Of a stretch of DNA of 64,000 bases, positions 1-64,000 are shown one piece after another. Below the pieces are notes generated by a model. It was not told the DNA's origin. It searched no databases and saw only the letters and a list, made by a program, of their open reading frames with translations. The DNA is from Allacma fusca (Eukaryota > Arthropoda > Collembola > Symphypleona > Sminthuridae). A program made the translations under genes and the position numbers. Every line of letters begins with the position of its first letter. Position 1 is the stretch's first letter. The DNA is taken from NCBI GenBank assembly GCA_947179485.1, contig OX359249.1:11098001-11162000 (forward strand), written 5' to 3'.

Positions 1-741
1 CTCAAATTCAAATACTAATTCAATCATCTAAGCTCATATTGATTCATCAATTTACAAAATACACATTTACTAATAATAATTATTATTATTTGGTCTCTGG
101 ATTTGAGAACTAGTATTTAGGACGAGAGAGAGAGAGAGAGCCACCTCAATCAATTGATCCCAAACGGAGATCATCATCAGACTACCCAAGAAAAGAAATT
201 ACAAATTCTCTTGCAGTTTTTACACACACACACACACACACACCTCAACATATAATGGATCATAGTTGAGAGGAAATTCAATCAAAGCCCGTAACCACGA
301 TTTACCCATTGGGATATTATTCTTATTATTTCAGTTAATTTTCTTTACTAATAATGATGTCATGGACCACTCAAATATGTTCCCAATAAATTCCCCTCAT
401 TCTTCCAAAGTATAGTCTAAGTCATCAAGTCTATCTAGATTTATAGCCTTGACAAATTGAATTGAGCAATAGTTTAAACTTTCACGACAGCTTTTGTAAG
501 TTTTTTTTCTCAAATAAAGAAGGATTCCTTTAAAAGAATTTCTTCCAAATCGTATAGGCAGGTAGTAATTAGTAACTCCTACAAATATTTATCTAACAAC
601 AAGTAGTGTACTAAAAGGGTTTTAAAAACTTGTTATGAGTAGATATTTTGACGTAACTCTATATATCCGTCAGCAGCCTGAAAAATCTTCAATCCCGAGA
701 CGGAATCTATATATGATTATAATGATAGGAACAAACTAACG

Positions 742-745
<4 letters not shown>

Positions 746-784
<39 letters not shown>
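746..784 (+). repeat. (GA)n microsatellite
   Basis: Perfect GA tract of about 39 bp. Confidence 0.97.
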
Positions 785-786
<2 letters not shown>

Positions 787-2728
787 ATTACTTATGACCA
801 TCCTTTAGCAAAGGAACTTGTCTCCCTCCTAAAAAAATGACCCATTGTACAGGTCATCCCTTCCATCCATAAATAATCTGTTGTTCAAAATTATGAAGAC
901 AACCCAGAAACACTCTCCCCGATCTTACACACTCCACACAAAAGAAAGTTTCGCAAATGATTATCTATCTCTGTAACATTTCTAAAAGTTGCAAGTTGCA
1001 AGGTAGTTAATCGCAGTATTATTAAAGTAATGCATCATGTTCTATAACTCTTCATTAAAACTGAGAGCTGGCAGTACACCAGGAGGCGACTGAGTCCTCA
1101 CGAATGGTTTTTTCATTCATTCCTCCTTCACCTATGTACCTATCTATTTAAAAAAAAAGTAACTCACACATATGTATATCTACATATATAATTATATACA
1201 CAGGCATAGACTTGAATAGGACACAACAGCCGGACTTCCAAGAAAAATCTCCTTAATAAATGTCCATACAGATGCCATAAACATATATGTATATGTATCT
1301 ATGTATCCACATACTATCTTCTTTCATGCATAAAATTGTTCTTACACACTATGGCACTGAATTTATCAGAGTATAGATAGATACAGAGACTCCGAGCATT
1401 TCCGTATGAGCTGAGAGTATGAGCGAAACACATGCATTCTAAATTATCTTCCAAGAGCTACAAACAAATGCTGCCTTGTTTATACTGCACAATTATGAAC
1501 GACCAAGTAAGTATTACATCCTTAATTTATTAGATACATTGACGTAGATCCCTTTCCACATGTACTTATGTATGTACTAAGTATGTACATGTACTACTTG
1601 GAGGAGTAGCGGGGTTGAGGATAGTGTACTTGCGTCAATGTTTTTCGGGAAAAAGTCGGAAATCACCATATGGTTCACTGACTGACTCCGTCAGTTCACT
1701 CTGATAAAATAGTAAAACGTGTCAGTCTCCACATCATCTTGTCTATACACTTGATTCCTTTCCAAAAAAATTAATTTTCCATGTAGTATATATCTATATA
1801 TATATATATCTCTAGGAGAATAATCCCTGATAGCTTACGCTTATACTTAAAAAATAAAAAACCTTGGTATATATGTACCTATCATAAAAATAATAATAAT
1901 CCATATTACATACATAGGCTTGTCAACCAACTGGAGCACATTGACTTTGCCCTCCTATCCTTCAATCAGGTAAGTTATAAATTACAGTATATAACATACA
2001 AAACTCAAAGAGGAGATTCCCACTTTCGGGAATCTGTATTTTTACAGAAAACCAAATTGCATCCCAGGAATACCCGAAGAAGAAAAAAACACCCGGAAGC
2101 ACTATTCCTAGCACTAAAAGGACCCTGACTGACGATGACCTTTCTTCCTCATCCATACTACATAATAATTCTTGGCCTTGTTTCTTTTATGAAAGGATGA
2201 AAACTTTAGAAATCCCCTCAAATGGAACCTGATGTCTGATAAGGGACTGCCGGAAGGATTAAACTCACAAGAAATTAGCAGGGATAAGGTTTTCCTTTCA
2301 GTTTTTTTAAATCAATCCCAAAAATACATCTAACACGGTTATTTCCCGCAGACAGTTTGTCTCTGTGAGTGTGTGTGTGTGTGTGTATCCCGAAAACTCA
2401 CATTTTCCTTTGAGCACATGCATACATTTACTATTTTTAGACTCTAGAAAATTTTTCTTCCAACCTAAAAATCTGTGTCGTAATAAAAAGAGGAAACGTG
2501 AAAAATTCCTTTAAAATTATACACTCCAAACTGTGTAATTGCTATAGCGAGCAAGGATCCAGCCCAGTCACATCCATGCTTATAAATTCTTACAACCTCT
2601 CCTCTCTTACTACAATTACAATATACATACTTTTCAAAAATTTCCTCAATCCTGTGTACAATGTAATATGCCAGAATTATCACGAGTTTCCACAAAAACA
2701 TACGTGTATAATAATAATACACACTACA

Positions 2729-2769
<41 letters not shown>
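2729..2769 (+). repeat. (AC)n microsatellite
   Basis: Perfect AC tract of about 41 bp. Confidence 0.97.
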
Positions 2770-2771
<2 letters not shown>

Positions 2772-4439
2772 AACATCCAGCATATCTACATTTACACGTA
2801 CACATTTCAGCTACTAAATCGCACGTTGAATTACGCAGCAAATAGACACCTTGTGAGAAATATTTGTCTGTAAAATACAAATAACGAGCACAACCCCCAT
2901 GTGTACCATAACTTCCAAGTATCCACAGACACACACATATACGATTCCTCATGTTCCACATACAAGGGAAAAATATCCAGAACTTACTATATCTACTTGT
3001 ATGTATGTATCTTATGTAATTTAGACACAAATAATTTCCCCCACATATACAGATATAGAGAGGACTATAACATCTATCTATAATAATTATTATCCGTCCA
3101 TGGTTTTAGATCCACACATTCATAAGCCCATGTAGCAAATGTAGTGTGTGTGTGTGTGTATATATACAGAGTAATTGGACAGCAGAGCTATAAACTTTGG
3201 TTCCTACCCGGACCTCAGGCTCCCTTGGATATACATACGGATAAATAGACAGGGAACAACGAACGAGAAGGAAGGATGTTGCGTTCATCTACGGAAATCG
3301 TGGTCACATTTAAGCTCACTTCGGAAGAAAAAAAAAGCTAATGGAACCAAACAAAGTCTCATTCAGGTAAAAAGAAAGAGTATCCGAGCAACCTTGAAGG
3401 AGAGGCAAAATGATTTTTATGACCATTCACACAGAGTGTCAACAGGCAACCTGGTGGTACTGGTTACATTCGGTTTAACTGCAAATCTTATTCAATCTTT
3501 CCACCTGCATATTTCTCTCTTTTTTTTTCCGCTCATACAAAGTCTCCCCATACAAACATAAGTATATACACACACACACACATACACACACACACACACA
3601 TACATGGAGAAATGTTCTGTCTCTGAAAGGATCCCATGAATATGATCATTCACACAGTCCTAATATGTGACCATGGAGATACACACACCAACACACACAC
3701 ACATACATATGTGACTCTAACATAGAGCCATCACTGGGAAAAAGAATTGGTTTTTTGAAGCATCTCCATCGCCCCACCTTAATGCTGCATAACCACCAAA
3801 TAGGTATCTTCCTTCATCGGTCTTAATGAGACTTAGTATTATTCCTTGAAGTGGTTGTCGGGGCTTGAAGCCAAGCATCCTCCTATCATCCAACAAAATG
3901 AGATACATATCCCTATCTAGTCTTTACATAATCCTCAAAAGCTTTTGTCGGCAACCAACGTTTTAGATCATTCCCATCCATAACCGACATAAACTTCAAA
4001 CAATAACCCAATCAAAAACCACTGTAATCATTATACCTGGAATGATCATTCAATTGTTGTAGCAGTCATTGTTTTCTGTATCATCACATATATATACACA
4101 ACAAGAGCGAGTCACAGAGAGTCAAAAAAAAAAAAAGAAACAAGTCTGAAAGGGAACTTCATATACCCGCTGTCAATACCAATTGACTCCCAACTTACAA
4201 CTCTATATAAATTTCCCAGTGGGTTCATACATAGAATAGATATACGAAACGAAAATTGCATCTTCTCAAAAATTATTATCATTCATGTAGTTAGTTACAG
4301 CCAATGTAATTACTATTGCCAGTCCTACTACTATCTCCATACTATTTAAATATCTCCACTATATACATAGTCCTACTCTGACAGGAAAAACGTCCTCAAA
4401 GTACTTGACAAATTATTTTCTAATAATTCCAATAAAAAC

Positions 4440-4640
4440 CATCAACAAGAGGAAATCTCGTTATAGGCAGAGAAGAAGGGGAGGGCCGCGGCGGAAGAGA
4501 TCATAATATGAAGGTAAAATGTACAAATTGCTTTCCTAAAATCCTGCCATTTTCTCAGAACCCCAATGTAAATTGTGAGGCAAGAGGGACGACGACGTGA
4601 CTTCTGCGGAAGCCATTGTTAATTAGACAACAGGAGCACA
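4440..4640. other. CpG-rich patch with short minus-strand ORF
   Basis: This is the densest CpG cluster in the left part of the window (CCGCGGCGG, GACGACGACG, CTGCGG within 200 bp). On the minus strand an ATG at 4614-4616 sits in an ideal context (AACAATGG) and opens 26 codons (MASAEVTSSSLLPHNLHWGS...) to a TAG at 4536-4538. A second short frame (MISSAAALPFF...) follows. It could be a promoter or first exon, or chance. Just upstream on the minus strand, an ATC/TCC trinucleotide tract (about 4706-4760) would read as Asp/Glu. Confidence 0.2.
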
Positions 4641-7609
4641 GCAAGAGACATTATAACTTTCTAACAATAATAAGATGAACTCTATCGACGGCTTCCACTA
4701 TTCTACATCATCATCATCAGCATCATCATCCTCCTCCTCATCATCATCCTCATCATCAAACTATGTGTCTAGTGTCTGTAGAAAATTTCAATGACCCTTC
4801 TCACACACAACAACTCACGAGCGATGAAGCTATGTAAGTATATATTCACAAGAAATAATTCGTAAAATACAATTTATCAAGACACAATTCAACGAACGAG
4901 CATATCAAATGATTCCATTGAATTTACTCACAATCCTCTTGTAAAAATTATTACTTGAAAAATAATATCATAGTGGTTGAGATGATTGGAATAGATCTCA
5001 TACAAAATGTTGAAATCAAAAATTTGGAGAAAGGTAAAAAATTTATTTATCCCTTCAAAAATACATACTTACAGTAGTAATAATTCCAGAACAAAAATCA
5101 TCTAATTTATCACACGGTTCATATTGCAATGTAGAACTTGTGTATGTAGAACTCCCCACTACTCACAAATAAGATACACATTTAATAAAGGGCAAAAGTC
5201 TAACCACAACATTTCCAAGCTCTCACAGAATCAGACATTCACCATAGGAGTTTTACATTCCCCCCCCCTCCCCATTTAATCTTCATATGAGGCTCACTAG
5301 GAAATTACAAAACAAGATTTTATCCTGACTCCCACATCAGAACATATTTCAAGATTACAACACATGGCTGTAATTTCTGTTGTGGTTAGGAGCGGCAGAA
5401 ATCCACAAAACACATTTCATTTTGTAACCTTTACCCTCCTTTAAGTACAAGTTTTTTAATCACTGTATGTATACAAAAACGTTTGCATAATTTAAAGTTC
5501 CAATTAACTCCACGTATTCTTCAATTTTTAAAATGAACTATTCTGTCAGAGTAATGGGGAGATTAAGATTTTTGTACAAAATTAAATACGTACAGAAGGG
5601 GGTAGTTCCAGGTTCCAGACAAAACCAAAATAATAATAAATTAACATTATTATTCATACCAGAAAGGGCTGATGGGTTCTGTGTGGGATTCCATTAAATA
5701 AGCCTACATACTCTACGTCAACTATTATCTGTAGCATTTTACAATTTTTTAAAAAAATGTGCTTCTTTAAAAACCACACATTTATTTTATATCTTACATG
5801 GAGAGCATTTTTATAAAAATCTCTAAACAGGCGTTAGTGCACCAGTCACCTTGTTGTAATAGTCCTCCTTCAAGAGTGAGTAACTAACTTAAAATCCGAC
5901 TTTGTACACACTCCACATATAAGGGAGTTAACAAAAAAAGAAGGATCCGTTAAACAGAATTAAGTGTAGATATGGAGACACAATGCAATTACATATAGAC
6001 ACTCAGTCCCCGCACATCTCTTCATAATCTGATCAAATGTATTTTCCTTTGCTGTAAGAATACTAAAGGACGAGGGATATGTACTTGTCTGTATGTAGGG
6101 ATGTAATTACATGTAAAGATATCCTATATGGGGAGTGTACAAACAGAGTAAGCTCCAACTGTAGAAGAGGTCCTTGTATAAATACAGTCTCTACCTATCG
6201 TCAACGGCGGAGGAAGGAACAGTAAAACAATGCACACACACAAAAAAGTTGGAAAGTTCATACTTAATGCTCTCAAATATGCTTGTCAGGTGATGGACGT
6301 GATCCTGACACTCATGACCTACACAACGATTTAATGACGAACTATAGACGAATTCAACACAGAGAGTTGTAATTTACAAGGAAATAAAACCAGTCGACTC
6401 TGGCGAAGTGAGATCAACTCATCCCAATGAAGTTTCACAAAAATCCTGAGTGTATACTCTCAAAAAAAAAAACAAAACAACAACAAAAAATTATCAAGAA
6501 AGAAACAAATGTATATTCTTCTTAAGACCTTATTTTAAAACTCCCAATCTCCAACTAAACTACCAACGCTTTCCAATAACTTCAATAATTATTGCCTATT
6601 AGAAAGGAAATCTCTGTCTTAATGTCTCATCCAGTTTTTAACTAACTGTGAATTATTATTGACTAAATTACAAGGCTCACAAAATTGCTAGTGGTAAAAG
6701 AATCAAGTTAGGAGGAATTTTACTGTACATATGTATGTATATACTTATAGCAAGCATTGATTTGAGCCAGCCAGGATTCACAGGAAAAATAATAAAAAAG
6801 AAATAAGGACATAAATCCATTTTATGTTTACAATATTATTATTATTATTGATCTTGAATAATAATTATTACAGATCATAGTGTTATATGAAGTAGAACCG
6901 TCATCATGTATCAGAGGGATACGCCTCCTGACGTAGTTATATGGTTCATATCCCTGCACCTCAATCTTTCCTTCAAGAACTCTAAAACACCACTAGAGAA
7001 GTGAGAATTTTAGGTATAAAGCTATCAACCATTGTCAACTAACTTGACAGCTACTGTTCCTCCACCTCCAATACCATCTTACTAATTATCCATATATAGA
7101 CATTAGATATACACAATACATACATATATCCTTGTCTAAATTTTAAAAAGCTAACGATATACTCCGTACTGACTTCAATGCCTATGATCCCCAGGAGTCA
7201 GGATTATGACTCCGGAGGCTTGTCAAAAGGATAGGGACGAGATGTGATCTATCTATGATACTTATTACTTGAGTGTTATATGGGAGATTTAAACTTAACC
7301 CATTAGGCTCCGGGAAGAACCTCAACCTGATGGACGGAGTGTACAGGAACAGATGAAAAAAAAATTTGCCAACTATACTCCTGATAATAATGTGAAGATG
7401 ACCAAAAGGGCAATGTCCATGTAATGGGAAATCCCACAAGTATGTACACTACTGACCAGAGCATACAGATTCAACTTGAATAAAAAAAGGAGAAAAAAGA
7501 AAACGCTACTTAGTTCATGATTACGACAGGAAGCACTGAATGGTGTGATACGTAATTACTATTAATAAAACTACATATACATACCTACATGTGTAGGTAC
7601 AAACTCATA

Positions 7610-7647
<38 letters not shown>
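7610..7647 (+). repeat. (AC)n microsatellite
   Basis: Perfect AC tract of about 38 bp. Confidence 0.97.
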
Positions 7648-7651
<4 letters not shown>

Positions 7652-7845
7652 ATCCCATCCGCAGTCATACAGTACAATCATCCACCAGTCCCAAATCACA
7701 GTGAGTCATTTATACATTATTAGTAGTAGTACTGGGAGAGGTGAGAAAAATAATCGATAATATCATCAGGTAGGTAAAGTACATTCACTGTACAGATTGC
7801 AATGTCTGAACTCAAAAAATCATCATAGGAATTACTTTCTCACCT

Positions 7846-7848
<3 letters not shown>

Positions 7849-7890
<42 letters not shown>
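7849..7890 (+). repeat. Compound (CT)n(CA)n microsatellite
   Basis: CT tract passing directly into CA. Confidence 0.95.
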
Positions 7891-9393
7891 ACCCGCCCTT
7901 AAATCATGCCAACTCAGTATTGCGACGTGTGATTACTAAACACACGTGAAAACTAATACTCGCACAAGAGCCTCACTCCTAAAAATAGAGTTCCTAGTAC
8001 GCTCCTGGTTTCTATTGCTGGCCCTATAATTACTTACATAGAATTAAGACACATTTAATTATATAATATGTAGGAGACCCACAAGTGTAACTTATTGTTG
8101 GGAGTCCTAAAATGATTACACAACCCTCGTGCGATTCCTCGGACTGTCATACCCTACAACAAAAAATTGGACAAGATAACTAATGGAGATACATATGAAG
8201 TCCCTAGATAAGTGACCATGTGTAACATATAGTACAGACCCAATGAATGACAGTAGTTCACGGCTGGCTCAAAAACACATGGAAAGTAAATAGGGCTAAA
8301 AACAATAGGAAATCCAACTATCACTCTATCATGAAATCCAAACCAAACAAGACTTAGCACTCATACGCCAATGCCAGTCAAGTCAGAGACTCACGAAGAG
8401 TTTATGCATACAAGCAAAGTCCATGCCAGATTACCTCGTCTCAAACATCCACCAACAATTCATTGAACTTCCACGACACAAGAGTTACATATAGTCATTT
8501 TCTCTGCTCCATACTATTATCTATACCTATGGATGTGCATACTTATATATGTAGATATATGTATATATGTATATATGTATGTCGGTATATGCACACTTGT
8601 ACTTTAATGTACTCATTAGACTTCCTTCAAGTCCGAGACTATTTACACATCGCCCACCCCATACGAGGCCATAGTCCTTAAGATTAAAACAGAGGACCAG
8701 CAAGAGACCCTCCTGCCCATGAAGAAATTCTTATAAAAATCCAATACATAGGTATAGTAGGTATATATCTACAAGGAAAAAAAATTAAGTGCAAGTAATT
8801 TTATCACATTTAATTCCCTACCATGTGACACCAGGGACTACTGCCACGACGACTATAACAAAGGATCCTCCACCTTGTGTAGTATGTCACTTTGAGGATA
8901 AAAACTGTACCATTATCATTACCATAACATAACATCACTCAACTCATGGCAGGAGCTCCCCATAACAAACATCTAATTACCTATGCACTTCACTTTTTCA
9001 GTTCCTAATATGAAAGTTAAAGGAACATTTCAAGGTTGTTTTCCCAAATGTCCACATGTGCCTGTAAATCTAAGTCTCTCCAATCCACTCGTCTTTTCAA
9101 CGCTCAACTCAACACCAACGGATACTACGTAAAAACAAGACAATGTGCACACACACACACAAGTACACAATATATAGGTAGATATATATAATATATCCAT
9201 ATCCTAGATATGCCAGTCACACGTGCATTTCTACAAAAATGACAAGATATGCCTTACTATCTATGTATAAGTGCAATAATTATTACATACTACGTTCATA
9301 AAAAGACGTCCCAGAAGGAACACATGAAAATCATGAAATGCTACTGCCAGACAGGCACAGGTTCCCAAAAAATATTGCGTGTTTCTTTTTTTT

Positions 9394-9396
<3 letters not shown>

Positions 9397-9426
<30 letters not shown>
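9397..9426 (+). repeat. (CT)n microsatellite
   Basis: CT tract preceded by a T run and followed by CACTCACT. Confidence 0.95.
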
Positions 9427-9430
<4 letters not shown>

Positions 9431-10686
9431 ACTCACAAAAATGCTCTCTATAAAGAGTAACATTCTAAATAAAAAAAACTGCAAGGGAAAACATTAATAA
9501 AAAGTCTCTCTCTTCTACACACTACAGGGATTTAAGACCTTTCCAACCCTTTCCAACCCAACTGACTCCACCATTCAAAAATGAGCTCAAACAATCTTAA
9601 TTATCTAAAGGATTCATCCTCAGTTAGAACGACAGTGGTGTGACGAAAACAAGCCGCAGGAGAACAGAAAACTACGAAATTGGCTTAAATGTAGTGCATT
9701 ATATGTTGTTGACGAGACAGCCAAAATGCTTAACACAAAAAGTGTTTGCAAAATTTAGAGCCAACTTATACATTACAAGCGTGCATACAGTTTCTCTGCA
9801 TGTGAAATATTTCACTTTTAGAACGACTGTACGAGATTTCGTGAGCGAATGAAAGACAAGAAGAGAGAGAGAGAGAGAGAGAGAGGAGAGTCGTAGAAGA
9901 AAAAAGATGAAAAAAAATGAGCTCGTGAGTTACAACTATCAAACTGTATATCGTACAAGGATCACCATATCTATAAATACAATGCAATTGGTCTGATGTA
10001 ACATGTCACACACTGCGTGTGCACTGTGTAGGTTCAAAAATAGATCTGAAATTCAACGTTTTAACACGGTAATTTCGCGTAGGAACTCCTATATAGTCAG
10101 ACCTACTTGTCCTTTGTGTTCTCCTTTATGATGAATTGTATTGCATGACTTCTCTATGTGTTCTCATCTGTATGTATAGTGCAGTGTCAGTATACATTCA
10201 CTCTCATTTTCAACAATGATCACACAATGATCAAAACCTATGTATATGTGTAGTAAAGCCTCTGTCTCCGGAATTATTTGAGAACTTCAATTCAAAACGT
10301 AAAAGTAAAACTCAAAAACCAATGCACCGAGTTATGAGTCAAAGCATTTGGTTCCCATGAGGAGGGTGCTCTTTCAACCTTCCTACATAATAATTACATA
10401 CTTAGAGATATGCACTGGCACACATATGTAAATCCATGGATGCATCTCTATAATTACGTATGTACGACCATGAATACATTCCAAGTCGTGTATTTATTGA
10501 TATCTAGTATATACATACATTCCATGAGAGAGCTGGAAACGCAGGTATACTTATAAGTAATCATATGTAAATTATACGTGCAGATTTTTCAAATCCGAGA
10601 GCATAGGTCCTACACATACAAACATACCCACCAAACATTAAAATATTAGCATTGCCTATTGAACTAGAAGTTTGGGCCACAGAGAT

Positions 10687-10770
10687 ACACACTCACACAC
10701 ACACATATATATATATACATATACACACTCACACACACACTCACTCACACACACACACACACACACACAT
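10687..10770 (+). repeat. Interrupted (CA)n/(TA)n/(CACT)n tract
   Basis: About 84 bp of CA repeats interrupted by TATATA and CACTCACT units. Confidence 0.9.
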
Positions 10771-12865
10771 ACGGTAATAACCATCAAATCTTAAAAAATA
10801 AATACAGCTCTCCGCCAAATGGATCTGTAACCTACATAGTAGTTAAATCTTTCATCTCTGTATCAGCACGCAGAGCTCCACTCAGTTTTTTCAGCCGTTT
10901 AGAAAATACGTACATCATAATAATAATCTGTACTATGTACACCATACTCCAAGCAGTCCCGACCATAGTAGTCTCGGGGTGATGGTGGAATCGAAATTTC
11001 GGAAATTAGACATGCATCACAGAAGAGCCATACATAGACTTCATGAACTATTCACCTCATAGAAGAATCGCGAAGCCTAGGAGAAATCCGTAAAAGTACA
11101 TGGACTGAGCTCATAACAGGGAATTCTATTATATGTATTATGTTCATAATGGCCCCTAAGGCTGAAAAATAAATACAAAGCCAGGGGTGTTATTTTATAG
11201 TTTCTCATTCTGACATGCTTCAAACCTTGGTAAGAGTCCAACACTCACAACAAAACACACACACACACACACACATACACTAGCTAGACTTATACTATTA
11301 ATGTTATGTTCTCGTCTGCTCACTCCGTCTCTCTCCCTTTGCAACATGTAATAGCAGGAGTGTGGTACAGATAATGTGGTACAAGTAGTTGCAACTTGCA
11401 AGTTATTTCATATTTTTTTTTAAACTCCTGCGAGTATCTATATCTCTCTACAACATACTTTTTAATAACCACCAAGTGTTTAATAGTAAACACATTCATA
11501 TATATATAATTATCTATAAGTATATTCTACAGTCGGTGTTATTTTTCCACATCCGAGCAGGGTACTTCCAAACACTACAATAAGTGCAAGGTTTCCTTGC
11601 TAATCGAGACACAAAACCCAAGTATGGATCTAGTACCTTGTCCTTAATACAAGAGGATATCTATATCTAGATACAAGAAGGGGTATTAACTACAGAAAGA
11701 AAATCTATAGACTTCCTACAATAGCACTCTGAATTATAGCCTAATACATACCCCACAACTCCTATCTACACAGTACAGACATATACTCTTGTAGATTGTC
11801 TCCAAACCAATAGCAACCAGTTCCCAATTCCGTCACATTATTTATTACCGATCTTGAACCCAAAAATGCTCTCTGGTAGTAGCCCCGCTTTATTTAATCT
11901 TAGCTCCGCATATGCATACATGTATATTTAAGTATAGATTTGAAATTCTTCCTATCACAAATAAATAAATGAACCTACGTATAAATAATTAACGACCCCA
12001 AAATATGAGTCCAACTATCACAACTTGGGATCGAGTGTAAGTGTGAATTAGGACATAACATTTATAGATAGATACTTCATTCAAGCGTCAGAAGAACTAG
12101 TTCAAATAGTTTATCTCCACGGAGGCAAAGTCTGCAAATATATAAATTTTCAAAAGATTACGTTGTTTAGGAAAAACAAACGGAGGGGGGAAATCTTGGG
12201 TCGGAGCATAGACACCCATACATAATAATAATTACAAACATGCATATATAAGAGTACGTTATACAGTATGGTTATAGATACGTCAAATGCACATAAAAAT
12301 TAAATACATACTTTTTTTTTTGTTTGGGCATGTCGAGGTGGAACGTACAACGAGAACAGTTATATTTTTGCCCTCTTATGTACTTAAAACTCTCATAAAA
12401 TAATTGCGATTAAAATATGAAAGGTCACAGTTAAAAAATCTAAAGGCTACAAAGACTAAGCACAATTATTATTATTGCATGGGACAGATGACAGACTGAC
12501 AGGGACTTACAAAATTTCCCGTCATGTTAGAAACAGTATAAAAGTATATATATATAGTTAGATATAATACAAGTTGAAGTGTAATACAAGAGCAATCTAT
12601 CTTCCCAAGTGTTTCCAATCTTATTGTTAGATTTCAGGCCAGGGCATAAAATACCCATAGGTATTAGTACATAAATAAGCCATCAAGTTTACAGTCTCGT
12701 TTTGACACGTAAAACCAATATATGCTCAGTTCCCAATGACCAATACGAAACTTTGAGGCAGGCTATAAATATTTATTTCCAGCATGAAGGAAGGAAGGAA
12801 TGGTCACACTATAAATAAGTACCATTGGCTACCACAGCCCTCAACAAATCTAAGACGAGAGAGAA

Positions 12866-12909
12866 CGGACGGACGGACGGGGAGAGAGAGAGAGAGAGAG
12901 AGAGAGAGA
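12866..12909 (+). repeat. (GGAC)n then (GA)n compound repeat
   Basis: Three GGAC units pass into a perfect GA tract. Confidence 0.9.
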
Positions 12910-13801
12910 CGAAAAAAATTGGGAGTGCATTTTACTGACTCACCAAAAAAATTTCTCCTTCAAGTTCTTCATGAATTCGTATGCACACACACAAACTTAC
13001 CCACACGCTCACACATTTTTGCAAGGAATCTTTTGAAATGTACCACTCTGAATGTGATAGTTAACGCGGCTTTATATACTTATACTTATATACACGCACA
13101 CAGACAGAAACACAAGGTAAGAGTAATTTGTTACGGCATCACAGGCTTTCTATATGTAAACGTAGGAGTAGGGACAGTAGTAGTAGGGAATATAACACCA
13201 AAGTTTCGGAAAACCTTTGAATCTCCCTTGTCATTACTATGTACTGTAATCTCCTGAAAAACCTCGATTAGTAAATGTCAGTTTTAATACTACTTAATTT
13301 CAGCATCCCCACCAACAGCCCATCATTGAATCACCTATATATTCCTTCCTAAGCCTCTGGTGCACTTGAGCTGGGGATAGAGACCATTTTGAATGAAAAA
13401 CATCACCCCACAACTCACAATGCCAATAGCAGAGCCCAATTACAAGAATCCTCAGAGATGACAAAAAAAATTATCACGCACATACCTATACATAATTACA
13501 TACATCCACCCTCTCATACATACCTTCACATATAAATCTACACAAATATTATAAAATACATCCAAATATAAAACGACATTTAGGACCAATTCTTCACTTC
13601 AAATTATTCCTCCTCCTCTAGTAATGATTATTGTCCAAATAGAAAAATACAAATAAAATTTAATACTCTCAAGTGTGTGTTAGTATGAGGGCAGTGAGCA
13701 CCTAGTGACTGTAATGTCACAAGGTTGGTCGTTATTGTAAGACAATAGTAGACAACAAATGATTACAGTAAAGTCTCTCAGTGGACGATGTACGAGTTAT
13801 G

Positions 13802-13803
<2 letters not shown>

Positions 13804-13867
<64 letters not shown>
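13804..13867 (+). repeat. (GA)32, longest microsatellite in the window
   Basis: Perfect GA tract of 64 bp. Confidence 0.98.
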
Positions 13868-13871
<4 letters not shown>

Positions 13872-14710
13872 ACAACTGAACTGGGCCTTATTATTACGTT
13901 ATATTCCTGGAAAGTAAAAAAACCAGTTTCACAGGTAACCGACAAACGAACTATATACGATTTTCCATCTTCCTCATGCTATCATATCCTTGCAAATCCT
14001 CCCTCCAACATATGTATGTACATTACATAGATATAACAAATTCCTATAAATGAGTAGTTCCACACAGGATTTTCTCTCCCCATATAAGTACCATACACAA
14101 TACAGAACAGACACACGGGCACACATGCTAAAACACAATCTGCATTCCCATTCCCTTGCTCAACGGTACTCACGTACATGTACTTTTTCAATTCCTATGG
14201 CGAAAAGCGATGAAAGCCTCCAACCAAGAAGTAACGATGCTCAAGAGTGCATCCTCTTGTACATAATACATGTACTTACCTATACCTACACGTAATTATA
14301 TGTACCTACACGTACATTGAACAGACAAGAGTCTGACAGAGAAAAATCATTCCAAATGACCTTTTTTTTACAAGCATAAGCACATTTACGGAGCACTCAC
14401 TCACTCAGATATACTAATAAGCATCCTGATGCTACACATCAAAATAATCCCGTGCTCAGGACTACATATACATACATCCTATGTATAGTCCGGACTAAAA
14501 TATCAAAGCAACCTTTTTTTTTTTTGATTTCACAAAAATTCTACACACAGAGAGCAGTTTTTGCAAAAGATACAGAGAGGGGAAAAAATGGTAAAAAAAA
14601 ATCAAACAAAAACTTGGAATCATTTTACTCTTCGACAAGTTAAATTTCAAGGAGCAAAGTCTCTCAAACGATTCTATTTTATGGTTGGTTGATTCTTCTG
14701 AGCTTCGTTC

Positions 14711-14760
14711 AGGGGCCGATGGCCGAGGGGTTTATAACAGACAAAGTCTGTAAGGCTACC
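14711..14760 (+). pseudogene. tRNA-Leu/Ser-like fossil or SINE head
   Basis: The stretch contains TGGCCGAGGGG at 14720-14730, very close to the A box and D arm of class II tRNAs (Leu/Ser: TGGCCGAGNGGT). A short stem CAGAC/GTCTG follows where the anticodon arm would be. There is no matching B box or T arm downstream and the loop is too short, so it cannot be a working tRNA. A decayed tRNA copy or a truncated tRNA-derived SINE are the options. Confidence 0.35.
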
Positions 14761-14955
14761 GAAATTTTTCTCTTATGCATTAAATAAATGTATGTATAGA
14801 GAGGGATGAGAGAGAGAGAGAGAGAGATGACAATATGTAATTCTTACGTAAAAACAAGTACATACCATCACATCAAGTGCTCCCCCAAAATCCTGTAAAG
14901 AGACAGACCCTTTTCATTCCAAGAAGGGTTCATACATGAAAGGAAAGCCATAGGT

Positions 14956-14956
<1 letters not shown>

Positions 14957-14992
<36 letters not shown>
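14957..14992 (+). repeat. (GA)n microsatellite
   Basis: Perfect GA tract of about 36 bp. Confidence 0.97.
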
Positions 14993-14999
<7 letters not shown>

Positions 15000-16518
15000 T
15001 AATCAAGAAATAAATCATGCATCTTGTTCCCTTTTCACTAGATATATTTTTCTGCGCAAATAGACACGTACATAGAGTCCCCTAGACATAGAGACACACA
15101 CATACCACAAGATTTCTTTTATTTTCCACCACGTGCTTTCCCCTCAAAACTGCACATCAAAGAATCAATTTATTGATCAGTCCTTTGAGAACATAGATGC
15201 TACGAGATACTCTGTGTGCACTCCTCTCAGTACATTCAGCACACAAAAAAAAAAGAAGAAGAAAAAAACTCTAGGATTTTTGCAACCCTCGCGAAAAAAA
15301 AACATGAAATATAAAATGTCAAAGGGAAATTTTTCTCTTTTGTTATTGACATCAAGTGACAAATCTCAAATACTTCCTCTCCCCTACACACCACACACCT
15401 GACTCTGACTTACAATAGGAATGACAAAATACTTGCTTTGTAAAACGGCTCTTTGAACATGTCAATAGAACAAGTACGGATCCACAGCCTAACTGGTTTC
15501 CAACCTTAAATCTCCAATCAATCATTAAAAGTCTTTAGAAATTTATACTTGTACTTCCCGTTAAAATACTACCATTTAAGTATACAGTACACTCATATCC
15601 TCAAGCAATCAAATATTACAATTATTAGTAGATATTTACAAATACATGTCATAATTATTACGAGCTGTGCAGGAACACTCTTACTCTTTTCAAGTCCTTC
15701 CCAATCCCCTACACACTACATACTTATATATCTAGTAAGTACTTGATGTATGAGATGAGATGTTGTGTATGAGTCATGAGAGACAAATAAAATATTATGC
15801 CATGAATGTCAAGTGAATGAGCCATAATACTCAACTCATAATTATTCACTATTCAATAATTATTCATTAAAAAATATAATAGTTAAAAATGCCAATACTT
15901 ACCATACTAAATTGATGACAAACATTCTGTTCAACTCAAAATACTTCATTGATATTGGCCCTTCAAAATGAGCATGAGTTGTCCCAAGTCTCTCCCAACA
16001 ATAGTAACAATGTCCGTTCAATTACAACAAGAAAAAAAATGAAACTTTCTTCTGTAATAATTAATTATTATCATTAACGTCAGTAAAGAAACTCAGAATC
16101 ACTTTTCAATTCAAACTTCACAAGTTCATGGACCGTCCTTCAATTTTTTTTTTTTTAAATCCTTATAATTTTTCACGTCCAGGGGTATTGATAAAACTGC
16201 AATTTAGCAGTAGTAATAGTAGCAGTAGCAGTAGTAGTAGCAGGAATTAAAAAAAAAGTTCCCAACTGGAATTCCGTGATACAATAATTGAGTGCTGAGA
16301 GTCTCAAGACTGGGAACAGTAGATATGTAATAACAGTATTTTTTGTATTAATGTCAAAAGAAAATGATATTTACTCCTTTCATAGAACTTTTGTATGCAG
16401 TAGCACTTGAAAACCACATAACAAACCAAACAAAGGGGTAGACAGATACACCAAATAATATACTGTACGTTTGTAAAGGCACGTTCCTAAAATGTTTCCC
16501 ACTGTCGGAGTTATAGCT

Positions 16519-16520
<2 letters not shown>

Positions 16521-16552
<32 letters not shown>
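16521..16552 (+). repeat. (AAT)n microsatellite
   Basis: About ten AAT units. Confidence 0.95.
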
Positions 16553-16553
<1 letters not shown>

Positions 16554-17309
16554 AATATTTTTAACGTCCCGTTTTTTCAGTTCGTTCAGACAAAATTAAA
16601 ATGATTCTTCCCCGATCAAAATCAACTTCCTCAATAATATGAACGAGCACAGGAGGACTTACAAATGTGTGGATGATTATAGTGTGATATTATCTCTTCC
16701 AAATAAATAATCTCTCCTGTAGGAATTTTACTCTTCAATAATTATGACTTCCACTTGAGTATCTCTGTATCTGTCAATATCTTTAATCAGTTCATGTATA
16801 CTGTGACAACAAAAATTCACCGGTAAATAACCCTCCACCTCAACGTTCATCACCACCACTACAACGACAACGACAACAAGAACAACGACAACAACACCAC
16901 CAATAATAACAACAACAATAGCAGCACCTTGCAAAAAACAAGGTACACAAGTCGAAGTTTTAAATCTGGGCTGGAAACTATCAAGTCGTCCGAGAAAAAT
17001 TAAAAAAAGAAAACAAAATAAAAATTGTTGCAATAATAATAATTACACCAGGTTGCTTTCCTTTTTTTCAAATTGATCCAAACTCACATTCTCGTGGCAG
17101 TTCTACCTTTCAACTGAAGCTCCCGCTGACAGAACGTACATGAACGAAGGATGCCATACACCCTCATCACCTCCCTCCAATGGAAAATAACATGAGTGGT
17201 CGTGTATATAGCTCAAGTAACTTTTAACTTGTATGTAATCAGTATATAAGAACTGCAACCCAATGCTCTGTGTGGTGTTCTGCTCTTTTCTGTGTATGTC
17301 TCTCTATGT

Positions 17310-17317
17310 GTCTGTGT

Positions 17318-17358
<41 letters not shown>
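17310..17358 (+). repeat. (TG)n microsatellite
   Basis: TG tract of about 49 bp, one of few in this orientation. Confidence 0.97.
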
Positions 17359-17360
<2 letters not shown>

Positions 17361-18052
17361 TATTGTATACGACAGAGGCCTATGCCTTCAAAGCCTCAAA
17401 CCATAACAAAAACTCTTTTTCCACGAACGCAAACTTATCGCAGTTCTCTTATGAGGATTAGCATTATAGGAGTAGTAATAGTTACTTTAGTGGTACCCAT
17501 ACCCAAGAAGCCCATCCACGTACTTCCCTAGACACTGCAAAAACCTCATAATACATACGTACACCCCATACATAATCATTACAGAAAACACAACGAACGG
17601 ATGGATTCCGTCTATTCTGCCTTTTTTAATACAAGACAACATAGAGACTCGACAGAGAGTCAGTCCCTTCCCGTAGAGTTAAGTTGCCTCATTTCAAATA
17701 CTTTTTAATACAAGATACGAAATCTTCCCTTTTTATTGCTATACCATCTGTTTGCGAATTCTTGAGACTACTACGACTACCACTACTCATACAACTACTG
17801 GTTACAACCGAACCATCCGTTGTCTCAAGTCAATAACATTTTCAAAAAGCAACAACCCCAAAGTAATTCAGGGTATCTGTACAGGCATGCATGGTCTTCC
17901 GGATTTTAGTACTTTCAAAATAAGAATCCTTTCTTGAAATTTTAACGACTCATATGAATGTTTCTCCTAAATTATTTAAAATAACATCCATTTTCTCCTG
18001 AAATGGATGCCTGGTCAAAAAATCATACTTACATTATATCCTACATTATTCT

Positions 18053-18119
18053 CCTTCTCTCTCTCTCTCTCTCTCACTCTCTGTATCTCTCTCTGTCTCT
18101 CTCTCTCTCTCTCTCTCAC
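18053..18119 (+). repeat. Interrupted (CT)n microsatellite
   Basis: About 67 bp of CT with TGTATC and TGTC interruptions. Confidence 0.95.
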
Positions 18120-21100
18120 AGGCAGGCACATGTATCCACTCATATCAATTGTCGGTAGAAGCAAGTCCTTACGTAACACCAACTTATTCCCATGCAGTCA
18201 ATGCCTTATATTATAACGATATACAGCAAGAGGAAGAGCCAGGTGCAAGTGGATTCCTCACGTATTTACACAATATTTTATTGCACTAATAATGCCATCT
18301 GGTATAGAGGAATCATATTACAGCGTAAATTACGGAAATTCCATATTAGCAGCCACTAAATAAAATGGTAGAAAATCCATGCATTATTATTATTAGTAGC
18401 AGCGTGGCCAGTTACATACATATTTACAACACCTATAGGTACATATATAACACACATATGTATGTACTTCCCATTCGAGAAGATTTTTTAAGATACGATT
18501 CTAATATCTTATTTACATTTAATTTTCAAGAAACTTTTCCACGGGGAATATCACTCCAATCCATTACTACAGACTCCCAGTACACAGAACATTGACAAAC
18601 AAATGGAAAATTAATGGAACTGGAAAAAACTGATAAATTAGATTGAAAGCAATTTTGTAATATCATACCAAAAATACTAAAAGAATATATAATGATAATT
18701 ATTATTATTAAAGGGAAATTTTTTATGAAAAAATCTCCTGGATTTAAATAAATCCGAGGGATTAGTCCTTTTTCCTTTTGCATATAAAGAGCTTATAATT
18801 CAGGTAGATGTGGATATACATACACTTGAACCTGCACAGCCAAGTGAATAGAGTTGTACGGAATTTCGGAGCAAAAAAAAATGAAGGAGTAGGAGAGTAG
18901 AAGTAAGTATACATTGAAGGTAGTAATCCCTAACCGACATGAAATTCCTCTTTCCAAGATAAGTTTTTAAAATCTTACTTACTACATCTATCCGTGGTTC
19001 TGGGAATAGTCTAAAGATGTATATAGTTTGACTCTACTGTATGCGGAAACCTTTCTCATGAAACTCTTACCTTTAACTTTTGAAGGAAGGGAAACTAATG
19101 GAAGCCCATACTACTAAGTCCTAGAGTTAAAGATGAAGATCATTGTATATATTTTTTTGATGTTTAGCTATTCTACTTTTTTTTTTTTACCTGTCGTGAC
19201 AACGTAACATTTCTAGCATACCCGGGAAAAGATTGGAATATAAATGACTCCCTTGCTCAAGCGAATGCTGCACGCAAGTTAACAATTATTTACTTGCTGC
19301 CAGAATTAAATATCCCACACACACATAGTATGTATTAACATACATAGCTCTATATACATATTCAGTGCTCATACATAAGTATACATACATACAGTGAGCA
19401 CTCGTGATACAAGGGACTCCCTCTTATAAGAGCATTTTCTCTACTTCAGGAGCAGAAATATTTTTTAGACATATTCTCATATTTACCTTGTTATATATAC
19501 AATCTTAATTTGTCTCCTACTACCTACGAAAAGAACTAATACAAACAGAATGCTAATATATAAGTAACAGGGAATTTGCTCCTTCGGAGAGAAGCAGCTC
19601 CCAAATAAAGAGAGGGCACTGTAACTTCCAGGTTAGGAGATTCCTTGAATACGTTTAGTCTTCCTCTAATAATACTAACAGTATGGAGTTTCCTATTTGT
19701 CTACGAACTTCCTCGGCTCCGTCTGGACACTAATTCCATACATGTTACCAAGTCCCAGGGCTACTTTAATTAACCTGTGCAAGTTAAGTCAAGCCCACTA
19801 TTCCTGTTATTCTTAAGAGTCCGTATTTTCCCTCAACACACAATCCTTCTGATAGTAAGACACGGACGTCATCATGGAAATAACATCACGCGTCCCCACA
19901 TAGAAGAACTTAACTCCTTACTGGAAAAATCCGGCTGCGTTATTGTTATTAGTTCTTGACTCCCTCCCTGTAGTTCTTCCCTTTCTAGTCAATCAAAATA
20001 ATGAGGAAATAGAGCTAACCAGTTCCATTAATTACCTACAGATAAATTCCGGAGTTCTCCAGAATAGCCTAGAATTCCTGTATTTCCCCGGAAGAAAGGA
20101 AGGGAAATAAAGGAGCTAAAATAAAAACAAATAAGAGATCACAGGAACATTACATAATTACTCTGGAGACACCATCCTGGGTGTCCCTTGGCCTTCAAAA
20201 GGAGGGGCGGGGGGGGGAAGGGGAAGATAGAAAAAGCTCTCCATCCATACCTTTGTAATAAAATCAAAACTTCCTAATAAACTGAAAGGTATGGGGGGAA
20301 AAAACGGATGGAAGAAGTAGAGTACATGGATGTACACATTAAAAAGGAAATATCACATGTCCCAAAACCAAACGAAAAAGATGAAGTGAGTTGAGGAGGA
20401 TATTTAGTATCCTCCAAGAAAAGAGCTTTACTTTGAAAAGTCATTACCGCCAGACAGAGTGCAGCCTTTATGTCGCATTAATCGATAAATTTCCTCTTTT
20501 CCTGCCCCACATCCAAACACATCCTTACTTCATACCTATACATGTAGAGTAAATATCTATACAGTGTTAAAATATCGATTACACCCACCATAACTGCTAA
20601 GTTCCAGAGGGGACTAATAATACATTAGTGCAAACACAGACACACACACATCCACATCCACAGTACAAACACATACGTCACTTAACTTACTCTGAGTGAA
20701 TGAGTGTCACTGGGAAAATTTCATAGGAGCTAATTAGTAATGGAATTCAAAAGCCTACAATTTTAGCACAAGTTAATCATGTGTATTCCAATGTGTGAGT
20801 CACTTTTAGTAGTACTCATTTTCTCAGCCAGCCAGCCAACTAGCCCGCCCCCACCAAACCCGCCTAACTAATTTGACAAGGTCTCGGTGAGGAGAGAAAG
20901 CCTCATGTGTTAAGCTCCAATTCTCTTGTAGAGTAAGAACTCAAACCCAGAAATTCCTTCCTCTCTCAGGTTCTGTATATTTTCTAGCTGACGCTGAGGT
21001 TCTCAGGAGGAGATGGCTATGGAAATTAAATGAGTGGTTTTGTCGGAAAATTACTACATGTCTGGAAAATTCCCTTGAAATTATGCATATCTATGCCTCT

Positions 21101-22275
21101 GTACATGGGCAAAATCAATTATTAATACATAGGAAGGGCATTACTGGGTGAAACTAACATACATATGCGTCAAGGGTAGGATATATAATAAAAATACTTA
21201 CAGGGTACTACCCACTTAACTGGAGGTAGGTACACATAAGTAAGTTACGTATACAAAGCCTGGGAAATCCTTAGAACATAGGAATAAATGGGGAATTTAA
21301 AAAGGGAAATTTTCGGAATGGGATTGTGTAGCCTTATGAGATTTCGACAAGGGGTAATGAAATCAACTAACAGTATACACTCATTTGTAATTACATCGAA
21401 ATACATATACATATATATAAAAATACAAAATTCATCATTAATCTTACACTCTATACACATCCCCCATACATCAAATTACAAGAAAGAGTTTCATTGGGTT
21501 TATTGTATCTGTCAGTTCCAAGACATAGTTTCTTAACTCTCCCTAACCCCCTTTTTTTTTCCTGTTCATCCGTGTACGTTGTCGATGAATGGTTGGGCTT
21601 TAAGTATAACACCCCTTCTGGAAACTTTTGATTGATTCATCGCTGCCATACTGTCATGTTCTTGGTTAGTTTTTCCCTGAACCCTGAACTATAATATTCG
21701 AAGTGTTAGGACGTGTTCACTGAAGTGAGTTGCAAATTCAAACCTTTTTTTTTCTCATCCACCATCCTCTTTTTTTTTTCTTCTTCTTCTAATAAACACG
21801 AGCATACTTGAGCTGTCATCAGGGAATGTAAAGGAATTAGGGAAAGAGATTCCACAGAGCGGGAGGAAAGTCAGGAAATAATTTCATATTCCAAATGTTA
21901 TATTGAGGAAGTTAGGGAAATCACAAAGATTCCTATTTCGTCACGTAAAACTTGTAAAAAAAAAAGTAAAAAAAACTCAAGTACATCGTACTTGAGGACC
22001 CCACTTCTTCTAATAGGCTATAGTAGTAGTAGTAGGAGTCATCATGAGTCAACTAAAAAAAACATTCGAGGGAAAAAGATTGGTCACACACAAATAAATA
22101 TTACTTTTAGCCGTAGCTTTCTGAAGGGTTTTGATTTGTGATGATCAAACATACCAAAAAAAAGTATGACAAAGTTTGTATTACTCTCCAAACTAAGCCC
22201 CACCTTTTCAATACAACAACTTATAAATGTAAGGTCTACTTCAACAAGTACCATAGATATACAAGGACCTTGTAG

Positions 22276-22310
22276 ACATACATACATACATACATACATA
22301 CATACATACA
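22276..22310 (+). repeat. (ACAT)n tetranucleotide repeat
   Basis: Nearly nine perfect ACAT units, followed by AAT repeats. Confidence 0.97.
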
Positions 22311-22610
22311 ATAATAATAATAGTAAAATTCCAGAGGGTCCGAGAACTTTGTATTATATAACAAGGCTGGGATTGTTTTACAAGCTTCTATTCTACAACT
22401 TCCAAACTTTCTTTTCCATACGGATGAAAACTGTAGTGAGAAACATATCTCGACAAGGTCTAGTCCATAGTCCATATTCAGGGTCTTATCTCCTCAGTAC
22501 ATGACTCTATATACGTGTTTCAAGTTAGTGGGAACGTGCACATCGTAATCTGCACTGCGGAATTTCCCTCAAATACAAAAACATGGGACTCCTTTGAATT
22601 TCTAAGACCT

Positions 22611-22612
<2 letters not shown>

Positions 22613-22643
<31 letters not shown>
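22613..22643 (+). repeat. (CT)n microsatellite
   Basis: CT tract of about 31 bp. Confidence 0.95.
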
Positions 22644-22645
<2 letters not shown>

Positions 22646-25600
22646 GGGCCTATAATATATACCCAATGTATTATAATATTAGGACGATGATGAAAGTGCA
22701 TCCCGTTAAACATGACATTCTCCAGCACAGGTTGAATATCAAATTTGTACTAACTCCCACACACACATACATATGCACACACACACACAGAGACAAACAC
22801 ACATACTACAACAACAACAACATGAAAAATCTTACGGAAATATTTGAACAAAATAATAGGGCACACACAATCCCAAGACACATATTATCCACACATACAA
22901 AAATACTCCCTCAATTATGTACCAGTATAGCTACATATGTATAGACAGATATACATACACTCATCCCCACTCCGAAAACACAAACGCTGGGCTGGACAAT
23001 TTGAAAAGCGTAATCCAGGATGCGTACTTATATATACTGGAGTAGATACAAGGATTTCTGATATTTTTTTCATTCCTGGAAAAATAATACGAGGAATAAA
23101 TGATATGACAGCACGAAAGGGATATAGCACTTGATATACATCCCTCCACATAATTATGTTACGCTCTCACAGTTCTATCTACTCATACAATATTATCCGG
23201 AGAGAAACTGAGTGAGTTCCTAATGTGTGGGCAGGAACCAGGAACTATTCTTCTCTCCAGCCAGACACACACAGACACACACACACACATTATTATTTGA
23301 TTTCCCACTCCTAAACTTCCAGACAAAAGATGGTAATCAACATCATCCATAATGAAGAATATAATAGTAATAATAATGAAGATAATAATAATGACTGTAT
23401 CAGTGAGTATTTTACCTCTAAAAGGAGGAATATATTTCCTTAATCAGGACTTGGTATTATTAAAATCCATCCTGTAGATACACATCCTCCATTCAATGGA
23501 ATACTTCATCCCATATAGAGATAGATAGGTGTGTAGGTATGTATATGAAGGAGCCATGTCCGACGGATGAATGAATAAGTTATGAACTCCATCACATTAC
23601 TTGAGTTACAATTCCCCCAAGAAATTACATACATTTTACACATGAGAGTAACAGAATAATGATGGATATCGAACACTCTGCAACATCAACTCTGAAATAG
23701 ATTTCTTTCAAAAACCACTGGATTAATTTGTATTCTCCAGGCATTCTCTTCGAACACTATACGAGCACGATCAATTCTCAGCCATGCAATCGACTCCACT
23801 CTCCCTGCATTTACACACACACATACATACACACACACACACACATGTACATACATTCACTACAGACACACACACACAGAGTCTCACATGTAGATACTGT
23901 ATAAGTACATACGGTAGGTACATAATGCTTTCTCTCAACATGCTGCTTTCTTTCCCTTTCATCTCTTTTTTTACACCCATAGCCATCAGTCCCAGCGACT
24001 TGATCGCACTCACACATACAACTCACTTCATCTTAACTCTTCCCACAGTTATTGCACAACTATCGATCTCTTCCCTGGCCCTTAACTGGAGAATCATGTT
24101 ATAGAACCGACCAACTTCACGTCCGTGATTAGCACGAGAAAACTGCCAACTACTCCTACTACTACACTTATGAGGGTAAACTTGAGGAACATGCATACTT
24201 ATACGTCGTTCCGTAGTCCCGCCTACCCACATTTTCATCTATGATGATTCCTAACATTACTACAAGATGCTACAGAACTGACTCCTTCAAAAATATATCC
24301 GTACGAACACAAGGATCTCTTTACTAGGTATGCATTTGACGTCAACGTGTCTAGCGTGACAAACAATCGGAATCACCCTCGTCAACTTTACGACAACACT
24401 GGCTATTAACTCAACAATCACCCTAATAAATTATTTACCTTTCGCATCTGTCGCTTTCATCTTACCGATTTTAAGGAAAATGAAACTCTCAGCCCTACAG
24501 CTCCCATGAATTAGACAGTACTATTTACATTCCATTTCCCGGTCCCATCCTCTCACATCCTTTTGTAGTGTGAGTACATAATATACATATGTACACACAA
24601 CGCACTTTCTCCTTGTAGCCGAGACAGCTTCAACTCCTTGCATAATACTATCAATTCCAAGAGAATCTACATTTCTCTCCAAACATGTCAAACACGGACC
24701 AATTCCTAGGATTCTTTCCTGACAACAAACAGTTACGTGCGATAGGGATAAATACTGTGGAAAATACTCGGAAAAATCCAAAGGATACACACACACACAA
24801 ACTATAACAAACTAATTCGAAATTAAAGAAAGCTGGATCCAAAACAAACAAATACTATAAGTCAAATTATATTATAATTAACGCTCCCAGCTTTTACATA
24901 CACAAACTCAGTACCAAATCCTCCTTGGGAATAAGTGGGATGACTCTACATATCAAACAAAATAGCTGTCAAGAGAAAGTCCCATCAAGTTGAGACCTTG
25001 TACAAGGATCCCCCCCCCTCTCCACATTTACATCCCAAACTATTACGAATACATATCACCTCCGCTTCAAGTCCGGATCCAAAACTACTGTAAAGCCAAT
25101 CCAAATGTTTAGCATTCCAGCCCACACGGTTACAAGTCATATGACTTCGGGTTCACAAAAGCCCTCCGAAGTTGGCACAACCTTCCCTGGATATATCTTT
25201 ATAGTAGATACCTATATATACCTATATATATAATTATATATAGATATAAACAGCATCCAAAAGTAATAGTATATAAGGTAAGGTGGCGATTTCCCAATTT
25301 GCGAGGAACATTCTTTGTTTTTTTTTCTTTTCAATACGGGCTGATTGCAAAAATCCCAAAGTATTTCCACTCAAGACCAATGTGCTAACACATATGTATC
25401 TACACCTACACTTACACACGTTACGTATAAGCATATGGCACAAGACCCCCCAAGCACACCCGTTCCTAAAGTGCACCCAAAATTCCTAAAAAGTGCTGGT
25501 GCACTAACCATATCTATACATCTACAGTTAAGTTTACGCTAGTACTGCGACCTTCCTAAATCAAATAGGACAGTCACTTTGGTTGGCAGCCAGAGATTTT

Positions 25601-26515
25601 AAACATATACTGCCAGCGTACACATACATAATTACATAAACACATAGATACATACATATGTGCATTTGTGTGTGCCCCATTGGACCACGTTCTATTTACG
25701 GAATAAACAACAAAGTTTTCTACAAGTGTGTGACAGAACTGAAACTTCTTATAAAGACGTTTTAGAATGACGACACATGTGTTTGTATCTCAATTGAAGA
25801 AGGTAGGATATACGATATACGATTGTATACAGAAAAGTATAGTATCATCTTGTACTTATACTTATACATATGTTGGATTGCCAACACATGCAGTAAATTT
25901 TCAATTAAAAAGCAGTCTCCAAACATAAGTTATGCTGTAAAAGCTTCTTTCTCCTTCCAACTTCCAGCAGCCTTGATGAATAGCAGGGAGCTTAAAACTA
26001 TATCCCATGTCTAAATTAAAATTGTCCCGGGCCATGTGTCCCATTTACAATATAAATGATGTAACTGCATTTAATTGGCTCAAAGAAAATTTCATTAGAA
26101 ACTTTCAAATTAACACCACAACATTGAGTCAGTGAGTTACTTGTATTGTCTGTAATGTCTGTGTACAATAGCCTGGCATTTGCATTATTACATTTTGTAT
26201 TATCTATAAAAATATATCTATATTTTACAATTCTACGTATACCTACAAATATATTCCTCTCGTGTGTGTGTGTGTGTGCCTGTGTCTGTGTGTGTCACAC
26301 TTTCTCGTCCTCCGTCCCGGGTCCCTCCGTATCCTGCCGCTCCTGGAGGAACTCTATTACTACGATTACAGACGCAGGGGAAAGTGGAAATAATGATTTT
26401 ATGCTAATGATTCCTAACGGGATGTGTATCTATATAAATAGATAAGTACATACCATATGATTCTACCTCACTACCTATACACTCCACAAATCCTCAAATA
26501 TAACATATGACATAT

Positions 26516-26516
<1 letters not shown>

Positions 26517-26567
<51 letters not shown>
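26517..26567 (+). repeat. (AC)n microsatellite
   Basis: Perfect AC tract of about 50 bp. Confidence 0.97.
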
Positions 26568-26569
<2 letters not shown>

Positions 26570-26888
26570 CCTAGGACAGTAACCACAACCTTTTAGCTCT
26601 CCAACGGGTGAACCACTCCATTAGTTATTATTATGAGGAAAACATCCAGTACGGAAGTATACCATCCCAAGACGAAGACATCTTGTTTACACAAAACAAG
26701 GGCAAAGTGCTTGAATATTATCTATAGAGTAAAACTCGGTGATTTAAAATCAATACAAGACCCCGCCGATCCATCCATACCCACAACGTACATCCCATGG
26801 ACGTAAACCGAGAGCATTTAACCAGCGGAATCCGCCCTCTAGATTACCATTAGACCCATAATCTTTGGAAACCTTATTGATTTTCAGC

Positions 26889-26890
<2 letters not shown>

Positions 26891-26922
<32 letters not shown>
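26891..26922 (+). repeat. (AC)n microsatellite
   Basis: Perfect AC tract of about 32 bp. Confidence 0.95.
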
Positions 26923-26923
<1 letters not shown>

Positions 26924-28270
26924 CCGTACCGAGCACACTGACTCCAATCACGTTTGCACACATTACATCCCCCTACTCCCTGATGATACGGCAAGAGGTT
27001 CTATATTATACTAGGATCAGGAACTCTAATATATAATTGTATAAGTATATATACGGAAGGAAGGAGACATTTCCCTCAAAATATAAAGTAGTAGAGATGG
27101 ATAGATACAAGTTACAAGTAGAGGAAGCAAACTTTAATATAATTGTCGATTATATTTTCCCCATATATAAAAAGAACTTTAATAATATAGTGTTTCATCT
27201 TCACACAAAAAATTGTATCAAGGTTTAAGGATGACGAAACTCCTATATAGAGTTTAGTAGGGAGTAGTAGTAATAAAAACCAATGTATTTTCCATTCATA
27301 TCCAATTCAAAGAGTGAGTGTCAGCAGAATCTATATGGGAAAGCAAAAAAAAATAGGATACCGTGATAGGTGGCCGTTATTGAAGACATGGCCTTTCCTT
27401 TTCCCTATCCTAGTGTTTCTCCCGTAGGTGATTCAAGTAGCAGTAATAATAGTAGTAGTAGTAGCAATAGTTGTAGTTGTAGTTGTAGTATCTGTAGTAG
27501 TGAGTATTTTTTCCTAGTGCAAAAAGTATTCATATTCACATTATATATGGAATCTGCCTTTTCAAAGTGCAAGTAAATGCTTTATCCGTCAGGGAAACAT
27601 AACTTTCCCAGGGTTGTTATCTATATTACCCTTCATATATATAAATAGATATGTACACACATAAATAGTACTCATGTATATATTTACTCACTCGCATGTC
27701 TCAAAGAACTTTTGAAGCTAACGGTGGTGAACTTACCTACTTACGGGGGTATGTACGGACGTGTGTAAGGATAGATAGAGATTGGCGGACAAAAATCTTA
27801 TTTTTATTCCCATTCTTTCTGGATCATTTCGGAGGAAAGATTGAACTTTGCCCATCCTCAGACATTGTAGATATGGTATAAAGAAACATATCTATATCTA
27901 TATATTTTTATATATCTCCTGGTATCCCAGGGTCTCCGGGAGGACGTCCGTGGCACAAGTATAATAGACTCAGGATATAGCTATACCTATAGATGTAATT
28001 CGATCATAAAAGGATCAGAAATGCATCTTAGAGTTCAATCCGCAAGTTCGCATTCTACCCGGTTCTTCCCAGTTTCCCACAATCTCCGAGATTTCCTTTC
28101 TGTATACGCACAGAGAGAGTAGTACGAGCCCCTCCTGTGAGCTTATACCAATGATGTGGGTGTATATATGGACTCTCATATAAAAAAAGGGTTCCTAAAT
28201 CCATACATTAGTACACCAGCTACATTTAATATGACACTGTTGAAATATCTTTTTTCTCATATCTACATAG

Positions 28271-28368
28271 ACATCCAAGAAGACGAAGAAGAAGTAGAAG
28301 AAGAAGAAGAAGACGAAGGCAGGAGAGAGTTTACTGTTGTACCATCCAAAGAAAAAAAAATTATATGA
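28271..28368 (+). CDS. Weak candidate terminal exon with acidic run
   Basis: A good acceptor (pyrimidine tract then CTACATAG, AG at 28269-28270) precedes a frame that reads IQEDEEEVEEEEEDEG, then about 15 mixed residues, to a TGA at 28366-28368. Acidic C-terminal tails are common in nuclear proteins, but this one is built on an imperfect GAA microsatellite and no upstream exon was found. Probably chance; recorded because the splice site is unusually good. Confidence 0.12.
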
Positions 28369-29784
28369 TGAGGCGAACAACACACAACCCATCCTCTTTA
28401 TTTTCACTTCCATATATAAAATATATAAGGTTATTCCACCAACTAATCGCTTTTATACTCACTTTCTTTTCACAAAAAAAAAACTGTAGTCCTTCCCCAT
28501 CATCCCCAGGAATAAAGGCATGGCAACCATGATCAAAGAACTACAGTAATTGCAAATGAAGCTCCGAGCTTTACTCTAAAACTCTGAAGAAGAGAGAACA
28601 TGGGAGAAATTGAAACCCATTTTCATTCCGCATCGTACACAACAGATAGTCGTCGTCATATGCAATATGATCATTGCCATTTACAATTATTATTATTAAT
28701 CCCCCGTGCACACGGTGCCTAAGCCTCACTTTTAGAGCTAATATTGGAAACCAAAGGAGGAAATTAAGGTCAGAGCGGACTACACATATTGCTCATATAT
28801 GTATGTAGCATACTCATGCCATAGTAAGAATATACATCCCCCCACAACCACCCAGTGAGAGGTGATCTTCAGAGAACAACAGTCCCTGCAGAAATCCCTA
28901 TAGCTTACGCTACAAGTAATTACATGAGATTTAGGATTTATCAAAATAATAACTGTCAAAATTGGCAAGTCAGGAAAGGAATGGTTCCTCATAATAATTA
29001 ATATTAATGGGACAGGAAAAAAAAACATTTCTGGATGGACACTCCAAGTCCATGAGGATGCTGACGTTTGTCGCAGTGACACACACACACCCCCCCACAC
29101 AAGAGGTGACGCCATGACATTGACCTACTTTACTACGGAACTACTTACAATTAATATGAGAGAAACATCCATAATGAGCGATAACTTCTAACTTCAACTT
29201 TTCCATTGGAGCTGGGACTGATTACAGCCGCAATCCATTTACTCACAATATAAAATACAGAGTCGCCTTCAAGTTTACTGGGACAGGCAGGCAGGCAGGC
29301 AGGCTCTGGTAAGAGATTAATAATTACCTATATATGATGATAGGATCGACATCCATCATCGTATCCAGTTGTTACAGAATCTTGAGCAGTAATTAATTAG
29401 GCGGTATCTACTCCTACCACTACTACTAGTAGTAATAATAATTATTACATACACTCTCCAGGAATATTACTTCTCATTGGATACCCATCCATCCACCTTC
29501 GCAAATATTACAGACCTTTTATGGTATCATGCACGACCCAGAGGGAGACCCAAGGGCAACCCAAATACTAAAAGCGGGCTCGGAGTCATAATAAGTTTCC
29601 TGTATTTAATTTTCTCATAGCGTCAAGTCTTTTCCCCTGACCATTAGAGAAAAGAAAGTGGGAGAATTACATACATATAAACATAAACCTCGTCAGTCTT
29701 GTATTCTACCTATGTAATAAGTAAATACCCTCTACACTTTCTAATTACATATTATATATTAGTATATGGTAGAGGTTTGTACAC

Positions 29785-29818
29785 AGTAGTAGTAGTAGTA
29801 GTAGTAGTAATAGTAGTG
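29785..29818 (+). repeat. (AGT)n trinucleotide repeat
   Basis: About 11 AGT units with one change. Confidence 0.93.
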
Positions 29819-29934
29819 TTGGTACCTACAACCCGTGAACTACTGAGACTTCATTCACTGGCGTCAGACTTGATGAGGAAGCTATTAATGCATTGTAACC
29901 ATTATGAGAGCCCGTAACACCACAAGTATGTTAT

Positions 29935-29943
29935 GCACACACA

Positions 29944-29977
<34 letters not shown>
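29935..29977 (+). repeat. (AC)n microsatellite
   Basis: AC tract of about 43 bp with one T interruption, followed by AAGA repeats. Confidence 0.95.
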
Positions 29978-30777
29978 AGAAAGAAAGAAATGTACTAACA
30001 AGGGGTTTTCTCCACTTCGTTAGTTTACCATTCAACTCCAATACATATGGGTCCTACTCGATGAATACGGTTACCCTTGTGCCTCTAGTTGTATGTAGTT
30101 TCTCCCCGTGAATGTCGTTACAATGTCATTTCCTCCCAACCATTATTTTATCTCTAAAACAGTTCTTCGGTCCTATGACTAAAAGTTCCTCCGTTTAAGT
30201 TTTTCTCTCTCTCGTTGTTAAACGACTCTGCTGTATGTATATGCCCAATAGTAAACGCCTTCTCCCACTATTTCCAGAAGCTCCACAACATACTTTCCAC
30301 ACTACACAATAATATGTTTGTTCGGGTATGTACGTAGATACAAAAGAGAGAGAGAGAGAGAGAAACATAGGATCTAGATATCGAGCAGCAGTGACGAAAC
30401 TACCACATACTATACTCTCCTTTTACTTTCCCACTGCATTAAAAAGAGCTAAAGGAAAAAGTAGTTTCCCTACAGAGTTCCGTTAAAAATTTCCTTTTTA
30501 AACCTACTTCCCTCCTTCACTTTCACAATGGTTCGGAACTTTTACATATAGATACCTATAGTTATGTATTCATATTGGAATATAGTGTCTAATATCTTCA
30601 AAAAATACCTAAAAAAACACATGGAGTTTGGGAGTAAACGAGGGAACAATTTAGGCAAACCTCAGTCAGCTCACTATTTCCCATAGACTTTAACACTGAA
30701 TGTAGTATACCACTACCAGACTGAAAATAGCACTAGAAATAGAAATTAGCCTATTAATATCCACGTTGAGGACTCTA

Positions 30778-30810
30778 CATATGATAACATATGATAACAT
30801 ATGATAACAT
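30778..30810 (+). repeat. 10-bp tandem repeat, three copies
   Basis: CATATGATAA is repeated three times head to tail plus a partial CAT; each unit contains the CATATG palindrome. Confidence 0.95.
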
Positions 30811-33240
30811 ACGTAATTACATTTTAGAAAAGTGTACCATCTAATATTATTATCCCTTTTCAATATCTGCTCATACATTTATAATGATATGGACTCACTA
30901 ACACATGGACGTGAACGAGTTAACAGAAATAATTTTGCTTTCTGATGTACTTTATGTAAAGGGGAGGGTGGGGGGCAGGGGAACCTTCCTTCAACTGCTT
31001 TTCACAACAACACCTGTAATTATGTAATTATATAGATACAAATATGGAAGCCCCATCATCAACTAGCACAAGTTGCTTACAATTATGTGTACATGTACGT
31101 CACTCGGGAAAACTTTCAAGTCATTACAGCAGGAGTGGAATTCGATCATTAGGGAAATATTGCGTAAAATAGATACAATAAGGTCATGTCATGGTTAGCA
31201 TTGGTGCGTTCATTTCAAATTTCACGACTGCACCCAGTTGGTCCAGAAGACAAAGAGTTCAAGGTAGAGACATTATGTACTAGGAGGTATACTTCCCTAG
31301 TGTACATACATAGTACTGTAAACTTCTGTAGACATAAGTGAAAGTGGTTATTTTCTTTTCTTACTTGATTATAATTAAGAATTTTGTTTTAATCTTAAAA
31401 CAAAAAAGTCCGAGTCATCTTTTAGGTGATGATGGACAGGAGAGAGAGGGAGAGAGAGAGAAAGAGAGATAGAGGAAAGTACCTTAACTTTTTTAGATTC
31501 AAAAATATAAAAATAAAACAGAATATGTAGTGTAGAGCCCCTGTCATTGGGAAAGTACAATAAAACGTGGAAAATGTATATGAGATCCCCTTCAACCTCT
31601 CAGCCTTCTGAAGAGCGAAGTGAAAAGAAAAGGAGATCCTGGAACTAACTTTTAAAAGGTTTTTGTACACACTCCTCCAGTAAACTTTCTACAAACTCAA
31701 CTCATTTTAAAGTAAAAGCATACTGACATATATGTAACATAGGTAGAATGTATACAACTTTTACATACGTAAGTATAACTATATGCATGTTAATCACTCC
31801 GTTTTTGATTGCCGCCGCCAGTAGGACTTCAACATCCTACTTTTTCTCCTTCCTTTTTCCTGACTTGATTTCAAGGGAGGCTCCAGCTCCTCTCTATATC
31901 CCCTCCAATCAAAACTCCCTATATGATAGGACACGCTCAAACTCTTTCCTATTGTACATACCGATGCATAGATATAGGTATGCATAATACACACATATGT
32001 AGGTAAAGAAAGTCACGTCAATGTAAGCCTGTTGTACAGAGCCCCTTAAACTTTCTTCATTTAACGGATGATTACCATGGACAATTTCTTGAATGACAAC
32101 GATAAACATTTTGAAAAGATAAGCAAAGGGAAGGAGGGAGTCCAAAGAAACTCTAAAGCACAGTAATTATCATCAAATTGAAGGAGATTGCTTTTGTCCA
32201 GGGCGGATTTTGTATAGAGTTTGTGCCTCTGTGTGTGTGTGTGTGTGTTTATGTGTGTATGTGTGTGTGTGTACGTGCATATGCACCTATGTGCTTTTGT
32301 ACACATAAGAAATTTGAGCAATAAGTACCTCTTAAAATGATTCCTCCAAAACCTCTCAAGTATAAGTATCTCTGTGAGTAAATTTATATGGGAACAGTTT
32401 TAAGTAATAATGACCCAATGCGATTTAATTAATCGGACAAATTACATTCTTCACAAAACCCAGTCCCAAGTCTCAACCACTGGGAAAGTAGAGCCATTCA
32501 CCTCCTTTAATCAGATCCCTTCCTCCACAAAGAACTTCCCACAATAAAATACACAACCGGAGTATAAACATAAGCATAAAATCTACATAACCACTAATGC
32601 TGGAGTTAAAATGAGAAGAATGAGGGGCCTCCTTCATACACAGATCTAATAAAACATTACACATTCCTACGAATATAGAGATACTCCTTCCATCCCTCCA
32701 TTCCTTCATCACCCAGTCTCAAAGGCACAAGATAAATCTCTTCCTATGTTTTCCCCTATGAAATCCACATATGTACCTATATCTTTCTATGCACAATACT
32801 GAACATTAAATTACACTGTCGGATATACATATCTCGGGGATATCATAGTATTAAGAATCTCTACACCAGCCATATGTCCGCCCAGTATTATTATTGTATA
32901 TACATGTATTCACATAATATACATATATCCCATAATTTACACTAGACTTGAATTTCCCGACAATTTCCTCCCCAGAAGCATTCCTTCCCAAAAGTTTCAC
33001 TACTTTTCTCTCAAAATTTTCCATGTACTATGGAAACTCCCAGAATTTCCCCCCCCCCTCCTCTCAATGGTTAAATGGCCAGCACCTGTCAAAATCCTCC
33101 AAATACCTTCAACTACGCTGACCATAACATCCTATGAATACAGCAGCGGTGAGCATTAAAATTAAAAAGAACCTCTAGATATAGTATTACCTTCCAGACT
33201 TGCGGCAGTCACTCTGCCCCTTCCCTCTCACTCACTAACT

Positions 33241-33243
33241 CCC

Positions 33244-33279
<36 letters not shown>
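33241..33279 (+). repeat. (CT)n microsatellite
   Basis: CT tract with two CCCT interruptions. Confidence 0.93.
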
Positions 33280-34372
33280 GCTAAACATATCAAGATTTTA
33301 GACATGTATCCCTCAACTCATTCACTCTACTCCCAACTCTCACCGACTACTAAAAAGAGAGAAGCCGAAAAAGTTTTTCTAACATATTGTTTTACTTTTC
33401 CCCGGAAATCACGCAATGACGTTAGGATATCAAGATGTTCACCTTCCATGTTCCAAAGTAAAAGGCAAAGGTCAGGTTCAAATAAGAGCCAGTGTACAAT
33501 TCCTCTTCATTTCCTTTTTCTCCAATCCAAATATATAGTAGATACTAAATATGTACTCCCTCAATGGAGTCAAAAGTAGGGGAGTCATGAAGTCTTATAA
33601 AGAGCCCATTAAATTCCATATAAAAGAGTCAAAGCACATGTCCGTCCATCTGTGAAAATATAGAGTCCACAAATGCACCCATGACACATGCTCCCTCGTT
33701 CACTAACTCAGTGAGCCGATAATAACCAAATTGGCTACAATAATTGTAATCAGCTTGGAAGAGAGGAGTCTGGAAACAACAGAGGGCTTAATTGTCAATG
33801 TTTAGGTCACAGCTACATTTTTTCCCTTTCTTTCTGAATTAAAGGTTAGGAGTGAGATCTGTAGCTGTTGGAGTCCTACTACATATGTATCTGCCCCGTG
33901 CCATTTCCCACTGCCCTCCTCTGTTGTGGTGTCTGTATGTGCCGAGTGCGGAGTGCCGAGAGGAGGGACTTTTCCCCTTTTTTTGGAGTAATCTCAAGAG
34001 CAATTTGATCATCCATAAATCGTTACCGTCGAAAGAAAGTGTAGTCAATCCCGAACTTTGAGGGGAACTATAAGTATAGGTTTATACTGGGCTAAAGATC
34101 GTACGGTCAACACATGTGTGGAAGTGTCTACGTACATACATACATACACTTTTAGAGTAATCCATTTGATGTCCTGTTTAAGTCTCATTTTTAGCCTACC
34201 TTCAGGAGTAGAAGTAAGACGCTCAACTTTAATCATTCAGGACCCAGCCTATACATATATATGCGTTAAATGTGGAGATTTACGGGGTATGTAAATAGAT
34301 ATATGTGAGACTTGTATCTACTTTAAAGTAAATATCTACAAAATATATATACATGTATCTGCATATATCTAT

Positions 34373-34373
34373 A

Positions 34374-34404
<31 letters not shown>
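34373..34404 (+). repeat. (TA)n microsatellite
   Basis: About 15 perfect AT units embedded in TATATC repeats. Confidence 0.95.
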
Positions 34405-34411
<7 letters not shown>

Positions 34412-34837
34412 GTCAAAGTAGAAGTAGTACTTGGAGGGATAGTTACCATGTATGAACCTCAAGGCTCTTCTCCATATACTTATATAAGGCAGGCTTGGGC
34501 TCTGTGAGTGGATTGTGTCCCTTTCCAACAACCCAGTCTCAATTTCACATGGAATTCCACTAGGTAATGCATGGATCAATAAATGAGAGGTTCCAGTTCT
34601 TGGGATACAGGGATATACAGACGTATGTACATATATACGCTAATAGTATTTGAGTCAACAGGATTGTTTGAGAATGGAATAAATTTCGCTCTTTTGCATC
34701 CTTTCCGCTTGTATTTATTTACTTCATATGTGTAGAGTCCACAAGGCATTCTCTCGGGTTGTTGTGAGAACAAGAAAAAAGGGAGTAGTATCTGTGTTGT
34801 AGTTTGTAGTACTAGTATGTGTACTAGTTTGTGTAGT

Positions 34838-34880
34838 CATAGTAGTAGCAGTAGCAGCAGTAGTAGTAGTAGTAGTAGTA
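34838..34880 (+). repeat. (AGT/AGC)n trinucleotide repeat
   Basis: AGT units with AGC variants in the middle. Confidence 0.93.
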
Positions 34881-37800
34881 CTTTATGTATGTATAAGCTC
34901 TATGGGGATACGTAATATGTACATGCATATATGGAAGTCTGTTTACTCAGGACCATATCTAGGAATGACATACATATGTATCTTCCACGCATAAGTACAC
35001 CAACTGAACTTATGGGAACAAAAGTACGTTGAAGTTGGAAAGTTGCAAAGTAGGAAGATATTTGAAAATAGACATAAGAGTTTCCAGGGCAAGTTCTTTT
35101 TCCAATTGTTTTACGATGCACATCGCGGCACAAAGACATAAGCAAAAACGGAGGCAGAACGGAGAATACCATCTAGAAGTTTGATGGGAGATTCCATTTA
35201 AGAAAAATGAACTGACACAGAAGAACTACCTTCCCGTATATTACCTTACATATAGACTTAATACATTTATGTATTAAGTATGTATGTAGGTATGTGTATG
35301 GACGTCGGTATGTAGATATGTGTGAGGGGATTCAATTTTAAAGATTCCCTCGCATTCCTTCCTTCTCTCTTATTATTAAACTTCCCTTCGCAAAATCATT
35401 TCTATATATCCATTCCACAGACAGAAGGAATATTTCCTTATTAGCCCTTTTTTCCTTCTCCACAGTGAATAAACTGTGGCCCCACTGATTGCACTCACTT
35501 CAGCCTACTACACTACACGGTTACTAAACCATAAGTATGAGAATGTCTTAATTTGACTTTAGTTCAAGTTCCTCACAATCACTTACAATTAGTAGTGCAC
35601 ACTTATGCACTTAAATCCCTCACAAAAAGATTTTATTCTCCCCCTTATCCTTATATCATACAGATAAATAAAAATATAATAATTAAATATGTATAAAAAC
35701 AAATACAATCACGAGATTTATTATTCCTCCGTTGAAAGTTATAGGCATCAGCTAAAAGAATTTATTTCATTGCCACGAGGAACAAAGAATAAATAAAATA
35801 TCGAGTAAAATCTTTCAATAAAAATCCAAGCTTCAAATAAATTGCATAAATCCCTAAGAATAAATAACCATTTTTAGAGGTTGTTTTTGCAAAAGACGGA
35901 AAAAAACCTGCTGGTTACTGTCCTTGTGAATGGGAGTAAGTATCAAAATTGAAAAATAAAGGTAAATTGTGTGTTTGATCAATAAGTAATAATTTAACTG
36001 GAGGTCAATCAATATGCATAGGTACAAGTACGAATGTGTATATCTACATATATGTAGACTACTGCGCTGTCGAAAATAATATTTTAATATATATGTATAC
36101 GATCCCTTGAAATGAAATTTTGTGCAAAGGTTAGTTTCTGTCTTTCCAAACGACATATGTAGATTCTAACATGAAAACAATTTTAAAAACAAGGCTTTAT
36201 ATATACAGCAGTAAAATTTTCAATTTCGGATATTTTTATTACACATGGCAGAGATACATACTGTACATACTTATTCAAGAGATTTCATTTATTTTTCTTT
36301 CTTTACACTCAATCCTATACCCTGATCATATACACATGAGTGTTCCCTATGCTATGCTGCTCCCTATACTCAATGATGAAGGTATTTCCGAAACATTTTA
36401 AAAGATTCACTCCCCAAACATATAAGCTTATTAGGGATCGGGATTACCATACAAATTCAATATAATAATCCCGCCAGAGTACACACATCATATAGTGAAG
36501 ACAGTTGTCGGGAAAATTCCCACAAGTATATAAAACCCTCACTAGTCACTATATATCCCAGTATCAACAGATAAATTTCATTAGATGTAGAAATTGAACC
36601 GAGTAAAAAAAAGTACTGTTTCCCACACAGATATGTACAAATGCGTTCAAATGTATGTAAGTATAACATGGTAGGGCCCCAACTATGTATTTTCCAACTC
36701 CTACAACTTGTATTTACTGTAAGTACATCACACTATCTATAGATATGTCGATATACATACTAAAGCTAGACGGGAAAATTCGATTTCACCGAAAACAGGA
36801 GAAGACTGCTATTGTTTTCGAAACTAGCTCTATGTACAGTACTGTACTGTAGTGTACTGGGTGGAAGTACTTACTACAACTCCAACGATTAAATTTGAGT
36901 CTGGTAAAAGGAAGGGATGAAACAAGGTAGGACAAGAGGAACATGAGTGGAATCTAAGAAACATTTCAGTCACAACAACAGTCAAAATTCCAACAGACGG
37001 AATTCCATTTCAGCTTCTGGTCTCCCTAACCCCTTACGTATTTGTCAGTTTGTTTTCATTTCTTAGATATATTATTATTTCTAAATTATATATTTTTCCA
37101 ATTACTGCATACTTTCATAAATTCCACATTTTTCCAACGTTCAAACTGTACGGGGATGCTTTCTTCCACATTTCAAAAAATATACGAGAGTAAATATTAT
37201 ATTATATATATGTGTTGTTGGAACTGCAAGAAAAATAGTAGCAGTTTTACGAGCATTATGTCCAAACACACTTTAAAATCCCCGATCCAGATGGTTTTTT
37301 AAAGGATACTCACCTAAAGTTAAAAGCAAACGTTCTAATATTACACATCTATATTTACTTTCATGGAAAATATTTTGCATCTCAATAAAAATGCATATAT
37401 GCAGAATATTTATTGGTTTATTTTTTCCTGGAACAATTTTCTTCCCAGATTTTAATGAAACCATTCCTTCAGGACATACTTCTGCAGGGGGATTTCCTTC
37501 CCTCCCCCAACTTGATAGCAATTCCCAAAAAAAGGAAGTTGTGCATAATTGTACAACCCGTGTCAGTCAAATTCCTATTCACAGAATTCTAATAATTATT
37601 CCTGAATACAAAACGACCTACAGACATAAATAGTCAGTTCTTATAATCAACCTATAGAGGAGGAAACTATTCCCGGAATACCTCGCACACTTTGACGAAA
37701 AAGTTGGAATCTGCTCCGGCCCTAATTGGCGATGTTTGTCAACTGTATTCAGGTCCACAGAGTTCATAGTTAATCAATAAGTTTGACGGAGTTGACAACG

Positions 37801-38973
37801 AATGGATATACCAGTAAGATCCATGAATAGGAATTAATACAAGGGACTCTGGTCCTGGTAGTGTCTAATATAATATGGACTAGTGGAATCCTATATATTG
37901 GAATGCTTCAAGTGTCAGATTACATGTGGAGACAAGGATTCCAACTTGGAACACTTCTGGTCTCTCCAGCAATATAATTATTACTAATACTATATATATA
38001 TATATACTTATATATAATTATATACAGACAATGCTGGATGGGATATAAAAGTAATCATAATTATTACAGGTCTCCAGACTATATCCCATTCATAGAGACA
38101 GATAAATATAAAGTATTCCACGCGAAATGAATAGAAAGAATGTCAACTCCAGTAGTTGGAGCCTTGTAGGTACACATACACACACACACACATACACATG
38201 GTGTGCAGTCACTTTGTAATTATCCGAATACTCCGGATATTTTTGACAAGCTCTCTCCGTAGTGTCAGGGAAAGTATGGGAAAATACTTATCATACAGAG
38301 GGAGTCGAGTGAGTGAGTGGGGAATGAGAATTGCTTTTTCTCTGATACATTCGGACATGCCCGAATCAAGTCAAAACATGGAGGTTACAACAACTGTTCC
38401 AAAGCGGAAACTCAACATTCTCCATAAGTATATCCCATAGAGAGAGGGAGACAGAGAATGGGAATCCATAAAGTAACAGAGATAACTACAAGGTAAAAAG
38501 ATTGAGACTCACAATCAGCAAATGTGAACCAAAGTGCAATAAATAAAATGATGACCTTTCGTCACGCTCTGCCTACTTTTGGCATATAGCCTCTTCATTT
38601 ACGTATACAGTAGAGTACCGAGAGTCTGCAGAACTTTGGCTTTTAATACTTGATGAATTCTCCCTTCCAGACCTTGTCACTGTTTACCTACACACCGTGC
38701 CCAATTCTGTATGTATGTACTTACGTTTAGAGAAGTACTTATTCCTTACTACAAGCAAGGCCTAGCAGAACTTTGTAGTAGTAGTAAAGTGTAGCTGATT
38801 AAAAATAATGTTGCACACGCGAGAATTTTTGCCAGCTCGATTAGTCAACGTGGTAAGTACATATCTTTTTACATTTGGAGTATCTATATACACACATATA
38901 AATGATATATAAAATATACCTGCAGCAGATTCTGCCCATGCAAAAAAAAAAAGATAGATAGTTTGAGTCAAAT

Positions 38974-38975
<2 letters not shown>

Positions 38976-39035
<60 letters not shown>

Positions 39036-39046
39036 AGAGAGAGAAA
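38976..39046 (+). repeat. Compound (AC)n(GA)n repeat
   Basis: A short AC tract passes into GA for about 44 bp, then interrupted GGGA units. Confidence 0.95.
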
Positions 39047-39429
39047 AGGCTTATGTATCAATGTAAATTGTCATGAATAATCTAGAGGTGTAGCCTTGCC
39101 ATTGAAAGTGGGCAAAAAAAGTCTTCTTGAGAGGTATTGTCACAGAGACTTGAAGCCTTGCCCTAACCATTTCCTGTGGCTGGTTGGCTAATATCAATGC
39201 GTAACTACCTACAGATACTTACTCAACTATAAGTAACTATGCACACATTGACTACTACTTCATGTTCTACTGCACTGCTGCAAATCTCTAAAGCTCACCA
39301 GGGTTCAAGTCGGCAGAACCCACATCGCGCATCGATAATCAACACCATTGCTACATTACGACTCTCATCCGTTTGTAATCGTTCCATCCAACTCTATTTT
39401 TCGTCTCCTCTCATCATCCTCTCTTAACT

Positions 39430-39434
39430 ACACA

Positions 39435-39479
<45 letters not shown>
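39430..39479 (+). repeat. (AC)n microsatellite
   Basis: AC tract of about 50 bp with one T interruption. Confidence 0.97.
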
Positions 39480-39482
<3 letters not shown>

Positions 39483-42400
39483 CTCATATATATATATATA
39501 ATTATATAAGTATAGATACAGAGCAACTATTAATAGCCAAATATGTTCGTACTTTTCCAACTCAAACTTCAATTCCAACACATTTTGTAAGGCAAGGTGA
39601 ACCACAAATCCTTGTGAGCACGTTAAACCATAGCTTTAACTGAGTAGTAGTAAAATTAGTTGAAAATCTCCTGTTTTTAATATGTATCCTCATCCTGTTG
39701 TGTGCCACTCTGAGTGAGGCTAGCTCGGAGTGTAAGTGTAATTATAGTGTGACAGAAGCAAGAGCTTTAATTAGACGGATGCGACCGGACAAAAAACATG
39801 ACAGCAGTGGTAGTAGTTGTAATCCTCGTTTGTTCCCCCTTCCCATTATTCCGATCCTACATCTCCGTAATCAATGAAGAAAGCAAGGTATGACAACAGC
39901 ACGACATTTCAAGCTTTTGCCTCCTTTTGTCAAACCATGATACTTGGAATTGTAACATGAGTCAAGACATGGACAAGGCTCTGAGAGAGGGTTTTGCAAA
40001 ATAATTCTTTACATGGTTGACATAATTAATTACATACAAACTATTTTTTTTTCTCCTGTACACTGCGCCACTGTTTTCTTCTCTTGCCCAAATGTTACGG
40101 AGGAGGAGGGGGTGGGGGTGGGTGGAATGAGAATTGTTGAAGAGAGCTACATTTTATCACCATTCTCTCCAAATCTCAATCTCCATTCGAAAATAGAACA
40201 GGCATAAATAAAAACTGAGTTGTAGGATTCCACGCGTGCAAATACTTCTTTGAGAGGGATTCAAATTGGTGGGAGAGTCTGTAATTTCATGCATACGCTC
40301 TCACTCTTAGAGTCAGTAGTCAGTCCGGACACTCAAGAGAAAATATATGCACACATTGCAGGCGTAGATTCATCTTGGAACATCAAATATTTATAATTAT
40401 TTACTCCCTCTGCATCCTGTATGACAACAATGGTAGAAGAAAAAAAGAGGCAGTGGAAGTGTGTTGTGCAGGATGACAACATGTAATTTTTTTGCAAGGA
40501 GCAAAATGTTATTATTAGGTATACACGAAGAAATCTTGCTAAATACCCTCCTCCAATTTTTATCATGCGTGAAATATTTATCACCAGTATTTTTACTCAC
40601 AAGGTTATTTTTTTTAAAGTCGCTAGGGTTTTTTCCCCCATAGAAAGTAAATGGAAAGAGCAACTATACTACAGGATATATTGTAAATTGAGGTAATCGT
40701 TTCAAAAACTGTTATTCTGTGCTTTATTGCACCAACTAGGACAGCCCTTTGGAATCCCATTATAGAAATATTGCAGAGATGCATGGCAAGCATAAACGTG
40801 CAGGGGAACTGTCAAAAAAAACGAACCACGTCGCCCTCCATGAACCAAACGGTTGATCATTGATGTAAACGAATATGAAAAGTGGTTAAATATGTTTACC
40901 AAATAGCATTTCTATAAGATAAAATATTACCTTTAGAATCAAAAAGATGTGTAACAAGCAAGGGGGAACTATTTTTAGAAACCACGATTTCTAAAGGCAA
41001 GTCTTTCCTTTATATATACATATATATTTATTTTATGTATCTTCCCCCTTTGCTATTGAAAGCATCTATACACAAACATATACATACGAATGAGGGATGG
41101 AGCAATTTTAGCAATTTGTCCCATCTCTGCCACAATAACGTTCGAATATATAATCATCAGAAAATATAACGATTTCTTGAAACATTTTCAAGGTCAGATT
41201 TAAAAAACGTACCGTTCAAGCCGTCAAATAACGATGAGTTCACATTTAAATGATAAACACATGCGGAATTGTACAAAATACACAAAAACTCATGCAGAAA
41301 TGTCCATGAGTCATGAGCTACAAATCAAAATAATTTCCCCTCATCATGTGTTGGACCAATAGGCAGTTTTATACTCGTCTATTTGGTCCATTAAAGAGCG
41401 ATGATAATTTTGAGTCAATTTGCAACATGTCAATCTCAGCCGTACATAATTTACTCAGTTGGTTCCACTGGTACGTATATAATCACATGGAGTCTCTTTC
41501 GCTTTGGTTTTAATATTCATAGTTCTCCCAAGATAGACAATGTCACTCCAGATCTAAAGTGGAGACAAGCACTAAAAAAAGTAAGTGCAGCACAGTAAGA
41601 TAAATAGAGTTTAAGACTCAGTTGGGTAAAAAGAAGCCATCACATCAATTTATTATTTACTATGATTGCCGAAACTAACCCCACATACGACTGTAGTAGT
41701 CACCAATCTCTCCGCTTATATGTCTTTCGGAACTAAAAATTTTAATCGAGATTTCGTAAAGTTCTTTTCTGATGGGTTGGACACGCTCTTGTAGGAGCGT
41801 ATTTTTATGCCTCTGACATAAACCAGCACACGAAGCAAAAATCAATCATAACCACTTCACTTGTCTCAAATCCCACGAAAAAGAAATAAACTACATTGAT
41901 TCATTCCTCTCCACCCTCCATTTGTTCAAGGTTCGAGCATTAAAAAGAAACTACGTCAGGCTAATTACTAGGAAATGTAACATTACATATATAGTACTTC
42001 AGGAGAATTTTAGACACTCCACATAATTAACAATTTGTGATGATCCTATACCTTTTAATTCAAATTTATTTCCCATAACTTCCAATTCCAGCTGAAGCGT
42101 AAACTACTAGAAGCTAGGGTAAAATTAAACATTTACAAATATTGATTATCGATCAGAGCTAACAGCTAACTGCAATCATGAGACAATGTACCATGCACGG
42201 ATCCCAGGTTACATACCCCCAGTCATTCCAACTTTTCCCCTATTCCGAACATGCACTAGAACAATCATAAGTGTCAGTGTTGATAATTTTGGGATGGCAT
42301 GTAGTCATTCCTGAAAATCTCGGCTTCATTTTCATGCAATTTAATGCTCACTCTTTCCGAAGCTGGGCTTTCCATCCAAAACAATTTTCATAATTTAATT

Positions 42401-43179
42401 TATTACATAAAAGTCAAGACTCTCACGGTACGAGATACTTAGTACGAGGAAAAATGTCAAAGTGAAATTGTCCTCCCACATTCTACATCCACACCGATGT
42501 ACATGCCGTCCAAATCCGACCTCGTGTGTAAATCCCCATACCCAGTATATATATAAGTACTTCCCCATAGGATCTCATACACTAACATAATTATTATACT
42601 TGGAGTTAATCCAGTTTAATTTCGACTAAATGTCAGGCGCTATTCATTTTCATTTCCATACCAAGTAATACTCCCCCCGTCAAAAACTTGGAGATATATG
42701 GAGAGACCCGAGCATTTCTAGGTTAGTTCACAGAAAGAAAGAATCGATACGGGAACTACTTCTTGAAGGTCTGCAATATGGCAAAAATGGCAAGTGGCAC
42801 AAGTCAAAATTCATACACATTAAGACACAAGAGCTAATACTTGTACTTTCATTAACCAAATCCATTCCGATGACTAAACCCCCTTTGAATCCCAGCCTTC
42901 AACAAAAAAAAACAAAGACACCATAAAAAAAAACATGTACCCAATAGTGGCTCCAATGATTGCAAATAAGTTACACAAACACGTTCCGGACTATGATGAC
43001 AGTTATATATATTATGCTTTCTTTTTTCTTTTTAACTGGAACTGTCAACACCTTTCAAATTCAAAATAAAAGACCAGATATATGAAACTACACACAACAG
43101 ACTGTTATCTCGCAACTCCCAATTATTACCTAACCTCACAGATTAGATAATTATGCACATAAATACAAATGGTACTTAC

Positions 43180-43264
43180 CCCATAAACCAATCCACGGTG
43201 TCGCGGAGGTATTCTGGTAACCTATCCAGCTTGGAAGATTTCCTTTTTGTAGACGTGTCAAAAT
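43180..43264 (-). CDS. Weak candidate internal exon
   Basis: The minus strand has a consensus donor (ATGGG|GTAAGT, exon end 43180). The frame leading into it reads KLDRLPEYLRDTVDWFMG, with better-than-background complexity and CpG content. An in-frame TGA lies about 30 nt beyond the left limit given, so an acceptor would have to sit within this stretch; the best AG (CTACAAAAAG) has a weak tract. I recognise no family. Its position just left of the 44 kb composition switch would suit an early exon of a leftward gene. Confidence 0.22.
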
Positions 43265-44106
43265 CACAACACAAATCAAATCACAAGAGTCTCTCAAACA
43301 AGGCTCTCCTTCCTACTTTCCCCGAAATTTACGGACATTCAGTCAGTCTCTGGAAGAAAAAAAAATGCCGTAAACCACAGTATAATTTTGAGTTAGTGAT
43401 GACTGATGTCTCTATTTGTTTTCATTGCTCGTCCCGATCACTCAAAAGACAACATCTTCCCATTAGACATCCCCATGTATTTATCTCCCGTGAAGTGATC
43501 TCTAGTTTATTTATAAACTTGCAACAAACTGTAATAATATATCGTGTAAACCAATTTATTTTTCTTCAAGACTCACTCTCCCTCTCACACACACACACAC
43601 AAACACCAAGTTCCTATCTCCGTCCTTTAAAAAAAAACAAAAACAACCAAATTCTTTCAAAAATATAATAATGTCACACTATAATAACTTTCAAACCTTA
43701 TCCCTTGGACTCTGGTAATGCTTTCAGTGTCTCTCTCGGATGTCTTCTATTATAATAATTACTCTATCCCGCAAAAAAATTACTAACAACAATAATAATA
43801 ATTATTAATAATTCCTACCATTACAATAAAACTCTCGTAATCTACAAACAAGTCAAATTACACAGGATCATTTAACAAATTCTTATTTCATATACTGTTA
43901 AATATTACTGCAAATATTTTTTAAAAAATAAGAATTTATCCGATCTTCCCTTCTTGACGGAGTTCTGGCCAATAATAACAACAACAATAACAAACGTCTT
44001 TTTAAAATCCTAATATTGACTATATAGTAGCATTGGGTCCGGGGAGTTCCATATATATAATAATATTAATATTATATATATTTATTTATTTATTCCCTTA
44101 AGGAGA

Positions 44107-44132
44107 CAGAGAGTGAGAGAGAGAGAGAGAGA
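44107..44132 (+). repeat. (GA)n microsatellite
   Basis: Short, slightly interrupted GA tract next to an AT-rich palindrome (AATATTAATATT core at about 44063-44074). Confidence 0.9.
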
Positions 44133-44199
44133 GGAAAAAAACAAAAATACAAATATTATGCAGAGCACACAGGTAAATCGAAATTTCAACTCCGAACTG

Positions 44200-45200
44200 A
44201 CCCTAACACAGCTGAAGCTGAACTGAAGAATAGACTCAAGTGACTCATGCGCTGCTTATTCCTCGAGCTGTTTTTCATCCACTTCGCTCGGGCCTTCGCT
44301 CCTTATTCGTCGTTCGTATTTCGCAGTATTCTAGCAACTCGTGCTCTCAGCTACGGAGTACGGACCATTCCTAACACGTATCTGTAGACCTCCTTTACAC
44401 ATAAGAGAAAAAGTACGGACCTTTACTACTACCCCAAAAGTCCCTATGTATATCATGATTGGAAACTCGTTACAGTGAACAACCTGACGTCTGTATAATG
44501 TAAGAAATCGGTAATTTCCAATTGCCTGGGCTCAATGGGCACTTTATGGACACTATGCAGTATTTCCTCCCATGGGGATAAATATACAGGTGGGTCTCAG
44601 TCATCAGGCCTGGCGTCATTACATTGGCAAATGGACTTCCTTATAACGGACTGAGAATAAGACTCGTGTCAGATCCCTGGAGCTATGTCCACAGAATTAC
44701 CCTGAGAGACTTGAGAATTTGAGAGACTTTTTTTTTAGAGTGCTCTCGAGAGTGCGGAGAAAAATCCGCTGGAGTGGACGATATAGAGAGGGGTCTCTGT
44801 AGAAGGACACCCGAAACAATTGAAGTATTTATTATTTATTCGTATTAAATAAATATAAGACACATGCCTTCCATGACCTTCTGCGTTTGTATGGAGGGCT
44901 GAAGCCCAGGAACAACTTTGAGGTAATTGTACAGTCGACCCTGACTGTGCGGGTCAATGAAAGTCCGGGGAGTGGGGAATGGGATTTTTTGGGGAGAGGA
45001 TTGAAAGACTTTGCGATGGAATGGTTTGCAAGGAGATTAATTAGGATTGGGAGGGTATTTGGATGTAAATATGGGAATATGTGGGAATGAGATTTTGGTG
45101 GTGTGGAGGAAAGTGTTGGGAGGTTGGGCTGTGGATGGTATGGAAGGAGAGAGGCTGTTGTAGGGAGAGTGTGTGGAGGATTGAATGGGTTAAGTTGTTA
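44200..45200. promoter_or_regulatory. Composition-switch region, possible divergent promoter
   Basis: Left of here the + strand is mostly C-rich; right of here it becomes extremely G-rich (row 44941-45000: 6 C, 27 G; row 45121-45180: 2 C, 31 G by hand). CpG-containing, non-repetitive sequence covers 44200-44420. Such a switch is typical of bidirectional promoters or a replication start. A frame reading AFHDLLRLYGGLKPRNNFE runs up to a GTAATT donor-like site at 44921 on the + strand; I regard it as unproven. Confidence 0.3.
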
Positions 45201-46095
45201 AGTAGATAGATGCATATGGGACTTACTTAGGGAATTGCAACGGATGCTAAAACTTCCAAGGGTTTCAAGTAAGTTGTAGAAGAATATAGGCCGGAAGAAA
45301 TAGAACGGTTCGGAGTTTCCTGATTTGATCGGGGAGCAAATGCATATTTGAGCCCGTTAAACTGGGAAGATGCAAAGTTAATGTAATTTCCCTGTGATGA
45401 AGTATGGGGGGAAAAAGGAAAAGTGACATGAGGTTTTTAAATGTGCATTTGTTACTTGTACAATTTGTAATAACCTTCCCTGAGTTTACAGTTTGGGAGG
45501 AAGAATGTACAATGGAGGGTACATATAGTAATGGGATGTATAATGCAGATTTGGAATGTATGGGAATGCATTTTGAACAAGTGTAAACACTTTGACTTTT
45601 CAATATGTGTATTTCTCGGAGACAGTTATAAACATGAGTGTGAATGTTGGCAGTGGGAAGGAGTGCACCGGTGTAGAGGAGCTCCTGTGACTGTTTCATG
45701 TTTCCGTGTGTTCTGTTCCCGAAAGTTGACATCTGTAAACTAACTTGACCAATATCAGGGGAATGTCAGAGTAATCCCGCTCACGGGTCCCAAAAAATAT
45801 ATGGGAGAAGTTGGATCTTCTGGATGTATGTGTGTACTATTGACTGTAATACTGCAGTCACTGCAGCCATCAATCTGCAAATCTCTTATGCTTTTAACCC
45901 GGAATCATTTTGCAGCTTTTATGCTGTAGCCCTAACTGGAAATCCCGAGGGATTTCATATAACATATGTACGCAGGAGATCGAGCGAAGAATTATAAAGA
46001 GAGGAATGCCGCAGCGAAATGCTGCTGTTTTTCTGGAATAATAGGATATCATTTGTACAAGAGCATATATAGTTATATGGACGGATGCTTCTTTA

Positions 46096-46150
46096 CAGTG
46101 GCATCTAAAACGTTTTCAACCGTTCGATTAGGATGAAACTTACAGACTAT
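46096..46150 (+). mobile_element. Tc1-like transposon end, solo fragment
   Basis: The sequence TACAGTGGCATCTAAAACG, followed 25-30 bp later by AGGATGAAACTT, has the form of Tc1-family termini (TA, CAGTGG, then a GATGAAACTT-type motif). I found no inverted partner nearby, so only one end seems to remain. Assignment rests on word resemblance alone. Confidence 0.3.
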
Positions 46151-46204
46151 AATATAGTGTAGGATCACGTCCTGTCCATTATTTTGTTCCCATTACTATT
46201 ACTA

Positions 46205-46384
46205 CAGTGAGATCCCTTTATAAGGGATGGATTCATCCGGGGTACCTCATCCGAGAGAACGCACTTACTCACTCTAGCCCCGCCATCCATTTACAGACTG
46301 CTTCTGATTCTACCTATAAAGGAAAAGTGTTTACAAGGGGAATTCTCTGGTCACTTGCGGATCCCTTATAACAAGATTTTATTA
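46205..46384. mobile_element. Decayed ~180 bp MITE, pogo/Tigger-like
   Basis: The left end CAGTGAGATCCCTTTATAAG is matched by an inverted right end (TAATAAAATCTTGTTATAAG on the other strand), both continuing GGAT. The first ten bases differ only by transitions. A TA precedes the left end; the right flank no longer shows TA. The CAGT start with a TTATAA-containing arm suits pogo/Tigger elements. There is no coding capacity. Confidence 0.45.
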
Positions 46385-49300
46385 GGCATGTCAAACTAGA
46401 TGCAATTACTTTGTACCTAGTACGATGAGCTTGGGAAACTTCTGGATGGTTTAAAATTGGCACAATGTTTTATTTTTGTTCAATACTCGTCTCTCTTCTT
46501 TTAAGCTTGATATGTACTGACTGTACGTCTAGTCTTGAAGAATTATCTCCGAAGCTGTACTTATATATTCCTGGAATAAGAAATTCGGATAACGGAGCAA
46601 CCTACAGGAAGAACGAGGCCTCAGCGGAGTTCTTCGCTTAAGAAATGTTACTGCATAAGGCAATGAAAAATCTCTGACATATAAGCCCTTATAAATATGT
46701 ATATGTATGTACTTTATGAGACTCATACGAATGGTCCTGGGGAAGGTGAGGAGTCACTTTTGAAGGTGATGTAATTACTCATGTATAGTGTCCAGCTGTG
46801 GACCCATATTAGCAAAAAAATCAGTTCTTGTATTACAAAAGTACGTGAAAAACTTTCGGCTAAACTGCCGCAAACGGATTTCTTCCCAAGAAGGTATACA
46901 AAATAATAGGATTACTCATTTAAAACTTCTGCTTGAGCATTGGCTACGACTGACCATTCATCTTCTTTACTCTGGCAGATGCTAATGGATTTACTTTTTA
47001 CAAGATTATTCTCACTGACATTTCACTTAATGAATTTTGTGATACAAATCTCCATGAATCTTTCATGTACTTATTTACAAAGGCCTTTTTGGATTGATCC
47101 GAATTGTCCCACATTTTAGGCCCTACCTTGTATGGTAATTTTTAGAGATTTACGGGAAATACTTCAACAGCTGGAATGCTGCAAATATTTTAGTAATGCT
47201 GAAATTGAGCGTCGGCGTTGACAAAATAAAATAATCAAGGAAACGCCAGAGGTGAAAGGGCAGAAAAAAAGGATTTGTAGACTTCTATTATGGTTCATCT
47301 GACTGTCGAGCAAATGTGTAGCAATTTGTGTCTTCCAGTAAAAATTATATTTCTCCTTTATTTTATCTCTACTCTTACTCACTTTTAGCCCACTTTGACC
47401 ATTCAAAATTGATCCCATAATAGCTCTTAATTATGCTCCTGGTCGGTAAATAATAGGTCGTTCATATATCTATGTATGCAAAAACTAAATTCAAGTGTAT
47501 AAGATTAGTCAGAGCTGGTACTTGAGCTGAACCAAAACAATATTAGGAGGATTACCATTTAATAAAACAGCTATTACAATCAGCTTTACGGGTCAGTTAA
47601 ATGAGCTTATATGGGAATTGTGCTGGAAAATAATGCATGTTATGACCACTACATGAGTCTACTTGTTTTTAAATGGTAAATGTGCATTTACTTGAGTTAG
47701 ATCCTATTATCCATACGTGTTTGTGTAATAGTAGGAATACCCTCCTCGTAGTTTAAATATATTATGGATTTTAAAGTGTAATAATAATGATAAACATGTT
47801 ATTCAGAGCAGTGTGGCAGTTGGCAGTATGACCATTTACACAGATGATTTTTCCTAAAAGAAACCGCAACTGTTTGTAGATAAAAATTCTTTACCCCGGA
47901 GCTTTTCTCATAAGCCCAGTGCCTTAGTGTTTCACTCTTTCACTTCACTATTCACTGATAAGTTTTTGTTAATTCATTTCATGATTCATGACCTCGGGCT
48001 CTCTTCAGACCACACTTTTGGTACATACCAACGAGAAGGTACACGAAATCGTATGACTAGTAGCTGTGGCTTTTAAAATAATTTTTAATTATTTCCAGCT
48101 AATACATTGCTCCGAGTTTGAGTTGATTATAGTTATCAGAAAAACGAAAGCCACCAGATTACGCTACCATATACTGAACAGTTGACAGGAGGATGAGTCA
48201 ATATATGATGACCACGACGTTGTTAGACTCAACTGATGGGAAAACATTCTAAGACTTATTATATCTACATATAACGGTCGGAGGAAGCCTACACATAGAA
48301 CTTATGTTATGAATCTAATCACTCACATACACAAAGCATCCAAATATATTCCAAATGTTGTTGCCACAAGCAAAATAAATCGATGGATTAAATTTCAGCA
48401 GCCAAAGGGCTCAAGACAACAGTGTCTTGCTTCAGTAGCGTGTTACAGTAAACATATTAATACAATACTACACTTGACATAGATCTTAAATCGAATTTAT
48501 TTAAACAGTTATTTTGAATATTAGCTTTCTGGAAGGGTTAAGGCTGTACAGTACATTTGATTCTATGGTTGTCTCCTGGAAAATTGGAACCCTATTATGG
48601 GTAAGAAGTCATTTAAAATCTACCAGTAAAAGTGTAGTTATATGATCTGTACTACTATACTACTATGTGTGATGCGTGAATCTCCGCAAAATGGGTCGGA
48701 ATATTGACCTGGGCAATCTTCAACGCACTAGGTGTGTGGGAACCCTAGTTATACATCCATACAAAATTAATTATACATGTGTGATCACAGTGTGATCCCA
48801 TGAGCACTATTGTTAAGTATGTAGCATTGATGGCATCGCTATGGTATTTTAAGCCTACAAGTAATAGCAAACACGGGTACACTTAAACTCATCTAAAGAC
48901 ATCTTATAGCCTGATTAAGGAATGGAAGAGGGTCTTATGATCACGCAATGTCGCAACATAATAATGAAAATATGATTACAGATCAATAAAAATTTATGTT
49001 TCAACAAGACCCTCGGTACCCAATTTGACATGTTGTCATCTACATTTATATTTTTCCTCCGTGAATTGAATCATAATTCAATTCGTGTTATTTTGGGTAA
49101 GTACATACAAATACACAGGGGTAAGTCCCCAGTAACACTTAAATCGTGAAAATCATGTTAAAATCCCAACCTCCGGTTTCGTAAGGATGTTTCTAATATT
49201 AAAAATTCCACCTCGATGAATAAGGGTATGTATAGGGTTGGGAATTATAGCTCTGTGATATGATTGGCCAATGCCAACGTGAACGACAAAAACAGCTGAA

Positions 49301-50439
49301 CAACGAATAATTTTTCTTCCAATTGGTCTGCCAATCCATTTATTAATTTTCCCTTCAAAAACATGCGCTTCAACCTATGAATTCAACTTTGGAAAAGACG
49401 ACACGCAACAAATATACATAAAATCAATCAGTTCAAATCTTCCCTGGAAGCGTTAATAGTAACACACAAACACACATGGAATTTTGTTGCAATTTAGCAT
49501 TCGTTTTTTTCTCGCTTTTTTTCTTTAGTTACACCTTTTTCTTCTTCTCCTCCTTTTCTTTTTCACGAGTACACTTTTAAGTTTTTCAGTATCTGTAAAA
49601 AATTTCACCACGGATACAACTCATCCTGGCGCGCTGACGACACTTGTTTTCCCCCGAAGTCAGAACATCAAATAATAATTATTACAACGATAAGGTCATC
49701 GTTAACTGTAACTATGTAGCTTAGACGTGTTATTTTGAATGATCTATATGTGGAGTACACTGTTTTTTGTTTATTTCCTACTCATAATTTTATGACAATA
49801 ACTTATTCCAAAAAATCGATTCACGTCAAAGGCCTAGAAAGTATATTAGTGCATATTAAGGTTCGTAGTCAGCATCAAATAGTAAGTAGACTATAATTAC
49901 TAATTTTAAATACCGTAATAATAATTGTAGTGGTTACAGTATGTTAAGTCAGTGTGAACAGTAAGGATATTGTTTGTAGACATAAAATTGTAGGGTCTAC
50001 AAATTTTACATCAGGAAGGCCTAAATTCGATTACAAGTACCTTTATATTTTTTTTAATATCAACTGCACTAAATTATAATAATTACCACTAGTAACAACA
50101 ATGATTATTATTATTACCATCAAAATGCCTATGTAAAGAAAATGAATCCACATCTGACGGTATATAGATGCTTTCTTAAAATCCCACTCGTAAAATCAAA
50201 AGTTTGCATTTTTTCCATTACAACTAATAATCAGCTTCACTAATCCATACCAGCAATGTTTAAAGTGCGGTAAGACTTATGGTTCAGGCTTGTCAGAATA
50301 AAATGAGCATACAAAGAATTAGTCACTACCATAGCATTAAAAATTATGTAATGTAATGATACTGTGTATAGAAACAATAATTGATGCACTTATTTATGTT
50401 GTAAAAAATCACGAGCCTCACAAAGATATCAAGGCTACT

Positions 50440-50607
50440 TGAGGCTAAAACAGATTATTTATAAGGACTGACAGAGTGATGACGGATGATGCCTAATGAG
50501 CGTGTCACTAAAATCGACCACCAATTTTAAATCATCATCTCATCTCAAACATCCATCACTTTCCTTAGAACACATATTTGAGTTTCAATTCATTGCTAAC
50601 TTCGTTA
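50440..50607 (-). terminator. EIF4G2 3' UTR start and possible poly(A) signal
   Basis: This follows the DAP5 stop codon. I see no canonical AATAAA on the minus strand in the first 150 nt. A TATAAA variant lies at 50458-50463, about 145 nt past the stop. This is a weak call; the true 3' end may be further on. Confidence 0.2.
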
Positions 50608-53600
50608 TCATACGCGAATTTGATCTTCATCCAGTTCTTCATCTTCTTCTTCCTCTTCATCTGCTTGTTCCAACCACAACAACCACTGGTTGACCTAATT
50701 ATGTTAAAAACATTAAATTATTGGCCCGTGTTAATTGCGAACACAAAATATATGTACTAAATTTCTCATATATTATTTAGGGAGAACTGCATAAATGAGT
50801 ATGTTGAAGAGGCATGTAAAATCAAACAATTCTGCCGGTTAAACGACATTACAATTACAATCTACACAAAAAATAAAAATAGTGGCTTTATGATTCCAAG
50901 TATATACCTGAAATAGGGCGTTTCCTTTGCCTGGATAGTCATCACGTATATCTTCTTTCCATTTCAGGAAGGCCTCTTCTTCAATTATTTCCAGTTCATA
51001 CATGTTCATAAACCAGCGCAGCAGCATCACTAAAGAATTCATAAAATAGTACAGTAATAGATTTATTCACATACATTATAAGCTACTAACAGGTAGATTT
51101 CATAGCTATTTATATAGTGCCATGCAAGGTATACCAAAGACATGTGTATGTTATATATACCTTTTGGTGATTCAAGAGCAAACCAGGTCGCCTGCAAGGC
51201 ATATATAGCAACAACTTGAAGATCAACTCTATGTAGGAAATTTTCAATGACGGGCTTGAACTTCAAAAGAAGTTCTTTCTCCTTCTCCTTGGTGGCTTTT
51301 TCTGTTTGCTCACTTCCCAAATTTTGGCTCGTTTCCTACATCCATGACAGTAGAACATAGTGATAATGAAATATTAACGATTTGTCCTTCTGCTGAATTC
51401 TAGTCTTATGCACTGAAATAAATTAACTCCTAATGCTTACCGCGGTGACAAACTTGACGATAACAGTTACTAACGCACTGATAAAACCTTGAGATGTGTG
51501 ATAATCCGAATCAACATTTTCTTTAATCCAGGTGAAGAAGCTCAATGAATCAGAATTCGACTGCAAAGTACAAGGAAGAGATTGTAAGAACATGAATAAC
51601 TCATAACTACCAATATAAAAACCGATCAAAACGGATCAGAACTTCTTAGAGGTAAACCACTCACAGAAATCGTGGTATAAAATGTCATCATGCTTTACTC
51701 AGAAATGAAAACATGTGTAAAATAAAGGAATAACGATACATACCTGCAACTGCTTCGCCATTTCAGCTTGTATTTTTAACAAGGGGAAAAGAAACGATAA
51801 CTCCCTTTCTTCTAATATATCTGCCATCCTGTCCTTGGTGCGATCGGTTTTAGGTAGTGTATTCAACAAATTGATCTGTATAAAAAACGTCACACTCAAT
51901 GCCAATTGCAAATTGCAATATTTATAAAATATTGAAAAATCTCCAATTCGCTGAAATTACCTTGCTTTCGTCGAATAACTTAGTGACCTTATGTTTATCC
52001 ATTGTTTTACTCAATTGCTGAAGAACGAGCAAAAGGAAGGGATAATGGTTTCCACCTTCCATGGGTTCAGCTACTTCCGACAAACTTATGATTTGTTGTG
52101 TCACAGCGCGAGCTGCGTATGCAGCTACATAAGATTTGATTCGGGGAATATCTGCTTCTAAATCTCCCATCAGATCGAGCATGTTTCTGAAGGACTCTAT
52201 AAACTGAGTTCGGGTCACTAATTCCTCTTGAATGATGTACATGACAAGGGTGTAAACCCGCTCTCGTTCAGTTTCTGTGACATAATTGGTACGAATTATT
52301 AAACTTTACCAAACAAACTTACATACAAGATACAGCTAAACATACTACCTTGAAGACAAAATCTTAAAATCCATCGCAAGAACTGTCTACTCACCATTCC
52401 GATCCATGGCCTTGTTAAGCACTGAAGTTAGCATATCAGAAATGAAACGATCAGGAATCTTCATCTGCCGAATATCCTCAGCGGACTCGTTCTCATTCTT
52501 TCCCTTTATGAATTCTTCTACGATCTCCTCAACTCTTTTAATTACCCCTTCCTTCGTTGGTCCCTATAGATTAGATTCACAAAATTTAGCAATTCTTCTG
52601 AAATGTCCACGTCCAAACAGATGAATGTATGCTAATTGTAAGTACGATTTCTGTTATTACCTTTTCTTTCTTGGGCTTAACCTTCTCAACTGCATTTTTC
52701 ACAGGTGCCAAGAGCGGAGGTTCCTTAGGTAGTATTGGGACTGCAGGTTTCGCAGGTTGTAATACTTCGGTGTTAGCATTTTTCAGATTAGGGATGTAGA
52801 TCTGACCAACAGGAAACATTTTCATGGAGTTTGGCGGTGGTCTCAGCGATAATTCCTCACTTACAACTGGCATGGTTGCCGTCATTGCAGGAACTGGTGG
52901 CATCTGTGGCATATGATTTCCTCCTTGTTTCAAGAATCTTGGAGCAACCGGTGCCTTCTCGTAGCCTACGTAAATACAACACATTAGATTAGAAGATTTC
53001 TGCCAAAGGAAGTGGCTATAGATTCTACCGCAGTGAATTTGCATGGAAAGGAAAACTTCACTAAAGAAACCTACCATTGTGCATGGAATTATTCTGTATA
53101 TTCCGATTCTGATGGATGTTAATTGGGTTGTGATGATCCTGTTGATTCATGTAATGATTTATTTTATTATTCTTCATCTGTGGGTAGAACGATCCATTGG
53201 ACTGCATGTTATTCGGCATGTAGTTCCTCATTCCCCCAGCTGGACGATAGTTATTCATCGAATTACTATGATGGTATCCATTGGTTTCGATTCTAAAGCG
53301 AGGTAAATATTATTTTATGAATTTATGAATTCCAATACTATCGTACTGAAAATAAGTCAAACATATATATATCGTATATGTATATACTATTCAAATCCTT
53401 CATGGTTCGCAATTTTTAAACTTACCCCATCGGCTTATCTCCAGGTGTAATTACACCTGGACCAGTACCCAAACTAGTGACAGCAAGTGGGACAGGGGCA
53501 AATACATCCTCCATCCCAGTGCGGTTCTTCTTGTTTCCGAATCGATTATTGCGAGTTCTTGCATCTGAAAATAAATTCAAAAGTCGTAAATCTAAGACGC

Positions 53601-55525
53601 AATAAACCGTCAAGACTTACTACAAGTTATGAATGGTAAGTGCATTTACCGAACTGCAAGCTACGGATCACATCGCTTTGCTGATAATCCGTTATGCCCA
53701 TTTCATCCTTAGCTTCCCTATGAATTTCATCAATAGACTTCGGACTTTCTTTTCTGGAAGTAGACTGTCTTGGAAGCCAATGATTCTCACGAAGCTCTAG
53801 AACATCTTGGAGCATAAACCGTATCCTTGATGGAAGTTTGTCATTGATAGACAATTCTTTCATCCTAGCAAAGTACTGATCCATCAAATATTTGCCTTTG
53901 TCATTGTCCAGCAAATGTCCACATGTGCTCATTATTTGACAAAGGCATTCCAAGTCTTCCGCCTTCGTCTTCTTGACCAGCTCCTCGCAACATTTGTGGA
54001 GGATTGAGTGTGTGAGCATCTCCAATTTGCCGAGTTCTCCAATGAACTAAAAAGTAATTTACGCATTAGAACATGGAACAACTCATTCGTATTTATATAC
54101 TAACGACACGATAGCAAAGACACTTACTTTGATGTTTCCGAGCATTTTAAGTTTAGATATCTGTTTTTCCTCCTCCTCTTCGGGAGTGAGGCGCTCAGTT
54201 CTATGATCAAAGGCGGCCGAAGCCCGAGCTCTATTTTCGTACTCATCCTGGCACTTACTTAACAGGAGTCGACGAAAAGTAGTAGTATATTCTGGGTTTG
54301 GAGGATCAAAGTTGGGAACTTTCTTATTCAATTTCTTACATAATTGTGCGTACATACATACGTACTTGGGTTCCTGTAGTGCTTTTTCGAAGATCTGTAA
54401 CAATAATTACATTACAATAATTACACCGGATTTCTAGACTGCATCCCAATTACACATTCAAAACTATTAATGACATCTTTTGACTCATCCAGAAACATAT
54501 TCGAACTTACCAAGAGTATGAAACCCTTGAGAAGAACAGGGGAATCTAGTCCGATATTTATCACTTCATCGCTCAACTTATCGAAGGTCTGAGGAGTGAG
54601 TTTGTTGAGAATAGCACGTACCTAGGAGTAAACAAACAAATGGTCATCAACCTTACCCACATGCAATGATCTTATAATAACTGATCCAGCCTGTTTTCCT
54701 TAAAAAAAAATAAAGTTCAGTTAAAATCCACTTGAACTCTACTACAACTGATAAAACCTGGCATCATCCGGATAGGAATGTAGCTGATCCAGATCAGCCG
54801 TCCCTATACACACAAACCTCATTCTAACATTTCTACACCGTCGGAATCTGTTCAATATTTGAATGTCTCTTACTTTTCTGAACTTGACATCATCGCTATT
54901 TTCTGGAAGTGCATCTCGTTTAATAGCAGAAGGCGGAATCCATCTCTCATAGGTTGTGGATTGGGAACGTATTTCGTCCCTGTGGATCAACATTAAACAC
55001 ACGTCAGTCTTAATGGCGTCACAAAGTCCAAAGTCACATGAACTCCAACGAACTGAAAGGAGTTTACATAAATAGTTCTCATCACATTCAATGAACTAAG
55101 CTCTCGTACATATCCCCCCCAAAGCAAGGATGCGCAAACACAGTAATAATGTCATGCAACTAGGCATGCATTGACGAAAAAGCAACTACGCGGAAAAATC
55201 AACAGGCTTAAAACCTTCAACATTAATGCATATTAAAAATTATTGCGTCAAACTATTATAAACTATATACGACACATCAAGACTGCAAACAACGATACAG
55301 GAGATCGAACTACATCAAAGAGGAACGTTACATATATACATATACTCAAGTCAAAATGCACAAGGGTATGATTCAGTCATAGCCTTGAACATCTAGTAAA
55401 AATTATATTAAAACTCTAACATATAGTTACAATCAACACAAAATTATTATTACTGGAACTTCCACGACAACTTACCTGCCTCCTAAAATACGAGAAGCAC
55501 TCCCTTGAGCTACCGACCCTTCCGT
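50608..55525 (-). CDS. EIF4G2: Eukaryotic translation initiation factor 4 gamma 2 (DAP5/NAT1/p97), complete, 15 coding exons
   Basis: This encodes the eIF4G-like scaffold that drives cap-independent and eIF3-linked translation in the cytoplasm. It recruits eIF4A and eIF3 but lacks the N-terminal eIF4E- and PABP-binding part of eIF4G. Coding exons, 5' to 3' on the minus strand: 55525-55476, 54979-54874, 54621-54511, 54394-54128, 54046-53650, 53564-53426, 53292-53075, 52965-52661, 52563-52395, 52274-51961, 51875-51744, 51560-51441, 51335-51161, 51029-50908, 50694-50608. All introns are GT-AG and phases join without error, giving 2712 nt and 903 residues (human about 907). MIF4G spans about 50-270 (FRKVRAILNKLTP, LGNIKFIGELGKL, DQYFARM, IRFMLQD), MA3 about 532-660, and W2 about 720-890 (EIIEEEAFLKWKED, YPGKGNALFQV), ending in an acidic tail after residue 886. 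The linker at 311-531 is Asn/Gln/Pro-rich and keeps the family SLRP motif. Introns are 81-496 bp. The start is not ATG (separate entry). Gene identity and exon structure are near certain. Confidence 0.97.
55523..55525 (-). promoter_or_regulatory. EIF4G2: Probable ACG (non-AUG) start codon of EIF4G2
   Basis: The DAP5 frame is closed upstream by TGA at 55616-55618, and no in-frame ATG occurs until codon 103, inside MIF4G. The ACG here has A at -3 and G at +4. The residues it opens (x-E-G-S-V-A-Q-G-S-A-S-R) line up position for position with the start of human DAP5, where the initiator is GUG and A10-S11-R12 are the same. The only in-frame GTG (55601-55603) has a poor context (T at -3, A at +4). 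Non-AUG initiation of DAP5 is established in vertebrates and reported in other animals; ACG in this species is inferred. Confidence 0.8.
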
Positions 55526-55636
55526 TGTTATTTTATGTGAGACGAGTTTTGAAAAAGTGGAGTCGGGGACTAAGGTTATGGTCGCCAGCTGAATGGATGT
55601 CACCAACGGGGACGTTCAAAATGACAGGCAGAGACA
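55526..55636 (-). other. EIF4G2: EIF4G2 5' leader segment, ATG-free, with probable upstream acceptor
   Basis: On the minus strand a long pyrimidine tract (55639-55680) ends in CTACAG at 55637-55642, a strong splice acceptor, so a non-coding first exon probably lies further upstream. The 111 nt from that acceptor to the ACG contain no ATG in any frame, so a scanning ribosome would reach the ACG without passing an AUG. If no intron is used here, the same pyrimidine tract would simply be leader or core promoter. I could not place the first exon or the transcription start. Confidence 0.5.
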
Positions 55637-55639
55637 CTG

Positions 55640-56300
55640 TAGACAAGAAGTAACGTGAGAAAGAGAAACAGTTAGTTGGTTTTGCGAACAACAACTTCAA
55701 CTTGTAATTTTTTTCCCCTCAAAAAAAAATAAATATTTTTGTTCGTATTATCCAATTATAAATATATTATATTCTATTATACGGATCCTTCCCGCTTGAC
55801 TCTCAAGTCTCAACAATATAATGTCTTTTGTAAACCAACTCAAAATTGTAATTTTATAGAGTATAGGAACAAGGGGTATATTAATGAATACAGTCGGTCA
55901 GTTCTATAAATCTCTGGAAAGTTCGATGTGACGTGCGACGGAGCTACACCACTGATATCTCAGCACCACTGTATATTAAACACCACAGAACTCTGTGTAA
56001 CAGTACATGAAGTTAAGTAAAAGGCGAAGTCTGCTGGTCCAAGGCTTCACACACAATACTAATAATTGCAATGCGATGCTGTGTATAGAGACAAGTTCGA
56101 ACACCACCACAACCAGAATGCTTCTGACAGAGGATTGATGAGAAGTTTACTCAGTGAATCTATACCCTACACAGGGTTGCATGGAGAGTAGTATAAATAT
56201 CTACCAAATGTACAGGAGAAGGAGAAGAGAGACTATACATTTACATATATGTTGGAAGACTTGGGGAATAACTCCAGTATGTATTATCCTGTATGTATCC
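55640..56300 (-). promoter_or_regulatory. EIF4G2 upstream/promoter region
   Basis: The gene must start here or further right. The + strand is C-rich over the gene body (row 55081-55140: 20 C, 8 G by hand) and G-rich upstream (row 56221-56280: 7 C, 15 G), the switch expected at the 5' end of a minus-strand transcript. I recognise no clear TATA box. The whole stretch to 58.6 kb holds no gene I can support. Confidence 0.4.
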
Positions 56301-58651
56301 TGAACGGTGTACGAAGTACGAGGAGAACATGATGTAAATTAGGAACTACCATGAAGTGAGTAGTATTTTGTAAGTGCGAGAGAGGAGGCAAGAAGTTTAA
56401 GGGGTTCTTTTTTCTCGGAATTGCTCCAATGCTCATACGCAGATATTTCTCTATGTAACTGTATGCTGTATATACTGAATTTTTATTATATATATCTATA
56501 CATACTTTTATATAACAACACCATTCCATCCATATACACTTGCTTGTTGTGCATAGGGTAGTCTGGTAGTGTATTTAGGAGCTATCAGCTGTATTATCAG
56601 AGGCATGAGGCAGGCAGGCAGGCAGCAGGCACTGGTTTAAATAGTACCATACACTTTATACATATACTTATACCAGGTAGTTAGTTAGTATGTACAAATG
56701 TAGAAACTTATCGAAGTTATCTTCCTTTCCATTTAATAGCATGCTCAATAATGGTACAGTGCATATGGTAGATAACCTAACCTTGTTTCCCCACAATTTC
56801 AATGCATATTATACCTTTCAAGTGAACTTACGGTAAATATCCGCACATAATCCTATAACAAGAGCATGTACACCTTTTACTTTTGATGATCCCACAAATG
56901 AAGTAAATGGATGTAGGGGTTTATGTGCTATTAACTCATAAAATCCACACCATCAACTCTGTACAGAGTACAGAGTCAGTTCCACAGAGTCCGTAAGTGC
57001 ACAATTAATGGTAACGTGACATATGACTCCCTGTTTTCAGATTTAATTACATTTCTTGGTCAACTCTCCACTGATTGTGAGAGTTTCCAGGAGTCTGACG
57101 CGTTTCCCTTTGTGGACGTGGCTGGAGGGGGGATGTACATGAACATAAATATGTAGTGAGAGCTCGTGTGGGGAAACCTTTTGGGACTATTCTTATAAAT
57201 AATTTGACAATAAAATTCACAAGTTTTCTACCTGCATTTTTTCCCGGGATGATGTTTCCCTTTTCTTCTTAAATATGGGTTATTCAATGAAGTTGATAAA
57301 ATTACTAGGTATAGTTCCATTCCAGGAATATTATATATACAATATTTAACATGTCATAAAGTCTTTCAAGGAATAGATATGTATTGTATTCTGAGTAAAG
57401 TGGAAACCTGAAGCATGCGTGGATGTATCTATACCGGATACAATATAGTTTGGCTCTATCAAAGTCTACTTTTATCCTGTATGGATACCTGTATAATATA
57501 GTGCCAAATTCATAGCTATGACTATTCCAGGAAATTTTCATGGTATCTGGTAAAGCTTCAGGAGAATTCTGCGGAAAACAAACCAACTCTCATGCGAAAA
57601 ATAACTAGTGCATCCATTGATATGCCCGTATCATCTCAGGCGGGGTATACGTATGAGCTGTATATAGTGTATGTATGGTTATAATTTTTTCCGTCTGAAC
57701 TTGTTGGGTTGTGAAGGAAACAAGCAACACTCCACAGAGACATGATAATGACATGCATTAGATTTCTATCGTTGTACGCATCACGGACTTCTGGCTAGGT
57801 CGAGTTACTCATACATGGTGCAAAAATCACCAAGTGATGATGTGATAAACTGTAAGTACACACATGGGCTCAAGGTAAAAATCAATCTTTCAGTCGTGTT
57901 TTCAAGAACACAACGGACTGACACTGACTGCCATGCTTATTACGTCACTAATGATTCAAGGGGAAGAATATGATATCATCAGTTTCTCGTCGTCACATTC
58001 CCTATACACACTCCACAGCCTAAAGACCAACTGAATGATCTTGCGAGTACAGACTGCACTACTGTAAACTGCAATGGTAGTTTTACAGCAGAGTACAATA
58101 ATCTCCACGTTCTTTGGGTAGAGAAGATTTCGAATGGTAAAAACCTCATTACAGTTCACTGTGAATGGCAGTGCCAAATGCGTGGATGGGATTTTTATAA
58201 TGTAATGCCCCTACTTAACGGACTACACATAAACCCACCACAATTATTTATCTTTTTAACAGATGTACTGATGTCCATAGAGATTGACACAATTTTTTCA
58301 TTCATGTGAACATATGGAACAATGACTCGTGGTGAAAATAGGTAAACAATTACTATTTAATCTTAAACTTAATGGGCACAAGACTGAAAAAGGAGTTCTC
58401 ACATTGAACTCCGATTTCGATTTCTACTGTCATTATCCACAGTCGATATCAAATTAGTTCGTGGGTAAATATTGTTTCTCAGAAAGGCAAGAGCTTGAAA
58501 TTATTATGCTGAATGCTGATCCTAATATTCCAAACATGCTGTGTGCATCCACAAACTCACACAACGACCAAGGTTAACAAGGAATATTACAAGTAGAGGC
58601 AGCCATCCCTAACTACCACACTTAAGCTGTAAATCCATCCACTGGTAATAT

Positions 58652-58882
58652 ATGGCTCCTGGTTTCCTTCTGTTGTTGGCCCTTTGTTTGTCGACAACCA
58701 TTCCAACAGGTCAGGGTCAAGGGCCCTGAGGAATGCCATCGAAGAAATTAAGCCGACGGATAAGGGATGCTATAGCATTCAACGTTTCACCAAACAAGAG
58801 CAGCTGCCTCTATTACAATTACTGCTTCAAACAACGTGCAACGGAAGGACTACAGTGTACAGTATACTACTTTGTAAACTAA
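58652..58882 (+). pseudogene. Signal-peptide ORF interrupted by one in-frame TGA
   Basis: An ATG at 58652 opens MAPGFLLLLALCLSTT and nine more residues, a textbook secretion signal (short polar start, Leu-rich core). It then meets TGA at 58727-58729. The same frame stays open for 50 further codons to a TAA, with dibasic sites (KK, RR) and three cysteines (SSCLYYNYCF... then a third Cys), like a small secreted peptide. Without the TGA it would be a protein of about 76 residues. I recognise no family and no sensible intron removes the TGA. Other options are chance, a pseudogene, or a sequence error. The start context is mediocre (T at -3, G at +4). Confidence 0.3.
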
Positions 58883-58899
58883 GAATGAAATCAAGTAAA

Positions 58900-61040
58900 T
58901 CCGCATCCCAACGCAGCCCTACTACAAAGACCAATGTCCTATGTTGTTTGTTTGTGCTCAATCCATACTTAGTTTCTACAGTCGTACATTCGTTTTTAGG
59001 CTTACATTTGATGGCTTTTTATAGTTCCCACGTTCCCAGTTATGACAGATAACAGATTGGTTCTGTGAAAAGAAACTAAAATAAAAAGCTTTCTCCCTCA
59101 TATTCACGCACAAGTTTTTTCACCCCAGAAATGAATTTATGCGCAGCAATGTAAGGCCATACAGAAGACTCAGATGTGCTTGGCATTCAAGTACCTCTTG
59201 CTAATGTACTTAACGATAGTCTCACAAACATGAGAAAAACAAGTCATACATTGAGCCAAATTCAAGATTACTTACGCGGTCAAAAAAGTAACTGACACAA
59301 CGTCTTCAAGCTTGTATTAAAACAGTATAGCCCACCGACCGTTATTTTTACGAATATTTCCAAACTGTTCATGCCATTATTACTGCGATAACTTTTCGGC
59401 CCTGGCATGAAAATTCAATGGGACAAAACTATCAAAGTAATTAATGCGTATCATTGGGCTTACTTGAGTAAAACATCGGTAGCTTAATCCGTTTATTTAT
59501 AATTTTAGAACTACGTATGGATATGTCTAAAGCTGAGTTCAAGTATGGCACTTAGAGCCAGCAAAAATTCCAACGGTTAAAAGTATCTCTTGGCTGAAAA
59601 AGTGCCTTCATTTACTGATTGTGAGTTCAGAATATTTTTGACTTCCATTGAATTTAGGATTCCTTAAAATTCTCATTTGTTATTCAAAAGATAGCATAGT
59701 ACCGGCAATACCAAAACGGTATGAACTGATGTGGCTAATACACTTGTGAAATGTAGCTTCAGCTCAGGTTAGACGGAATGTAAGTTTTATGTCTGTGCAT
59801 TTTACAGTTTCAAATTCTCATACGAAACTTATTATCTTAGAATGATACAATTCCCTTCGACATCACGCCCTTGAATAATACCATAAAACTGTTCCCAACT
59901 TCACAAGGTATTCTTTGGCCCTCTGTTTCCCTGGATTTGAATATTTATTCTATTTATAAGGCCGAACACATGTACCCTAAGTTACAATGACGAGACATTT
60001 TGAAAGTAGTTCCAACGAGCAAAACGACGGCAACATGTTCTTCACACAGTATCAGGTGAATACTAATAGGATTTCTACTAAATTAGCAACCTAATTTATT
60101 TCATGTATCTCCACAATATTCTAAACACCCGAGTAATTCAACGCTAAACAGCACATCATTACTCCGAGGATATTGACTCCATAGGTTCGAGTTCATAAAA
60201 CTGAACTTCATCCCAGGAAAACGTCTCAGACATGGTCCCATCCCCAATGCATTTTTACTATTCCAAAAAAAATCCCCCAACATTAAAATACCGTTAACAT
60301 TTGTGAAACAAAGTCAAAGCAATAATCACTTAGTAAATATATTTTCACACCTAGAAATAAATCCTCATGCCATCAAAAACAAGACTACTTTCAGGATTCA
60401 CCCATACATATGTCTACCCCAAATCCTTCCATGAGTTGAAACACCTTACAAGGCCCTGGATTTCCCACTTCATGACCTTCAATATCTTCAACTTTAACAC
60501 ACACACACAAGGCTTCCTAACATTCAAAACGTCAAAACCTGACATACAACATTGCAAGTTCAAGAGTATTAATTTCACAATTAGAAAGGCCCTCCCTAAA
60601 AGGAATGATTGTCTCCCCTAACTGACTAATCACTTCCAATTACAGCATTCAGCCAAACAACTACCAACCAAACTAACATCCCATCCCTAAGAGTTTTATC
60701 CCAACTAAAGACTGGACCCGAATGAACTCACCGGATTAGTAGTCATAATTAGTCTCCTATAATAACTCACTACGCCTCCATCAAACATAATCCCCCCATA
60801 CATCCCTCCAAATCCTACAACTTAACAATTCAGACAGAAGTCAACTAACTCCCTCCACTACCTATCCCAACAGAATTTAAAATCATCCCTCCTGGAACCG
60901 TACACCTTCCCATGAATCATTTAAAATAAGTCTCTCTACAGACTCCACTACAACCCTTCCTGACAGCACCTATCCTCCCAAATTTCTAAAAAAAAAATGA
61001 TATTTCACATCTCGCCCATTCACTCAAAAGCTCTTAAATA
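58900..61040. other. Non-coding stretch, strongly G-depleted from 60.3 kb
   Basis: No gene supported. From about 60300 the + strand becomes very C-rich and G-poor (row 60661-60720: 21 C, 6 G; row 60841-60900: 23 C, 4 G by hand), as expected for the first intron of a leftward gene. The small frames here are by-products of this bias. Confidence 0.55.
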
Positions 61041-61203
61041 CTCCATAAATATTTCGTGCCAAGAGAGGACGACGGGTGCAGGAGTTCTTTCTAACAAGTC
61101 CTAGGACCCCGCAATATACCTAGCGCTACTTCCATGCAGAAATATAGAACACCACGAACGAAGAACAAAGGCCAATGGCCTCCCACCAGAGCGGACGATT
61201 GAC

Positions 61204-61243
61204 ATGAAAACGGCATCGTTGGTCTTGGTCGCGTCTATAGTCA
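61204..61243 (+). CDS. Candidate first coding exon of a secreted protein
   Basis: ATG at 61204 (G at -3) reads MKTASLVLVASIV and then meets a consensus donor, TCA|GTAAGT, after 40 nt, leaving phase 1. Arthropod cuticle and other secreted-protein genes commonly have a short first exon ending inside the signal peptide. A TATA-like ATAAATAT at about 61046 and CpG-containing leader (61060-61200) precede it. Unspliced, the frame ends after 34 codons. I could not find the next exon, so the product is unknown. Confidence 0.35.
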
Positions 61244-61249
61244 GTAAGT

Positions 61250-62040
61250 ACATCGAGCTCACTTCCCTCTCTCTACAAATATATTCTACTTGTGTGAATG
61301 AACACTGAGACTCCTCTATACACGACAGGCTCTATACACGTACATCCACTCCCAACAAGCCCGACTTCATATTTGCAGATTATAGTCCTAAATGTGAACC
61401 CATGTCCTGTAATAATGACTCCCAACCTGCACAGACTTTTCCCTCACTAGTAAATGCAGGACCCAATGAATGGAAAAATTCAAATTCAGAAACTACCACA
61501 AAATCCCCTTCTACAAAAATATCAAAAAAAAAAAAATTAATGAAAAACCTCACACAAACACACACATTTCCCCAGAAATATTCTTCCTCCAAATCCAATG
61601 ACTATTATAAACTCCCAATATTCTCGAACCCACCGACGATACTTTATTCCCCACCGATTTTACTCATATTTTTATACTTTTAAAAGAATGAACGGATGCG
61701 TCTTCACACACTGCGTGGAGTCTCATGGCTCGAGCTGGGGAATTGATATGTATATACTATAGAATATAATATTTCTATATTGTATGGAGTGAAAGCGAAA
61801 AATCCATTATAGAAGGAATAGTTGAAGAGAGACAGAGACAGAGAGAGAGAGAGAGAGAGAGAAATCAAGGGGAAAATATAAGACACTTTTCCGGGACTGA
61901 AAAGAGAAAAAAACCCACCTTTTTCGATGAGACAAAAGTGTCCAGTTCACTTTAACCTAGATTTTGGAAGCCGAATTTTCAAGTGTGAGTCTTGAGGCAC
62001 ACCAACAATACGAAAAATTTTGAACGAATCTCACCGTCGA
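61250..62040. other. Non-coding stretch
   Basis: C-rich to about 61680, with an A-run near 61529 and a GA tract at 61836-61862. No supported exon. It separates the candidate secreted-protein exon from the Cys-rich frame on the other strand. Confidence 0.5.
61836..61862 (+). repeat. (GA)n microsatellite
   Basis: GA tract preceded by GACAGAGACA. Confidence 0.93.
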
Positions 62041-62049
62041 CTACCTTAC

Positions 62050-62349
62050 AATAAAAGTGTGAGTACAAGACTTAAGGGTAATGGCCGTCTGAGAGCAGTA
62101 CGCGACTGCCTTTGAGAACAAGCCGTATTGGCCGTGAGTCGTCACTGAGAGGATCCTAGTTCCAACCTCCATCGTTTCGTAGCAACACACATAGTCGTCG
62201 GCCCCAGCCACGCCATGCACCTCAAACATTATCCTCATCCCTTTTTCCCATGGAACTTTTTGCCCAATGCAACTTCCACACTCATATCCATCCGCCCGCA
62301 TTGTTTCCCAACAGTCTCCACACCATACACACTGTGTATGTTCCGTCAT
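62050..62349 (-). CDS. Candidate Cys-rich coding exon, hypothetical
   Basis: On the minus strand an ATG at 62347-62349 opens 100 codons to a GTAAGG donor at 62049 (ATT|GTAAGG); unspliced, the frame stops at 62041. It carries a CxxCxxC...CxxC arrangement (TQCVWCGDCWETMRADGYEC) and later Cys-Cys. Codon choice is more GC-rich than background and the sequence is not repetitive. The G+T-rich minus strand to its left would suit a first intron. I recognise no domain, and TG-rich DNA generates cysteine codons freely, so chance is a real alternative. Confidence 0.3.
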
Positions 62350-62449
62350 GAGTCCTACACTATACACACACACAAGCAGCTACAAAAGCCCCACACAGTC
62401 AGCTACATATAGAGTCAGGCAGAGAGGGTAGGGTGTTTTCACTCAATGC

Positions 62450-63130
62450 TTCTCATACTCAGCTCTTCAAGCTAAAGCTCTCTCAGACTGGGGCTGCTTT
62501 TTTCAACGTCAGCGCACACGGCATACCAAATATCAAACAACTATACACAGGAACTACCTCTAGATCTAACATATAGGAAATAATCCAGCCTTTAAGTTCA
62601 AGCTTCCCTTCAAAAACGTACTTCAAAGCTGGGGCTATGCTACAGAGCATGTAAGTATGAAATAGGACACAAACCTGAGTCTGAGTTGGAAGCTCCATTC
62701 CTAGTATGTAGGAAATAATGGGAAGGTTTTAATAGCTTGGAGTTGCGAGTTTGGGATGGAGCATGGACGGACCATGTATAGGAAATAATATTTTTTCAAA
62801 AGCTTTTTTACTCGGGCTGTAGAAAATGTAATTTTTGTGAAGTATAAGTATATAAATCTGTATTATGTGGATATAGGATATGTACTTTTATTATATGTAG
62901 GGTGCATAGCTATATTAAACATAGGCTCTGTGCGTCTATGGCTGTGGCTGTACCATTATTTTATGAAAGTGTATTAAGCAAGCTCGGCCTGAGATGTGGA
63001 TTTCAAAGCGGATCTCAAAAACCTTGTGTGTAGCAGTACATTGTGGATGGAGGAGCATCCCCAGAAGATAGGCTAAGATCTGAGGGATCGGAAGGTTGGG
63101 TCTGGTTTTTTTTTTAGGGAGTCCCTTGTG
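62450..63130. repeat. Degenerate repeat region with TAGGAAATAAT motif
   Basis: The 11-mer TAGGAAATAAT occurs three times (62574-62584, 62709-62719, 62779-62789), each in a similar neighbourhood with GGAGC/GCTCC words. AGCT-rich phrases (AAGCTC, GAGCTTGAGC) recur here and at about 63720-63790. This looks like an old interspersed or tandem repeat; no gene seen. Confidence 0.4.
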
Positions 63131-63148
63131 GAGAGAGTGGACTGTAGG

Positions 63149-63251
63149 GGACGAACCTTTTCGCGTTTAAAAGTTTCATGTTTCGTCTGTACATAGGTAC
63201 ATATGGGCAGGAGCATGAAGTACAGACCAATTTAGCGTGAAGGTTCGTTCC
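63149..63251. mobile_element. ~103 bp foldback / inverted-repeat element
   Basis: The left arm GGACGAACCTTTTCGCGTT (from 63149) pairs with the right arm ending at 63251 (GCGTGAAGGTTCGTTCC), with a few mismatches. An inner pair, GTCTGTAC and GTACAGAC, lies within it. The transcript would fold into a long hairpin. It could be a tiny MITE or the footprint of a nested insertion. Confidence 0.45.
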
Positions 63252-63267
63252 ATGTGCATAGGAAGTA

Positions 63268-63693
63268 GGGGACTGTGTACTATTGACGTCATACATTTAG
63301 GGGGGAGGGTGAGTAGCAGAATGAGTGACTTCGGGTGACAGGAGGAGGGGAGGGGCAAGTGTTGTCTGACATCATACAAAAATAATGAGGGTTTATTGTA
63401 TCTGTACTACGTAAAAGCAGTAATCTTCGATATTTTAGAATTCAGTTACAAATCTTTTTGATGGCTTTCACATACATCGGAATCCAGCCACACAATATGC
63501 ACAAATTATTAAAATTTTACTAAATCCCGCTTTAATCAAGGATGCAACCCTTATTGTATTAATGAATACATGAGTATTACACATGACGTCAGATGGTGGG
63601 GGTGGGGTTGACAGAATATGATTTGATGTGATTTTGGGGGAGGGGGTGTTCAAAAGTGGGCAATTTGGAGTGACGTCATTAGTACACAGTCCC
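63268..63693. mobile_element. ~426 bp MITE with TA duplication, Tc1/mariner-type
   Basis: Left end GGGGACTGTGTACTATTGAC and right end (reverse strand) GGGACTGTGTACTAATGACG are near-perfect inverted repeats of about 25 bp. They are flanked by TA at 63266-63267 and 63694-63695, the Tc1/mariner target duplication. TGACGTCA-type palindromes occur inside each end, and subterminal copies (CTGACATCATAC at 63367; ATGACGTCAG at 63583) form a second inverted pair. There is no transposase frame, so it is non-autonomous. The superfamily is inferred from TA; other TA-duplicating families remain possible. Confidence 0.7.
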
Positions 63694-64000
63694 TAGAGAG
63701 ATTTTTTTTTCAGTGGGGCTTGAGCTGCTTCGTTTTGTATAAAATGTATATGGGAAATATTACGGAGCTTGAGCTGAACTTGGACTAATACCAATATGAT
63801 GGAGGTTGAGACTTGAGACTGTGTGGAGAGTGAGTAGGACTGTGAGGCATGCATTGATTTATGCAGTTAACTACAGTTTATTAGCTTAATGATGCTGAAT
63901 GGCATGAGGAATTATTTTTAATTTAGGACTCCGGCTCTGGTATATACTAAAACTCGGGTCTGGACTCCTTTTTCTGCCCAGAGGAACATCGGAAGGACAT

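Follow-up and report, generated by a model that had tools for sequence, protein, structure and literature searches.

Structure and identity of the DAP5 gene

The sequence analysed is a window of 64,000 nucleotides from Allacma fusca (contig OX359249.1, which is contig 5 of the assembly, positions 11,098,001 to 11,162,000), and all coordinates below, unless a contig is named, count from the first letter of this window. Its minus strand carries an intact DAP5/EIF4G2 gene with 15 coding exons from 55525 to 50608, comprising 903 codons and a stop, and all of its 14 introns are of the GT-AG type (Table 1). In the 903-residue protein, Pfam places MIF4G at residues 51-267, MA3 at 540-650 and W2 at 816-893, all above cut-off, and the best PDB matches are to human eIF4G2 (4iul at 8.1e-84 and 3l6a at 2.6e-103). 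As match scores, without a tree, these amount to 284 bits for 4iul vs 188 for the top eIF4G1 chain, and to 349 for 3l6a vs 74 for eIF4G1. Judged by its domains and best matches, this is DAP5/EIF4G2/NAT1 in its arthropod form, an orthologue of the vertebrate gene. With the start assumed at the ACG proposed below, just 50 residues separate it from MIF4G and no Pfam match falls among them; given this start, the protein lacks an extended N-terminal part that would hold eIF4E- and PABP-binding segments, and its N terminus before MIF4G is shorter than that of vertebrate EIF4G2.

When the 392.7-Mb, 91-contig assembly was searched with the whole protein, 16 matches were obtained, 14 in the DAP5 gene itself and two on contig 8 with 34% and 26% identity, which are taken for other MIF4G proteins. 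The own-genome search scores best candidates only, and among the scored candidates (1 and 22) in this assembly there was no second DAP5 copy or retrocopy. Scans of viral_contigs and genome_contigs with the first 272 residues found no relative, as expected of virus and prokaryote sets. In the 64-kb window there was neither an Rfam match at gathering scores nor a hit in the tRNA scan.

Table 1. Features of the DAP5 locus, in window coordinates
Feature	Position	Strand	Remarks
Stretch where no ATG begins, any frame	55423..56007	-	flanking ATGs 586 apart
Probable last 111 bases of the DAP5 5' leader	55526..55636	-	without ATG in any frame; 5' edge is a candidate acceptor
TGA closing the DAP5 frame	55616..55618	-	in frame, 31 codons upstream of ACG
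Proposed initiator ACG of DAP5	55523..55525	-	context ATAACA ACG GAA
Coding exon 1 of DAP5	55476..55525	-	16 codons and 2 bases; donor CAG/GTAAGT after 55476
Exon 2 of DAP5	54874..54979	-	first five AUGs after ACG at +79, +86, +115, +136 and +139, all out of frame
Coding exons 2-15 of DAP5/EIF4G2, including introns	50608..54979	-	terminal TGA 50610-50608

The ACG codon and its context

The preliminary description of this DNA had stated that the DAP5 frame is closed upstream by a TGA, that no in-frame ATG occurs before codon 103, inside MIF4G, and that the ACG has A at -3 and G at +4. All of these were borne out on the minus-strand sequence, where the first Met is codon 103, enclosed by the Pfam MIF4G domain. 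From the TGA through the ACG, eight near-cognates lie in frame, namely ACG 55615, TTG 55606, GTG 55603, ATT 55594, CTG 55588, ATA 55579, ATA 55531 and ACG 55525, and the last alone combines a purine at -3 with G at +4. In any frame of the 482 bases upstream, near-cognates with this combination occur at -444, -313, -252 and -231, all above the TGA. The ACG is the best-placed near-cognate in the DAP5 frame.

ACG is usually a weak initiator. Compared with the best non-AUG context predicted in PMC9082881, the present one fits in AACA from -4 to -1, in G at +4 and in A at +5, and does not fit at +6; at -4, where C is named there for EIF4G2 and two other genes, the ACG has A. Since the context mostly fits the predicted best, the start may be moderately efficient, by analogy with the human EIF4G2 GUG start, which gives about 30% of the AUG version (PMC9789052). 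A helper hairpin at the ACG is unsupported, as four folds around it differ from mononucleotide shuffles by no more than about 1.1 sd, and folding against shuffles found no special RNA structure downstream of the ACG.

Initiation might instead take place at CTG 55588, ATA 55531 or GTG 55603, alone or beside the ACG, and would then give an N-terminal extension. The frame is open from 55615, and CUG generally initiates better than ACG. Moreover, a minor upstream AUU start is described in human EIF4G2 (PMC9082881). However, these codons have the poorer contexts, with C at -3 for CTG, T at -3 for GTG and A at +4 for ATA, and the vertebrate N terminus finds its best match after the ACG, so that we regard a start at any of them as quite improbable.

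This match concerns the peptide EGSVAQGSASR directly following the ACG, and the letters of human DAP5 (ESAIAEGGASR, within residues 2-24). The two agree without gaps at 6 of 11 positions, E2, A6, G8, A10, S11 and R12, and the correspondence with the vertebrate N terminus claimed at first sight, including A10-S11-R12, is thus found again. When human residues 2-24 were compared against the whole stretch from the TGA into exon 2, the best ungapped match began directly after the ACG, in register with the human start codon, and the score was 34 in the DAP5 frame vs 12 and 16 in the other two; as the human protein has no residues before residue 1, this comparison is silent on a longer arthropod N terminus. 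Among 10,118 stop-free 11-mers drawn from the two strands of the window, none reached the BLOSUM62 score of 34, and the best scored 16. The best ungapped score was equalled in 0.055% of 20,000 trials when the query was shuffled, and in 1.07% of 20,000 when the human letters were, the latter being by itself not strong, while the register with the start adds support. Going by this alignment to the human letters, a near-cognate codon in strong context stands at the conserved N terminus.

The ATG-free surroundings and the probable 5' leader

The nearest upstream ATG in any frame lies at 56008, 483 bases from the ACG, and the nearest downstream one in the genomic sequence at 55422, and the resulting spacing of 586 is the longest of the window on both strands. 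When 20,000 sequences of 482 bases were simulated by a first-order Markov model, every one of them contained an ATG. In a genomic control of 18 stretches of 10 kb (180 kb), 4 of 6,834 ATG spacings reach 586 and 8 reach 483, and a single repetitive stretch, L020, holds all four of the former and five of the latter. In the control, 0.40% of positions are preceded by 482 or more bases without ATG when L020 is included, and 0.044% when it is left out; these statistics on the ATG gap, as well as those on Met and frame given below, were chosen after looking at the data. The ATG-free stretch, of which perhaps only part is leader, is what one would expect if upstream AUGs had been purged from a leader that ribosomes scan.

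The CpG observed/expected ratio is 0.94 in 55526-56007, the 482 bases 5' of the ACG, vs 0.59 in the window and 0.75 in the CDS, and this is possibly an unmethylated promoter stretch.

With an acceptor matrix built from the gene's own 14 introns, 12 AG sites from 55720 to 55479 were scored. The good acceptors are 55717 (7.6) and 55636 (7.5), and as both lie above the TGA, splicing there would add leader only. The site at 55636 is a good acceptor yet not a rare one, for the minus strand of the window has 676 acceptors scoring at least 3.0, of which 85 score at least 7.5. It falls exactly at the upper limit of the region marked in the preliminary description and would form the 5' edge of the leader segment, and if it is used, only 111 bases of the ATG-free stretch are leader. 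It is not the best acceptor nearby, as 55717 scores slightly higher. An ATG stands no more than 31 bases upstream of each of the four best upstream donors (score at least 6.3, within 55637-60000), and a leader exon that used one of these donors could thus bring in an upstream AUG.

The main alternative to be weighed here is an upstream exon with an in-frame AUG, spliced to 55588, to 55569 or inside exon 1, by which the ACG would become an internal Thr codon or would fall outside the mRNA. Between the TGA and the ACG the acceptors 55588 and 55569 score 3.0 and 1.0, and six sites inside exon 1 score -6.8 to 1.3, while the 14 real acceptors range from -0.9 to 7.6 under leave-one-out scoring, so that 55588 is weak but possible. 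That no acceptor below the TGA equals the real ones holds only with self-scored introns (lowest 4.4) and not with leave-one-out scoring (lowest -0.9). When ATG exons were paired with the acceptors 55588 and 55569 under a permissive donor threshold of at least 5.5, the 6.3 kb upstream provided six candidates for 55588 and three for 55569. However, every such arrangement has to use a weak acceptor, whereas the good two lie above the TGA; moreover, the vertebrate N terminus is best matched by the residues that follow the ACG rather than by those that would be added, and the ATG-free surroundings together with a near-cognate at the aligned start would be left unexplained. On balance we consider an upstream AUG exon improbable.

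AUGs downstream of the ACG

In the spliced mRNA, seven AUGs lie between the ACG and codon 103, and all seven are out of frame; the one at +86 has G at both -3 and +4. By frame the AUGs before codon 103 number 0, 5 and 2, vs 36, 24 and 6 in the remaining CDS (Fisher P 0.011), and Met is found at none of codons 2-102 vs 36 times in codons 103-903 (P 0.0096, given the Met rate of the latter). The gene has a later Met-free run of 104 codons, longer than the N-terminal one of 102, and the absence of Met at the N terminus is therefore suggestive only. The AUG at codon 103 has T at -3 and at +4, and a start there would cut into MIF4G, so it is not a credible alternative start. The visible exons offer no in-frame AUG for the full-length product, and an upstream AUG exon is unlikely.

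Probable initiation of DAP5 at ACG and its possible meaning

On the sequence evidence described above, DAP5 of Allacma fusca probably initiates at the ACG at 55525-55523. In this explanation, for which we infer the 5' end of the transcript, initiation at the ACG, Met at residue 1 and the exclusiveness of the start, ribosomes would load at the cap and move along a leader that has no AUG close to the start, and Met-tRNAi would read the ACG, making residue 1 a Met. Ribosomes passing the ACG would meet out-of-frame AUGs only, the first at +79 and +86, and hence no shorter in-frame form is expected and DAP5 would consist mainly or entirely of the ACG product. In vitro, an eIF4G2 reporter starting at GUG responded very sensitively to the addition of eIF1 (PMC10742948), and by analogy with the human GUG the output from the ACG may be limited and sensitive to stringency.

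The ACG contains a CpG and is one C-to-T change away from an AUG in strong context, which, together with the use of a single genome, could speak for a polymorphism, a base error or a C-to-U editing site in a species that normally has ATG. However, a non-AUG start is a reported state in other animals, Drosophila included (PMC9977666), the 15 exons are intact, and the lack of AUGs around the ACG and the frame of those further on suit a gene that has long started at a non-AUG codon, so that such an allele or error seems highly improbable.

As for initiation at the ACG itself, that non-AUG starts occur in other animals, as the preliminary description had it, agrees with the review PMC9977666, which covers vertebrate, ascidian and Drosophila orthologues; citing Takahashi 2005, it reports that the orthologues of Drosophila melanogaster and Halocynthia roretzi start at non-AUG codons. 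The phenomenon is therefore known already, even in an arthropod. The further proposals of the preliminary description, that this lineage swapped GUG for ACG, which would make GUG the ancestral codon, and that the inefficiency of the start is what has been conserved, stand as hypotheses. In the passages of the literature searched, we found named neither the Drosophila start codon nor ACG for EIF4G2 (PMC9082881, PMC9977666, PMC11149892, PMC7260771, PMC4528330, PMC9789052, PMC10742948, PMC10325891 and PMC12136000), and the main text of the FlyBase 'Rule-Benders' is without NAT1, ACG or GUG. What may be new is the codon ACG and its AUG-free setting with out-of-frame AUGs.

Several known systems can be set beside this one. 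Vertebrate EIF4G2 (DAP5/NAT1/p97), with its exclusive GUG, encodes the orthologous protein, likewise has no in-frame AUG start, and has a near-cognate at the same place, though GUG there and ACG in Allacma fusca. NAT1 of Drosophila melanogaster and Halocynthia roretzi likewise starts at a non-AUG codon outside vertebrates, including an arthropod, and this codon may or may not be ACG. TRPV6 shares the exclusive ACG initiation and the single protein, but it is an unrelated gene, described for human and mouse (PMC9789052).

A wider idea can be put forward tentatively, namely that the DAP5 start is a conserved device consisting of a leader free of AUGs, a single near-cognate whose context is close to the best, and downstream AUGs out of frame, which capture the ribosomes that miss it. 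Such a device might make DAP5 output report the stringency of start-codon selection (the balance of eIF1, eIF5 and 5MP), and each lineage may use its own near-cognate because any AUG would be selected against. If the codon varies by lineage (GUG, ACG and others) but stays non-AUG, selection would act on being non-AUG and not on the codon. For annotation, an automatic gene model at this locus may leave out residues 1-102 or add a spurious upstream exon.

Observations elsewhere in the genome

Outside the mitochondrial contig C91 (14,936 bases), full-profile COX1 matches occur at C12:58139742-58141079, C12:57617062-57618399, C5:4638854-4640191 and C8:22971501-22972841. TGA, which is Trp in the mitochondrial code, provides the sole "stops" in these four extra copies, and they probably stem either from a recent transfer of mitochondrial DNA to the nucleus or from mitochondrial pieces placed wrongly in the assembly. 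In C91 itself, a leucine tRNA (anticodon TAA) is predicted between COX1 and the lysine tRNA, in a list that includes doubtful predictions; this is the insect and crustacean arrangement. Compared with the standard insect order, the tRNA order of C91 (L018/L019) looks rearranged, with Tyr, Trp and Cys changed beside COX1, Asp beside Ser(TGA), and Leu(TAG) away from its usual place. Finally, the repetitive control stretch L020 (C5:5000001-5010000) contains 12-mers, TGACTCAAACTT among them, in about 20 copies each.
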